From the NCBI RefSeq assembly GCF_029227915.1, contig NC_079880.1, positions 21,144,501 to 21,208,500 on the forward strand: a DNA stretch of 64,000 nt. Reading direction: 5' to 3'. Source of the stretch: Hydractinia symbiolongicarpus (lineage: Eukaryota; Cnidaria; Hydrozoa; Anthoathecata; Hydractiniidae). The translations under genes were made by a program, and so were the position numbers. Positions 1 to 64,000 of the stretch are shown here, one piece after another (position 1 is the first letter of the stretch; each line of letters begins with the position of its first letter). The notes under the pieces were generated by a model. The model ran no database searches. It saw nothing but the letters and a program-made list of their open reading frames with translations, and was not told the DNA's origin.

Positions 1-260
1 GCATTATCTGCAGTGCTAAAGTGCGCAGAGTTTTTCAAGTATATTATCTGCAGTCCTAAAGGGCACTGAGATTTTTAAGTACTATATCTGCAGTGCTAAA
101 GGGCGATGAATATTTTAAGTGATTTTTAAGGAAGACATTATCTGCAGTGCATTTTTGTCAATAAATAATCTGTAGTACTGTTTAAAGAAATTTTTTTGAT
201 TTTTTTACCTGTAGTTCTACTTATGGAAAATGTTTTTTAGAATGAATTATTTGTAGTTCT
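1..260. repeat. Degenerate tandem repeat, period about 41 bp, in an intron
   Basis: About six decaying copies of a unit centred on TATCTGCAGTGCTAAAG start near 4, 46, 87, 138, 167 and 207. The first three are close to each other and the later ones drift. It lies just upstream of an SLC17 exon, so it is probably intronic. Confidence 0.75.
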
Positions 261-325
261 ATTTCTTGAGTGGCAAAGGCAGTCTGAGAAATGGCCCCTG
301 TGAATTAATTTCTATTTTTCTTTAG

Positions 326-1379
326 GATATTATCCAACATCAATATTTTTGATTCTTGCCAGTTATGCTGGCTGTGATGAGATTGGTTTATCAGTGACAT
401 ACATGGTGTTAGCTACAGCCTGTCTCTCATTTAACTGCGGTGGGTACATGGTTAACCACCTGGATATAAGTCCAAGATATAGCGGTATACTGATGGGCGT
501 TAGTAATCTAATGGGTACCGTGGCCGGATGTGTCACACCATCGGTGACCGGTTTTTTTACCAATGATCACGTATGTTTACTTGTTCAACTTTATTACATG
601 GTATTTTTTTATGTTTGACGTCATCTGTAACGAGGAAATCTATTGAGTCTTCTTGCATTTTTGTTGAATGTCGCATTGCAACTGCGTAATTTAAACGATA
701 GTGTGTTATTATAAATGTTCCCTTGAAAGACATAACGACTGTGTATAAATTTTTGCTTTCCACTGTACGAAATTGTAAGGTATGATTCTTAACAATACCA
801 TAACATAAAACCCTCAAAATACGCTTCCCTGTAAAGTATGACACTTTGTCTTGCCATACCAAAGTATGGGACTCGAAAGTACTTCGAATACATTCCCATG
901 TTATCAAGTAGACGTTTTTGTGTGTTGACTTGAAAAAGCTCAATATAGTAATCCTTACTTTTTTGCCTTTTTTTACCTTTCACGTGCCAACTCCTTACTC
1001 TGTCGTATAAACGCCCCTCTTAAGTAGGCGACCATTCTGATTTGCAGAATATTTTACAAGCGTCTGAGCGATTATTTGATACATTTTGCAGTATGTTTCT
1101 AGTGTACGATGCAGACATATTTAAAATGCGACAATCAAGAATCCTTACCTGTAAATCTATACTTTTTTCTTTCAGCCAACAAGGTTGCAGTACCGTAAAG
1201 TCTTCGCAATTGCATCTTCGATATGTGCGGCTGGTGGAACCTTTTTCATTATATTTGTGACTGGTAAACAACAATCATGGAATGATATTAAAATTGCTCA
1301 AGCTGAATCTTCAACAGGGAAAAGTGAGCAAGACGATGAAGAGTGTTTAGTGAATTCTCAAGATGTGAATGTCATTTAA
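326..1379 (+). CDS. SLC17-family MFS anion transporter (sialin/VGLUT-like), last two coding exons
   Basis: Two exons join in phase 0: 326-570 (acceptor TTTCTTTAG before 326, donor GTATGT at 571) and 1176-1379 (acceptor TTTCTTTCAG, stop TAA at 1377-1379). The first exon carries NHLDISPRYSGILMGVSN, which matches the SLC17 signature NHLDIAPRYAGxLMGISN before the last transmembrane helices; a G-rich membrane segment follows. The second exon encodes the terminal helix (KVFAIASSICAAGGTFFIIF), a cytoplasmic GKQQSWN tail and an acidic C-terminus. SLC17 members move organic anions (sialate, glutamate, urate) or phosphate across lysosomal, vesicular or plasma membranes; the substrate cannot be told from this part. 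The 5' exons lie outside the window. Family confidence is high, subfamily confidence low. Confidence 0.87.
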
Positions 1380-1387
1380 TGAGAAGA

Positions 1388-1490
1388 CAGCTAGTTATAG
1401 ACAGCTGGTTATAGATAGCTGGTTATAGATAGCTGGTTATAGATAGATAACTAGTATAGATAGCTAGTTATAGATAGATAGCTAAGCCTT
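1388..1490. repeat. Minisatellite, 14-15 bp unit, in the 3' UTR
   Basis: Near-perfect copies of AGATAGCTGGTTAT, some with an extra AGAT, begin right after the SLC17 stop codon. Confidence 0.85.
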
Positions 1491-1890
1491 ATAATGTTCT
1501 AAAGGGGCACGTTTTAATCAAACAGTTCTTTTATTATCGTACTAAACACAAATCTGCGGACCTATTCGAGAATATTTTTGACTAATAGTTTATCAACTGT
1601 AACGGGTCCTATTTCATTGCCGTATAATAATTTCTTTTGGTTTGTCTGTTCAGTATTTATATTACTGTGGAAAGTGCCTGATGCTGGGAGAAGGATCTCC
1701 CGAAACGTCGCCTACTAAGCTATCATGTTCAAGAAATGATAAATTTTCCACAGTAATAATTTCTTTACTTCGCCAGCCTCGGCTTAATTCTCTTAGGAAT
1801 TTTTTTGTATTTGACAATGTTTTTACCTCTTTTTACGGAGAATGTATATATTATAGCTGTATGATTTTTTATCAACTTTTGACTGTTCAT

Positions 1891-1910
1891 AATAAAGATC
1901 TAATAATAAA
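1891..1910 (+). promoter_or_regulatory. Candidate polyadenylation signals of the SLC17 gene
   Basis: AATAAA occurs at 1891-1896 and again at 1905-1910, about 510 nt after the stop codon. These are the first canonical signals in a plausible 3' UTR. The 3' UTR also holds a 13-bp inverted repeat (ATTACTGTGGAAA near 1661 against its complement near 1745). Confidence 0.4.
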
Positions 1911-1924
1911 ACTAATATAAAAAA

Positions 1925-2833
1925 TAGGAAATTTTCCATGGTAAACCTTTAAAAGAATGGGAGATTAGTCAAGTCATTAAAAAGAGAAAAAAATAATATT
2001 TTTTAGTCGGAAGAAACACATAACGATTGAAGTAAAATGAAGTGTTTTTTTCCAAAAAAATTCCGCAAAATTATTTTTTAGGGTGCAATTGTAATCTGAC
2101 CATCCGTATTGGTGGTACTTCAAAGAAAAGCCCATTCAAAAGCTTCAAAAGTTCCACGAATTGAATTCACATTACATTGAATTCAACTCGTTCTTTTGAA
2201 GTCAATGTGAAAGTTACATTCATTCATTATTTTACACAATATGTGATATCACAAACTTCGTCTTTTAGGGTGGTACCACTCTATTAGAAAAGTCAGGAAT
2301 TGTCAAGAATTATGGAAATATTGTTAAACTGTCAGGAAAAAGTCTGGACCATTAGCGATTTTTTAATATGTCAAAAAATGTCAATAATTATTATTTTTCA
2401 AAATATTGAGAAGGATTGAATATTAGATCCGTTCTTAACATTTTTTTAAAGACTGCTTTATCGATATGTAATTAAATTTAATTTTTAAAGGATAAACAAG
2501 GGAAATTTCAGAAATGCTGTTAGTCTTAAAACTTTCTTCAAAAAAAACTTCCGACGTTCCCCTCCAAACGGGATGCACTACCCTTAATTAATTTTATAAG
2601 AAATATTCTTTTTATATATAATATATATGTTAAATTATAAAATTACATTAGCACATGGATATATTTTTACTGAATATTTTTAAAGAAATATTGTGAATAA
2701 TCACGCTTGAAGGGAATTCTGACAAAGTATTTGTTTTTTTCTTTACTTGAAGTTGTTACTGTTGTTTACCGCTTGGTTTATTTCTTAAGGTTTTAAGCCT
2801 TGTTTTGTTTATCAAATGCATTCTCGCCCTCAC
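1925..2833. other. Non-coding AT-rich stretch
   Basis: No exon-like ORF, RNA gene or clear repeat boundary is visible. The text is AT-rich with homopolymer runs. Confidence 0.5.
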
Positions 2834-2883
2834 AGCTCTTTGAGATCAAAACCTTACTTTCGAGGTTTTAATCTCAAAGAGCT
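2834..2883. repeat. Short inverted repeat (hairpin), 21-bp arms
   Basis: The arm 2834-2854 (AGCTCTTTGAGATCAAAACCT) pairs with 2863-2883 with one mismatch, leaving an 8-nt loop. Weaker complementarity continues outward (CATTCTCGCCCTC against GAGGGAATG-like sequence). It could be a transposon end pair or a transcribed hairpin. Confidence 0.8.
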
Positions 2884-2989
2884 CTAGGGAATGTATCAAA
2901 TGTTCTTCATATAAAAATGCGCATATCCAATGAAAAGAGTTTTTGACACATTTGAATTTTCAATTTGATCTATGCAACTTTTGTAAACG

Positions 2990-3258
2990 CGACTGGTAGC
3001 CTTATGGTAGAGCGTTCGCTTCCAGTGTTTGAGAGACTACATACCAGAGACTATAAAAGTGTGAATCTATCCTTTCTGCTTAGCGCACAGCATAAAAATA
3101 GGATTGATATGTTAGAGGATTGTCTAGCTGAGCAACTGCTGTGCTTACATGACTTTCGTAGCTCAAATGGCAGCTTTAAATGCACTAGAACCCCCTTCAC
3201 AGGACCGTCGTTGATAGCAGTGCTAATAGGAAATGAAGAGGCTATCCTGGGTAAATAA
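2990..3258 (+). repeat. Probable tRNA-derived SINE
   Basis: The left end reads like a tRNA D-arm to anticodon-arm (TATGGTAGAGCGTTCGCTTC, A-box-like). The body then runs to GGCTATCCTGGGTAAATAA, a tail style common for SINEs in marine invertebrates. A consensus B box is not visible, so the head is degenerate. A 97-codon ORF covers the body but shows no domain and is probably incidental. A stretch near 63418-63445 (TATCCTTTCTGTTTAGCG) resembles part of the body. Confidence 0.5.
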
Positions 3259-3423
3259 TTTCAATAAGCGCGAAAAACAGGTAAAATCACTCATGATTTT
3301 TTTCCTTTATCGAAAACAATCACCACAATAATGCAAGATATTAAACATAATAACAAAAGTAAGAATCTCAATGGTACTATATTTTGTTCAAAATGGTAGT
3401 TGGAGCTGCGATAGTGTGCTGAG

Positions 3424-3730
3424 GATGCAGAAGTAGCGATGTCGGGGTCGACGGGCGATAATCCCAGGGGCGAAACATGTACGACGGACATTTTCTCCTC
3501 GCGATTTTTAATGATAGCCGTATTCTGTCTGTCTGTCCGCTGGAAAAAAAGTCGTGTTACGGAATCACGAAATGCGATATGTAAACGATTTATGTGTATT
3601 TTCCGCCAATTAGCGATCAGAATTAGCTATCAATATTCTTTTTGTTCAAATTTTTTTTTTATTTTTTGGATATCCCGTCATGCCAACTTTATGCTAAAGA
3701 TGCACGGAATAGTGATACCCGGGTAAAACA
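3424..3730 (+). mobile_element. Helitron-like fragment (TAATAATAGCCGT family)
   Basis: TTTTTAATGATAGCCGTATT, then CTGTCTGTCTGTCCGC and CACGAAATGCGATATG, match the 5' parts of the Helitron-like elements at 25800-28245 in order. The segment from TGCCAACTTTATGCTAAAG also matches 27690-27735. No clear 3' hairpin or CTAG end is found here. Confidence 0.6.
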
Positions 3731-4218
3731 GGCGAAAATCTGATACCCATTATATACGTGTGGCGAACTTGTAGATTTTTTGTTGTTGCATAAAAGAGAC
3801 ATGCTCGGAATATGTGTATTTGAGAAAAGGTGCTCACTTTCCGTTGCAGCGACCGTAAAAGTTAATAAAATATATTATAAATAACTAAAAAACGAGATTA
3901 GGGGTCGCACGTGCGTACGAAAATGACCGATCACTGTTAACACATACCTACAAAAGGTCACGCAATGTCACGCTTTTTTAGAATATTTGTCGTCACGTCC
4001 TTGTAATGGTGAGAGTTATTACCATGGCAACTTAGCTTGTAAAATCGTGGAAAATGTCGTCCCTAGTGAATAGTTTTTATATCGCGCAGTATAAAAAATG
4101 AGAGAAAATAATTGATATATTATTATCACGAATGTTCAACTTCAGAAAAGTGAGTTGATTTTTTTCTTGTTTGAGAAATTACCCTAAAAATGTTTTTCAA
4201 ACTCTTTATTATATACTA
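3731..4218. other. Non-coding stretch
   Basis: I see no gene or recognisable element. It is AT-rich with a few CG-containing patches. Confidence 0.4.
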
Positions 4219-4562
4219 CAGCGGAGTTTCTCTAAAATGGACAACATTTATGCAAATAAAGTTTTAGGCAGAATTTTGAATGAAAAATGTTTTTTAAGTT
4301 TTCTTCAAGGATTGTAAATTAAGTATTATTCGTAACAGAAAAAATAGACATAGTCTTGAGAAAAGCTGTCGAGTGGGGCGAAAAACATAAAATAAGTATT
4401 TAAAAATGTAAATAAAAATATTTATTTGTGGTCATTCTATTTTTATAATGTCCGTTTTATAGGGAGCATTTAAAGTGAAACATTCACAGACATTTAGTAA
4501 AAAATTGTACCTCTTATTGAATGTCCTTTTTATAAAGACGTTTTTTATAAGAGTTTAGCCTA
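4219..4562 (-). mobile_element. Pogo/Tigger-like non-autonomous element, family B copy 1
   Basis: It begins CAGCGGAGTTTCTCTAAAAT, a pogo-style terminus. Its inner part (TATAATGTCCGTTTTATAGG and flanks) is the reverse complement of 22590-22670, where the same family appears in the other orientation. Repeated 'tataaag-ggac' motifs near both ends are typical of Tigger-type sub-terminal repeats. Confidence 0.6.
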
Positions 4563-4795
4563 GAATCTATCCGTTCCAAGTAACACTATCCGTCGACCCC
4601 AAGAGTAACATGGGTTGATTTAACGAATATTTGAATTATATCAAAGTGGTTATATTACAAGCCCCTGTTTATTCATTTTTTAATTTTACTGACAGTACGA
4701 ATCAACTTTAGCGAGCAAGCAAACTTTATTTTTCAAATATTTTTGCAATCACCCCCCACCCCCCTCCCCACACTCTTATTCTATTTCTTGCTAAG
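4563..4795. other. Spacer ending in a C/T-rich tract and candidate splice acceptor
   Basis: A pyrimidine run (4750-4790, CACCCCCCACCCCCCTCCCC) leads into TTCTTGCTAAG, a plausible 3' splice site directly before the acyltransferase-like reading frame. Upstream exons were not recognised. Confidence 0.4.
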
Positions 4796-5797
4796 ACTAT
4801 GATTCTATTTTGGAAAGGAAGAAATAAAATGGAAATTAAAATAATTTCGATATGTGGTAGCATCGAATGCACAACAAAAGGTGGAAGTCTACATCATGAC
4901 AACCATGGTGTAGAAATTATAAAATCAAAAGCTAACTTTTCATTTGCAAAAGTTGAAGACGTTAACTTCGAAATAAGAAAAATACAAGAAAGGGAAATTT
5001 TTCCTCCTGAAGTTCAAGGATTTTCCTTGAAGGTGAATGCGCATCTTTTCATTGCGCAGATCATTTCACTGAATGATAAATCATTGATGTTGGTTGTTAG
5101 TTTTCATCATGTTCTATGCCATGCACATGGAATATTTCGTTTCATGAATGCATGGTCAGAAATGAAGAAATTCTAAGTGTCATTTGGCAAACTGGAATCT
5201 TTAAAACATGATTTCTCTGAAGATCTACCAGAAGGGGTGTTTATATCTAAAAATGATGTACTTACTGGAATCATGGAAAAGACAGCTGTTTGTGGAAGAA
5301 TGGAGAAAAAATTTCAAATTTCAGTAATACCAACAGTTGTGAATTGTAGGCGGGTATTTCATCTTCCTGAGAGTTATTTCGGAAATTGCGTTCCCTACTT
5401 ATGCAAAAGACTACCAACGGAAGACATTCTGAAATGTCTGTAAAAGATGTTAGCTTACTGTTGCGAGAAAAAAAATGATGACATTATGTCAAAGGAATAC
5501 ATATTGGATTTTTTAAACTGGATTTGCAACCAGAAGTCTATCATGCCATTTTCAGACATTTTCAACAACGATTTATTATTCTCATCGTTAGCGCACTATC
5601 CAACGTACGAGTGTGATTTTGGATTAGGTACAGCTATCAATATTGGTGTAGCAAGCAATAATTTTCCAGGTTTCGTATGGATAATTCCAACGCCAGGCGA
5701 TGATGGCTTATATGTTGAATTTTGTCTTGAAAAAAATGTTATGTTGAATTTTCTCAAAGATGAATATATCAAAGACATTTTAACAGTCATCCATTGA
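4796..5797 (+). pseudogene. BAHD-type acyltransferase, decayed (two in-frame stops)
   Basis: One reading frame of about 330 codons is broken by TAA at 5174-5176 and TAA at 5441-5443; homology runs straight through both. Seen in order: a segment like the family's LAGRL...IEC region (LFWKGRNKMEIKI, then GSIECTTKGG), the catalytic-site region VSFHHVLCHAHG, the NDVLTGIM segment with NCRR and YFGNCVPYL (family: DGRSR...YFGN), and near the end YECDFGLGTAINIGV, which matches the structural DFGWG motif. BAHD enzymes move acyl groups from acyl-CoA to alcohols or amines using His of HxxxD. Here the His pair is kept but the Asp position reads His. The N-terminus and about 80 residues between the active site and the NDVLT segment are missing. 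BAHD genes are best known from plants and fungi. The family call is strong, and loss of function is likely. Confidence 0.8.
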
Positions 5798-5800
5798 TAG

Positions 5801-6165
5801 TAACAGAAGATTTCAACTAGAAATGAAAAAGTGTGCTTCAACAACACATGTAACCTAAGTAGCCAGTTTCCAAAAAAAAAAAGACCGAAAAAGTTAAAAA
5901 ATGACAGCATCGAATTTGCCATTTATTTGATCCAATGAAACTACAATCCTCTACTAAAATATAAAAAGACCACATCAGTTTTTCGGTTAATTTCTAAAGT
6001 ATATAGAAAACATTAACTCATGCGAAAGTGCTCCTTTTGTTGCAGATTTTCAGGTTAGGTACGCAATGAATGCGCTAATTGCACTTTTTAACAATCTGAA
6101 ATTACAATTTATTTACAATTTATGTCCGTGAAGGCAATGAAATTTTACAAAAAATCATTCTGGTT
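5801..6165. other. Non-coding stretch
   Basis: I see nothing beyond AT-rich sequence with an A-run at 5873-5883. No polyadenylation signal clearly belongs to the BAHD pseudogene. Confidence 0.4.
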
Positions 6166-6857
6166 TTAAAGGGGCTACGAAACAATTCAATAAGCTCAAT
6201 CTCCGTACATTTCGAAGAATGGCGTGTAAAAAAAAGGTCAATGTGCAAGAAATTATTCCCATTTTAGAACCATATAGACGTCTAGACAACATTTTTATGA
6301 ATAATTAATCTTCATGATGAATTTGTTATTTTTTTATTTTCTAAGAAAAGAGAAATTTCCCTTTAGTACTCTGTGAGCTATACGTTACAGTCTGTAAAAT
6401 ATGTTACTTATTAGAATCGAAAGTTTGCTTTGACGAGGGGACAGAGACATTTGTTAAAAATGCTATGTTTCTAGCTTTAAGAAGGTAATTAATACCTGTA
6501 AAAAGATTTTCAAGTCATTGTTGTTGCTTCGGCTTTATATGCAATAAACTTGTATAATCCTATGCGAAGTTTTGGATGATATTAGCTAGCCAGTTCAAAC
6601 GTTGGAAGCTTATTTTATTAGAAAACTGGACTTACAAGCAAGGTAAGTGCTTATAGCGAATAAATCATAGATATTTAATACATGTAGTAAACTTCTCTGT
6701 CATTTTGAATTATATTTGGATGCCCGATATGATATTTAAGGTAATCTAAGTTGTTGTTTTTGTCTTTAGTGATCATAAAATTTTCCACCGCCATGAGGTC
6801 GATTTTGGTGTAAGTCATTGAAGTCGAAAACCAACAGTCGTTTCGTAGCCCCTTTAA
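6166..6857 (+). mobile_element. MITE family A, copy 1, complete with TTAA target duplication
   Basis: TTAA (6166-6169), AGGGGCTACGAAAC, then GTTTCGTAGCCCCT and TTAA (6854-6857). The inverted ends are perfect over at least 14 bp. Internal sequence (GACGTCTAGACAACATTTTT, AGTCATTGTTGTTGCT) recurs at 13741-14414 and, inverted, at 19058-19536. There is no transposase. TTAA targets are used by piggyBac and Kolobok superfamilies; which one is not decided here. Confidence 0.88.
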
Positions 6858-7580
6858 CAAACTTGTCTGAATGCATTTAACAAAGCATTACCGTGTAACA
6901 AGACAGTAACATCAAAATAACAATGTCGATAAACGTCTAAATTTTAGTCCACTGCCAGTTTTTCATTATTATCTTTAGTTATTTTTTATCACAAAGGATG
7001 ATTGCTTGTCTAATTGCACAAGAAAAGGATGCCACAATTTTAGAATCAATTTCATTTATCTTTACGCCTTTGTTTTAAAATAATCGTGTCTTAATTGGGA
7101 AATTTTCGTTGACATAAATTTCTCTTTAATTTCTCGCAATTTATTTGCAAAAGATGATTGCAGAACGCTCTTCCCCTAACCTTATAAGTTAAGAACTTCG
7201 CTTGTTCTCTTTAGTCATTTATTTATTTAGTTCTAGGAACTCGATTTTCAGATTTTGAATTGTTCCATAACTTTCTTTCCTCAAACTCCAAAATCCGGCA
7301 TCTTCTTTTCTAGCATATATCTGTGTGTTTATCATGACGACTTCATTGTTGTTAATTTAAAGAAATAAATGTTTTTTTTTAATTTGCCAATTTCAGTCAT
7401 TATTTTCTTCTTCACCTCATTTCGTTGAATTTTTTTCATCAAATCTTTCCGCGTGTGTATATTTTTGTGAATTTAAGAGAGGTGGAGGGGTGAAGACTTT
7501 TTGGAGAAGACATTATTTAGAAACTTTGTGTTAATTAAAAAAAATAAGGACTTCGAATGCCCATGTATTGCCATGCTATA
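6858..7580. other. Non-coding stretch
   Basis: I see no gene or element boundary. It is AT-rich. Confidence 0.4.
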
Positions 7581-8012
7581 CAGAAGACTTCCGGTTATTC
7601 AAAGCTCCACGGGGTATAAGAATTTACTTCGAATAACCGAAATTTCGAATAACTGAAAATTTAGTTTTTTTCGGCCAATTTTTTATTCAGGCAGGTTTTG
7701 GAGGGGTTTGAAGAAAATAAAGGCATATTTAGATACTATTGTACTTAAGAAAAGTTAACAAAAACAGTTTATGAATCTTCTATTGAAGTTTGCTTTTTTA
7801 TTTTACAATAGTGTTAACTGCATTTTTTGTAATATGGTTAAGTCTTCTCCGTATTCACCATCTTCATCAAACGGTGGCCAGTGTTCGATCAATTTCATAG
7901 CGTCGTCTATTTCCGTGGGTTTTGTTTTTGTGGAGCCACATATATAGTTACAATAATAATTGAGAATAAGGATACTCAATGATTTGTTTACCCCATTATT
8001 CTCCGTTTTCAA
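7581..8012 (-). mobile_element. Pogo/Tigger-like remnant with a transposase tail-like ORF
   Basis: After TATA the sequence CAGAAGACTTCCGGTTATTC (7581-7600), with repeated 'cgaataac' motifs to 7655, looks like a pogo-type terminus. The minus-strand ORF 7803-8012 contains TKPTEIDDAMKLIEHWPPFD then an acidic EDGEYGED, which resembles the acidic C-terminus of Tigger/pogo DDE transposases. The catalytic core is absent. Confidence 0.5.
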
Positions 8013-8204
8013 GCCCTACTTCAAATTTTAGAATCTTCTGGGCTAATGACGTAAATCTTCAAGCCGCAGGGCTTTTTGTTTTCTATTTGAAGTGTTTATG
8101 CAGAGCTGCGATGTTTATGAGAATATTTTGTTTCTGTTATCAATATCTAAAACATCTAAAACGTCTGCATACAAGGTTGTTTTTTGTTCCCGTTTAAGCC
8201 TATT

Positions 8205-8280
8205 TCAAGGTTCGCCAAGCCCGTTTTAGCGAAAGCTTTTAGGCCGACGCTCCCCCCCCCCAGAGCTAGATCCGCCACTG
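8205..8280 (-). mobile_element. hAT-like terminal fragment
   Basis: Read on the minus strand the segment starts CAGTGGCGGATCTAGCTCTG, the common CAGnGGCGGAT form of hAT-type inverted ends. The partner end is not found nearby. Confidence 0.4.
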
Positions 8281-10135
8281 AATCAATATTCTTTTATCTA
8301 TACTTTCAATAAAATCCAACACAAAACTGTAATAAAAACAATTAAAAAAGATGTTGAAATAGTCTAACAACCACTGTCAACCACTGCCAATATGATTCAG
8401 TTTTTAAAAAATCCCATTTCTCATAATTATGGTTGCAACTCCTTTACCAATGTCAACCGCACGTCTATCAAGCGACCTAAGTGGAATGCGACATGTAATA
8501 AATGTATAACGGCAGTTTTATGTACTTTCGCTAATGCGCTAGTCTACAATGCTTAAAGGTGAAGAATGTGACGCACAAAATCTATCATAAATAGAAATAG
8601 AAATTCTGCTGAATTTGTTTTGTCAAATGTTGCAAGAGTTCGGCCAGTCGATTTAAAAATTTGCTAAAGCCAATTTCAATATGTACGAATAATGAAATAA
8701 CTGAGTACAACATATTAATAGTAGTGGTATAAAGGGAGCTTTATTACAAGAAATCTTCTATAAAAGCCTAGACCATAAGAACGTCGTAAAGTAAAATGCT
8801 TACAAAAACTTATTGACACATAGCAGGATATGTGTCGTGACCAAACGCAGTAAGTTACTTGTGCTTGCTTAGCAGAGTATTTTTTGAAATTGCTTTAATA
8901 TCAGAAAGTTACGCAAAAGGAAATTTACACGATTTTCGTATATTAAAATCACTGTTAATTAAAAGACTATTCTTTATAAATAATGTTAACCCTTATGATC
9001 ATTTTTCCTATGTATTTTTCTTTTTGTAAGCATCCCTTAAGATTTTAAGTTCCACTTAAGGAATTTAATTCTCTTTGTCAAAAGGTGCATCCTTACTAAA
9101 AGACACAAGTTATATAGTTGTCCATGTTACACCATTGGTTGATTGCATCCACCAAAGATAATAATGTTTAGAGGTATACCCTACTAATTTACGACCACCA
9201 TATTTTTATCCTTCAAATGCAACATAATGATGTTTTTCAGGATTTTCAAAGCTGGTTTAAAATATTTGGAAATTTCTGCTGGTTGTTGAAAAGGCCGATA
9301 ATAATTAACCAAATAAAACGAGTTGTTCAAAATGATGGTACCAAAACATCTCTTAAAAGAAATTTCAAAAACATTTATTTCATTTTTTGCTAACGCTGAT
9401 ACTACGTTAGTGCACCTGTAAGCAGACACAAATTTCAGTCTGCTCCTATTGAGACCAAAAGCGTCAAAAGTGAAATCGCCTTCTTTTGACACAGTTAATC
9501 GTATTTCTTTTAAATACACTATGTTGTTTTGGCATAAGAGATGCTGCGTCTTTCTGTTTCCACGCGTACATAAAAAGCCGAATACAGTTGATTATTTTAA
9601 ACGACACAGGATCAGATCTGCTTCACAAAGATACTTTTGGGGTTACGGATAAGATGCTCTGTGTCCCCACCCCTGCTTTTTTCATTTGTATATTGTCGAT
9701 TTAAAATTGTTCATCTTGGAATACCTTGTCTCGCAAGTTGAGTCAGAACTTTCAGAAGTTGACCTTTGCCCTAAAAATAACACAATGACTAATTTGAAGA
9801 TTACTAATACTTTTATAACTATTAAAAGTAATTAGGATAAACATAAAAACCATTGCGTAGGATGACAAAGAAAAATATGTTTCCACCTAGAAATGTTGTT
9901 GGTATAAGTACAGTATGTGGGTTGCTACGTCATTGTTTCAATAAGTCATACAGTTATTTTAGTGGTATCGTATTAACGGTGAATTTTCTAGTGTGAGCGA
10001 AGTTGAGGCTAATATTTAGACCTGATTCTTTAACGTATGTTGGCCTCAGTAAAAGCAAACGTGTTAACAGATACATGCATGTCAAGAAAATAAATTAAGA
10101 GACGTTTTAACTACCTTTGACAAGGTAATCCAGAA
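8281..10135. other. Mostly non-coding stretch
   Basis: A minus-strand ORF of 111 codons at 9184-9519 shows no domain, splice context or signal peptide that I recognise. Nothing else stands out. Confidence 0.35.
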
Positions 10136-10447
10136 AGGGGCTAAGAACTGGTAAAACTCACTTTCCGCATATCCCGCGCACATATCGGGCAAACGCGATT
10201 TGCGCAATGAACAGACCAGCGCACTTTGCTCGCTGGTTCAAAATGGTTTTCGAAAAGTATATTACAAAGAAATATCTCAGCGAGAATCATTCTGGGGAAG
10301 ATGAAAATTCTAGATATATCTATATGTTCGAGTATGTAAATTACATACATGCTGAAAAAAAGCCAGTTTGTTTTTCCCCGCCATCAGCTGGACTTTCGTG
10401 TAAGTCACTAAAGTCGAAAACCACCAGCCGTTCCGTAGCCCCTTTAA
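10136..10447 (+). mobile_element. MITE family A, copy 2, variant interior
   Basis: The left end AGGGGCTAAGAAC is degenerate. The right end GTTCCGTAGCCCCT with TTAA (10444-10447) is well kept, and the sub-terminal GTGTAAGTCACTAAAGTCG matches copy 1 near 6810. The interior differs from the other copies (it includes CGCGCACATATCGGGCAAAC), so the same ends flank unrelated sequence. Confidence 0.7.
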
Positions 10448-10575
10448 GACTTGAAACAATAGGTTCTTATTGTAAAATAACATTACTTAAAGATCCAAAG
10501 ATGAGTTCTACAGAGTTCGTGACCTTAGTGACAGTTCTGGGTTTAAAGATTTCCTGTTTTTCATAAATTTAGAAG

Positions 10576-10819
10576 TGACAACAAAAAAACTACATTATTT
10601 GCGACGTTTCGGGTGTTTCACACACCCATTTTCAAGCAATCAAAAACGTACAAAGTTCTCCTAAGTATATACAAGTTTAACAGTAACCATAGTTACAGGT
10701 TAAATGCTAATTGTATAAATACAATGGAGCAGATCTAATGTTGTTGTTCAACTGCTTGTTTGAAAATGTGTGTGTGAAACACCCGAAACGTCGCAAATAA
10801 TGTAGTTTTTTTGTTGTCA
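10576..10819. mobile_element. MITE family C with arms of about 60 bp
   Basis: The left arm starts TGACAACAAAAAAACTACAT and holds GCGACGTTTCGGGTGTTTCA. The right arm is its near-exact reverse complement ending GTAGTTTTTTTGTTGTCA. The arms extend through TTTTCAAGCA/TGCTTGTTTGAAAA, with about 115 bp between them. No ORF. Folding would give a long hairpin. Confidence 0.88.
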
Positions 10820-11236
10820 ATTTACTAGCGCGATGATTCTTCATCATTGTATTTGTTAAATTTAGAATTAATTACTAAAATAATTAAAAATATATATCTT
10901 TTCGCTTGTGAATTTGGGTCTACTCACTACAGTCATAGACATAACGTTTTGGAATTATTGTATCTTCCTTAAAAATTTCATAAAGTAGGCAGGGCAGAAA
11001 CTTTCTCATTTTCCAACAAGTTTTTAATCGATGTGTTGCTTACGTATTGCTATTCATTTGCGTTAAATATTTATTTCTGCTAACAGTCTTCATGGAGTGC
11101 TTGCAGCTAACATTTCAGGTTCACAGACAGATAGACAGCTTGATTTCGTTTGTGTAAATGTTTTTTTTTTAAAGAAAAAAGAAGAAAAGAAAAGAAAAAA
11201 AAACTCTAACAAATTTTCTGTACTAGACGAAATTCT
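10820..11236. other. Non-coding stretch
   Basis: It contains an A/G-rich tract at 11160-11200. On the minus strand AATAAA at 11069-11074 could serve the exon at 11237-11390. Confidence 0.35.
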
Positions 11237-11390
11237 TTAATTTAAATTATATTTATCAGATGATGTTTTCTCTTGGAACTCTGGAGGTTCCTCCTCAAGA
11301 CAATCCTGGTAAAAAATATGTTCGCCATTTGAGCTATCTGGTACCTTCCTAAAAAAGTTTTCAGTCGGGAAACCAGGACCAGAACCAGGA
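11237..11390 (-). CDS. Possible 3'-terminal exon of an unidentified gene
   Basis: On the minus strand a pyrimidine-rich acceptor (TAGTTTTTTTAACAG) precedes a frame of 50 codons that starts in phase 1 at 11390 and ends with TAA at 11237-11239. The peptide begins PGSGPGFPTENFFRKVPDSS and continues with an acidic, Pro-containing CLEEEPPEFQEK tail. The composition is more protein-like than neighbouring random ORFs. I do not recognise the family. Upstream exons were not found in the next 2 kb on this strand, and a stray ORF cannot be excluded. Confidence 0.35.
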
Positions 11391-13736
11391 CTGTTAAAAA
11401 AACTACGATGAAAACACAAACGGAATGTTATATAATAAGTGAACATTTATACTCCTGCAAAACAACATGTTTGCAGAACTTTCATAACTGCATGGGGTGG
11501 AAATAAGCCAGTTCCAGATAAACATAAAAAAAGTTATTTAACCGATAATAAACACAAATATTATACATACTATCGTAGCTACAGCGATTTTTAATCTATG
11601 CTGATGCTTTGAAACTTTCGATTAACGGTCAATATTAATACTTTTCTCATCATTCGATCTTCACAACATATCTCCAATTCCAAACAATAAAGGTTGTGGT
11701 GATAAAATTCAGCGCAAATTAATAAAATTACTAGCTAGAAAAACTCGCTGGTTGTAAGCGAAGAAGAGTTCAAGTACTGATATTATTTTGGGTGGCTGAT
11801 GTAACATCTTTACTTTCGTTCTTAGCGTGTAAAGATTAATCTGTGCCATAAAAAAATGCTTTTGGCAGAGAATTTGGCAGATATGTAAACATACTGAGTT
11901 AAAAATGATATTCAGCAATGAATTATATAAAGAAAACTGATGTTTATAACAAACTTTATCATGCCAAAGTTTTCTGTAAACAAAACACCAAACCTTTGTT
12001 ACGATTTCATAAAAAGTAAGGATTTAAAAATGTCCTTAGTTTTTCTTCAAAAGACATTTATTCACTTTTAGTACCAGAGAAAATCAAATAATGGCTAAAA
12101 CAATTATGGAAGGGGCGAGACAAGGCATTCTGGTTTTTAAAATCATCTCTTAATCAGCAACCGTGTCCGCAGCTGTTTGCATTTCACAAGATTTTTAAAA
12201 TCAATTTGGAGGGATATTAATTTGGGTTTTCAAATGCTAGTAACAAAACTGGGAATACTTCATTTAGGTGCAACAAACTTTTACTTTTGGGTAATAAACT
12301 TTCCTATTGATCTAGCACACTCCTGAAAAGTCCATGATTCCCAAAATGTAACTTTCTTATTTATATTACAAATGATTCCCAAACTTTCTTATGATACAAA
12401 TAAAAGAGATAGATTTTTCACATCCACCCAACCAGCGGATTTAAATTTTCGCGAATGGTACAGAAGATAAACTCCAAAACAATTTCGCTTATCGTGAAAG
12501 AAAAGTACCCTGTTTCTTGAATTTTGGACTTATATGTGGTCACGACGAGAAAACGAACAGTGAAGATTAAAGTCATGACTTAAATAAATTGTCCTAAAAC
12601 CATACATTTTACAACCCTAAACTTTTTTCGTTTTCTTTTGTGACTTTGATTAATCGTTCAAAAGTTGCCAGTTTGGTGGGGGAAAACTACAAAACATCAA
12701 CAAAAATTTCAGATACTGCGACAATTCTATGATATGGTGAATCTCGCTAATCAGATATACTCTAAAGCAGTCATTTTTTTTATTTTTATCCCCGTTGAAT
12801 TGTTAAACCTCGGGCTTACTATTGCCATTAAACGTGATCTCCATAAAACAAGCAATACCAGACATCCAAAACTTTTGTTAAGATTTATTTAGATTACCGC
12901 GAAATTTGACACTAAAATTTTGGAAAGGAAAAACATGTCCAAATATGACAAAAATGTTTGTCCCGTCGCTTTACTGCAATAACGACGTCACAGAAATTTT
13001 AATTTAAAAAATTTAATTACATTTTTAATTTAGTCAACTCGTGTTGTTGTTACGTAAGGGAAATGCGCTGAAGAAGATACTCGACTATATCGTGTAATAA
13101 CCGACTTCGTGAAAGGGAGGTGATAGAAACCTTAAATATAGCTCTACATTCTCTTCCCCCAAACGGTCTTTGACTCTAGTATCGTTTCACTGTATCTGAA
13201 CGATTTTAAAGAGAAGAAGTAAAGATGAGTACACAAGTAAACGTAAAAAAGGAAACTCGAGACAACCGAAATAAAAAGACATGTCTTAGTAATGACATAC
13301 TGATATTAAAAAGGAAGCCCGTGACAAATCCACTGGAATCACCCGACACTACTTGTAAATACCATCTTTGGTTCACAAACAGACAGCGTGCTTTATAATA
13401 TTAACTAACTGGTGAACCGGTGTTAAAGGTCAAGTTAAGCGCTTAAGAACACTTAAACTGTGCAACAGATCTGGATGAAGAGCTGTAGTACCAGTAAAAA
13501 TCCAGTGGAGCGCTTCTGGAGATATGGCAAATGGAGTGTAATATTTTTTTAAAAAAATTAACTTTCCTGCAACTTTAGCTAAAATAAAAAGCACAGGTTA
13601 AAACCTTTTCTTTACAACAAATACCTTCACGTGATAGCTTAAAAATTATTTATGAGGGATAGCTAGTTAAGCACTTAGTACAGAGAGACCATGTGAAAAA
13701 TCTGTGTGAAACGCTTACAGCAGTGTCTTGTTCCCG
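11391..13736. other. Non-coding stretch
   Basis: I see no convincing exon, RNA gene or element. ORFs at 11709-11918 (minus) and 12665-12892 (plus) lack any domain and are judged chance. Confidence 0.4.
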
Positions 13737-14418
13737 TTAATGAGACTACAAACGATTTAATAAACAATTTCTGAAAAATGACGTGCAATAAACAGACCAC
13801 TCAAAAGGTTAAAGTGCTATAAATTATACACATCTTAGAATCACATCGACGTCTAGAAACCTGTTTATGAATTTTTAATTTTTTATGATGAACTTGCTAC
13901 TTCTTTATTTTTATTTTCTAAAAAAAGAATTTTCCTTCTGTATGTATTAATGTATTAATGTATTATGTATTAAATGTATTAAGTATCAGTAAATCGAGAG
14001 TTTAAGAAAACTGCGACAACACGAGGGGCTGTATTTGTTAAAGAAAGCCATGTTACTGTAGCTCTAAGAAGGTAGTTAGACCTCTAATAAGTCATTGTTG
14101 TTGCTTAGACTAGCTTTATGTGCAATAAGCTTATTTGTATTTATGCAAAATTTCGAAAGATATATCTAGCCGGTTCAAAAGGTTTAAAATTTATTTTATA
14201 ACAAAGTTAAAATCAAGTAATTACTTGTATCGACTAAATCATGGATATTCAATATATACAGGGACATTTTCTGTCATTTTCAGTTATAATTGGATGCCCA
14301 ATGTGACCTTTAAGTCGTTGTTGTTGTCCCCAGTGATTATAAAACTTCCCATCGCCATTAGCCCGACTTTCGTGTAACTCACTAAACTCGAAAAGCAACA
14401 GTCGAAAGAGAAATTTAA
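13737..14418 (+). mobile_element. MITE family A, copy 3, degraded ends
   Basis: TTAA flanks are visible (13737-13740 and 14415-14418), but the terminal 14 bp are mutated on both sides. The interior matches copy 1 closely, including the GACGTCTAGA core, AAGTCATTGTTGTTGCTT, and CGACTTTCGTGTAACTCACT near the right end. Confidence 0.75.
13943..13986. repeat. Microsatellite, unit TGTATTAA/TGTATTA
   Basis: Five imperfect repeats of TGTATTAA sit inside MITE-A copy 3 and are absent from copies 1 and 4, so they expanded after insertion. Confidence 0.8.
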
Positions 14419-17400
14419 GTAGCTGACAGACTGCATTTAACCAAACAAATACAGCTAATTGTATATGGGTAGTAAAGAGTAATTTTTTTCCAGCTAACTT
14501 GGAGGTACCATACCATAACTTACCTTAACTTAGCTAGCTACGACATAGATTGATGAAGACAACACAAAAATAAACTAAAACAATGTCATCTATAATAGAA
14601 ACACCAATCTAAATAAAAATCCTAACAGAGCAGCATCAATACAGCTAAGTGTGCACTGTCTCATGTTCTATGTTTATAGCTAAAATCTTAAAATTGGTTT
14701 GTTAAGACTTATACATTGCGAAAACACGTGATGATATGCTTATCTGAACATGTTAAATAAATATGCAAGAACCTCAACCACAATATCCAAAATGGCAGCA
14801 TACCTACGTCTTATTGTTTCACGTCTATTCGTTGAAGTCGCGAAGAGCTAGCTGGTTAGTTATCTGTAAATATCGGGCTTCGTGATTAGTTTCTTACACG
14901 CGAGCGATAACAACAAAGTCATATATCGCATTTGTTATTGGTAGCTACAAGATTTCATGCGTGGTAAGCACGAACCGTTTCTCGCCGACGATCAGACGGA
15001 GCACGGGCATTAATAATAGAGAGAATACTACTTCTTTTTTGGATTTTATACTGCATGTGATATGTTTTCTTTCGAGGTGCTGTCAACAAAGTTTTAAAGT
15101 CTTCCAAATTTTTACTAACTTAAAAAAAATCTATCAATTGGATATAGCAGCGTTTTTTTGTTTTCCATAATTTTTTGGCTCCCCTTCTTCCTTATGGTGA
15201 ATTTCTACTCAAAACATGAAATAGAACGAATCCAAAAGGGACAATTGTGCACTCTGATAAGTTGATGCTTCGATCCCTTCCAATCCAGACTAAAACATTT
15301 CTTGCGGACAAGAACGGAAAAATCAACTGATAGCCAATAAGATTTAAACATTTTTCTTGCACCGTTCTGTTCTGTTTTGCTGTTAAGTGGATGATCTACC
15401 ATGGAAAACAATTAGAGTTACCAACGCTACAATAATCACACAGTACATACGTGTTCAACTTTTTATGACTGTCTAGTTCCTTGTCCCTTATTACTTTGAT
15501 TGCCACAAAGAAATGTTTATGGTGAACATCAGCCTGCGCACATGTTTTTTAATGTGCTATTATTAGTAATAGTTTGCAACAAAACAAAACATAAATTACA
15601 TACTTTCACTGACATCGTATGATGAAAAAAATTACGAAGAAGGACACAGCATTGCATTTGAAAATGTTACGATGGTTTGGTAATTGTTTAGAGGCATGTT
15701 TGCGTGAGAAAGTTTGGCGAGAAGAAAAAGTCGATCAATTTAGTGCATGAACGTTCGGGAGAGACCATGTTTTTTGCAAATTTCGTAGCCATATCTTCTA
15801 AGAGTGATTTTTATTTTCATTCTTAATATAGAAAAAAACTTAAACATTGATGAAATATTAAAACTGTCATCAACAGGTCCAAATACTTTTAAACAAGTTA
15901 ATCGTCTCTTTCAAGAACTTCTTTTTGTGATTTAAACGTTTAGCAACAAAAAGGGGTTCTTATGTAGTTTTGGGGTGCAATTAAAAAAGCGACCTTTTTA
16001 TATAAAATATGACCTTTTACATGCCAGCAACAAAGAACAGAAAATAAATTGGAATTCAGAACCTTTAAAATAGCCTCGAAGTGCTTCATTTTAGAGGTTT
16101 TTCCTATTTAGCACAACAATTTTAAATAACCAGTTACTTCTTTGAATTATAGCAAAAATAGCGAGCATTCCAACACAATCCCAACACGATTATTATGCGG
16201 TCTGACCGGTTACTGGTTTTATAACTGTTGTCATATTCCAATAATTTGTGAGATTTATTGGTGGTAAATTATTATCCGTGTTCCTCTTTTTGCTTGCACA
16301 TAAAGTGCAAGCATTGTTTCCAGACCAGCATTTCTATTCAGATTTTAATTTGGAATAAGTTTTGCTAAAGCACATTTCGTAAGTTGAAAACAATGTTATC
16401 TTTGGAAAAAATTAGTTACTCTGCCTTTATAAATTCGTTTCAGGTGACGCATTACGTATTCCAAACATTGTGAATTCATATTTTTTGTTCTGTAAATTAC
16501 ACGGAGTGACGGAAGTCATGTCGAAAATGGCGGCTAATTCAATAACAATACCTTCTTAGTCATGTTGCATGACGCCAACGCATAAAACTACGCATCAAAC
16601 AACTTAAAAAAGTTTAAAAATAAAGTTCGTCTACAACTTCAAGGTGTACAAAATAAGGCAAAGTTTGTAAATTGTTAGGAAAAGTCAATACAAGAATTAA
16701 ATTTTGGCTTGCTGTTTTTAAGGGGAGTAAAAAAACTGTTTTGTGGCATTCACAAGAGAACAAAAGCTAGTAGATTTGTTTATTTCAAAATCTACTGAAG
16801 GTAGCGGTATGGTAAATAATTACTTTTTTTTACATTTTTTTTAAGGAGCATTTTACTTTAAATACCGCTCTTTTCAATGAACTAATTTTTATTCCAAAAT
16901 GTTTCCTCAAAATTGAAGGATTTAGCGTTACAAAATGTTCTACACCATATGTCTTTGTTCTGGCGATCAAATATTTCTGTGAACAAAATGAGTTATGACT
17001 CACGTTTACTAAAAATAATCTGACATTCAGCATTGAGAATTTTCTGTTTACGCAATATTTATGCATTAAGTTTGAGATATAAGCGAGTCAAAAAGCACTG
17101 GAGAAAAAGTTAAATTATATAATATAGCTGTTTCTGCAGTGTTTTGTTTGCTTTTGGCATTTTTATATTCTTATTTTATATCTCACCCTAAAACATGCTT
17201 TCTTACGCAAAAAAAAAATGTTGAATAAGAGTTCCGCAAGTTCACTTTAAATAACTAATGAATAATTAAATATTCTCTTTTCAAAGCAATCACAGGTCGA
17301 AAGAAAAAACTTCGTTAACGAAAATTTCTGAATAATTTTTTCGCAAAATTTTTGGTTGCCAACTCTTCTTAAAAGGGATCTGTCTCAAAAATCTGTCTCA

Positions 17401-17901
17401 AGATGTCGTCCTGAAACTTTCGTTTTCTGCTTTACAAGTGTTTGATTTCTACTCGCGTGTCTCATTTTAATTTTTGGTCAGCTAATTTGGATGCAAGACT
17501 GATTGAAAGAAAAAGAAAAAAAATTGAGTGTTATTTTTATGATCTTATAGATGTTTTACGGCATATTTTCAAAACGATTGAAGTTGAGAAAAAAATGAGA
17601 CACGCGATTTAAATTCAGACTATGCTGAACATGTGAAAATATTTTTTTTCTGTAAACTTGTAAACTTTTGAGACTAATCCCTTCACAGTTGGCCACACCC
17701 ACTTTAAAAGACTTTCGACTATATTTTTTTTCTGTTACAACATTTTAATTTTTTTTTTCATAATATTGTAGAACAAACTTTTGTTAGCAAGTACATATAT
17801 ACTTCTATAATGTTTTTTTTTTTAAATGAAAGAGGTGCTACCTTAAATGGCTAGTATAATAATACAGAAATAACTATCTTGCAGAAAGTAGACATTCTCT
17901 C
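14419..17901. other. Long non-coding stretch
   Basis: No exon, RNA or repeat boundary that I can support. Short ORFs at 14961-15170, 15205-15411 and 16830-17066 have no recognisable domain. A homopolymer-rich, stop-rich text dominates. Confidence 0.4.
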
Positions 17902-18012
17902 CAGGGGCGTATCCAGACTTTTTCAAGGCTTAGTCAAAATATCGCTGCGCAGCAGCAATATTTGGACTAGGCTTGAGCTTAACAGCTGGGGCTCTTGGGG
18001 GGCGTTGTAAGC
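17902..18012 (+). mobile_element. hAT-like transposon end
   Basis: CAGGGGCGTATCCAGAC at 17902-17918 is a hAT-style inverted end, followed by a self-complementary GCTGCGCAGCAGC patch and a G-rich/C-rich hairpin (CTTGGGGGGCG...GCCCCCCAAG). The other end is not located. Confidence 0.5.
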
Positions 18013-19053
18013 CCCCCAAGTGGGGTCTGAAACTTTCGCATATTTGAGCTTTGTGGATACAAAAATCGCCTTCTGATTCTGAAAATTGTCTTCTGATTCA
18101 TCTAGTTATCATTAAAATTGACGAAAGAAACGATAAGTTAATAGAAAATCTCCTAAGAACATTTTTTATAAGAAACAACTCTCCGTCTTATACGTCATAT
18201 TTTGGATAGATAAAAGCACTAATGTCACTAAGAACTGTGCTAACATGTAGAACTTAAACTGTTTATCAATCAAAAACAACAGCAGAGATTAACAGGGATT
18301 AACTACAATTAAGTGAGACAAATGTGAATATATTTCAATAGTTATAATTTCTTGCTGTTTCTGCCAATATCAGGCTTCATCAGCATGACTAGGTGAATCA
18401 AATGATCACACCAGCCATGGACAGCAAAATAAAACACAAACATAACAAAAACAATAAGAATATGGAAAGATCAGGATAATGAAGATGAAATGTACATAAA
18501 TGTGATATGATACATACACCTCAACCCATGTATTTGTTCAGATGCAAAGGAACGATATATAATGAGGTCATAGAATTCACTTGCAGGTTGAAATAGGAAA
18601 GTGCGACTTTTGTTTAAGAAGGTTGCAGCCTGGAACAAGGGAAACACAATGATTTGGTTTGAAGTCTACACCAGACTTAACAATACTTTTATAACAAAAT
18701 AAATTTTTTAACTGATCTCCATGAGGTAAAATAGATGGGCATGTCAATATACACTGCGTAAAGAGATTTCGAAACCATAACACGCTTATCTGTGGGTAAA
18801 ACTGTTAATAAGGCCAGTATTGACAGAAAAGGCGACCATGTCTTAGGGGTAGTTGTTGTTTCTGCTTTCACTGCCTCCTGGCTTTTCGACGTAAAAGAAT
18901 TACAGTCTAAACGGATTTGTTACTATTTGTGTTGGCTTATGTAGCACGTTCAACTTTCTTCTTAGTAACTCCTATGATTCGAAAAATCATTTAAATGGAA
19001 CAAATTCTGCGATCTTTTTAAAATTTAATAATAAACCATTACAAGTAAACTCT
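18013..19053. other. Non-coding stretch, possible Penelope-like 3' tail
   Basis: Near 18350-18390 CTTGCTGTTTCTGCCAATAT then CAGGCTTCATCAGCATGAC resembles, on the minus strand, the tail motif of Penelope-like retroelements (GATGAAGCCTG). No reverse transcriptase is seen. Two overlapping minus ORFs (18577-18871) have no domain. Confidence 0.3.
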
Positions 19054-19540
19054 TCAAAGGGGCTTCGAAACAGCTGTTGGTTTTTGACTTGGGTGACTTA
19101 CACGAATTTCGAGCTAATGGCGTTGGAAAGGTTTATTATCACTGAGAACAAAAACAACAACTTAAATCATCTTAACTTTAATATTAGGAATCTAAATATA
19201 ACAGTCGAAGCAACAACAATAACTTAATAATGTTTTTAGAGGTATTAATTACCTTCTTAAAGCTAGTAACATAGCATTTTTTAACAAATACAGCTCCTCG
19301 TGTTGTCTCTGTTTCCTCGTCAAAACAAACTTTCCATTTATTGATATATTTTACAGACAGTACAGCTTATTTTACCGCTAAAAAGAATTCATTCATAAAC
19401 AGGTTGTCTAGACGTCTATGTGGTCCTAAAGTGTGTATAGATTTTTCTCACCCTGACTTTTTAAGTGGTCCGTTTATTACACGCCATTCTTTGGAAATTT
19501 CGGGAATTGAGTTTACGGAATCGTTTTGTAGCCCCTTTAA
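19054..19540 (-). mobile_element. MITE family A, copy 4, inverted and nested in a pogo-like repeat
   Basis: AGGGGCTTCGAAAC at the left and TTTTGTAGCCCCT with TTAA (19537-19540) at the right. The interior is the reverse complement of copies 1 and 3 (AGCAACAACAATAACTT, GTCTAGACGTCTATGTGG). Both flanks carry ATTCGAAAAATCAT-type motifs of the surrounding pogo-like repeat, so it probably inserted into that older element. Confidence 0.85.
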
Positions 19541-20358
19541 TTCGAACTCATATAATTCGAAAAATCATGTAAACTGAACAGATTCTTCGAGCTCCCTGTA
19601 GTATTTTTCATCGTGCAATCTGAATATTATAAGGTTGGAATTTTGTCTCATTTTGGAAATTTGAGATTCAAATGTATTTTAAAACAAAATCAACCAATAA
19701 ATCAAGGAAGATTTGACTATAACAGTAATTTTGTGTTAAGGTAATAGTGAAAAGAATAAATGTTTCTTACACCTCGTATTCTTACTTATAGCTTGCGACA
19801 CTGATAAAACTTGTACTCCGAAAAGTCATGTATAGGGGCTCTCCCTGACTCACACTCTCATGGGGAATCAGAAATCGTTCGAGTTATTAAGCGGTTCGAG
19901 TAATGGAGAGTTTGGAAATTTTGCTAAGTTTATCCTTTATACATAAGCCCCTTGAAAGAAAACGATGCACTTGAGTAATTATGTACCTTACGGGTGAGAA
20001 GTAAGTCGTAAACAGTTTATTTCAGTTGACTAAATCTATTCTGTAATGAAAAAATCCGTAATTACAGTTCTTTTTCTGGTCAAATTTTTATAATGTTAAT
20101 ATTATCATTCGAATCAGAAAAAAACTCTGAAATTCTTCAATTCTCAGATTGTTCGAGTTATGAAGAGCAAAAATAGCCTAATATGCTTTCAAGGGACAAA
20201 AATATTGTTCGACTTAAGCAGATTTTCGAGTTATACAGATTCGAGTAGCAGAGAGTTGATTATGAGAGTTTACTAGGGAATTTTCACGGTGCCTGCAAAT
20301 TCGTTCGAGTTAAGGAGCGGCTCGAGTTAAAGGGTTTCGAGTTATGGAGAGTCCACTG
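19541..20358 (-). mobile_element. Pogo/Tigger-like non-autonomous element
   Basis: Read from 20358 on the minus strand it starts CAGTGGACTCTCCATAACTC, a textbook Tigger/pogo terminus flanked by TA. 'ttcgagttat' and 'cgagttaa' motifs repeat at 19880-19915, 20150-20250 and 20300-20345. No transposase ORF. The left part continues across MITE-A copy 4 to about 18960. Confidence 0.7.
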
Positions 20359-21567
20359 TATTTCAACCAAATTTTGAGATCCCTAGTTGAGACGAATTAC
20401 ATAAGTTTAACTGTATTGCTGTTTTAATAATTCCCTTTGTTTGTTCTTCTTTATTTACTAACTTCATGCTTTCAAAAATGAGGAGTCATTAAAAAGCATT
20501 TGCATTCTGAAAGTATACGATATTACTCATTATAGTTTTTTAACTTTCCCAGTATTCTTGCATTAGTTGTCTGCAGAAACCTTAAATTACTCACATAATA
20601 ATGTAACGTGATTTTACCATTTGAGGTTATAACAAATTAGATATGAAATAGAACCACATCTATTTCATATCCAATTCTATGCAACCTAAAAGTGTCGTTA
20701 TTTGATTCAAAATATGTATTTTTTTATTCTTGTAATGGAACGAACAATGGAATATAGTTTTTGTGTTATCAAAAACATCTAAATTCTAATTCAGCTTTCT
20801 GAAAAACATAAATATACTTTATTTGCCTGTTCTAAAAATTGATTGACTTTGATTCTAATGTTACCAACACTTCCAGGAATGATGAAAATATATCTATGTG
20901 TTCCATTTTTACTATTTCAACGTGGATATTCACAAATAAAACAACATGGCAGCACAGCACGATCTCAATAGAGAAAAAAATACATTGTGGTGTTTGGCAC
21001 GATTTAAAGGTATTGTGAGATTATATAAGAGTTACAGAAAAAATGACTGTGCTGTTTTTTAGGAAATTTTCACAAACTTCTTTTAAAGACAATGCGGGTT
21101 ACCACATCAACAACAACCACATGGGAAATTGATGGGGATTCTTTCAAAACAAAAATGGTAGGCACAAGTGGGCTACCATCCCGTAGTCTAGCTTTCTTTA
21201 CAAGGAATCATGTGTATATAGCTATAGCTAACTGACTATCTAACAAGTTATTTCAAAACTTTGTTTCGAGATAGCATTTTATTTCTTCAAATTCATTTAT
21301 CATTAATATATCCCATTTCCAAGTTATACTACATTTATTATGCGGTACATCTCTGTTTTTTGCGCAATTTTCGGCTAAATATAACTCTGTGTGGATTTTG
21401 TCAACTTTGTTCTGCAGTGTTGTTTGATTACATTATGCTGCTATTCTAAAATTTTCAACTCATGCCACGAATCACTATGACTATGAGCATTGTTTAATTA
21501 AGTGATTACCCCATGCTGAAATCAGCATACTGATACCTTCTTCGTTATATATCATCGCATATTATCT
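20359..21567. other. Non-coding stretch
   Basis: It holds one short hairpin at 20640-20671 (arms GATATGAAATAGA and its exact complement, 6-nt loop). Nothing else can be supported. Confidence 0.4.
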
Positions 21568-22324
21568 TTAACCCTATTCGGTCCGGGGGGGGGGCGGATT
21601 CCGCCCCCTCCCTGACGGTTTTTTTTAATGACTCCTGATTGCTTTGTTATATGGCTATGATACTTACTGAGTTTCAACATTTATCTATTAGACACCTGCA
21701 TGCTAATTTTTTAGGTCCCATACCTTTCAGAGGCTTTGATATTGGCCATTACTCGAAACTACCCCTAAAAATCTCTATGAAATCCTTATAATGGGGAAAA
21801 TATAGTAACTCCTGTTAGGATTATCCTTAGAACTTGAAACTTGCAACACAACTTTGTTTCATCAAGAAGAATCATTTGGAATAATTTGAACACGTGACTA
21901 ACCCGATTTCCCGATTTTGTCGGATTTTACCCGAAAATCGGAAAAAACGGATTTTCGGGCAATTTTTGGCAATTTTTTTATCCGATCCATGTAAAAACCG
22001 GAAGATATGTTAAATAACTTTTATTTAACTTTCAGAAACTTCAAACAGAATGTAAAAATTCGCTCTAGAACAAAAGTAATTATATTTCAAGCAGATAGTG
22101 GCATTTTTAACAATTTTCAAGCTTCTGATGACGTCACAGAAAATGTGCTGACGCAAGCAAAAGTTTATTGGCGCCATTTTGTTCCTTTTATGACGTAATA
22201 TAAGTGTGCCAAGTTTGATTCAATTTGAACAACCCTATGAAAAGTTATTGAGGGGGGGGGGCGGAATTCCCCCCCCCCCCCCGGTCATAGTATGTTCGAA
22301 AAACCCCGGACCGAATAGGGTTAA
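21568..22324. mobile_element. piggyBac-like non-autonomous element with TTAA duplication
   Basis: TTAA (21568-21571), CCCTATTCGGTCCGGGG, then CCCCGGACCGAATAGGG and TTAA (22321-22324). The TTAA-CCC start is the piggyBac hallmark. Sub-terminal poly-G and poly-C tracts (21586-21595, 22251-22282) are mutually complementary. The 749-bp interior has no transposase; CCGATTTTGTCGGATTTTAC near 21905 is locally repetitive. Confidence 0.9.
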
Positions 22325-22540
22325 GATGAAACTTCCCATTAGGCTACCAGTCAAAATTTTTTTAAAATAAGCAATTTAAATAATAAAAATATCCTTTCAC
22401 TTTTAAATAATTTCATAACAAGCCGGTATGTCTCATGTACACATTTTGAGGTGACTTTTTAAATAAATAGAGTGAAATACCACTAAAGCCAAAGCAGACA
22501 TATACAGACAGTAATACAGACAGTGTATATAATACAGACA
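22325..22540. other. Spacer
   Basis: AT-rich, with a short direct repeat of ATACAGACAG at 22500-22545. Confidence 0.3.
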
Positions 22541-23101
22541 GTGGTACTTGAAACGGGCAAATCTTAAATTAAACTTTTATAAAGTGGACACTTTTTGCAC
22601 CAAATGAAATTCCTCACTATAAATGCTTCCTATAAAGCGGACATTATAAAATAGAATGGCGACAAAAAAGATTCATCATTATTTTCACATTTTTCCATTT
22701 CAGACATTTTAAAACATTTTTATTTACATTATTAAATACTTTTATTTATATGTTTTTCTGCCCAATCGACAGTCAAGGTATGTTGTTAACAATCACAAAA
22801 AAATAATAATTTTTTTTTATTTGAAAAATCGATTATAGTCTTTAATTGAAAATTAATTTTTTAACTCTCAAAGTTTCTCATTTTTTGTTCTAAATAATGA
22901 TTTATGCCTGAATACATAGTCTCTTTATTTTACAATATTTAAAAAGTAAAGTAAAGCTTCCAAAATCTTTTTTGGTCAAAACTCTGCCTTAAACTATATC
23001 TTTGACAAAATTTCTGTAAAGCAGACATCTCTATAAAGCAGACATACCTATAAGGCGGACATTTTTTTTCCCGACGGTGCCTGCTTTGGAGAGCTTCCAC
23101 T
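22541..23101 (+). mobile_element. Pogo/Tigger-like non-autonomous element, family B copy 2
   Basis: The right end, read inverted, is AGTGGAAGCTCTCCAAAGCA; the left starts CAGTGGTACTTGAAACGGGC. 'tataaag(c/t)ggacat' sub-terminal motifs occur near 22575, 22632, 23010, 23033 and 23050. CTATAAAGCGGACATTATAA matches the inverted copy at 4219-4562. Confidence 0.65.
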
Positions 23102-23464
23102 TTAATATAATTTGTTGCGGGTATCTATTCGTGTTGAATTCTTTAAAACCATGTGACAATAACTGAAGAGACACGAGGATATTGTTCCTGACCACCTAAA
23201 AAAAATAAGAATAGAATTTAAGCTGAGCACATTTTAAAGATATGAATTGTGGCTAATTAAATTTAATTGCAGACTTCCTTCCTCGTCATCAATACTAAAT
23301 TGTTCATAATTATTCTTTTTTCCACCAGAAAATCTTTATGGTATTTTATAATGCACCTAAAGAATGACTACACACGCATATATAACTCATCACGGTGAAT
23401 TTGGGCTTATTAGGCACGTGGTAATTTACATAAGACATAACCACGAACGCGAACCTTTAAACGG
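23102..23464. other. Upstream region of the repeat-protein gene
   Basis: No other gene. It should hold distal promoter elements, but I recognise none with confidence. Confidence 0.3.
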
Positions 23465-23571
23465 TATAAAAAGGGTACAATTTTACTTATCTGGCAGTTC
23501 CTTAGCTGGAAAGAAAAGTCAACCAGCAACCAAACAGAAAGATTGAATTGAAACAGAGGAGCGATTGCAAG
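23465..23571 (+). promoter_or_regulatory. TATA box and 5' untranslated exon of the repeat-protein gene
   Basis: TATAAAAAG at 23465-23473 sits about 30 nt before a likely start site near 23495. A 5' UTR exon would run to 23571, with donor AAG/GTATCG. The next acceptor, TTTCTTTCTAG at 23772, lies directly before the ATG. A strong TATA box suggests a highly expressed, cell-type-specific gene (inference). Confidence 0.6.
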
Positions 23572-23772
23572 GTATCGTAAGATATATATCTGTTATCTAT
23601 TTTCATTCATCATGATTTCATTTATCTATTTTCATTCACCATGAATGTGGATAGTTTTCAATGGAATCTTTCCGTATTTTTACAGTATGACTTATAGACT
23701 TCTGTCATGACATGAGAAACAACAAAATTGGTATTTTTTTACTATATTGGAATATTCTTTTTTTCTTTCTAG

Positions 23773-25478
23773 ATGAAGGTGATCTATTTGGTTCTGTTGT
23801 TTGGCTTTGTTGCCACAATGTTTGCAGGTATATAAATCATGATACATTTTTCGTTATTTTCTTTTAATATGTCAATTCAAAGGTCAAAATTCATTGGTTA
23901 ATTTGTGCAAAAAATATCCAGAAATGGCTTTTAAAAATGCATTTGCTCTAACCCTTTTTGCTTAAAAAAATAAATTTTATTCAAAATGTTTTAAAAAATG
24001 AAGTATTTTATGTTTGCATTTCTGACAAAATTTGTAGCACCAGCAGCAGAGGTATCTATTTTTTTGTCTTCACAGAAAGTTAATATTCTTATTTCAAAAA
24101 CATCTGTCTAACGTTAAAGGAAATAAACCATGCTAGCTGTAGCCCAGAAAAGCTTATTACTTCTAACATAGAGAGAACTCTATGTATTTATAATCCTATG
24201 TCTTTTGTAGATGAAACTGATAATACTGCATTGAGTAGTGAAGATGATGAAGACGAAATGGTGGACGATGCACATTGTAAGTCCATACCGTTACAACGTT
24301 TTACTGTTGCAATCTACCTATTATTAGTGTCAAAAGCCACAATTTTCCATATATTTGATAAAAAAACATTCCTTTAACATTACTATAAGTAAAAATCAGC
24401 ATACTTTTATAACTTGCTCTTTATTGGATCTTTTGATCTTAAAGCCGCTACTATCCCTCCCAAAAAAACCTTTTGAAATCAATATCATGTTTGATCAAGT
24501 GGATTTGAGCGCTATGAAAATATTCAATAACCAGTCTATTAATGCACTGGATGAATAATCCACTTAGGTAGACGAACAGTTTGACAGACTGATTTAAAAT
24601 CTTCTGAAGACGAAAACTTTGCAAACATAATGTCAGATTGAAGACTCAGTATTTTATGAAATTTTTAACAAATTGCCTTTATTTTAGATGTTTACAAGAA
24701 ACCCGTTTACAGATATCTTTACAAGAAACATGGATATCCTTACAAGAAACCCGTTCACAAGCATGGATATCCTTACAAAAAACCCGTTTACAAGCCTTAC
24801 AAGAAACCCGTTTACAAGAAACCTGTTTATAAGCCTTACAAGAAACCCGTTTACAAGCATGGATATCCCTACAAGAAACCCGTTTACAAGCCTTACAAAA
24901 AACCCGTTTACAAGCATGGATATCCTTACAAAAAACCCGTTTACAAGCCTTACAAGAAACCCGTTTACAAGAAACCTGTTTATAAGCCTTACAAGAAACC
25001 CGTTTACAAGCATGGATATCCCTACAAGAAACCCGTTTACAAGCCTTACAAAAAACCCGTTTACAAGCATGGATATCCTTACAAAAAACCCGTTTACAAG
25101 CCTTACAAGAAACCCGTTTACAAGAAACCTGTTTATAAGCCTTACAAGAAACCCGTTTACAAGCATGGATATCCCTACAAGAAACCCGTTTACAAGCCTT
25201 ACAAAAAACCCGTTTACAAGCATGGATATCCTTACAAGAAACCTGTTTACAAGCCTTACAAGAAACCCGTTTACAAGAAACCTGTTTATAAGCCTTACAA
25301 GAAACCCGTTTACAAGCCATACAAGAAACCCGTTTACAAGCATGGATATCCTTACAAGAAACCTGTTTACAAGCCTTACAAGAAGCCCGTTTACAAGCAT
25401 GGATATCCTTACAAGAAACCCGTTTACAAGCACGGATACCCTTACAAGAAACCCGCTTATAAACACAAAAAGTATTAA
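23773..25478 (+). CDS. Secreted acidic/cationic Tyr-Lys-Pro-Val repeat protein (about 303 aa)
   Basis: Three coding exons: 23773-23827, 24211-24276 and 24688-25478, all with GT-AG introns and all in phase 1. Exon 1 encodes a signal peptide, MKVIYLVLLFGFVATMFA. Exon 2 encodes an acidic segment with D/E at about half its positions (DETDNTALSSEDDEDEMVDD). Exon 3 encodes about 263 residues made almost only of Y, K, P, V, H and G, built from YKKPV, YKPYKKPV and YKHGYPYKKPV modules and ending AYKHKKY. The signal-acidic-cationic order recalls cnidarian arminin-type antimicrobial precursors, while Tyr/Lys/His/Pro repeats recall DOPA-bearing adhesive or sclerotised structural proteins such as mussel foot proteins. 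Either role is inference. Exon 3 has no start codon in its true frame, so plain ORF calling reports other frames instead. Confidence 0.85.
24690..25460 (+). repeat. Coding minisatellite with a 153-bp higher-order unit
   Basis: The basic 15-24 bp motif (TACAAGAAACCCGTT) is arranged in a 153-bp (51-codon) unit. The marker CATGGATATCCCTAC recurs at 24858, 25011 and 25164, exactly 153 bp apart. Units are almost identical at silent sites, which points to recent expansion or gene conversion. The array is open in at least two plus and two minus frames. Confidence 0.93.
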
Positions 25479-25799
25479 GTGAAATATTTATTTTTGTATT
25501 TTAGGTGCCTTGTAACATAAATTTGGTGTTTGAATTTGTAATATAGAAAATTTGAAGCAATAGATTCATTTTTTTTCCGTGTCATAAAAACATATCATAT
25601 TTTTCAAAACATGAGGTTTGTAAAAGTTTTTTTATTTTTTCGGATGTAGCATGGCTTAAATTATATTAATTTCCATAAAAAGAACCATCATGTCGGCCAA
25701 AACCAGTTCATGTTAAAACGCGCACAATCTTCAAGCTAAAAATAACATAAAAATAACGACTTTGCTTCGACGTTCGAAATTTCACCGGCTAACGACTAG
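25479..25799. other. 3' flank of the repeat-protein gene and a Helitron-like 3' end
   Basis: No canonical AATAAA lies close to the stop codon. From about 25745 the text TTCACCGGCTAACGACTAG/T matches the 3' terminus of the Helitron-like family that follows. Confidence 0.4.
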
Positions 25800-25926
25800 T
25801 CTCTATAATAATAGCCGTCGTCTGTCTGTGTGTTCAAAAGAGTTACCGCGTCCTGTTATGGAAACACAAAATGTGATATATAAAGGACGGGCGACCCCGT
25901 GGATTTTTCCACGGGTTAACAACTAG
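25800..25926 (+). mobile_element. Mini-Helitron-like element, 127 bp
   Basis: 5' TCTCTATAATAATAGCCGTC. The 3' part has an 8-bp stem hairpin CCCGTGGATTTTTCCACGGG (25896-25915), then TTAACAACTAG. The 5'-TC, a hairpin about 11 nt from the end and a CTAG terminus are Helitron hallmarks. The next element starts directly after it. Confidence 0.75.
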
Positions 25927-27365
25927 CCTCCTTAATAATAGCCGTCGTCTGTCTGTGTGTCCGCGAAACCCGTGTCCCGTGGCGAAAACACGAAATTTTT
26001 AAAATGCGCACCAATACCAAATGCGATATATTTTTACCGACTTTGTTTTCATCGCTCCGCGTAGTATAACAATCACGACGCCTAATTCTATAAAGAACAA
26101 TGCAAGATTTTCGCGACCAGAAAGAATCCAAGATTTTCGCTTAAAAAGCAATCCAATATATTTTTGCGGCTGAATGAACGAAGGCCATTTTGATTCTTAA
26201 AAAAACAATCCAAGATTTTCGCGGCTGAATGAAAGAAGACCATTTTTGCTTTAAAAATGTGTATGTAAAATGTGTATTCAGGTCAGTGTGTGGGAGGTTT
26301 GTAGGCCTGTCATTTGAAAGCTTTATATTTTTATTTTATTTTTATATTATTATTTGTTTTCTGTTTGTTTTCAATGTTAAGATTAATATATTGTCACGTT
26401 TTTTAGCCATGTAAAGATCTTAAACGCACCTGTTTTAGGATTTTTGGCTAGGAACGAAGATTTTAAAGATTTTGAAGGCCAGCTAGCTAGAGCCCTACTC
26501 TTTACTATTCTGTTTAGTATAAAAACTTTTTATCCTACCCAACATTTATTTTTATGTTGAGGATGCAGCCCTTTAGCTAGCACCTATATTTGGCTGAAAA
26601 GTGAAAGTATAAAAATGGAGTTTGGCTACAAGAATTTTCTTAAGCGAAATTTATTATGCTAAATGCTATTAGCTAGGTAGCTACATCTTTTATTATTTTT
26701 CTGAAAACTTCTTCTGCAAATAAAATGGCTGAGCGAAAGTTGTAGCTAGATGGTTAACGACAGGTTGTTCCTTATGTTTTTATTCGAACTCAAGGTGCGA
26801 TTAAGTTTTACGCCTGTTCAACTCTGTTTAATCGTACTAAGCGGTTAGCCCAGCGTTAACAACAGACTTTTTGTACATGTGCAACGAAGTTTACCCAATG
26901 TGACAATTAATTTTAAACTTTCTCGGGAATCACGCCTGTACGAATGTGCAACACTGCTTACCTGGACTAACCACTCAGCCCTGTGTTAGAAATGGACTGT
27001 TTCTTGTGTTTTTGTCTGCGAGAAAGGGTATTGTCCCTATGCACCTTTTCAACTCTGCTTAGCTGTACTAAGCGCTTAGGCAGGCGTCACGATTAAATTT
27101 TTAACTTTTACAAAAACTTATTCCACAAAATAAAACAATATATTGACCGATTGTTTTTGATATGACGGGGTAACAACGGTTGTAAACTGTGTTTTTATTT
27201 CAGCCTTTGTTGTGGGAAAGTTATTTTTTTTGAATATGTTACACTATAATGGTGTATGCGCTTCACTTGATTTACAACATACTGCATACCTGTACTAAAG
27301 CGCTCCACATGATCATGTTCAACGCCCGGTTACACCTTTACTTTGACGCAGGATTTCCCGGCTAC
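25927..27365 (+). mobile_element. Longer Helitron-like element (blocks X and Y)
   Basis: It starts CCTCCTTAATAATAGCCGTC, fused to the previous element, and ends TTCCCGGCTAC at the start of the next. Block X (26360-26760) recurs at 34640-35090, 41530-41950 and 51170-51560. Block Y (26760-27350; GACGGGGTAACAACGG, TAAAGCGCTCCAC) recurs at 42480-42970 and 50160-50700. It has no rep/helicase gene and no zinc-finger gene, unlike the copies at 34460 and 41314. Confidence 0.65.
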
Positions 27366-27490
27366 CTATATTATAATACCCGTATACGTCTGTCTGTCAC
27401 GTAAAATCGTACCACAAGTTGCAAGACACACGCAATGCCGTATAAAAAGGACGGGCGAACCCGTGTATTTTTCCACGGGCCACCGACTAG
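27366..27490 (+). mobile_element. Mini-Helitron-like element, 125 bp
   Basis: 5' CTATATTATAATACCCGTAT, 3' hairpin CCCGTGTATTTTTCCACGGG then CCACCGACTAG. Head-to-tail between its neighbours. Confidence 0.7.
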
Positions 27491-27664
27491 TTTCTTTAAT
27501 AATAGCCGTACTTTGTCTGTCTCTGCGCGGACCACCGCTGAGTTAAAAAATCATGCTACGGAAACACAAATATCACATGCGATATATTTTTATCCACCTT
27601 GTTGCAACGGTTAAATTTAAAGGACGGGCTACCCCGTGGATTTTTCCACAATGCTAACGATTAG
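27491..27664 (+). mobile_element. Mini-Helitron-like element, 174 bp
   Basis: 5' TTTCTTTAATAATAGCCGTA. The 3' hairpin is partly mutated (CCCGTGGATTTTTCCACAAT), then GCTAACGATTAG. Confidence 0.7.
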
Positions 27665-27849
27665 TCTATAATTATAACTGCATTTTGTCCACTTTATGCT
27701 AAGGATGACCGAAATAGCGATGATACGCTAAAACATGTCAACTCAATACACTTCGATAGCCAGCGAGAAAGCCGGGAAAATATAAATATGGATCAAAACT
27801 TAATAAATAACACAGTAACACCACCTTGTAATAAAAAAAGACCTGAAGT

Positions 27850-27855
<6 letters not shown>
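27665..27855 (+). mobile_element. Fragment of the same Helitron-like family
   Basis: TCTATAATTATAACTGCATT starts right after the previous CTRR-type end. CACTTTATGCTAAGGATG matches the fragment at 3424-3730. The 3' end is lost in the following AT tract. Confidence 0.5.

Positions 27856-27925
<70 letters not shown>
27856..27925. repeat. (TA)n microsatellite
   Basis: About 35 uninterrupted TA dinucleotides. Confidence 0.95.
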
Positions 27926-27927
<2 letters not shown>

Positions 27928-28051
27928 TTTTAAAATACGCACGAGTATCAAATGCGATATATTTTTATCCACTTTGTTGTGACGGGTAAATTTAAAGGAC
28001 GAGCGAACGCGACGTGCGACTCCCGTGGATTTTTCCACGGGTTAACGACTA
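27926..28051 (+). mobile_element. 5'-truncated mini-Helitron-like element
   Basis: The interior ATGCGATATATTTTTATCC and the 3' hairpin CCCGTGGATTTTTCCACGGG (28022-28041), then TTAACGACTA, match the family. The 5' end is replaced by the TA tract. Confidence 0.65.
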
Positions 28052-28245
28052 TCTCTTTAATAATAGCCGTCGTCTGTCTGTGTGGCCGCGAAAGCGGCGT
28101 CCTGTAACGGAAACATGAAATTTTTATAATGCGCACGAATATCAAATGTGATATATTTTTATCCAATTTGTTGCGACGGGTAAATTTAAAGGACTAGCGA
28201 ACGCGACGGGCGACCCCGTGGAATTTTCCACGAGCTAACGACTAG
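28052..28245 (+). mobile_element. Mini-Helitron-like element, 194 bp, complete
   Basis: 5' TCTCTTTAATAATAGCCGTC, 3' hairpin CCGTGGAATTTTCCACG then AGCTAACGACTAG followed by T. The best-preserved short member. Confidence 0.78.
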
Positions 28246-29292
28246 TCATCTATATAATAATAAGCCAGATCCGTGTCTCTGCGACAGGCAAAGTTAATAT
28301 GCTTATTTTGCTTGAATGTTGCCGAAGATATCTTTGATGTTGCCGAAAAAAAATATGTCTTCTTTGTCGAAAAATGCCACGAGTTTGCGTTTGTGTTTGT
28401 TTGTTGCGTTTTATAATCACGTGATCAAAATGAAAAATTTAATTGGATGAATCAACCCACGTGATCAAAATAAAGCAATTCTATCTGCTGAGAATTCCAA
28501 GTTTCCCCTGACGATAAAAACAAACATAAAAAGTTTGTTATAGTAACACGTGAACGTAAAAAACATAATACAACCCCCCGTAATTTTGATATAGTAGTAC
28601 GTCGAGAATATTTGATTAAGAAATAGTACCCTGTGAAAAACCTGTAAAACCGTTAAAAAAGCGTATAATTGAGAAGCCGAGCACAGCGCAGCGTCGAAGA
28701 GCGCGCACCTATGCTTATGGTCTATGCTCAAACGCAACCATGTGACAAAATGTAATAAGAGGCCATTATCCATGGTAAAAGCATGCTTACTCATAAGTAC
28801 CCTTGTGCCTTGATTTTTCAAAAACTATGGTCTAGAAAAGACACAGTTGCAGCTACAGATAATTGCTGTTGTTTTTTTAAATTAAAAAAATGTTCTGTCA
28901 ATAACTAGTTTCGCTACGTAATATCATTTCTAAAAGTATTTCCAGAGTGCTATCCCATGTCGGGTATAACTATTGGTATTGTCATCTATTTGTACATGAA
29001 AGAAAAGTTCAACAACTTATGCATTCTACTGTAAGAGGATGATAGATTTTTTGTGAATAAAATGGTATATTTTAATCAAATAATAAGGAGAAGGAAAACT
29101 GATTCCTTTAAAAGCTAAGAGAATTGTAAATAACCTGTTTTAAGTCACATGTTGTTTCAATGCAACAACATATTTGGTGAGTTAAGCTGGGCAGTACTCC
29201 CTAACATATTTGTTAAATACTCGATCGATTTACCACAATAAAATAACCTGATGGGCTAAAAAAGTTTTAAGTATACAAAGATGGTCTTACAA
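28246..29292 (+). other. Start of a second Helitron-like subfamily, then non-coding DNA
   Basis: TCATCTATATAATAATAAGC and GCGACAGGCAAAGTTAATAT match the 5' end of the element at 29293, so a truncated copy abuts the previous one. CACGTGATCAAAAT occurs twice (28421, 28460). A minus-strand ORF of 118 codons (28465-28821) shows no domain. Confidence 0.45.
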
Positions 29293-29968
29293 TCTCTTAT
29301 AATAATACAGAAACTGTGTCTGTTTGTAACAGGCAAAGTGGATATGTTTATTTTCCTCTGATGTCGCCTAAAAACTGATGTCTCAAATGTTAAAATTTCC
29401 GACGTTACGGCGCAACGTCAATAACACTACTTTAACGTGAATATCTTATACTAAATTAATGAAGCCATTGTAGTGCACCTAAAACTTTGAGGCCAAATAA
29501 AACTTAGAAACGAGGTGGTGACGTCAATTATTTTTCATCGCGTGATGAAATTAGGGACCACTTGGGACCAATTTGGGTAAGTTTCCCAAACCTGGGTCCC
29601 CGAATCCGTTTCGAAATGGACGGTTTGATGACGTCATGAAAAAACCTTTAAACCCTAATATCTCTGCAACCATTTATCAAAAGTACATGATCCTATACAC
29701 TTTCTTTTTGTCTGTTTTTGCGGGTCTTTGCTGACGTCAGCAAACTTTTCAAACCCTTATATCTACCTAGGCGTTTGTCGAAAACATTTGATCCTATACA
29801 TTATTTGATCAGTTTCAACCTCTGGACATTACAAGCAAAGAATAAACTAAATTTTGCCAATTTTTTTTTATGGCTCTACACTGCTGTAATCAGCAAAAAA
29901 TCTAAAACATCCTATTTTTTCACTGCCCTTCTGTCTAAGTGGATTTCTCCACAGGCTTTATCGACTAG
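29293..29968 (+). mobile_element. Non-autonomous Helitron-like element, 676 bp, second subfamily
   Basis: Inserted between A29292 and T29969. 5' TCTCTTATAATAATACAGAA. 3' GTGGATTTCTCCAC hairpin (29939-29952) then AGGCTTTATCGACTAG. An A/T insertion site, 5' TC, hairpin and CTAG meet all structural Helitron criteria. No Rep or helicase. A second copy with a 425-bp internal deletion ends at 36826. Confidence 0.8.
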
Positions 29969-32266
29969 TCAATAAATAATTTTATTTTTGACAGAATTCT
30001 AATTCTTAAACATAATAAAAATTTTTTTAGGAATTTTCAATCTATTTTTTAGAGAAGAGAGCTACACTATATCTATTAAATATTTTTAAACTTTGATGCA
30101 AATTGTTTGACCTACAACAAAAACATTTTTGTAAAAACAGTAACATGTTAAATGGTGTCTTCACGTTCTGAAAAAAATTAGTTTATGCAAAAACCGATAC
30201 GAACAAACAATTTGTGGTTAGTATTGTAAGTTTATCATTTCCTGAACATGTTTAAGAAATAATAAAGCCACAATACTAATTATGACTTAATTAGTATTGT
30301 AGGTTATCCTTTTATCCTTAGAAGCAGCAGTACACATGTGTCAACAAAATAATACTACTTCTTAGAATATTTACCAATGGTTCCAAAAAAGCTTACATTC
30401 CCTCTCTGGTCGCTTCAGAAACTCAAGATAAATAGAACCATTTCGGATAAGTTGATAGTACTGTTAATACAGTGTATTCTGCATTGTAAAAAACTCTTTT
30501 ACCGGTGGTAGTAAGAAGCAAATCCTTTCTGGTTGAAGATATTTTCCCATCACCAATTCTTTTCAGAGTTGTTCGCCAATAAATCTGGCAGTATACACGC
30601 GTTTTTTTCACAAGAATACTAAAAATCTAAATAGGCTGGTCATTATTATTAGTTCTCTGTTCTTCTAAACCTATTGTTTTTAACATGAAATCCCAGCTTG
30701 GTATTCTTCTAAACCATAATCTTAAGGAAAGAAACGTGTAAGTAGTATCAAATACACTCAACCTTTCAGAAAATCAATCATTAAAGAAGAGGCGAATTGA
30801 TCTGCGACAGGGTTGCTGAATAAGAGCCATTTCTAATGTTGATCTTAAAGATCAGACCGACTGACTTTTCTGATCCACAAACCAGACCTAGGGCCGGATG
30901 GAGGTATAAGCAAGATAAGCGCGCTTACTTTCAAAACCGTAGAGAAAAAGCCCGCACGCGTCTCGTGTGTGTAGTTTTCCTTGTATTTTTAGAAAGTCTG
31001 GTAAGGAAGTTGTGTTTTTGCTTATTGCGCTTATTCACTTTCCCAAACAAAGTAGATAGAAACTCCTCTGAGCAAGCAAAACGAAAAGCAACTTTGCTTT
31101 CTCGCTTATTAAAGAATAAGCAAGTAAGAGTGTCAAAGTTGATATATTTGCTTTTTTGCATGGAGAGAATGCGGAGATGAAAAACTACTTTGCTATCGCG
31201 TATAAGCAAATAAGCAAAAAAAAGGCAAGGTAGACAGAATTTCTCAACCGCAACGAAATGAATGCAAACAGTCCACTTTGTTCGTGCTTATAACCAATCA
31301 ACCATAGATGGACGGTAGAGGTAGTGTGAACTTTTAGGTTTCTGGATGAATTTTGACTATTTCTTATGAATTTGAAGTACCCAGTGTGTAGTAGTATGTA
31401 TAGTTTATTCCCTAAGATTTTTTTTTGGCCTAAGAAGATTATTTTAAAAGGTTTCTCTCTCCAAGAATATCTATATATAGTGAATGAGATACTTATTTAT
31501 TATTCACTATAGTAGTTGAGAATGTGTGTACACTAAGTTCTTTTACTGATCCTGTTCTGTATGAAACTTCTGGTGCTAAATTTTTTTAACAAAATGAGTT
31601 TGTAGCTACTGCTTTGTCTTGTGTTATTTTTTATACTCAAACCTCCCCACCACACAAATAAATAAATCAAAAGAAAAATACACTCAAAATAATTCTGAAG
31701 TGTTCATGTGGTGCTTCATTTGTTATTTTATACCTAGCAAGATACACTAGTGGTTGGATTTTGAAAGAACATTGAGCCAGTATGATGAGTGGAAACAGAG
31801 CTGTATTAAGGATGGAAAACGTTTTCATCAATTTTCAAGCCAAGTCATCGTAGTGGTGCCCTCTGCCAAGACTACTTGACATATGTTATATAGCTAAAAC
31901 AATATGGATAGAAAAAATCTTACCAATCTTACTAATATTTTTTATTTCATTACTGCCTTTTTATCTGATGCATTTTTTTGTTATGCAGTGTCATTTGAGA
32001 TGGTAACTCTCTTTACAGATCTATTTCTGTGTTGCTGATTCTTGATGAAACCCTGGCTTTTGAGAATTTCGATCAACTGCTTGACAATATTTGTGTGCAA
32101 TGTTTATGAGATGGTTGTGATGTGTATACAAAGACCAAGTCAAGAGAACTGTTCATAATTGAGTAAGCAAAATGTGTTTCAAAATCCTTCATTTGGTCAT
32201 CATTTATGTGCGTTTTATCAATTTTTAATGTTGTTGAGGTATAATAATTTTTTACTAAATGTGTAA

Positions 32267-32340
32267 ACTCCTGTGATCAAATGGTATGATATTTATAATA
32301 CAGTTTCGTAAAAGGTTCAGGTTCGATTCCTGACAGGAGT
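32267..32340 (+). tRNA. Degenerate tRNA-like sequence (pseudogene), copy 1
   Basis: 74 nt with a perfect 7-bp acceptor stem (ACTCCTG/CAGGAGT), a perfect 5-bp T stem with loop TTCGATT, and a consensus B box GGTTCGATTCC. The D-arm is weak (GATCAAATGGTATGAT) and no standard 7-nt anticodon loop forms, so it is unlikely to act as a tRNA. It lies inside the hAT element. Confidence 0.55.
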
Positions 32341-32561
32341 AAACTATATGTGATGCAGGCAGTACCTTTAAAATTTGTGTCACTCTATATATTTTTTAAT
32401 TTTGTAGCATCCTATTAAAACCACCTATCAAAGCTTATGATATAAACAAATGGACAATTTATTCAACACAATTATTGAGCCCATGAGAGGTGTTGCTGGT
32501 GTTTCTGTGAAAGTATTTTGATTTAACTAGAAGGTTAAGTTTAAAGAATTCCTGCAATTGT

Positions 32562-32914
32562 TTGCGAGTGATATTCCGGCCCTTAGTAACATATGCCCAG
32601 TTGGATATCTGGGGGATATTTTGGAAAAACTATCAAGGTGCTCTACCAACAGATATCACCTCTTTACTTAAAACCACAAATAGGTACACATTTCCATCAA
32701 TCCGTGAAGTTTTGAGAATTTTGGCTACAATTCCTGTAACCTCATGCACTTGTGAGAAAAATATCTCTGGACTAAGGCGTTTAAAGATTCAGATGCGAAA
32801 CATCATGTCGCGGAGGAAAGGTTAAGCAGCCTAGCAGTTATCATGTTTAACAGGTCAATCACTGTGATCTCTGATGAAGTGATAGATGAATTTGCTGAAC
32901 AGAATAAGAGATAA
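32562..32914 (+). pseudogene. hAT transposase C-terminal dimerisation domain, frameshifted copy
   Basis: The frame reads FPSIREVLRILATIPVTSC then CEKNISGLRRLK, matching the hAT dimerisation consensus (FPNxxxLLRIxxTLPVTSCxCERSFSxLRRLK). An extra CG near 32811 (ATGTCGCGGAGG against ATGTCGGAGG in copy 2) shifts the frame and truncates the ORF at 32825. Homology continues in another frame to TAA at 32912-32914. The catalytic core is not preserved as an ORF, so it is an inactive fragment. Confidence 0.85.
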
Positions 32915-33285
32915 AGGCTTTTTGAAATACATATACCTGGTGATTGATTTATACATAGTTTACATGTTTTATATACTTTAGCTGTATATTTTTTATGTAT
33001 ATTGTCACTTATTGTACTTTTTAACGCTGGAAAACGCCTGAACAAGGTGATAAATTTTGTTACTATTAGGTCCGCCAATTTTGCGTATTTTAACGCCCAT
33101 TCTGGGCGGTAATCTCCCGGAAAATTTTTTTGCTTAGTTACATAAAAATCCTGGATCCGACCCTGAGACCGACTGACATGTTCTGTTCGTAACTATTTTT
33201 TTCATGTCACAGCTATTATGACAAGAAGAAAATTTTTGAACAAGGAGATAGAATGTTGTAATATATTAAAAATATACGTAGAGTA

Positions 33286-33843
33286 CAGTATACTCTCGTT
33301 AAGTAGGACCATGGATAAGTAGGACGCTCGCTATATATACTACGTTTTTTCTCCGTGCTTTGAACTTCCTTATTTCTTCATGCAAAAAACTTCGCTTAAG
33401 TAAGACTCGAGATAAGTAAGACGCCCGCTAAGTAATACATTTTTTCTCCTTGTCTTGGAAAAAACCTTTCCTTAGGTTGAACATTTTCGTGAGAGGGCAG
33501 TCATGTCGCAGGTGGAGCAAAAAAGGAATTTGAGCTCGACACCAAATTACATGATGAGGTTAAAGAAAAAAACAATCAAAATTGCTTCATATAAGCAGGC
33601 TTGAGGTTGATGACAACACATAAGCGTCTGACGACCCGTCTCATGCACTTAATGATAACCTCCGTCAACTGAGTACAAGGGGTGAAAATTTCGCAGTTTC
33701 TTTGCTGAAGATGTCGCTTCTTTCGATGACGCAGTTCACGTAACTCAGGCTTTGATGGCTGATGAAGAAATCTGGACCGATGTTCTACTAAACAATGTCG
33801 AAGAATTCAAGGAAAATGGTGACCAAGATACCGACCAAATTTA
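33286..33843 (+). mobile_element. Pogo/Tigger-like remnant, copy 1
   Basis: CAGTATACTCTCGTTAAGTA at 33286 after TA is a pogo-type end, with 'taagtaagac' sub-terminal repeats to 33440. A decayed acidic coding stretch follows (MADEEIWTDVLLNNVEEFKE), like the acidic tail of pogo-type transposases. Copy 1 lacks 4 nt near 33752 and has a premature TAA at 33841. No right end was found. Confidence 0.55.
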
Positions 33844-34459
33844 AAAAAAGCCAACTACAAACTTAACTACGTGATGCAATTGATACCTTGATGAATTACT
33901 CAATGATGATCGATACCTAACCAGTTAGTATAGCTCCATACAAAGCCCTGTTTTAATAAGCTGTAAACCAATCAAATCATCGGATTTTTCATACTAACCG
34001 GTTTTTTCTATCAGTCAGGTAGTTTGTATTTCACAGTACAACATCAAAACCGGTCAGTATCCGCTTATTACAAACTGTACACTGTAAAAATTTTGTGATA
34101 ACCTTTTTTGTATGACTTGGCGAAATATGTTTTAATGTCGATATACTTTTTATGTGGTGTACTTTTGGCATGACAAAGCAAGTATATAGTTTTAGCAGAT
34201 TTCGCTTTTGACGTGTAACGGTTGTTAGACACCTTTGATAGTGTTCGACATTTTGAACTTTTATTTTTTTAATTTTTTTATTCATTTTTTCTTGAACCTG
34301 CTTATATTTATAGACGTTTTGTTTCAGCGGGTAGAAGTATAGAATAACGCAGATTGTGAGTTTTAAAATTCAAATTACTGTGCTGTATGTTTTTGTTTGG
34401 TACCCCTCACACGGATTCAATGAAAGGTACAGTGGATTCTTCCACGGGAATTCGGCTAG

Positions 34460-35650
34460 TCTCTATAATAATGGCTGTATTCCGTTCAAAATGGTTGCGC
34501 GCAACTTTTCTCGCAGGGCTAGATTTTCACAGACTTTGCGTTTTGGTTTTGCGCAGCATAATTTTAGAATTACGCCAGACCCAGATAAATAACGGAAACA
34601 TGCTACGGAGGCCATTTTAGTTTGGAAGTGATGGTATCAAGTTTGCAGATCTGTTTGACCTTTTTGTCTTCTATAAGCTTTTTTATTTTGTAGCATTTGA
34701 TTTCTTTCTGTTTTCACATGCAAGTATATTTTTACGTTTTTTTTACCCACGCACAAATCTTAAATCACCAATTTTAAGATTTTGGCAAGAAATGTAGATC
34801 TTGAACCATCTTAGCTAGCTATAATTAGCTTAACTTACTCTTGGTATACTATTATTCATTTATATTTAGTGTTATGGCTATCTAACCAGCTCTTTAGCTA
34901 CCTCTAACTAAAAAGTGAAAGTAGCCAAATGCATTTTTTAGCTAGCTAGCTACAACAAATTTCGTATTCCATAATTCTTACGATGCTAAACCATAGTTGA
35001 TAGACAAAAACCCTTGTTTAGAGAATCGGTAAACTTCGAAGAGCCAAAGATCAATTTTTCGCTGATGTTGAAAGTACGCATTATTTAGCTAACCGTGCAC
35101 GCTGATTCAAAAATGGCAGAGCGACAAGAGAAAACATTGCATGAGGAAGAAACTTTTCACTATTTAGACGACGAATTTGATGAAATTTTAGAGTTTTTAG
35201 AAAAAAATGAAATACCAGAAGATGAAATAGAATATATCGCTGAAAATGTAAGTACTTTTTGTAATTTTTAAGAAAATGTATTATCATAAATTCACGCTTC
35301 GCAAGCTAGCTAGCTAAATTTATCTGACTTTTGTTAATAAAACTGTAGCTTTTAAAAAGATCCAGCTAATTTCTTATTCATTTATAGATTGAACCAGGTT
35401 CGTTTATGTGCGAAATTTGTGAAAAGCGTTGCAAGAGTAAAGGTCGGTTAAAACTCCATAAAATAAAGCATACATCAACTACACCAGTAAATAATGAAGA
35501 AGTCGATTTGTCAATCATAACTGTTCAGAGATTTTCTTGTATTGTAGCTGATTCCTGCAAAAAGATTTTAGACAGCCTCTATCCTGAGGGCATCCAACAA
35601 CAGTTACTTGTGGCTGAACCCGGTGTTTCGACTTCGGGCCTCCCGGCTAG
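34460..35650 (+). mobile_element. Helitron-like element carrying a zinc-finger gene, copy 1 (block Y deleted)
   Basis: It starts TCTCTATAATAATGGCTGTA directly after another element's 3' end (hairpin GTGGATTCTTCCAC, then TTCGGCTAG). It contains block X, then the two-exon zinc-finger gene, and ends GGGCCTCCCGGCTAG before T35651. Relative to copy 2 it lacks about 510 bp (block Y). Confidence 0.65.
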
Positions 35651-35726
35651 TTGTATATTAAAGGCTCGTTTCTATTTGACTGCATTTTTCGCTAAGGTGG
35701 ATAAAGCTGACGGACCTTTTTGTTAG
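35113..35726 (+). CDS. C2H2 zinc-finger protein fused to the Helitron end, copy 1
   Basis: Exon 1 is 35113-35247 (45 codons) and exon 2 is 35388-35726; the 140-bp intron has donor GTAAGT and acceptor TTTATAG, phase 0. Exon 1 encodes an acidic N-terminus (LDDEFDEILEFLEKNEIPED). Exon 2 has one perfect C2H2 finger, CEICEKRCKSKGRLKLHKIKH in form C-x2-C-x12-H-x3-H, then a helical-looking segment (VQRFSCIVADSCKKILDSLY). After YPE the frame runs into Helitron 3' sequence and adjacent DNA (GIQQQLLVAEPGVSTSG...) up to TAG. That is a deletion-made fusion of about 157 aa. It may be a fragment of a longer host gene. Confidence 0.6.
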
Positions 35727-36099
35727 CGCTTGCACAATTGAAGAAAATTTTAAAGAAAAACCATCCTATTGAAGTTTATGAACGCCTATAATACTTACAA
35801 ACGCTGTTCTTCTATGCTCATAAACGCTATAGTTACATGAAGGACTAGCAAGACAGACTGCTTATTTCACTTTTCTTATTTATTTTTCTACGTACTGATT
35901 TAGAAAACTATTCTGCTGTAATCAAGGAATTGCTTTCCTTATATTGCAGACAAGTAATTGATATGCTATACTTTTGGCTGAACGCTAAGTATTTTTTGAA
36001 AATAGGAATCTGGATATATATTCAAGTCGTTGAAACGAGTAGCAATAACCGAAGGAGAAAATCCAATAAGTAAGAAACAAGATTATTTTTAATAGTAGT

Positions 36100-36649
36100 T
36101 CTCGTTCTTGTTCTCACAATGGAACTTGCAAACACGCATACCGGTAAATGCCGTAATCAAGCGCACCCGGGTATAAGCGCAGCCGTAGTTAAGCGCATCA
36201 AATCTCAATCATCATTACATTACCGTTAATAAGCGCACCCTTAGAGATAAGCGCGTTTAAAGATTCCGATGATTCCACAACTGTCGAAGATTAAGGAAAG
36301 ACGATTAGTACATGTAGAGCAATTTTACTTTATAGTTGAGATGAACTTTTTAGGGCAATACACGTCATTAAAGATTATTCTGTTATTCTTTTGTTTTCCC
36401 TTGCACTTTTTTAACCTCGAATATAAGCGCGCACTTACATAGGCGCACCAATGTTATTAGCATTATTATCACCGCTTTGAGTAGTGCGCGTGATTACGAC
36501 CCACCTGAATTTGCATATTAGAAGGCCTTCTTTTTCTGAACTATTAGGAAGGTTGGATCATGACTAAACATTAAATTGCAAGTCAAGGATCCATTTCAAA
36601 ATTGCGAGGTGAAAAAATTGAAAAATAGTATGCTAAAAATAATGTAGAA
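36100..36649 (+). mobile_element. TE fragment with AAGCGCA motifs, copy 1
   Basis: GCCGTAATCAAGCGCACCCG starts a run of 'ataagcgca' motifs. Near 36480 GTGCGCGTGATTACGACCC is a partial inverted partner. The unit recurs at 43480-44022, and in diverged form at 55320-56260. I do not recognise the superfamily. Confidence 0.55.
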
Positions 36650-39124
36650 CCTAAAAACTGATGTCTCAAATGTTAAAATTTCCGACGTTACGGCGCAACG
36701 TCAATAACACTACTTTAACGTGAATATCTTATACTAAATTAAAAAAAAATTAAAAAATCTAAAACATCCTATTTTTTCACTGCCCTTCTGTCTAAGTGGA
36801 TTTCTCCACAGGATTTATCGACTAGTCAATAAATAATTTTATTTTTGACAGAATTCTAATTCTTAAACATAATAAAAATTTTTTTAGGAATTTTCAATCT
36901 ATTTTTTAGAGAAGAGAGCTACACTATATCTATTAAATATTTTTAAACTTTGATGCAAATTGTTTGACCTACAACAAAAACATTTTTGTAAAAACAGTAA
37001 CATGTTAAATGGTGTGTTCACGTTCTGAAAAAAATTAGTTTATGCAAAAACCGATACGAACAAACAATTTGTGGTTAGTATTGTAAGTTTATCATTTCCT
37101 GAACATGTTTAAGAAATAATAAAGCCACAATACTAATTATGACTTAATTAGTATTGTAGGTTATCCTTTTATCCTTAGAAGCAGCAGTACACATGTGTCA
37201 ACAAAATAATACTACTTTTTAGAATATTTACCAATGGTTCCAAAACAGCTTGCATTACCTCTCTAGTCGCTTCAGAAACTCAAGATAAATAAAAACCATT
37301 TCGGATAAGTTGATAGTACTGTTAATACAGTGTATTCTGCATTGTAAAAAACTCTTTTATCGGTGGTAGTAAGAAGCAAATCCTTTCTGGTTGAAGATAT
37401 TTTTCCATCACCAATTCTTTTCAGAGTTGTTCGCCAATAAATCTGGCAGTATACACGCGTTTTTTTCACAAGAATACTAAAAATCTAAATAGGCTGGTCA
37501 TTATTATTAGTTCTCTATTCTTCTAAACCTATTGTTTTTAACATGAAATCCCAGCTTGGTATTCTTTTAAACCATAATCTTAAGGAAAGAAACGTGTAAG
37601 TAGTATCAAATACACTCAACCTTTCAGAAAATCAATCATTACAGAAGAGGCGAATTGATCTGCGACAGGGTTGCTGAATAAGAGCCATTTCTAATGTTGA
37701 TTTTAAAGATCAGACCGACTGACTTTTCTAATCCACAAACCAGACCCAGGGTCGGATGGAGGTATAAGCAAGATAAGCGCGCTTACTTTCAAAACCGTAG
37801 AGAAAAAGCCCGCACGCGTCTCGTGTGTGTAGTTTTCCTTGTATTTTTAGAAAGTCTGGTAAGGAAGTTGTGTTTTTGCTTATTGCGCTTATTCACTTTC
37901 CCAAACAAAGTAGATAGAAACTCCTCTGAGCAAGCAAAACGAAAAGCAACTTTGCTTTCTCGCTTATTAAAGAATAAGCAAGTAAGAGTGTCAAAGTTGA
38001 TATATTTGCTTTTTTGCATGGAGAGAATGCGGAGATGAAAAACTACTTTGCTATCGCGTATAAGCAAATAAGCAAAAAAAAGGCAAGGTAGACAGAATTT
38101 CTCAACCGCAACGAAATGAATGCAAACAGTCCACTTTGTTCGTGCTTATAACCAATCAACCATAGATGGACGGTAGAGGTAGTGTGAACTTTTAGGTTTC
38201 TGGATGAATTTTGACTATTTCTTATGAATTTGAAGTACCCAGTGTGTAGTAGTATGTATAGTTTATTCCCTAAGATTTTTTTTTGGCCTAAGAAGATTAT
38301 TTTAAAAGGTTTCTCTCTGCAAGAATATCTATATATAGTGAATGAGATACTTATTTATTATTCACTATAGTAGTTGAGAATGTGTGTACACTAAGTTCTT
38401 TTACTGATCCTGTTCTGTATGAAACTTCTGGTGCTAAATTTTTTCAACAAAACGAGTTTTTAGCTACTGCTTTGTCTTGTGTTATTTTTTATACTCAAAC
38501 CTCCCCACCACACAAATAAATAAATCAAAAGAAAAATACACTCAAAATAATTCTGAAGTGTTCATGTGGTGCTTCATTTGTTATTTTATACCTAGCAAGA
38601 TACTCTAGTGGTTGGATTTTGAAAGAACATTGAGCCAGTATGATGAGTGGAAACAGAGCTGTATTAAGGATGGAAAACGTTTTCATCAATTTTCAAGCCA
38701 AGTCATCGTAGTGGTGCCCTCTGCCAAGGCTACTTGACATATGTTATATAGCTAAAACAATATGGATAGAAAAAATCTTACCAATCTTACTAATATTTTT
38801 TATTTCATAACTGCCTTTTTATTTGATGCATTTTTTTGTTATGCAGTGTCATTTGAGATGGTAACTCTCTTTACAGATCTATTTCTGTGTTGCTGATTCG
38901 TGATGAAACCCTGGCTTTTGAGAATTTCGATCAACCGCTTGACAATATTTGTGTGCAATGTTTATGAGATGGTTGTGATGTGTATACAAAGACCAAGTCA
39001 AGAGAACTGTTCATAACTGAGTAAGCAAAATGTGTTTCAAAATCCTTCATTTGGTCATCATTAATGTGCGTTTTATCAATTTTTAATGTTGTTGAGGTAT
39101 AATAATTTTTTACTAAATGTGTAA

Positions 39125-39198
39125 ACTCCTGTGATCAAATGGTATGATATTTATGATACAATTTCGTAAAAGGTTCAGGTTCGATTCCTGACAGGAGT
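39125..39198 (+). tRNA. Degenerate tRNA-like sequence (pseudogene), copy 2
   Basis: Same 74-nt structure as 32267-32340, with two substitutions in the anticodon region and intact acceptor and T stems. Confidence 0.55.
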
Positions 39199-39419
39199 AA
39201 ACTATATGTGATGCAGGCAGTACCTTTAAAATTTGTGTCACTCTATATATTTTTTAATTTTGTAGCATCCTATTAAAACCACCTATCAAAGCTTATGATA
39301 TAAACAAATGGACAATTTATTCAACACAATTGTTGAGCCCATGAGAGGTGTTGCTGGTGTTTCTGTGAAGGTATTTTGATTTAACTAGAAGGTTAAGTTT
39401 AAAGAATTTCTGCGATTGT

Positions 39420-39770
39420 TTGCGAGTGATATTCCGGCCCTTAGTAACATATGCCCAGTTGGATATGTGGGGGATATTTTGGAAAAACTATCAAGGTGCT
39501 CTACCAACAGATATCACCTCTTTACTTAAAACCACAAATAGGTACACATTTCCATCAATCCGTGAAGTTTTGAGAATTTTGGCTACAATTCCTGTAACCT
39601 CATGCACTTGTGAGAAAAATATCTCTGGAGTAAGGCGTTTAAAGATTCAGATGCGAAACATCATGTCGGAGGAAAGGTTAAGCAGCCTAGCAGTTATCAT
39701 GTTTAACAGGTCAATCACTGTGATCTCTGATGAAGTGATAGATGAGTTTGCTGAACAGAATAAGAGATAA
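39420..39770 (+). pseudogene. hAT transposase C-terminal dimerisation domain, open copy
   Basis: 116 codons without the frameshift of copy 1. Motifs: LDMWGIFWKNYQGALP, FPSIREVLRILATIPVTSC, CEKNISGVRRLKIQMRNIMS, EERLSSLAVIMF. This is the dimerisation domain of a hAT transposase of the type also found in ZMYM/THAP-like domesticated proteins. The catalytic core and a start in context are missing, so it is a fragment even though this part is open. Confidence 0.85.
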
Positions 39771-40141
39771 AGGCTTTTTGAAATACATATACCTGGTGAT
39801 TGATTTATACATAGTTTACATGTTTTATATACTTTAGCTGTATATTTTTTATGTATATTGTCACTTATTGTACTTTTTAACGCTGGAAAACGCCTGAACA
39901 AGGTGATAATTTTTGTTACTATTAGGTCCGCCAATTTTGCGTATTTTAACGCCCATTCTGGGCGGTAATCTCCCGGAAAATTTTTTTGCTTAGTTACATA
40001 AAAATCCTGGATCCCACCCTGAGACCGACTGACATGTTCTGTTCGTAACTATTTTTTTCATGTCACAGCTATTATGACAAGAAGAAAATTTTTGAACAAG
40101 GAGATAGAATGTTGTAATATATTAAAAATATACGTAGAGTA

Positions 40142-40729
40142 CAGTATACTCTCGTTAAGTAGGACCATGGATAAGTAGGACGCTCGCTATATATACTACG
40201 TTTTTTCTCCGTGCTTTGAACTTATTTCTTCATGCAAAAAACTTCGCTTAAGTAAGACTCGAGATAAGTAAGACGCCCGCTAAGTAATACATTTTTTCTC
40301 CTTGTCTTGGAAAAAACCTTTCCTTAGGTTGAACATTTTCGTGAGAGGGCAGTCATGTCGCAGGTGGAGCAAAAAAGGAATTTGAGCTCGACACCAAATT
40401 ACATGATGAGGTTAAAGAAAAAAACAATCAAAATTGCTTCATATAAGCAGGCTTGAGGTTGATGACAACACATAAGCGTCTGACGACCCGTCTCATGCAC
40501 TTAATGATAACCTCCGTCAACTGAGTACAAGGGGTGAAAATTTCGCAGTTTCTTTGCTGAAGATGTCGCTTCTTTCGATGACGCAGTTCACGTAACTCAG
40601 GCTGATTTGATGGCTGATGAAGAAATCTGGACCGATGTTCTACTAAACAATGTCGAAGAATTCAAGGAAAATGGTGACCAAGATACCGACCAAATTTTAA
40701 AAAAGCCAACTACAAACTTAACTACGTGA
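40142..40729 (+). mobile_element. Pogo/Tigger-like remnant, copy 2
   Basis: Same end CAGTATACTCTCGTTAAGTA at 40142. The acidic tail-like frame is open here from about 40559 to TGA at 40727-40729 (EDVASFDDAVHVTQADLMAD...), whereas copy 1 is shifted and stopped. The DDE core is absent. Confidence 0.55.
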
Positions 40730-41313
40730 TGCAATTGATACCTTGATGAATTACTCAATGATGATCGATACCTAACCAGTTAGTATAGCTCCATACAAAG
40801 CCCTGTTTTAATAAGCTGTAAACCAATCAAATCATCGGATTTTTCATACTAACCGGTTTTTTCTATCAGTCAGGTAGTTTGTATTTCACAGTACAACATC
40901 AAAACCGGTCAGTATCCGCTTATTACAAACTGTACACTGTAAAAATTTTGTGATAACCTTTTTTGTATGACTTGGCGAAATATGTTTTAATGTCGATATA
41001 CTTTTTATGTGGGGTACTTTTGGCATGCCAAAGCAGGCATATAGTTTTAGCAGATTTCGCTTTTGACGTAACGGTTGTTAGACACCTTTGATATTGTTTG
41101 ACATTTTGAATTTTTATTTTTTTTTATTTTTTTATTCATTTTTTCTTGAACCTGCTTATATTTATAGACGTTTTGTTACAGCGGGTCGAAGTATAGAATA
41201 ACGCAGATTGTGAGTTTTAAAATGCAAATTACTGTGCTGCATGTTTTTGTTTGGTACACCTCACACGGATTCAATGAAAGATACAGTGGATTCTTCCACG
41301 GGAATACGGATAG

Positions 41314-43028
41314 TCTCTATAATAATGGCTGTATTCCGTTCAAAATAGTTGCGCGCAACTTTTCTCGGAAAATTATCACAGGGCTAGATTTTTACAGACT
41401 TTGCGTTCTGGTTTTGCGCAGCATAATTTCAGAATCAGGCCAGACCCAGATAAATAACGAAAACATGCTGCGGAGGCCATTTCAGTTTGGAAGTGATGGT
41501 GTCAACTTTGTAGATCTGTTTGACCTTTTTGTCTTCTTTTTTATTTTGTAGCATTTGATTTCTTTCTGTTTTCACATGCAAGTATATTTTTACGTTTTTT
41601 TTACCCACGCACAAATCTTAAATCACCAATTTTAAGATTTTGGCAAGAAATGTAGATCTTGAACCATCTTAGCTAGCTATAATTAGCTTAACTTACTCTT
41701 GGTATACTATTATTCATTTATATTTAGTGTTATGGCTATCTAACCAGCTCTTTAGCTACCTCTAACTAAAAAGTGAAAGTAGCCAAATGCATTTTTTAGC
41801 TAGCTAGCTACAACAAATTTCGTATTCCATAATTCTTACGATGCTAAACCATAGTTGATAGACAAAAACCCTTGTTTAGAGAATCGGTAAACTTCGAAGA
41901 GCCAAAGATCAATTTTTCGCTGATGTTGAAAGTACGCATTATTTAGCTAACCGTGCACGCTGATTCAAAAATGGCAGAGCGACAAGAGAAAACATTGCAT
42001 GAGGAAGAAACTTTTCACTATTTAGACGACGAATTTGATGAAATTTTAGAGTTTTTAGAAAAAAATGAAATACCAGAAGATGAAATAGAATATATCGCTG
42101 AAAATGTAAGTACTTTTTGTAATTTTTAAGAAAATGTATTATCATAAATTCACGCTTCGCAAGCTAGCTAGCTAAATTTATCTGACTTTTGTTAATAAAA
42201 CTGTAGCTTTTAAAAAGATCCAGCTAATTTCTTATTCATTTATAGATTGAACCAGGTTCGTTTATGTGCGAAATTTGTGAAAAGCGTTGCAAGAGTAAAG
42301 GTCGGTTAAAACTCCATAAAATAAAGCATACATCAACTACACCAGTAAATAATGAAGAAGTCGATTTGTCAATCATAACTGTTCAGAGATTTTCTTGTAT
42401 TGTAGCTGATTCCTGCAAAAAGATTTTAGACAGCCTCTATCCTGAGGCTATTGAGTCTGAGTAAATAATCTTAGAATTTGTATGATTCTGAGTCTACAAT
42501 TATTCTTATAAAAAGAGTTTATATTTCGGACCGCACAATATAATTCGCGGTTTGACAGTTCTTATTAATCACTTATCCGGTTGTTCAACGCCAGGTAACA
42601 TTTACTTGTGGCTTAACCCCGTTAACCAAAGCTACAATACAATTTTTTTGAAGATGGTATTTCCTAAACGCATTTGCGACACGGTTTATCTGTACTAAGC
42701 GCTAAGTCTAGTGTCAGGATTAATTCCGAAAAATAAAATAATGTTGATCAATTGTTTCTGCTATGACGGGGTAACAACGGGTTGTAAACTGTGTTTTTAT
42801 TTCGGCTAAAGTTGCAGTAAAGTTTTAATTTAAAAAATTAATCACACCCGAAACACTATAAATGTTGTGTGCGCTTTACTCTATTAACGACATACCGTAT
42901 ACCCTTACTAAAGCGCTCCACCTGACCGTGTCGCACAGTTTGCAGTTCTTATTAAGCGCTCCGCAGGGCGTCCAACAACAGTTACTTGTGGCTGAACCCG
43001 GCGTTTCGACTTCGGGCCTCCCGGCTAG
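41314..43028 (+). mobile_element. Helitron-like element carrying a zinc-finger gene, fuller copy
   Basis: 5' TCTCTATAATAATGGCTGTA; block X at about 41530-41950; zinc-finger gene 41971-42464; block Y 42480-42970; 3' end GGGCCTCCCGGCTAG before T43029. The element at 25927-27365 has X and Y without the gene, so the gene is a passenger captured between them. Confidence 0.68.
41971..42464 (+). CDS. C2H2 zinc-finger protein, two exons, intact 117-aa form
   Basis: Exons 41971-42105 and 42246-42464 with a 140-bp GT-AG intron. The protein is identical to the copy-1 product up to LDSLYPE, then ends AIESE-stop. It has an acidic N-terminus of about 45 residues, one C2H2 finger (Cys pair at about residues 53 and 56, His pair at about 69 and 73), and a C-terminal helical segment. 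It could bind nucleic acid or protein through the finger. Being inside a Helitron-like element, it may be a truncated capture of a host gene rather than a working gene. Confidence 0.65.
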
Positions 43029-43479
43029 TTGTATATTAAAGGCTCGTTTCTATTTGACTGCATTTTTCGCTAAGGTGGATAAAGCTGACGGACCTTTTTG
43101 TTAGCGCTTGCACAATTGAAGAAAATTTTAAAGAAAAACCATCCTATTGAAGTTTATGAACGCCTATAATACTTACAAACGCTGTTCTTCTATGCTCATA
43201 AACGCTATAGTTACATGAAGGACTAGCAAGACAGACTGCTTATTTCACTTTTCTTATTTATTTTTCTACGTACTGATTTAGAAAACTATTCTGCTGTAAT
43301 CAAGGAATTGCTTTCCTTATATTGCAGACAAGTAATTGATATGCTATACTTTTGGCTGAACGCTAAGTATTTTTTGAAAATAGGAATCTGGATATATATT
43401 CAAGTCGTTGAAACGAGTAGCAATAACCGAAGGAGAAAATCCAATAAGTAAGAAACAAGATTATTTTTAATAGTAGTTC

Positions 43480-44240
43480 TCGTTCTTGTTCTCACAATGG
43501 AACTTGCAAACACGCATACCGGTAAATGCCGTAATCAAGCGCACCCGGGTATAAGCGCAGCCGTAGTTAAGCGCATCAAATCTCAATCATCATTACATTA
43601 CCGTTAATAAGCGCACCCTTAGATAAGCGCGTTTAAAGATTCCGATGATTCCACAACTGACGAAGATTAAGGAGAGACGATTAGTACATGTAGAGCAATT
43701 TTACTTTATAGTTGAGATGAACTTTTTAGGGCAATACACGTCATTAAAGATTATTCTGTTATTCTTTCGTTTTACCTTGCACTTTTTTATACTCGAATAT
43801 AAGCGCACCCTTACATAGGCGCACCAGACTTTTAGAATTATTGTCACCGCTGTGAGCACTGCGCGTGATTACGACCCCTGGATTTGCATGTTTGAAGGCC
43901 TTCTTTCTCTGAACTATTAGGAAGGTTGGATCATGACTAAACATTAAATTGCTAGTCAAGGATCCATTTCAAAATTGCGACGTGAAAAAATTGAAAAATA
44001 GTATGCTAAAAATAATGTAGAAAAATTGTTGAATAGGATAGAAGAGACAGGTTTGCTGAGTTATGACTATTACTTTGCATGTTAGTTCAAATAATTTCAG
44101 TTATTTATTTTTGTATTCTTGATTATTTATAAGGTATACACTGTAGAAGCAAAAAATGGTTTAAACAAATAGTACGTATAAGAAATTAATAATATTACAA
44201 ATATACACAAAATATCAGTTAGTTAAAAATACAAATAGAT
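43480..44240 (+). mobile_element. TE fragment with AAGCGCA motifs, copy 2 with extension
   Basis: Same as 36100-36649 but it continues past the duplication end: GAATAGGATAGAAGAGA through TTGATTATTTATAAGG matches 55990-56240. This shows the natural element runs on to about 44240. Confidence 0.55.
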
Positions 44241-45422
44241 CGAAAATTAAACTTCCCATTAATGCCTAAAATTTACAAAATGTCAACAATAAGATCGACA
44301 TTAATTTGTTGATATATAAACAGTTTTCTACAATACTAACACAAACATATTACCAGACGAAACTAACAAACATTAGGCCAATTCGGTCCTAGGTTCCTGA
44401 AATTTATTATAACTCCTCCATAAATTTCCCAAATGGATTGAAATTTGGCAAAATTATAGTATTTCATAAAAGTAAGAAAAATAGTCTTAATTATTTTTTT
44501 TGTTTATGTCAGCACTATTCTGTGAACTTCTCAGAAGTTCAAAATTTGTCTAAAATACCACTTTCTGTCTGTTTTTCACATTTGACATTCTGTTATAAAT
44601 TTAATTATATATAGTATCTGATAGTCAAAAAAAAGTTCTTAACCATATCTTCCGGCTCCGGTTTTTTACAGTTCCTATAAAACATAGCAAAAATCACAAG
44701 GAACAGTGTCTTATGACATAGATACTTATTTAGCTTATCTGAACGTTTTACATCGAAAAAATTTATAAAACACCTTTTTGAAAAACTGCATCTTAATTTG
44801 CTAAATGTATTCCTTGAAGATCACTCGTTTCCATGTGAAAGCATCCAGTTACTTTAAAAAGACACTCTGTAGGTAAACTAAACCTTAAATTTTGTTAATA
44901 CAATTAATCGTGTGCAAAATATGTGGCCCTAATCACATTATCCTTATTTAGATTTCCCTCTGGCGAACGCGCACCTATGATTTGGTTAAGCATATTGGGA
45001 TATTTAGTCTACGCCTAATTTCCTGACTTCAGCTTATTTAACTCATGCCAAACTGGCCATTGTTCAGAATTGCCAACAGTTAAATGCCGATTAAATAAGA
45101 ACCACTATCAAAAAATGTTTTTAAGTAAAATCTTTACTATGTTTTCGTCTAAGACAAAAAAAACAAAAAACATTTGAAATGTCTTAATAGCTGGTTCGTG
45201 ATTGGGTGGTCTTCTCCATCATGGACAAGGTATAGTCTTGTAATTTTTGTACCTGTTGAGAGTTATCGTCCCTTTTGCGGCTGAAACGTTCTAACGTTAA
45301 ATCTGTGTGTTAGTACTTTCTTCAACTGATTGCAGTTTCTGATGTCTAGTTGGTGGTAGAGATTTCTTTGATGCCAAAGAACGGGTGGACGATATGCGCC
45401 ATCTAGCGTGACGTATAAGATC
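44241..45422. other. Non-coding stretch, possible 3' flank of the NLR gene
   Basis: No clear gene. On the minus strand just past the NLR stop, short frames such as RKRDDNSQQVQKLQDYTLSM (about 45190-45300) look like leftover LRR-tail sequence out of frame. Confidence 0.35.
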
Positions 45423-47718
45423 TTATAATTGTTGTATCTGTTGATCGCACATTTCGTTGCTGGAACGTAGTTTTAAATATTGTAGTTTGTTAGTATTTTC
45501 TTTAACGGCTTCTTGAATGGATTCTGATATATATTTGGTTGAGAGTGACGTTATTTTATCATTATATAGATTTATTTCTTTTAAATGAGGTATACACTGT
45601 TGCAATTCTTTAATGTGATCATCATGAAGATTGCAAGATCTTAATTTCAATTCTTCTAACTTGTTCGCATCTCTTTCGAATGCATGTGAAATAGATTCTG
45701 ATATATATTTCACCGAAAGTGGCGTTATTTCATAATTAAAAGAAAGATCTAAACATTTCAAAAGTGGTATACACTGTTGCAATTCTTTAATGTGATCATC
45801 ATGAAGATTGCAAGATCTTAATTTCAATTCTTCTAACTTGTTCGCATCTCTTTCGAATGCATGTGAAATAGATTCTGATATATATTTCACCGAAAGTGGC
45901 GTTATTTCCTTGTTGCAAGAAAGATCCAAGCTTTTTAAATGGGGTATACACGGTTTTAATTGTTTAATGTGATCATCAGTTAGGTTGCTGTCATTAAATC
46001 CTAAGTGTTGTAACCTTATAGTGTTTTCTTTAGCTGCTTGTGCAATAGATTTTACAGTTATATTATAGTCAGTTAAGTTTGTGTGTAAAAAGGTAAGATG
46101 ACTGGTGGTAATTAAAGGGGATAAAAGTAAAGGTAGAACTGTAGAAATTTCTTTGTTGTTCAATTTTCTATCTCTCATATAAAATGTGATATGTAATGTA
46201 TTTGTCATGCATTTTGTAATACTTTTTAGGAAAAATATTAACTGGGTTATAATGTGGTGATAACGAAGGGTCAGACATGGATATTCTTCACAAAAGTATT
46301 TCTTTACGGTTTCATTACCAACACCATGATGCTCATAAAAAGCGGCTAAAAATACGTTCGAAGCTAGACCTTTAAAGAAGACTTCCGAAGGCTTAGGAAC
46401 ACATGGCACTTTTATACCATTTACGAAAGTTTTGATAAAATCTGGTCCAAAATAGCTTTTCTCCAGTATCCCATACAATCCAGCAACCATTGGATAAACA
46501 CGGCACTTATCTTTGTAATTTAAATTACTCTTCTCCATATCCAATCCATTATGGAATATATAAACAGCGCAAAAGAAATCTTGTAGAACCGCATGTCGGA
46601 ATTGAAACACGTGCGCGCCATTATTACCTATACCTATGACTTTCTCAATTTTACCCAATTGTTCGATTTCTCTTATATAATCCCTTTCCTCTTTCACCAA
46701 CTCTTGAGGGTGAGATAAATTCTTTTCTTTTGAGAAGCTTTAAAAGAAATTTCTGATATTTTAATAATCATTTGTATGATCTTTTCATCCTGTGATAACT
46801 TGTCCAACGAATGGTTCCTTTCCTTACATGCGCTCATATGATCTCTTAAAAATACCAGACAGGTAGTGACGTTTAGTTTTGTGTTTGTGTTAACTCCTAG
46901 ACTTTTTTTGGAGGCATACACACTGCATAGAACATGCAAATAAATCGGTATTGTAGCCATCGCCCTAAGATTTTCGACTTCTTCAAGCGATGTTTTCAAA
47001 CGTTGAATTTTCATATAAGTGTTTATACTATTTTCACTAAAACCAGACACTTCTACTAGTTTTAGCTCCATGCTTTCCTGCAATATATTTTGAAGTATAC
47101 AAAGAGCGCCTGCTCGACCGCAAACAATCACCTTGCTGTTGCGTAGTAATGGCATTTTCTGTAGGATTAAATCGTGTATAACAGAGACAAACTTTTGTGT
47201 GGGTGCTGCAAATTCGTCAATAGCATCAATGATTATCAAAACACTGCTATTGTTTTCCATTAAGCCATCAAAAAGCCAGTCGTAGATGTCAGGACACAAA
47301 AGTTTAAAAAGTTCCTCGATGCTGGCGATGTGACTTAATGTGTCTAAACTAGGTAACGTAAATTTTGAAAGAAAGTCAAAATTGTTTATCATTTTACCAT
47401 GCGCCCATTTTAAAACTAAGTTGTTGATAAGAGAAGTCTTCCCAATGCCAGCAACACCCCTGATTAAAATACATTGATCCTCTTCTTGTAAGATATCTTT
47501 CATTTCAATGTTTGTCTTTGTTATAGGAAACGCTTTACCTTTGTTACTACTGTTAAGATTGTCGTCCAACGAATCTACTAACAAATCTACATACGCCTAA
47601 TTGCGGTCTTTGGTTGTATATTCTCTCCCAGCATCTGTTTTAAACACAATAGGAATATTCCATTGTGATAACTCTTTCTTGTAATGCTGTTTTAATAATT
47701 TGGAATACTTTTCCAGAC
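45423..47718 (-). pseudogene. NLR: NACHT NTPase with leucine-rich repeats (one stop, one frameshift)
   Basis: The exon starts at 47718 after acceptor TTTTATTATAG. Order along the protein: a pre-NACHT helix (LLKQHYKKELSQWNI), Walker A GVAGIGKTSL, Walker B VLIIIDAIDEF, a winged-helix-like region with FRHAVLQDFFCAVYIF (family: FxHxxxQEFxAAxYL), then about six ribonuclease-inhibitor-type LRRs ending at TAA 45423-45425. Lesions: in-frame TAG at 47597-47599 before NACHT, and a 1-nt frameshift in the A-rich run 46719-46731 (frame one reads SQKKRIYLTLKSW-stop, frame two continues NLSHPQELVKEERDYI). NLRs are cytosolic innate-immune sensors and are greatly expanded in cnidarians. N-terminal effector exons (Death, CARD or other) were not found upstream. 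Either a pseudogene or an allele with sequencing indels. Confidence 0.85.
45598..45951 (-). repeat. Two near-identical 177-bp LRR modules
   Basis: TGTTGCAATTCTTTAATGTG begins at 45598 and again at 45775, exactly 177 bp (59 codons) apart. Each encodes two LRRs (LEELKLRSCNLHDDHIKELQ ... ITPLSVKYISESISHAFERD). They are almost identical at the DNA level except for the segment coding KCLDLSFNYE/KSLDLSCNKE, which points to recent unequal crossing over within the sensor domain. Confidence 0.9.
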
Positions 47719-50159
47719 CTATAATAAAATGAATTCCCAATAAGAATAATCTAACCCTCATACAAATACCCACAGAATAAGCATAATTTCCAATTGATAG
47801 TATTTCTCATGACATGCCAAATAAAAATTTGCTTTGCTTTTTTCACGCTAATGTTACAATGGCACATTTATTATTTTTCACATTTATCTTTTTTGTTATT
47901 TGTCATTGAGTAGTATGTAAATATTCAAAAATTGTGAATAAATTCATAGCGGGAAAAGCCACATGCTTTTAATTTTTAATTTATTTGCAGCATTTTTTGA
48001 AAGTTGCAGTAGCTGAGTGTTAATTTATATACTTTCTGGTTTAAGTCTGCGTCATTCTACGCGTGAGCATTCAGAATTTTGCGCTATGAGTGTTTCAAAA
48101 TGTATATTTTAATGTTTAGCAACAATTCATATATCGCATTTTTTTCAATATATTAATCACGATTAACAGCTTACAGTCAAAAAGTTATCGAAGACCCCAA
48201 AATGCTTTGGCAGTTCATTAAGACACAGATACCGTGGTTTGCTATTATACAGAAGACTTTATTTCTCAATTTGAGAATGTGATAAAGATCTCGTGTTTTA
48301 TTTTTTCTATAAGCCCTTGGTTGGATTTGACATCTAACTTTATTTTAGAGAGATACAAAACAAAAAATTGGGGCACACAAAGTTAAAAACTTTGACAGGC
48401 TAGAATAATAATCTCGTAAAACCGATACTACTTGGGGAACTTCTGAGTTTGTTAGAAAAGTAACCTATTCTGGCACAGTAAAGCGTAAAAGAAATCATAA
48501 CTAATTCAAGATATGCATTAAAAAAAACAACAACACAGTTTTATTTATGACTTCCGTTAGTAGATTCTAGATTCTAGGTTTAGAGTTTTGAGTTCAGAGT
48601 TTGGAATTAGTGCACGACTTTCAATTATTTCTGTTTGAGTACTTAGAATAATAAGAACATCTGATCAATGCCAACTACCTGAAAAAAGGAAAAACAAATT
48701 TTATTTTTTACGATAGTGATATTTTGGGTACAAATGCTAAGTGCAGTCTAAATCAGCAAAAAACACTAAAGTATAAAACTTTAGAGCTGAATACATGTTT
48801 CCCGAAATGCATGTTTTTTAAACTGTCAGAATTTTAACGTTATGACTTTAAGATCATAATCAGCATCACTAAATTGGTGTGTGTATAAATTTTCAACTTA
48901 ATCTGACATCTAAAAAATGCTTGTTGTCAACAGGTTGTTTATTTGCCGTTTGGATTTAAAGATTTCAATTTCTATCTAGTTTTAGGTGATGATTTGAAAA
49001 ATTACATTTATTCCGTTTGATAAAGTTGAGCAGAAGCAGCAATCCATCAAAGAAAACTAATTCGGGAAACGTGTGCCAGAATAAAAATAAATTTGACTAA
49101 CTACTTCTTTAATGAACTACAGGAATTTCAGTTACTGTACTCTTAAGCAAGTGAAACGAAAACACAGGCTTTGAAGAGGGATTCAAATATTTGGTTACTT
49201 GCAACAATAATTTTGGTTGGATGAGAACAAATAAAGTCGTTTCTCAGTGTTTTTATTAAATCTGCACACTATCACAAGGTCTGAGGTTCTGGCCACACCT
49301 GGCATGTTTGGCAAGTGCCTTTATCACAGCTACAGATAAACCATGCCAAACTGAAAGAATAGGCAAAAAGACAATAAAAAAATTATTGGGCAAATTTTAT
49401 TCTCTTTTGACATATGATATTTTGTGCTTAAGCGGTTGATAGGGTATAAAAAAGATGCGAAGGAATAATTCCCTTAAGATATCATAATATTGTTGTAATA
49501 TAAAAAATTGTATCCCTTGCAAAGTAAGAAGGAAACAATTGGTTATCGATTTAAAATAACAAAGTATTACCCCTCCTCCTCGCCTAACCTGAATAGCATT
49601 ACATACAGACATTCCAAACATATAAACATATTAAACGCCATCAGCGTGTAATCCAAGCATTATGGGTTATTATGGCAATATTAGAAAGCTATGAAGAATA
49701 TTGTGTTTTACTCAACTTTTCAGGAGACATATTTAAATTAAAGATAATATGCAATTATATAAAGACCAAGCAAACTAAGACTCAGTTGTCTTTTCCGGGG
49801 AATGATTACAACTTTTTTTCATTAAACAATGCGCGTTACCCACAACAACAGCAATTCATCTAAATAAAAAAAGAAAAACGCTAGACACAGGCGAGCAAAT
49901 GGCGATGCAGACTAGCGGTATTTAAAAGAAAAATTAAAAATAATTTTTTTGTATTAAGCATAACCTTCGGTATCAACTGGTAACTTTCTAAAGTAACTTA
50001 AAAGATGCTAAACGTGTATAAATAACTAATTAGACACCTAACAAAATACTTTGCAACTTTGCAGCTTAAAATTTATTTTCATCTGCAAAGTATTATATTA
50101 CATTGATAATGCTCCCTATGTTTAGGGTGTGATTGCTAATTAAATAGGCTATGCAATTG
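47719..50159. other. Long non-coding stretch upstream of the NLR
   Basis: I could not find an effector-domain exon on the minus strand. ATTCTAG/GAGTTTT short repeats occur at 48555-48605. Minus ORF 49397-49621 and plus ORF 49672-49863 have no domain. Confidence 0.4.
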
Positions 50160-50704
50160 ACTTTGCCTTCTTATAATCTCTATGATATGCGCATGTGTGA
50201 CAACGTTTACCTGTATTAACCACTCAGTCCAGTGTTAATGACAGGCTGTTTCCAGTGTTGTTGTTTTAAAAACTAAAGTTCCGATAACGTTTTTTAAAGT
50301 TATTATGCTTAAATGGATATGTGACACGGTATACCTGTACTAAGTGCTCAGTCTGGTGTCGCGATTAATATTTTAATATTCATTGAAACTTTATTCCACA
50401 ACATTAATAATATTAGCCGATCCTTTTTGCTATGACTGGGGAATAACGGGTTGTAAATTATGTTTTTATTTTGGCTAAAGTTTCGGGATATTTATTTTTT
50501 AATACTATGTATCACTCGAAACACTATAATGTGGTGTGCGCTGGACTTGATCCACGACATACTGCATATCTGAACTAAAGCGCTCTACCTGAATGAGTGG
50601 CGCAGTTTACGGCCCTTATTAAGCGCATCACCTTATGTTTAACGCCGGGCCACACAGTTACTTCTGGCTTAACACCACGTTTCGACGCCGGGTGCCCCAG
50701 TTAG
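50160..50704 (+). mobile_element. Helitron-like block Y with 3' end (5'-truncated)
   Basis: Matches 26760-27365 and 42480-43028 in order: TGACACGGTATACCTGTACT, ATGACTGGGGAATAACGG, GGTGTGCGCTGGACTTGA, AAGCGCTCTACCTG, then GTTTCGACGCCGGGTGCCCC and AGTTAG at the junction. Confidence 0.65.
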
Positions 50705-50834
50705 TCTCTTTAATAATAGCCATATTTCATCTCTCTGTTTGTGCGCAATATGTTACTCCAAGTAACGAGACACACGAAATGCGGTATATTAAGTACGATC
50801 GAACCCTTGGATTTATCCACGGGCTACCGTCTAT
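50705..50834 (+). mobile_element. Mini-Helitron-like element, 130 bp
   Basis: 5' TCTCTTTAATAATAGCCATA; 3' hairpin CCTTGGATTTATCCACGGG then CTACCGTCTAT (mutated CTAG). Directly joined to the next element. Confidence 0.68.
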
Positions 50835-51560
50835 TCGCTATAATAATTGCCGTTGCCTGTCTGTTTGTAACGGTGGTAACCCCGAACGAAATAACAGTCC
50901 TTTCGCACAGGGACGAGAAACCTGTAGGGGCCCCGCTGGAGGATTATGAGATAAGTGATTAATCAGAAACTAAAGCTCTTTAGCTTCCTTAGCAACATTC
51001 TTTACGCCACCCCTGAAATCTGTCCTCAACTTGGTAAGAATATCGAAGCAACCCAGTGCTGGAGAAAGTTTCTTAACTGTTTGTTTTATTTTTTTGCTTT
51101 GCAATACTTCTAAGAACACTATCTGTGTTGTGACATAATTGCAGTATCTTTCAAAATTACTTTTAGGCACTGTTTCTCTTTATTTACATTTTTATTTATC
51201 TGTGTGTTATAGCTAGCTACTAAGTCACGTAAAGCTTTGTCTTAGTTTTGCTTGTCTTTTATTATCCCGTTCTGACATTTTACCGTCACGTTTTTAGCCA
51301 CCTACAAATCTTGAGGACAGCAATTTTAAGATTTTGTCTACGAACGTAGATTGTCGAGGGAGCATCCGAAAAACCCAGCTAGCTAGCCTTTATTTTTATG
51401 TTTTCTTCACCAATCTGATTTTTACTAAGCTGTTCCCGCTGCAGCTGCTGCTGCTGGGGCTGTTAGATAGCTAGCTTCCTCTGGCTAAAAGGTGAAAATA
51501 GCCCAATGAAGTTATGCCTGCAACATAATTTTCAAATAGCAAAGTTAGGTAGCTATATTT
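50835..51560 (+). mobile_element. Helitron-like 5' part with block X
   Basis: It starts TCGCTATAATAATTGCCGTT. Block X (TTTTAAGATTTTGTCTACGA, CTGGCTAAAAGGTGAAAATA) matches 26360-26760 and 34640-35090. No 3' end was found. A minus ORF (50970-51170) has no recognised domain. Confidence 0.6.
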
Positions 51561-53538
51561 AAGACCATAGAAGCTGAGCTCCTGATACTTACGTTGTAGA
51601 TGAATGCATGATCAATGCTATATATTTTGTCTTCATTTTTATTTTAATTCTTTTAACACTTTTTATAAGCTATCCTAACCATATGCGATGATACAGTAGT
51701 AGCATAGCTAAGTAGAACCAACTAAATGATTTCACCAGCCGACTTTGTTGTCTAGTAAAATGAACGTACCCTGCTACTAGCTGCTAACATTAATACTCTA
51801 GTTTTCCGCTACGGCCGATATCTAAGTGTCTGACATAAAACGGGACCTCTTTGAAACAGAGTTGTGCAACAAACTAGATAATTAATAAAGAAACTAAGAG
51901 CAAGATTTAATTTTAAAAGCAGAGTTTCCAGAGACTCTTGGGAGCTGTTAAAATTACAAAGCAGCGAAGAAAAGGTCAAACAGAATGGGTCATATTTCTG
52001 TTTCCCAGGTATTCTTTTCTATCTTTTTAAATCAGGGACGGCGGTATCAATAAAGCGAAAAGGGTACCTGTGAGCGAGGCTGTTTAAACCAGCCGAAGCG
52101 AGCCGATGTACACGGCGATTAGATTTAAATTCAGTTGGGAGTTATCGGAGAATTTCATAAAAAATATAGTCGCAATTTAAGGTTGAAATCGCAAGTCGAA
52201 TTCCACGAACTCTGATTTAGTTGTGCTTTAGTCAAGTTCGATGACCTGATGATGACACTTACGCTGATACTGTGATAACAGCGTCTAGACAAGAGAACTT
52301 GACAACGAGGTTGCTTAATAGTAGCACCATTCAATAAGAACGCATTTGTAATATTGTATTTAAAAATAAAAATTCTTAAGCTGTTAAATCGAATCTCTAC
52401 CAAATTTAATTTACCTAACCGTGGTAATATATTACATATTATAACGTAAGGTGGTTAAAACTTATTTTGCAAAATGGAATCCTTTTTTACTAAGCTATAC
52501 CTCAAAAACCCCTAGCCTTAGGGTACTTTCTTGATTCTTAAATTATAGTAGGACACCAAGAACAGCGAAAGTTAAAGAATATAACTTGCGGCACACAGTT
52601 AAAAAATACATGAGCAGTATTCAGTACTACAAGAACGATTTTCTAACGAAACTATGCTTTGGAATCGGCACAATGGCTTCTAGATCTTTGCTGAAGATAA
52701 GTCAGCTTTGCGATAACATTTTAACACGTCGTAACCAAATTGACGTTATTGTTTTTTGCAGAAAGAAAAGCAAAACCTACAAAACCTTTATCTCAAGGAG
52801 CTTTGGAAGAAGAATAAAACATGATATTACGGAGAATAAAACAGACATTAAGGAGAATAAAACGTGACATTAAGGAGGATTTTCACGATGTGAATTGTGA
52901 ATAGTGAATTCGGCAGCGAAAAAGCCGTGAAATAACTTTTAGATTTTCTCGCGAAACAAAAAACACTTGACGAATTTAAAATACTGAATGTAAGCCCTTT
53001 TTTGAATATTGAAAACATAGCAGTTATTTTGAATTCTTCCCAGTTGTGAGTTTAGTCTTGGAATAAACAGTGAAAATTGCGTTGTGACTGATAAAATTTT
53101 TACAGCTAAATATATCGTAGTAGGAAATGTTTTTACTTTTTAGCAAAGCGAATTTTTGATGGAAAATCAAAAGAAATAAAACTGCGCACGCTCCAATATA
53201 TTTCGCCAGCATATTCGCCTAAAATTCGTCATATAAAATTTCGTTTTTTAACATCCCCCTCTTCAACTTACAAGATTATACTGCGCATAATTTTAGTTGA
53301 AATGTGATAGGCTGCAGGTATTAAACAGAAATAGATGAAGTAAAACTACGGTACAGTGGACAACCTAACTGTAGAGATTATTCAAACTTTTAAAAAAACA
53401 TGCGATTCTAGTCGTGACTTACACTTCCCTTATGACTTTTAATTTTTTGTTACTTTGGCTATTCACTTAACTAAAATAACCTGAAACTGTGATTTGTTTA
53501 CGCATACTATTATTTATGTTAAAAGATGTGATCTTTAT
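51561..53538. other. Non-coding stretch
   Basis: I see no gene. ORFs at 52155-52403 (minus) and 52586-52867 (plus) are not supported by domains or splice context. GGAGAATAAAAC-type short direct repeats occur at 52830-52865. Confidence 0.4.
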
Positions 53539-53690
53539 GGCGCTGTGGCTTAGTGGTTATAGCATTCGTACTTTGTGTTGGAGACTGGGGTTCGATTACC
53601 TTGGCGGCGCCCCGGGGTAGCCCAAGTCATGTGAGCGTCAAGTCGAACGGGTTCTGCGTAGATTAAAATGACCTTTAAATACTCTAGAAC
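53539..53690 (+). repeat. tRNA-derived SINE
   Basis: The first 73 nt have a perfect 7-bp acceptor-like stem (GGCGCTG/CGGCGCC, one wobble pair), an A box TGGCTTAGTGGTTATAGC, and a near-consensus B box GGTTCGATTAC, but weak anticodon and T stems. A tRNA-unrelated body follows (CCCAAGTCATGTGAGCGTCA, AACGGGTTCTGCGTAG). This is the usual SINE layout rather than a working tRNA. Confidence 0.72.
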
Positions 53691-55319
53691 TTTCTATCTA
53701 ATGTATGACATCTCCTGGAAATAATAGACAGGGTATACCCCTTGATATTTGTTACGTTCTACTTTGAAGTTGAAAATGACATCAAACGTCGCAAAAATTA
53801 TTTACCAAACTAGGGTTCTTCAAGTTATAACGTACTGTTGCTTGATTACAAAAAAATTAAAACTAGCTGGCAATTCTAACCAATATACTCAGAAACCTAA
53901 TCCGAATAAATTTATCCGTACTCGATATTGAAAAGCAACGAAATCTATTGTATCTGTGTGATACAATTGATGTATCTCACAGATACTCACAAACACAGAA
54001 TGACAACGAGAAAACTCAATTATCAACAGAAAGATGATAAGAATATACATGATAACTTTTATGATGACGTTGAGAACATCGAAAACAAGCATAATACAAA
54101 AAACAATCACATTTCTTTGGGATTACTTGCTGTCGGAGACAGTTTCCTGCCTATTTTGTCGCAACAAAAATGTGTAACGGTCTACCACTACGCATTAGGA
54201 AAACGGAGTCTATAATAAATTATCTAATTTCTCACTTTATTTTCCTAGTCGTTTTACGTACGTAACTTGCCACATTTTTCTTACACTGTCCATATAGGTA
54301 TTTTTGTTGCTTTTACTTTCCTGCAACAATTTTGCGCGATAAAGGACAGAGTATACTTTCCAAATTTTCTTACGTTGTCTCAAGTACTCACATAATGTTT
54401 ATTGCATAGACAATATTTTAGTATTTGTGTTTTATACTTAGAATATATTAACACAAGATCTTCTTGTAAAACAACAATATTATTTTGCTGAAGTTGTAAT
54501 CTTGTGTATATAGTCGAAATAAACAAATAAATAAATAAGTACGTAATAAATACGTGCCGAAAGATGGTAAGTTTCTTGTACATCAAAGAAGGATACTTTC
54601 AACATCGATCTCCATGATAGTAATTATATGCTTTGCATAATCAAGTGAAAACTTCGAAAGAAGGAGTTGAATATGCTTATGCTATCAGATATTATTAGTG
54701 TATCTTTATGTTATGCTTATCGCAGAAAAAAATTAGGAATTTTAATGATTTTGAGCTATTACTTGGGTAGTTAAGCAATGAAATCAACAGTGATATATAT
54801 TATTAATGGTGAAATTGCTGCCAAGTCCAAGTTCTGGCAGTCTAATTGTGTGTGAATATATTTAAGCAATGAAATCTATTGTGCGTTGGGAAAACCAAAT
54901 AAAAGTGTATTCTTTTTAATTTGCGTTGTACTTAAACGCTGTGAAACGGTGATGACCTCCGTGTGTTACTTTAAGAATGATAAAACAGGTCTGCCCTGGA
55001 AAAATCGATGAAACATTGAATTGTAGTTGCAAGATCCATCGTTAAAAAAAGTTTTTGTAGACGGATTGAAGGATAATACGGGTATTTCTAAGGACCCTAT
55101 TTGCAAAAATTTATCAAATATTAACTTAAAATTGATGAATTTATTTAGGAAACGGAAATGTTATTAATAAAACTTGGGGAAATGGGGATCTAGTGTCTCT
55201 GAGAAATCTCTGAATTTCAGGGGCGAATATCATCAACCTGCCCGCAGCTGCCATTCGATGACTTTTCTTTTATGAGCATCAAACAATCTACCATAATTGT
55301 GTTGTAAAATTTCGTTGCA
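53691..55319. other. Non-coding stretch
   Basis: Nothing firm. The ORF at 53928-54215 (95 codons) overlaps an opposite ORF and has no domain. Confidence 0.4.
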
Positions 55320-56260
55320 AGATTTGAAAGGACATAGAGCAATTCTATTTGATACTTTCTTTGAAAAACATTATTCCGCTACTCTTTCGCTTTTACTCGC
55401 ATCTTTTTGTACTCCATTTTAAGCGCATCCGTGAATAAGCGCATCCTCAGATGAGCGCAGAAAAGTCTTATTACTACCGCTGATAAGCGCTCCGTTAGAT
55501 TACGGCATTATACAGTTGGTTAGGAGAATTGAATATAACTATTCTTATCAACATATGTCCTACTCGAAGCCTGTAAAATGCAAATGGTGTTGTCCACCTT
55601 GTACAACCTAAGGAAAAATTAAATAGTTTTGCCTTGGATTAAAGACACATAAAAAACATATTACCCATGTTGAGAATACAGTCTATATTACCTGAACGGC
55701 GCAACAAAAGTATATAAAAGTATATATTTTTTGAATGGCCAAATAAATTTTCCATCGGATTGCGTAACTTTTGTATAACCTATAAGCTTTACATTGTTAA
55801 ACAAGTTTATTTCTATCAGACATTTCTTTTTTGATCTAACAAATGACCTTTCCACCCGGCAAATGTTTACAGAAGTTCTTTTTCCGAACTAAGGTTGGAT
55901 TAATTATGACTAAAAAATTAAATTGCATGTCAAGGATCCATTTTAAACCGGCGAGGAAAAAAAATTGCAAAATAGTACGCTAAAAATAATGTAAAAATTG
56001 TTGAACAGGATAGAAGAGAACGATTTGCGGGTTAAGGCTACTGGAGACAGGATTGCGGAGTTGTGACTATTACTTTGCATGTTAATTCAAACAATTTCAG
56101 TTATTTTTTTTGTATTCTTGATTATTTATAAGGATATACTTTTTAGAATCAAAAATTGGTGTATAAAGTACTACGTATAAAAAAAATGATTTTACAAATA
56201 CACTTGGCACACAAAATACACACAAAATGCCAGTTACTTAAAATAAAAATAAGATTTGCT
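55320..56260 (+). mobile_element. Diverged third copy of the AAGCGCA element
   Basis: TTTAAGCGCATCCGTGAATA, AATAAGCGCATCC and GATTACGGCATTATACAG correspond to 43540-43880. TACGCTAAAAATAATGTAAA through TATTTATAAGGATATAC corresponds to 44000-44140. Many substitutions, so much older than the tandem duplication. Confidence 0.65.
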
Positions 56261-56729
56261 TAAAAATAAGATTTGTTGAGTCATTCTACTTTCGCTAAAC
56301 CATTTTTTTTACTTGAAAATTCTTGCATTCGTGATACAGTATTTAAATCAACTTTCCCTGTGTTTTAATAACTACAAATTCTGTAGGAAAGACATAAATA
56401 TAAATCTCTTAAAAATGCAGGTTCTTTATTTAGAGAAAATATTTTTAGCAAGGTAAAGGCGCGTAACTCTGTAGATTAGTTTTTGTAAATCAGCAATATG
56501 AAAACATGCAACTAAATAGATTTCCTCATAAAAAGAAAAAAATGAAACACTCGCAAATATTATCTGAAAACGTTTTTTCTGAACAAAGTATGTACTTTGT
56601 AGTATATATTGTTGTTTAATAAAAGTATACGTAATCAATGAATATTATTATATCGAAAATTCTGGAAATTCCATGATGCAAATCAGGTATGTTAAACTGA
56701 TGACTAGAATGTAATGAGTTCTGAACAAG
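56261..56729. other. Spacer
   Basis: No gene or element visible. Confidence 0.3.
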
Positions 56730-57236
56730 TTCGATAATCCGTGACCTAAAAGGGACATTTAATTTTCATTTTAAAATAAAAACAAATTTCAATTTTTTTA
56801 TCAATTTTTCTTTTTTAATTTAATACAAAAAGAAAATTTAAACTCAATTTTCGTTTTTCGTTTTCAAATCAAAAAACAAAAAAGGAACTTCATATTTTGG
56901 CAAAAAAGTACGCTCTCCTTCGCAGACGTTTTTCTTCTACGAACCCAAGGATTACTTTGGGTCATTTGGTGCTAAAAATCCCAAAATGTTATATCAATTT
57001 CCAAATTTTTGATTTTTAATAGAATTTCAAATTTGAAAATTAAATCAAATTTCGTTTAAATCAAGAATTGAAATTCAAGTTCAATTTTTGATTTTGGTTT
57101 AAATAGAAATTTAAAAATCAAATTAAATTTTTGATTTTTGAGTTAAATGAAAATCAAAAATTGAAAATCAACTTTGATTTTTAAATTAAATTAAAAAAGG
57201 AAATTCGATTTTATTTTTTTTCTGAAGAATAATCAC

Positions 57237-57272
<36 letters not shown>

Positions 57273-59424
57273 GCGGACAAGGATTTACGCAACATATTAC
57301 GTCTACTTACAATGGGGAGAAGGGTCCTTAAACCTAGCTTAAACCGTGGGCCAGTTTTTAAACTTTTTCCGAGAAGATTTTGAAATACTGCATAATAATT
57401 TATGAACTGTGCGAGAAAATCTTCAAACTTTTCAAAAATTACGGAATCAAGCTACAGATTTATATGTCATCAATTTGGACTTAGGAAGAATCCTTAAAAC
57501 AATCTTATGAAAATATTGCGCTTGAAACGTCGCATTGTTTAGGTTGGATCGAAACGAAAAGGCATATTTAGTGAATTGATTAAGCAGTCGATGTTTTGAC
57601 AATATGTTTAAAAGAGAATCATACAGCAGATTCCCGGTCAGTGAAAAGAAAAGTTTCGTATAGCGAACTTAAAGCGTCACAGTACTTCTCGCAATGGATA
57701 CATAACACAAATTTTGTTAAGAACAATTTATATTTTAGGAATGATGATTTTTATTTTTAAAAGCGTTTTTGAGAATCGATTCAATACGTGCTTCTATTTA
57801 TTTTATGTGAGGTAGAATGTAAAGTAGAAAAAAAAAACTTTGCACGCTTTGAATATTATGCCGAAAGCTGTTACGAAATTTAATATATTGAAAATTTTTC
57901 AATACGTCAGACTTGTGGTTGAAAGAATAAATTAGGCTACGTTTTCAGTGAAGAAGGTCATAAAAAATTTTGTTGCTCTCTGAATAGCTTCACTTCTAAC
58001 TCCTATAAAGTACTAACATCGCTCAGCGTGGAACCGATACTCCATAAAATTGTAGATAGGTTTTCACAACTCATTTTTACAACTTACAGAGAACTTATGC
58101 CGCAAAGTTTTAATTTTTAGCTAATACAATTATTTGTTTTTCCTAATTGTTACAATAATTTAAGTCATTTTAGGTAAACCTTTTTTGTCACGGAAGGTAA
58201 ACTTTAAGGTTTGAATTTAGAAATCAGGAAATCTAAATATGATCAGAACATCAGAAAATCAGAACAAATGAATGTAGACGGAAATAGTGTTAAATTATTA
58301 ATGTTTCTTTTTTCTTCAGTTCAAAGAAAAAATAACTAAAAAAGGAAAATCTAGAATATATAACAATGTTTTACTTTTAATAAAAAATATCTTTCTTCTC
58401 TCTAAAAACAATTATGTTCGAGCTTCCTTTATAATTCATGAAAAAAAATGTGAAGCAGAAAACAATTTATTTCCAAAGTTATAGATGTGACATAGACATT
58501 TGACAATAAACGAACACTTGTATAAGAATAGCTTCTATTCACCAGTTTCAAGAACTTAAATAATTTTACTAGTAAAGATAGTAAGGATAAGAAAAATTTT
58601 TTTTAGAAAAAAAAGTTAAATGCACATATAAAAAAATTACAAATTGTTTAAAATTGCTAAGATATTTTCAAAAACATTGACCGTAACGGTCTCGTAAAAC
58701 TCGTTACGGCATGGGGGCATCGTAATTCCGTCCACTGATCCACACACGTGGAGCATCCAAGTACTTGTTTGCAACACATTGAAATTTTTTGAGAAAAAAA
58801 AGAAAGAATTTCTTCAGTAAAAATTTTATTCATGTCTGTTTCTGTGGTAAGACAAACAACATTTAACTGAATCCTACGAATGTTATACAACTCTTTACAC
58901 TTCACGTCAATTGATCTGATAGGCCAGAATTATCACATGACTTGTCACATGATTTGTTACTCCTTTACTAACTTCCTTTACGCATTTACGAGTTAAAAAT
59001 TTTCAATTTTCTATTTAAATCAAAATTGAACTTGAATTTCAATTTTTGATTCAAATTAAAAATCAAAAATTGAACTTAAAATTCAATTTTTGATTTAAAC
59101 GAAATTTGATTTAATTTTCAAATTTAAAATTCTCTTAAAAATCAGAAATTTAGAAATTGATATTACATTTTGGGATTTTTAGCACCAAATGACCCAAAGT
59201 AATCCTTGGGTTCGTAGAAGAAAAACGTCTGCGAAGGAGAGCGTACTTTTTTGCCAAAATATGAAGTTCCTTTTTTGTTTTTTGATTTGAAAACGAAAAA
59301 CGAAAATTGAGTTTAAATTTTCTTTTTTTATTGAATTAAAAAAGAAAAATTGATAAAAAAATTGAAATTTGTTTTTATTTTAAAATGAAAATTAAATGTC
59401 CCTTTTAGGTCACGGATTTTCGAT
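56730..59424. mobile_element. 2.7-kb element with inverted ends of about 430 bp and a 6-bp target duplication
   Basis: TTCGAT at 56730-56735 and 59419-59424 flank ends AATCCGTGACC (56736) and GGTCACGGATT (ending 59418). The inverted arms, about 56736-57190 and 58985-59418, agree at high identity (for example GTACGCTCTCCTTCGCAGAC in the left arm and its complement in the right). The outer arm halves are simple A/T-rich text around 'caaatttt' motifs. The 1.8-kb middle has no convincing ORF. Long inverted ends plus a 6-bp duplication are known for Polinton/Maverick elements, but the AA...TT termini do not fit the usual AG start, so it stays unclassified. Confidence 0.85.
57241..57271. repeat. 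(TTA)n microsatellite
   Basis: About ten TTA repeats inside the long inverted-repeat element, next to its left arm. Confidence 0.92.
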
Positions 59425-61769
59425 GAACCAAACAATTCAATGTTTCATTAACTCAGAAATAAATAAATCAGCATTAATTTGTTTCTGAATTTGCGTGTTT
59501 CAAGCTTAAAATCTATCGAACTTTATTAATTTTAATTTTTCGAATTTTAAAAATTTGATTGTGTATTATTATTTCTTTTGTTAAATCTTTTACATTTAAA
59601 GAAACTGATTGGATGATGTTTATTTCGACAAATCCAAAAATTTGAAACAAAAAAGCATTACTATAAGAAATAGGATAGTGTATCATCTGCTTTAAATATT
59701 GAGAGAAATTCAATTGCCAATTGGTCATAGTAGACATTTAGTCTTCCTGGAAATATTCCAGAATGCTTGCAACAATAAAAGACAATCTTTAAAGTAAACA
59801 GAATTGTGTGAATTTTTTTTGTGTGAATATTTATCAAGGAGACTTAAAAGCCTCTATGAAAACACAACGCCAACAAACTTTCAATAAGGTTTGTTTGGGA
59901 ATGCCATCGCAGTATATCTTCCATTATGATGTTCGTGAAAGTTATGTGCAAAATCTTTGAGACACATGGTTCGATGTCCTAATATTGTACGTTAATCAAA
60001 TAAAATATTTTTATAGCAATTTACAAGTCTCCAGCCAACCTCACCCCAGGGCCCCTATTCACTTTTTAATAATAGTTGTTCTGCAGGTTTTTTTTAGCTA
60101 CAATGACAGTAGAGGTGCAGAGTACTTACGTTCCGTGCAAGTTATAAAAAAAGTAAATCTATTATAAACGCATTCGTTTTTCAGCAAGTGCAAATGGCAT
60201 ACACGTTGCAAGAAATTATTTAAAGATAACATCACAGAAAGGTTTGTCTACATAATTGCTTCTTTCCGTTTTTCCATGTTTTTGGTTTAAGAATTTAATT
60301 ATTTGAACTATTTACTCTAGGCCTCATTTCGTTTTAACTTGGACTGAAATTATTTGGCCACAAAGCACTTATTAAAAATTTGGAAAATAAGCATTTTAGT
60401 ACCTACAGCTATTTGCGATAAACGTCGAAAAAATATTTCTTTATGACATTAACAACAACAGCAACATCAAAAACAATGTACACATTATCCACAATGCAGC
60501 GTCTTCGGATAATTTTAACATTCGAAAGTTACAACGTAACGGATAAACATCGTTTTGAGTTTGATTACTTTATGTTTTCATTAGATAACGCTAACAACAT
60601 TAAACTACCCTGCGTCCGTTGACTTTTGAAAGTTATCAATCATTACAGTGAAAATGGCATTCTGTTATTTTGTTTGCTAAACTAAGTTAAATTATAAAAA
60701 AAAGAGTACAACAAAAGGGAGTTTTAAGCATGTTTTTTATGGCAAGCATATTTAAAGTTCTTTACAATATTTAATGAAAAATATTTCTACACTAAATCTA
60801 TCTATTACTATTGCCATCGTTTTGTAGGTAATGTTTGAGTATCCTAATATATAAAAGACATAGTTTTATTGTAGTACGTAAAGAGAAACAAAAGCAGGTT
60901 CGAAAGTTTATTGGAAAAATTCGTTAGCTAGCTATACAATAGATAAAGCAAAAGTGAATTGGTTCTTCAGTTAAGAAAATTAAAGTGATATCGTTTCTCT
61001 TTAAAGCACCACCACCAAGGAGACATCATAAAACACGCGAAATGACTTCCTTCGATTATCATTGCAAACCTACAGCAGCAGTTTTTATTGTTTCCGTTTT
61101 CTTCCTCTTCTCTTATTTTTGAACGTTGTGATTGATTTCCAATTTTGATTTGCACCATTTGCAATAAATATCTTCTTCGAACTACACCAGTAGGTAAAAT
61201 CCTCTTAAATTTGGAGGTCATAAGCGGAATTGGACTAAAGGTCATAAGTGGACACCTGACTAACGTTTTGAAAAAGTCCCTTGGTAAGAAATATTTTTGC
61301 TCGCTTAAGTGGCAAATGGCTTAGCTGCGCAGTAAACACTCCTGTCACCAGGAAAAGCATGCTTCTCAAACAAAACTTTTACGACAAAAAATTGTAGACA
61401 TAAAGTCTGTATTTTCATGTCTCAGTAAGTTCATGTTGGGTTTTAAGACAAGACTTGGTGCTTTACTGCAACCAAAAAGTATGCTTTTAAAACTTTCAAA
61501 ATTGATGACATACGTCGTAATGCGTGTTGTGGTTGCACTCGACACCTTCTAGGCAAATCGATAAACAAAATAATGCAGGCAGCCAACCCATAAACCCGCA
61601 CATTTTAATCTTTATTTTCAAGTCAAAGCATATTATGATAGCACTTTTTCACGTGGCTTTTATTAAAAACAACTGTAAGGGAAATGATGCTGATAGCAAT
61701 AGTTTTTAAGTTGTTGCCAAAACTTTGCTTTCTTCACTAGCTTCTTCATTTTATTACCTGGCTATTGCC
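59425..61769. other. Non-coding stretch
   Basis: No exon I can support. A minus ORF of 92 codons (60967-61245), with a basic/acidic NQSQRSKIREEEENGNN segment, is the only mildly protein-like frame but lacks a domain. Confidence 0.35.
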
Positions 61770-61806
61770 TTAAACAATACCACGTTTCCACGTGATATTG
61801 CTTAAG
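61770..61806. repeat. Imperfect hairpin
   Basis: Arms TTAAACAATACCACGT and ACGTGATATTGCTTAA pair at 14 of 16 positions around a TTCC-type loop. Confidence 0.75.
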
Positions 61807-61943
61807 CCAATCACGGACTAGTATACAAATATTTCTTACTACATCCGCCATTATGAACTGGAGTAATGATGCCGTTTACATGGTAAAACCTTCATACATT
61901 CAAGATTTGATCATTCAAGATATTTTAGTTTCAGATCTTCAAT

Positions 61944-61983
61944 AAACGACTAAACAGTGTCTAAAGACACTGTTTAGTCGTTT
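61944..61983. repeat. Near-perfect 40-bp palindrome
   Basis: AAACGACTAAACAGTGTCT, two A bases, then the exact reverse complement: 19-bp arms without mismatch. Confidence 0.93.
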
Positions 61984-64000
61984 GACTACATTATAAAGCG
62001 CACTTGTCTGTAAGTTTCTTTTACAATGACGCTTCTACTGCGAAGGTTTTACTGTTAAAGTTCCATGTTTTTCCCCCATCCGAATGTGAGCACAAAACAA
62101 TGTCACATGAGAATACGTCCGCAAGAATAATATTTGCAACATTTCTGTAGAGTTCTCATGTAATTTTCCAAAATAATTTTGAAACAAAAATTACTTTAGG
62201 CAAGTTTAATAAATTCTCAAGAAATTTAACATAGGAAAAAATGGCTTCTAAAACTTTAAAGCTGACTTCAGCTAAGCATCACACCACCAAACAATAACGT
62301 GATATCTCTTTGTACCAGTAGGTAGCCAAGAATACTTTTCTTACTTTTATCCATCTAAAGATATTTTTCTAACAAAAATAATTTTCACCTGAATATGTAA
62401 AATGTGTAAGTTATATATATAAAATATATAACTTATACATAAAATATAGCTAGCTAGCTAAAGTTCTGTTTTACAGTTGTTAGCTCATCAAACAACAAGA
62501 GTGGTGGCTGTAATTTGGCCACGGAACGTTCTGGCCACACGAAGAATATAATGTATTTGTTAGCTTCCCTAGAGAATCATATTTTTTTGCAACTTGTATT
62601 TAGATTGGTTACGTCATTTAATTGGAATAAGTTTTTGAAAAAAAGAAATTTTCTTAATACCAGTGATCTGGCGATTTCAAAAAACTCACGAGAATTTGGG
62701 GAAAATCAACAACATCCGTGTGAAATTTACTTTGTCAATACCTAGCGTTTTCAGGCCATCTTAAGACGAGAGGGTGAGAGGGCACTGACAATATATATGC
62801 AGATCAGAGAAAACTGTGGCCATAAAATTCTGCATGCCTTTTATGAAATAAAAGTTAACAAAAAACCTGATGCCGCTATTGATTTTGAGCTGCCGTCATG
62901 GTTTCTCAGTATCAAGTTTGGGTTTAGTTAAGTTATGTTTTTTCACCGCTTCTATCTTATCTGACTTCTAAATCAAATATCTACGAAATATTTCATATAT
63001 TATTAATAAAGTTTTTTTCATTTTACTCTACTTTTACTAGTAAAGGTAAAGTAGAGACTAGCGATGAGTGGAACAATTGAATATAAAACTTTGAAGGGCC
63101 AAAGTATATAAAGAAAAATTATAAAACAATAACATTAAAATAATATATATCTCAATAAACTTGTAATGAGACAAATTTAAAAAAATAAAATTGTGTAAGT
63201 TTATTAAAAGAAATGTGTATCAGAGCATATACAACACAAATCGTCTTACTCTTCCAGTACTTTGGATAAATTTTGAATAAATCACATTAACAATGTGTGC
63301 AAAAATTTAAAGCTCATTTGAACTCAATTATTTGCAATCGTCTGGATGAAATCGTACTTATAATGCAGAAGATGCACAGAAATACACAAAACATAATGCC
63401 AAAGACTACAAAGGTGTTGAAATATCCTTTCTGTTTAGCGTATTACCGGTTGAGTATCTTTCTAGTATTATAAGTAGGTTATTTAAAAAAACCGCGGGTG
63501 CTCCAGCATACTTTAAAATTAAACCAGGCAGTGAAAAGCTCTATAATATGGTTGTTTACAAAATCTCTCTCTGGTTAAACGCGTCTGGACGTAAGCGTAC
63601 TTTAGCATACCATTTAAAATATGCACAAAAAAATATAACGTGCTTTTTGTTTGTTATAATTGAAAACATTTTACGACTCATGGTCACAACTTTTTAACTG
63701 AAAACAACTCAGTCGAGAGAGCCATTAATTCTTCTTTATCTTTATCCAATTTTCTTTCTATGTGAATAACAATATGCAGCGGTTGTTCGTAGAGCATACG
63801 ATGTATTTTTTATTTGATAACTGATCTCTGATTTAGGATCTCTTTTTACATGCATTATTAACTAGGAATATTTATTTAAAGACATAAACGAGAATATGTT
63901 AGGACTTCAACGTTATGGCAGCGGTGATCGTAAAGTTTTTCTTTCAGGTTATAGGTCTTCAAAAAATTTGAGTTCTTACAAATACAAAAACACACCATAA
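61984..64000. other. Non-coding stretch
   Basis: An AT-rich hairpin lies at 62407-62435 (TAAGTTATATAT / ATATATAACTTA). A plus ORF at 62515-62745 has no domain. A short SINE-like match occurs near 63418-63445. Confidence 0.35.

Follow-up and report, generated by a model that had tools for sequence, protein, structure and literature searches.

A gene on chromosome 6 (contig C6) of the hydroid Hydractinia symbiolongicarpus, lying within the 64,000-nucleotide stretch of DNA analysed here (the window, C6:21144501-21208500), encodes in its joined reading frames a polycationic protein built of Tyr/Lys/Pro repeats. With a probability that we put at roughly 55%, its product would be secreted and, once cross-linked by oxidation outside the cell, serve as a structural or adhesive protein in the perisarc, the stolon or the attachment site. 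The gene is ordinary in kind, being that of a repeat-built secreted structural protein, and unusual in its grammar.

Results

Structure of the gene and its product

Three coding exons, joined across two GT-AG introns that both lie in phase 1, yield a protein of 303 residues (Table 1), which consists of an 18-residue signal-like peptide, a 22-residue acidic segment with a net charge of -11 and a Cys-free basic domain of 263 residues with a net charge of +87. Splice sites and frames thus bear out the arrangement proposed in an initial annotation of this DNA, namely a signal peptide, an Asp/Glu-rich segment and basic repeats on three exons joined in phase 1, where "signal-like" denotes the Kyte-Doolittle hydrophobicity of the peptide, not the call of a signal-peptide predictor. 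By a simple home-made splice score, the donors of the gene rank 2, 3 and 6 among 97 sites and its acceptors 1, 17 and 23 among 118.

Table 1. Features of the Tyr/Lys/Pro repeat gene, in positions of the window
Feature	Position	Strand	Remarks
TATAAA box	23465..23470	+	308 bp upstream of the ATG; string search, consensus only
Likely 5'-UTR exon	23495..23571	+	Inferred, with its start guessed from the TATA box; donor AAG|GTATCG ranks 6/97 GT sites
Likely 5'-UTR intron	23572..23772	+	Ends directly before the ATG (TTTCTTTCTAG|ATG); GT-AG; acceptor ranks 1/118
Coding exon 1, signal-like peptide MKVIYLVLLFGFVATMFA	23773..23827	+	Ends in phase 1; Kyte-Doolittle peak 2.9 over 11 residues
Coding exon 2, acidic segment DETDNTALSSEDDEDEMVDDAH	24211..24276	+	11 Asp/Glu among 22 residues; Lys/Arg absent
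Coding exon 3, cationic Tyr/Lys/Pro repeat domain, 263 residues and stop	24688..25478	+	Analysis of frame and repeat variation
Higher-order unit of 153 bp (51 residues)	24738..25317	+	3.8 copies, 99% alike; Tandem Repeats Finder

The basic domain is composed of 86 Lys, 68 Tyr, 53 Pro, 29 Val, 13 His and 11 Gly, with single residues of Arg, Leu and Ala. It can be parsed into 29 modules, 13 of them YKPYKKPV, eight YKHGYPYKKPV, four YKKPV and four variants, so that the three module types named in the initial annotation are recovered. Leaving aside the first and the last, its Tyr residues stand in the contexts VYK (27), PYK (24) and GYP (11) and in four further contexts that occur once each. The charge of the acidic segment is rare in its surroundings: among the 32,447 stop-free segments of 22 residues that the 64 kb contain, five reach -11, of which three overlap in exon 2 and the other two belong to the two copies of a duplicated segment (35167 and 42025).

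Variation between the repeats of exon 3

That exon 3 stays open proves little in itself, because two of its three forward frames are open, the second over 264 residues, as are two reverse frames (273 and 267 residues), and because open minisatellites occur elsewhere in the genome. The variation between the repeats is, by comparison, specific to one frame. In 29 cores chosen by protein motif, 13 of the 14 variant cells fall on codon position 3, and in 30 cores chosen by DNA, with at most four mismatches, 15 of 18 do so. When exon 3 is aligned with itself without gaps, codon position 3 takes 260 of the 282 mismatching pairs and position 1 the remaining 22, whereas the commonest phase in three minisatellites that served as control arrays accounts for 557/1009 (55%), 1014/2524 (40%) and 1184/1649 (72%) of the pairs. 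Because duplication gives all these differences a shared history, they are not independent, and we attach no p-value to them. A first control was less clear, with one or two variant cells in three of its four arrays and 21 of 34 in one phase in the fourth. As judged from its DNA, the gene structure is real, and it is probably coding.

Within the higher-order array, unit 2 has the same sequence as unit 3, and two bases set unit 1 apart from either, from which we infer that the first units were homogenised recently. The fourth unit follows the others in its first part only, and its 31 differences from unit 1 lie mostly past a changed order of modules.

Uniqueness of the repeat domain

An exact 21-mer of the repeat core has 13 matches in the genome, all of them within the gene, and, six weak protein matches apart, no second gene with a repeat of the YKKPV type was found when the H. 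symbiolongicarpus genome was searched by protein, by pattern and by DNA. Searched with the protein, the whole genome gave 19 matches, three of which are the exons of the gene itself. Ten (at loci L010, L011, L014 and L016) were rejected as relatives, being minisatellites open in several frames, and the remaining six (L015, L018, L022, L023, L026 and L027) are weak, with E values from 1.6e-4 to 6.8; open minisatellites on C1, C7, C5 and C11 are among the next best matches. The DNA of positions 23400-24290, searched against the genome, matches only itself. No Pfam family matches the protein at its cut-off, the sole hit being Extensin_1 (PF02095) with 9.5 bits and E = 1.1 against a gathering cut-off of 105 bits. 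A PDB sequence search with the protein gave nothing up to E = 10.

Elsewhere in the window, a tandem segmental duplication (29895-36649 and 36752-44022) aligns in two blocks of 98.2% and 97.3% identity and holds two similar ORFs (32511-32825 and 39369-39770), of which the latter has a hAT dimerisation domain according to Pfam. On the reverse strand, positions 45423-47596 carry an NLR-like gene, in which an ORF with a NACHT domain precedes one with leucine-rich repeats; a 177-bp repeat lies inside the leucine-rich part. On the forward strand, two ORFs at 4712-5797 match HxxxD acyltransferases (PF02458), the cut-off being narrowly missed by one and passed by the other; this family is best known from plants and fungi. 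Rfam models found no match in the 64-kb window at gathering score.

A dispersed element that shares the repeat core

A degenerate pattern for YKKPVYK, picked with the gene already known, has 74 matches in the genome, 26 in the repeat gene and 48 at 46 other places, compared to one match for the reversed pattern and three for one permuted peptide pattern. The 46 other places (L034-L079) belong to a dispersed element with several subfamilies, which mostly carries TATAAGAAACC[A/C]GT[T/C]TATAAG, in many copies apparently near one end. With E values of 1e-5 or better, 45 of the 46 places match another copy, a few only across 30-50 bp round the motif, and none of the frames read at 14 of these loci looks like a protein gene. 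The 15-bp unit is tandemly repeated at two places (L038 and L039), at the latter with a unit that agrees with the gene core in 14 of 15 bases. The best match of the element to exon 3 spans 33 bp at 94% identity within the repeat core (E 2.5e-8, against the small set of copies); outside the repeat there is no convincing similarity, the 3' flank giving at best 23 bp on the other strand (E 0.01) and intron 2 at best 13 bp (E 0.18).

The match between element and core is largely unsurprising on account of codon choice, given the peptide. Because the similarity is limited to the repeat core and the pattern was chosen post hoc, a common origin of the two is only a lead, which on present sequence comparisons we regard as possible but rather doubtful.

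Relation to cross-linked proteins and candidate enzymes

In the literature text searched, the repeat strings recur in the foot protein Apfp1 of the pen shell, in a plant class of proline-rich repeat proteins that carries PPPVPVYKKPL (PMC3149072), and in two papers on antibacterial peptides, to which we return below. Apfp1, the foot protein 1 of the bivalve Atrina pectinata, bears KKPPVYKPKKPVYKPKKRPAYKPKKK (PMC7018726), and its stretch KKPPVYKPKKPVYKPKK is very near our repeats; as is typical of foot protein 1, the Hydractinia protein combines Tyr/Lys/Pro tandem repeats with a signal-like peptide and a basic charge. Apfp1 has 15% Lys, 15% Pro and predicted disulfides, however, whereas the basic domain described here has 33% Lys, 26% Tyr and no Cys. 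The resemblance is likely to be a case of convergence across phyla. In the chemistry of byssus proteins, Lys adjoins oxidised Tyr.

Plant extensins and proline-rich tandem repeat proteins are likewise basic and secreted and have Tyr/Lys/Pro repeats with VYK, a putative site for cross-links between extensin molecules that is cited together with the extensin peroxidase (PMC3149072). The Hydractinia protein differs from them in lacking Ser-Pro4 and in being encoded by an animal gene, and this resemblance would be convergent as well.

The epidermis of hydroids is described as secreting exoskeletal structural proteins, phenols and enzymes, and phenoloxidase has been reported in the cross-linking (phenolic tanning) of a hydroid perisarc (PMC5316283). 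In the H. symbiolongicarpus genome, we count 19 tyrosinase-family matches, taken per exon. The loci L030-L033 (C1:12.3 and 15.9 Mb) are long single open frames of this family, forming five copies in two clusters; the one ORF read, that of L030, shows no signal peptide within its own open frame. The sole match to plant-type peroxidases of family PF00141 (L082, 1426-2634; C13:13.856 Mb) is an open frame of 402 residues that starts with a signal-like peptide and has a basic tail of Gly, Lys and Arg, and two PF00141 peroxidases are among the basal-disc genes described for Hydra (PMC5080974). The tyrosinase-family and peroxidase genes are candidate enzymes only, and their encounter with the repeat protein is putative. 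Hwang et al. (2013), cited in PMC5316283, are said to have described DOPA-iron complexes in a hydroid perisarc.

Comparison with stolon repeat genes

A stolon-enriched cell type of Hydractinia expresses chitin synthase together with clustered shematrin- and prisilkin-like repeat genes, the shematrin-like genes being placed on chromosomes 2 and 3; the main text of that study makes no mention of tyrosinase (PMC11876637). By genome search, we located a cluster of Gly-Tyr repeat genes on C2, with further matches on C3. The shematrin-like genes that we located on chromosome 2 lie at C2:25.09-25.37 Mb, and each may be one of those in the published atlas figure. Seven of them (L085, L086, L087, L089, L092, L093 and L094) have a repeat exon that opens with Asp or Glu. 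All seven have an acceptor 7 nt ahead of the ATG and a signal-peptide exon that closes with a GT donor; in the three measured, this exon is 49 nt long and ends in phase 1. DEESDP or EEESDP begins the next exon, whose acceptor was read in L085, L086, L087 and L089 and whose frame alone was read in the other three. A further gene of this chromosome, L088 (3540-4380 on the reverse strand of C2:25356500-25361500), carries signal peptide and repeats in one frame, the intron of its neighbours being absent. An acidic exon between the signal and repeat exons of L089 was considered and dropped, no fitting donor being seen in the DNA inspected.

The chromosome 6 gene follows a similar plan, with the acceptor of its 5'-UTR intron directly before the ATG, a short signal exon of 55 nt, a phase-1 intron and a next exon opening DETDN, and it shares with the stolon genes the Tyr-rich repeats containing Lys, His and Gly, in the same animal. 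It differs from them in its location outside the clusters of chromosomes 2 and 3, in its low content of Gly (4% of the whole 303 residues), in the lack of an EESDP start, in its extra acidic exon and in its Lys/Pro-rich repeats; the Gly motif XGnX (X = I, L, V or Y) of the published shematrin-like genes (PMC11876637) has no match in the protein.

When the N-terminus of the repeat protein was aligned with those of the seven chromosome 2 genes, 26 and 133 of 3000 shuffles scored at least as high as the two best pairs, and 751 to 2363 did so for the remaining five; for the best-of-seven score the number is 128 of 3000, for the mean of the seven 345. In a run restricted to two of the genes, L087 was equalled by 8 and 61 of 2000 shuffles at the two query lengths used, L089 by 200 and 181 of 2000. 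Of the signal peptides of six chromosome 2 genes compared with ours, one yields a score that 91 of 2000 shuffles attain, while for each of the others at least 658 do, and the signal peptide of the PF00141 peroxidase scores 33 against ours, above all six. In genome searches, the repeat protein and the chromosome 2 family never find each other, and a piece of L089 returns 10 matches, all on C2. The repeat gene thus shares with the stolon genes an exon plan that secreted genes may have in common by chance; the sequence link between them is weak, and we do not count it as a member of their family.

Discussion

We propose that the gene is expressed as a secreted, intrinsically disordered and polycationic structural protein of the hydroid. 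Upon removal of the signal peptide, the Lys-rich chain would bind to polyanions and to the chitin-protein matrix outside the epidermis. Oxidation of its 68 Tyr residues would then fix it there: a peroxidase would yield dityrosine or isodityrosine, a phenoloxidase DOPA and quinone, and these products would react with adjoining Lys and His. We see in the short acidic segment a possible handle for solubility or sorting, or as a nucleus of self-association, rather than as a mask. The likeliest site would be the perisarc or the attachment of the stolon, supplied by the epidermis, where Hydractinia makes shematrin-like repeat proteins. One of the two readings offered in the initial annotation, a DOPA-cross-linked adhesive or perisarc protein, is in part retained here: it is favoured by the VYK and PYK contexts of 51 of the 68 Tyr and by the biology of a chitinous-stolon hydroid that has stolon cells making repeat proteins, with DOPA as one of the two chemistries proposed.

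It is conceivable that a cationic, Tyr-rich polymer of this kind serves outside the cell in some other capacity, without a function in the perisarc, such as the condensation of mucus or egg coats with sulfated glycans, the packing of the nematocyst wall or the binding of metals (Fe, Zn or Cu). The argument from composition applies equally to such roles, and the 13 His of the basic domain are in keeping with them. We consider them unlikely, if a serious alternative, as we have no positive evidence for mucus, egg-coat or nematocyst sites and the domain has no Cys. Minicollagens cross-link by disulfides, and cross-links of this type are therefore excluded for the basic domain.

The other reading of the initial annotation saw in the gene a host-defence precursor similar to the arminins of Hydra, whose signal peptide is followed by an acidic and then a cationic part, the anionic part being able to offset the cationic one. 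Such a polycation would kill or immobilise microbes at the epithelial surface, the acidic part keeping it inactive beforehand. The signal-like peptide, the order of acidic and cationic parts and the charge of +87 agree with this, and the string YKPYKK occurs once in each of the two papers on antibacterial peptides (PMC10869384, PMC5415599). Unlike the arminins, however, the repeat protein is longer, repetitive and imbalanced in charge: with -11 against +87, masking by charge balance is not possible, and a long domain rich in Tyr and Pro is not what a defence peptide would lead one to expect. The release of small peptides by the usual convertases is unlikely too, because KR, RR and RK do not occur in the protein and 29 of the 31 KK pairs precede Pro (the other two precede His and Tyr), and a Pro after KK blocks the usual dibasic cleavage. 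In a search confined to dibasic sites, no canonical one was found between the acidic and the basic part, so that to call the former a pro-segment is an interpretation; cleavage at acidic residues is known in cnidarians. Taken together, the masked-precursor reading is not borne out, and a defence function in the wider sense seems to us distinctly unlikely.

One can also ask whether there is a gene at all, or just an open minisatellite beside chance exons. Minisatellites of this sort exist on four other chromosomal contigs, the dispersed element with its 15-bp core does not lie in protein-like frames where it was read, and two of the three acceptors have middling ranks (17 and 23 of 118). Against this stand the concentration of variants at codon position 3, which exceeds that in the control arrays, and the presence of a signal-like peptide, GT-AG sites, a TATA box and a stolon-like exon plan, all of which render the chance arrangement very improbable. 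A multi-copy neuropeptide precursor, for which the tandem short modules behind a signal-like peptide could be cited, is scarcely credible, since Gly followed by Lys or Arg for amidation and acidic residues between the modules are both absent and only two of 31 dibasic sites are free of a following Pro.

If the preferred reading of a cross-linked structural or adhesive protein is true, Cnidaria reached a Tyr/Lys/Pro cross-link grammar near that of the pen-shell byssus and of plant cell walls. In the perisarc literature consulted here, we met no sequence of a tanned hydroid-perisarc protein. As the gene named here belongs to a hydroid for which CRISPR knock-in has been published (PMC6122657), the question of such a protein becomes directly testable.

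A bolder version of this reading, which as a whole we hold to be rather unlikely, would make the product an "animal extensin" of the hydroid perisarc. On this view a young gene, organised in exons like the stolon genes, would have gained a cationic VYK/PYK domain, cross-linked by a secreted plant-type peroxidase or a phenoloxidase, with its 15-bp core seeded by the dispersed mobile element (TATAAGAAACC[A/C]GT[T/C]), which is tandemly expanded elsewhere. If this were true, a first candidate sequence would be at hand for the DOPA-type protein reported from hydroid perisarc, and the structural domain of the gene would have been born from a non-coding repeat. The likeness between the core of the array and the dispersed element would then offer a concrete route for the birth of a lineage-specific structural gene.
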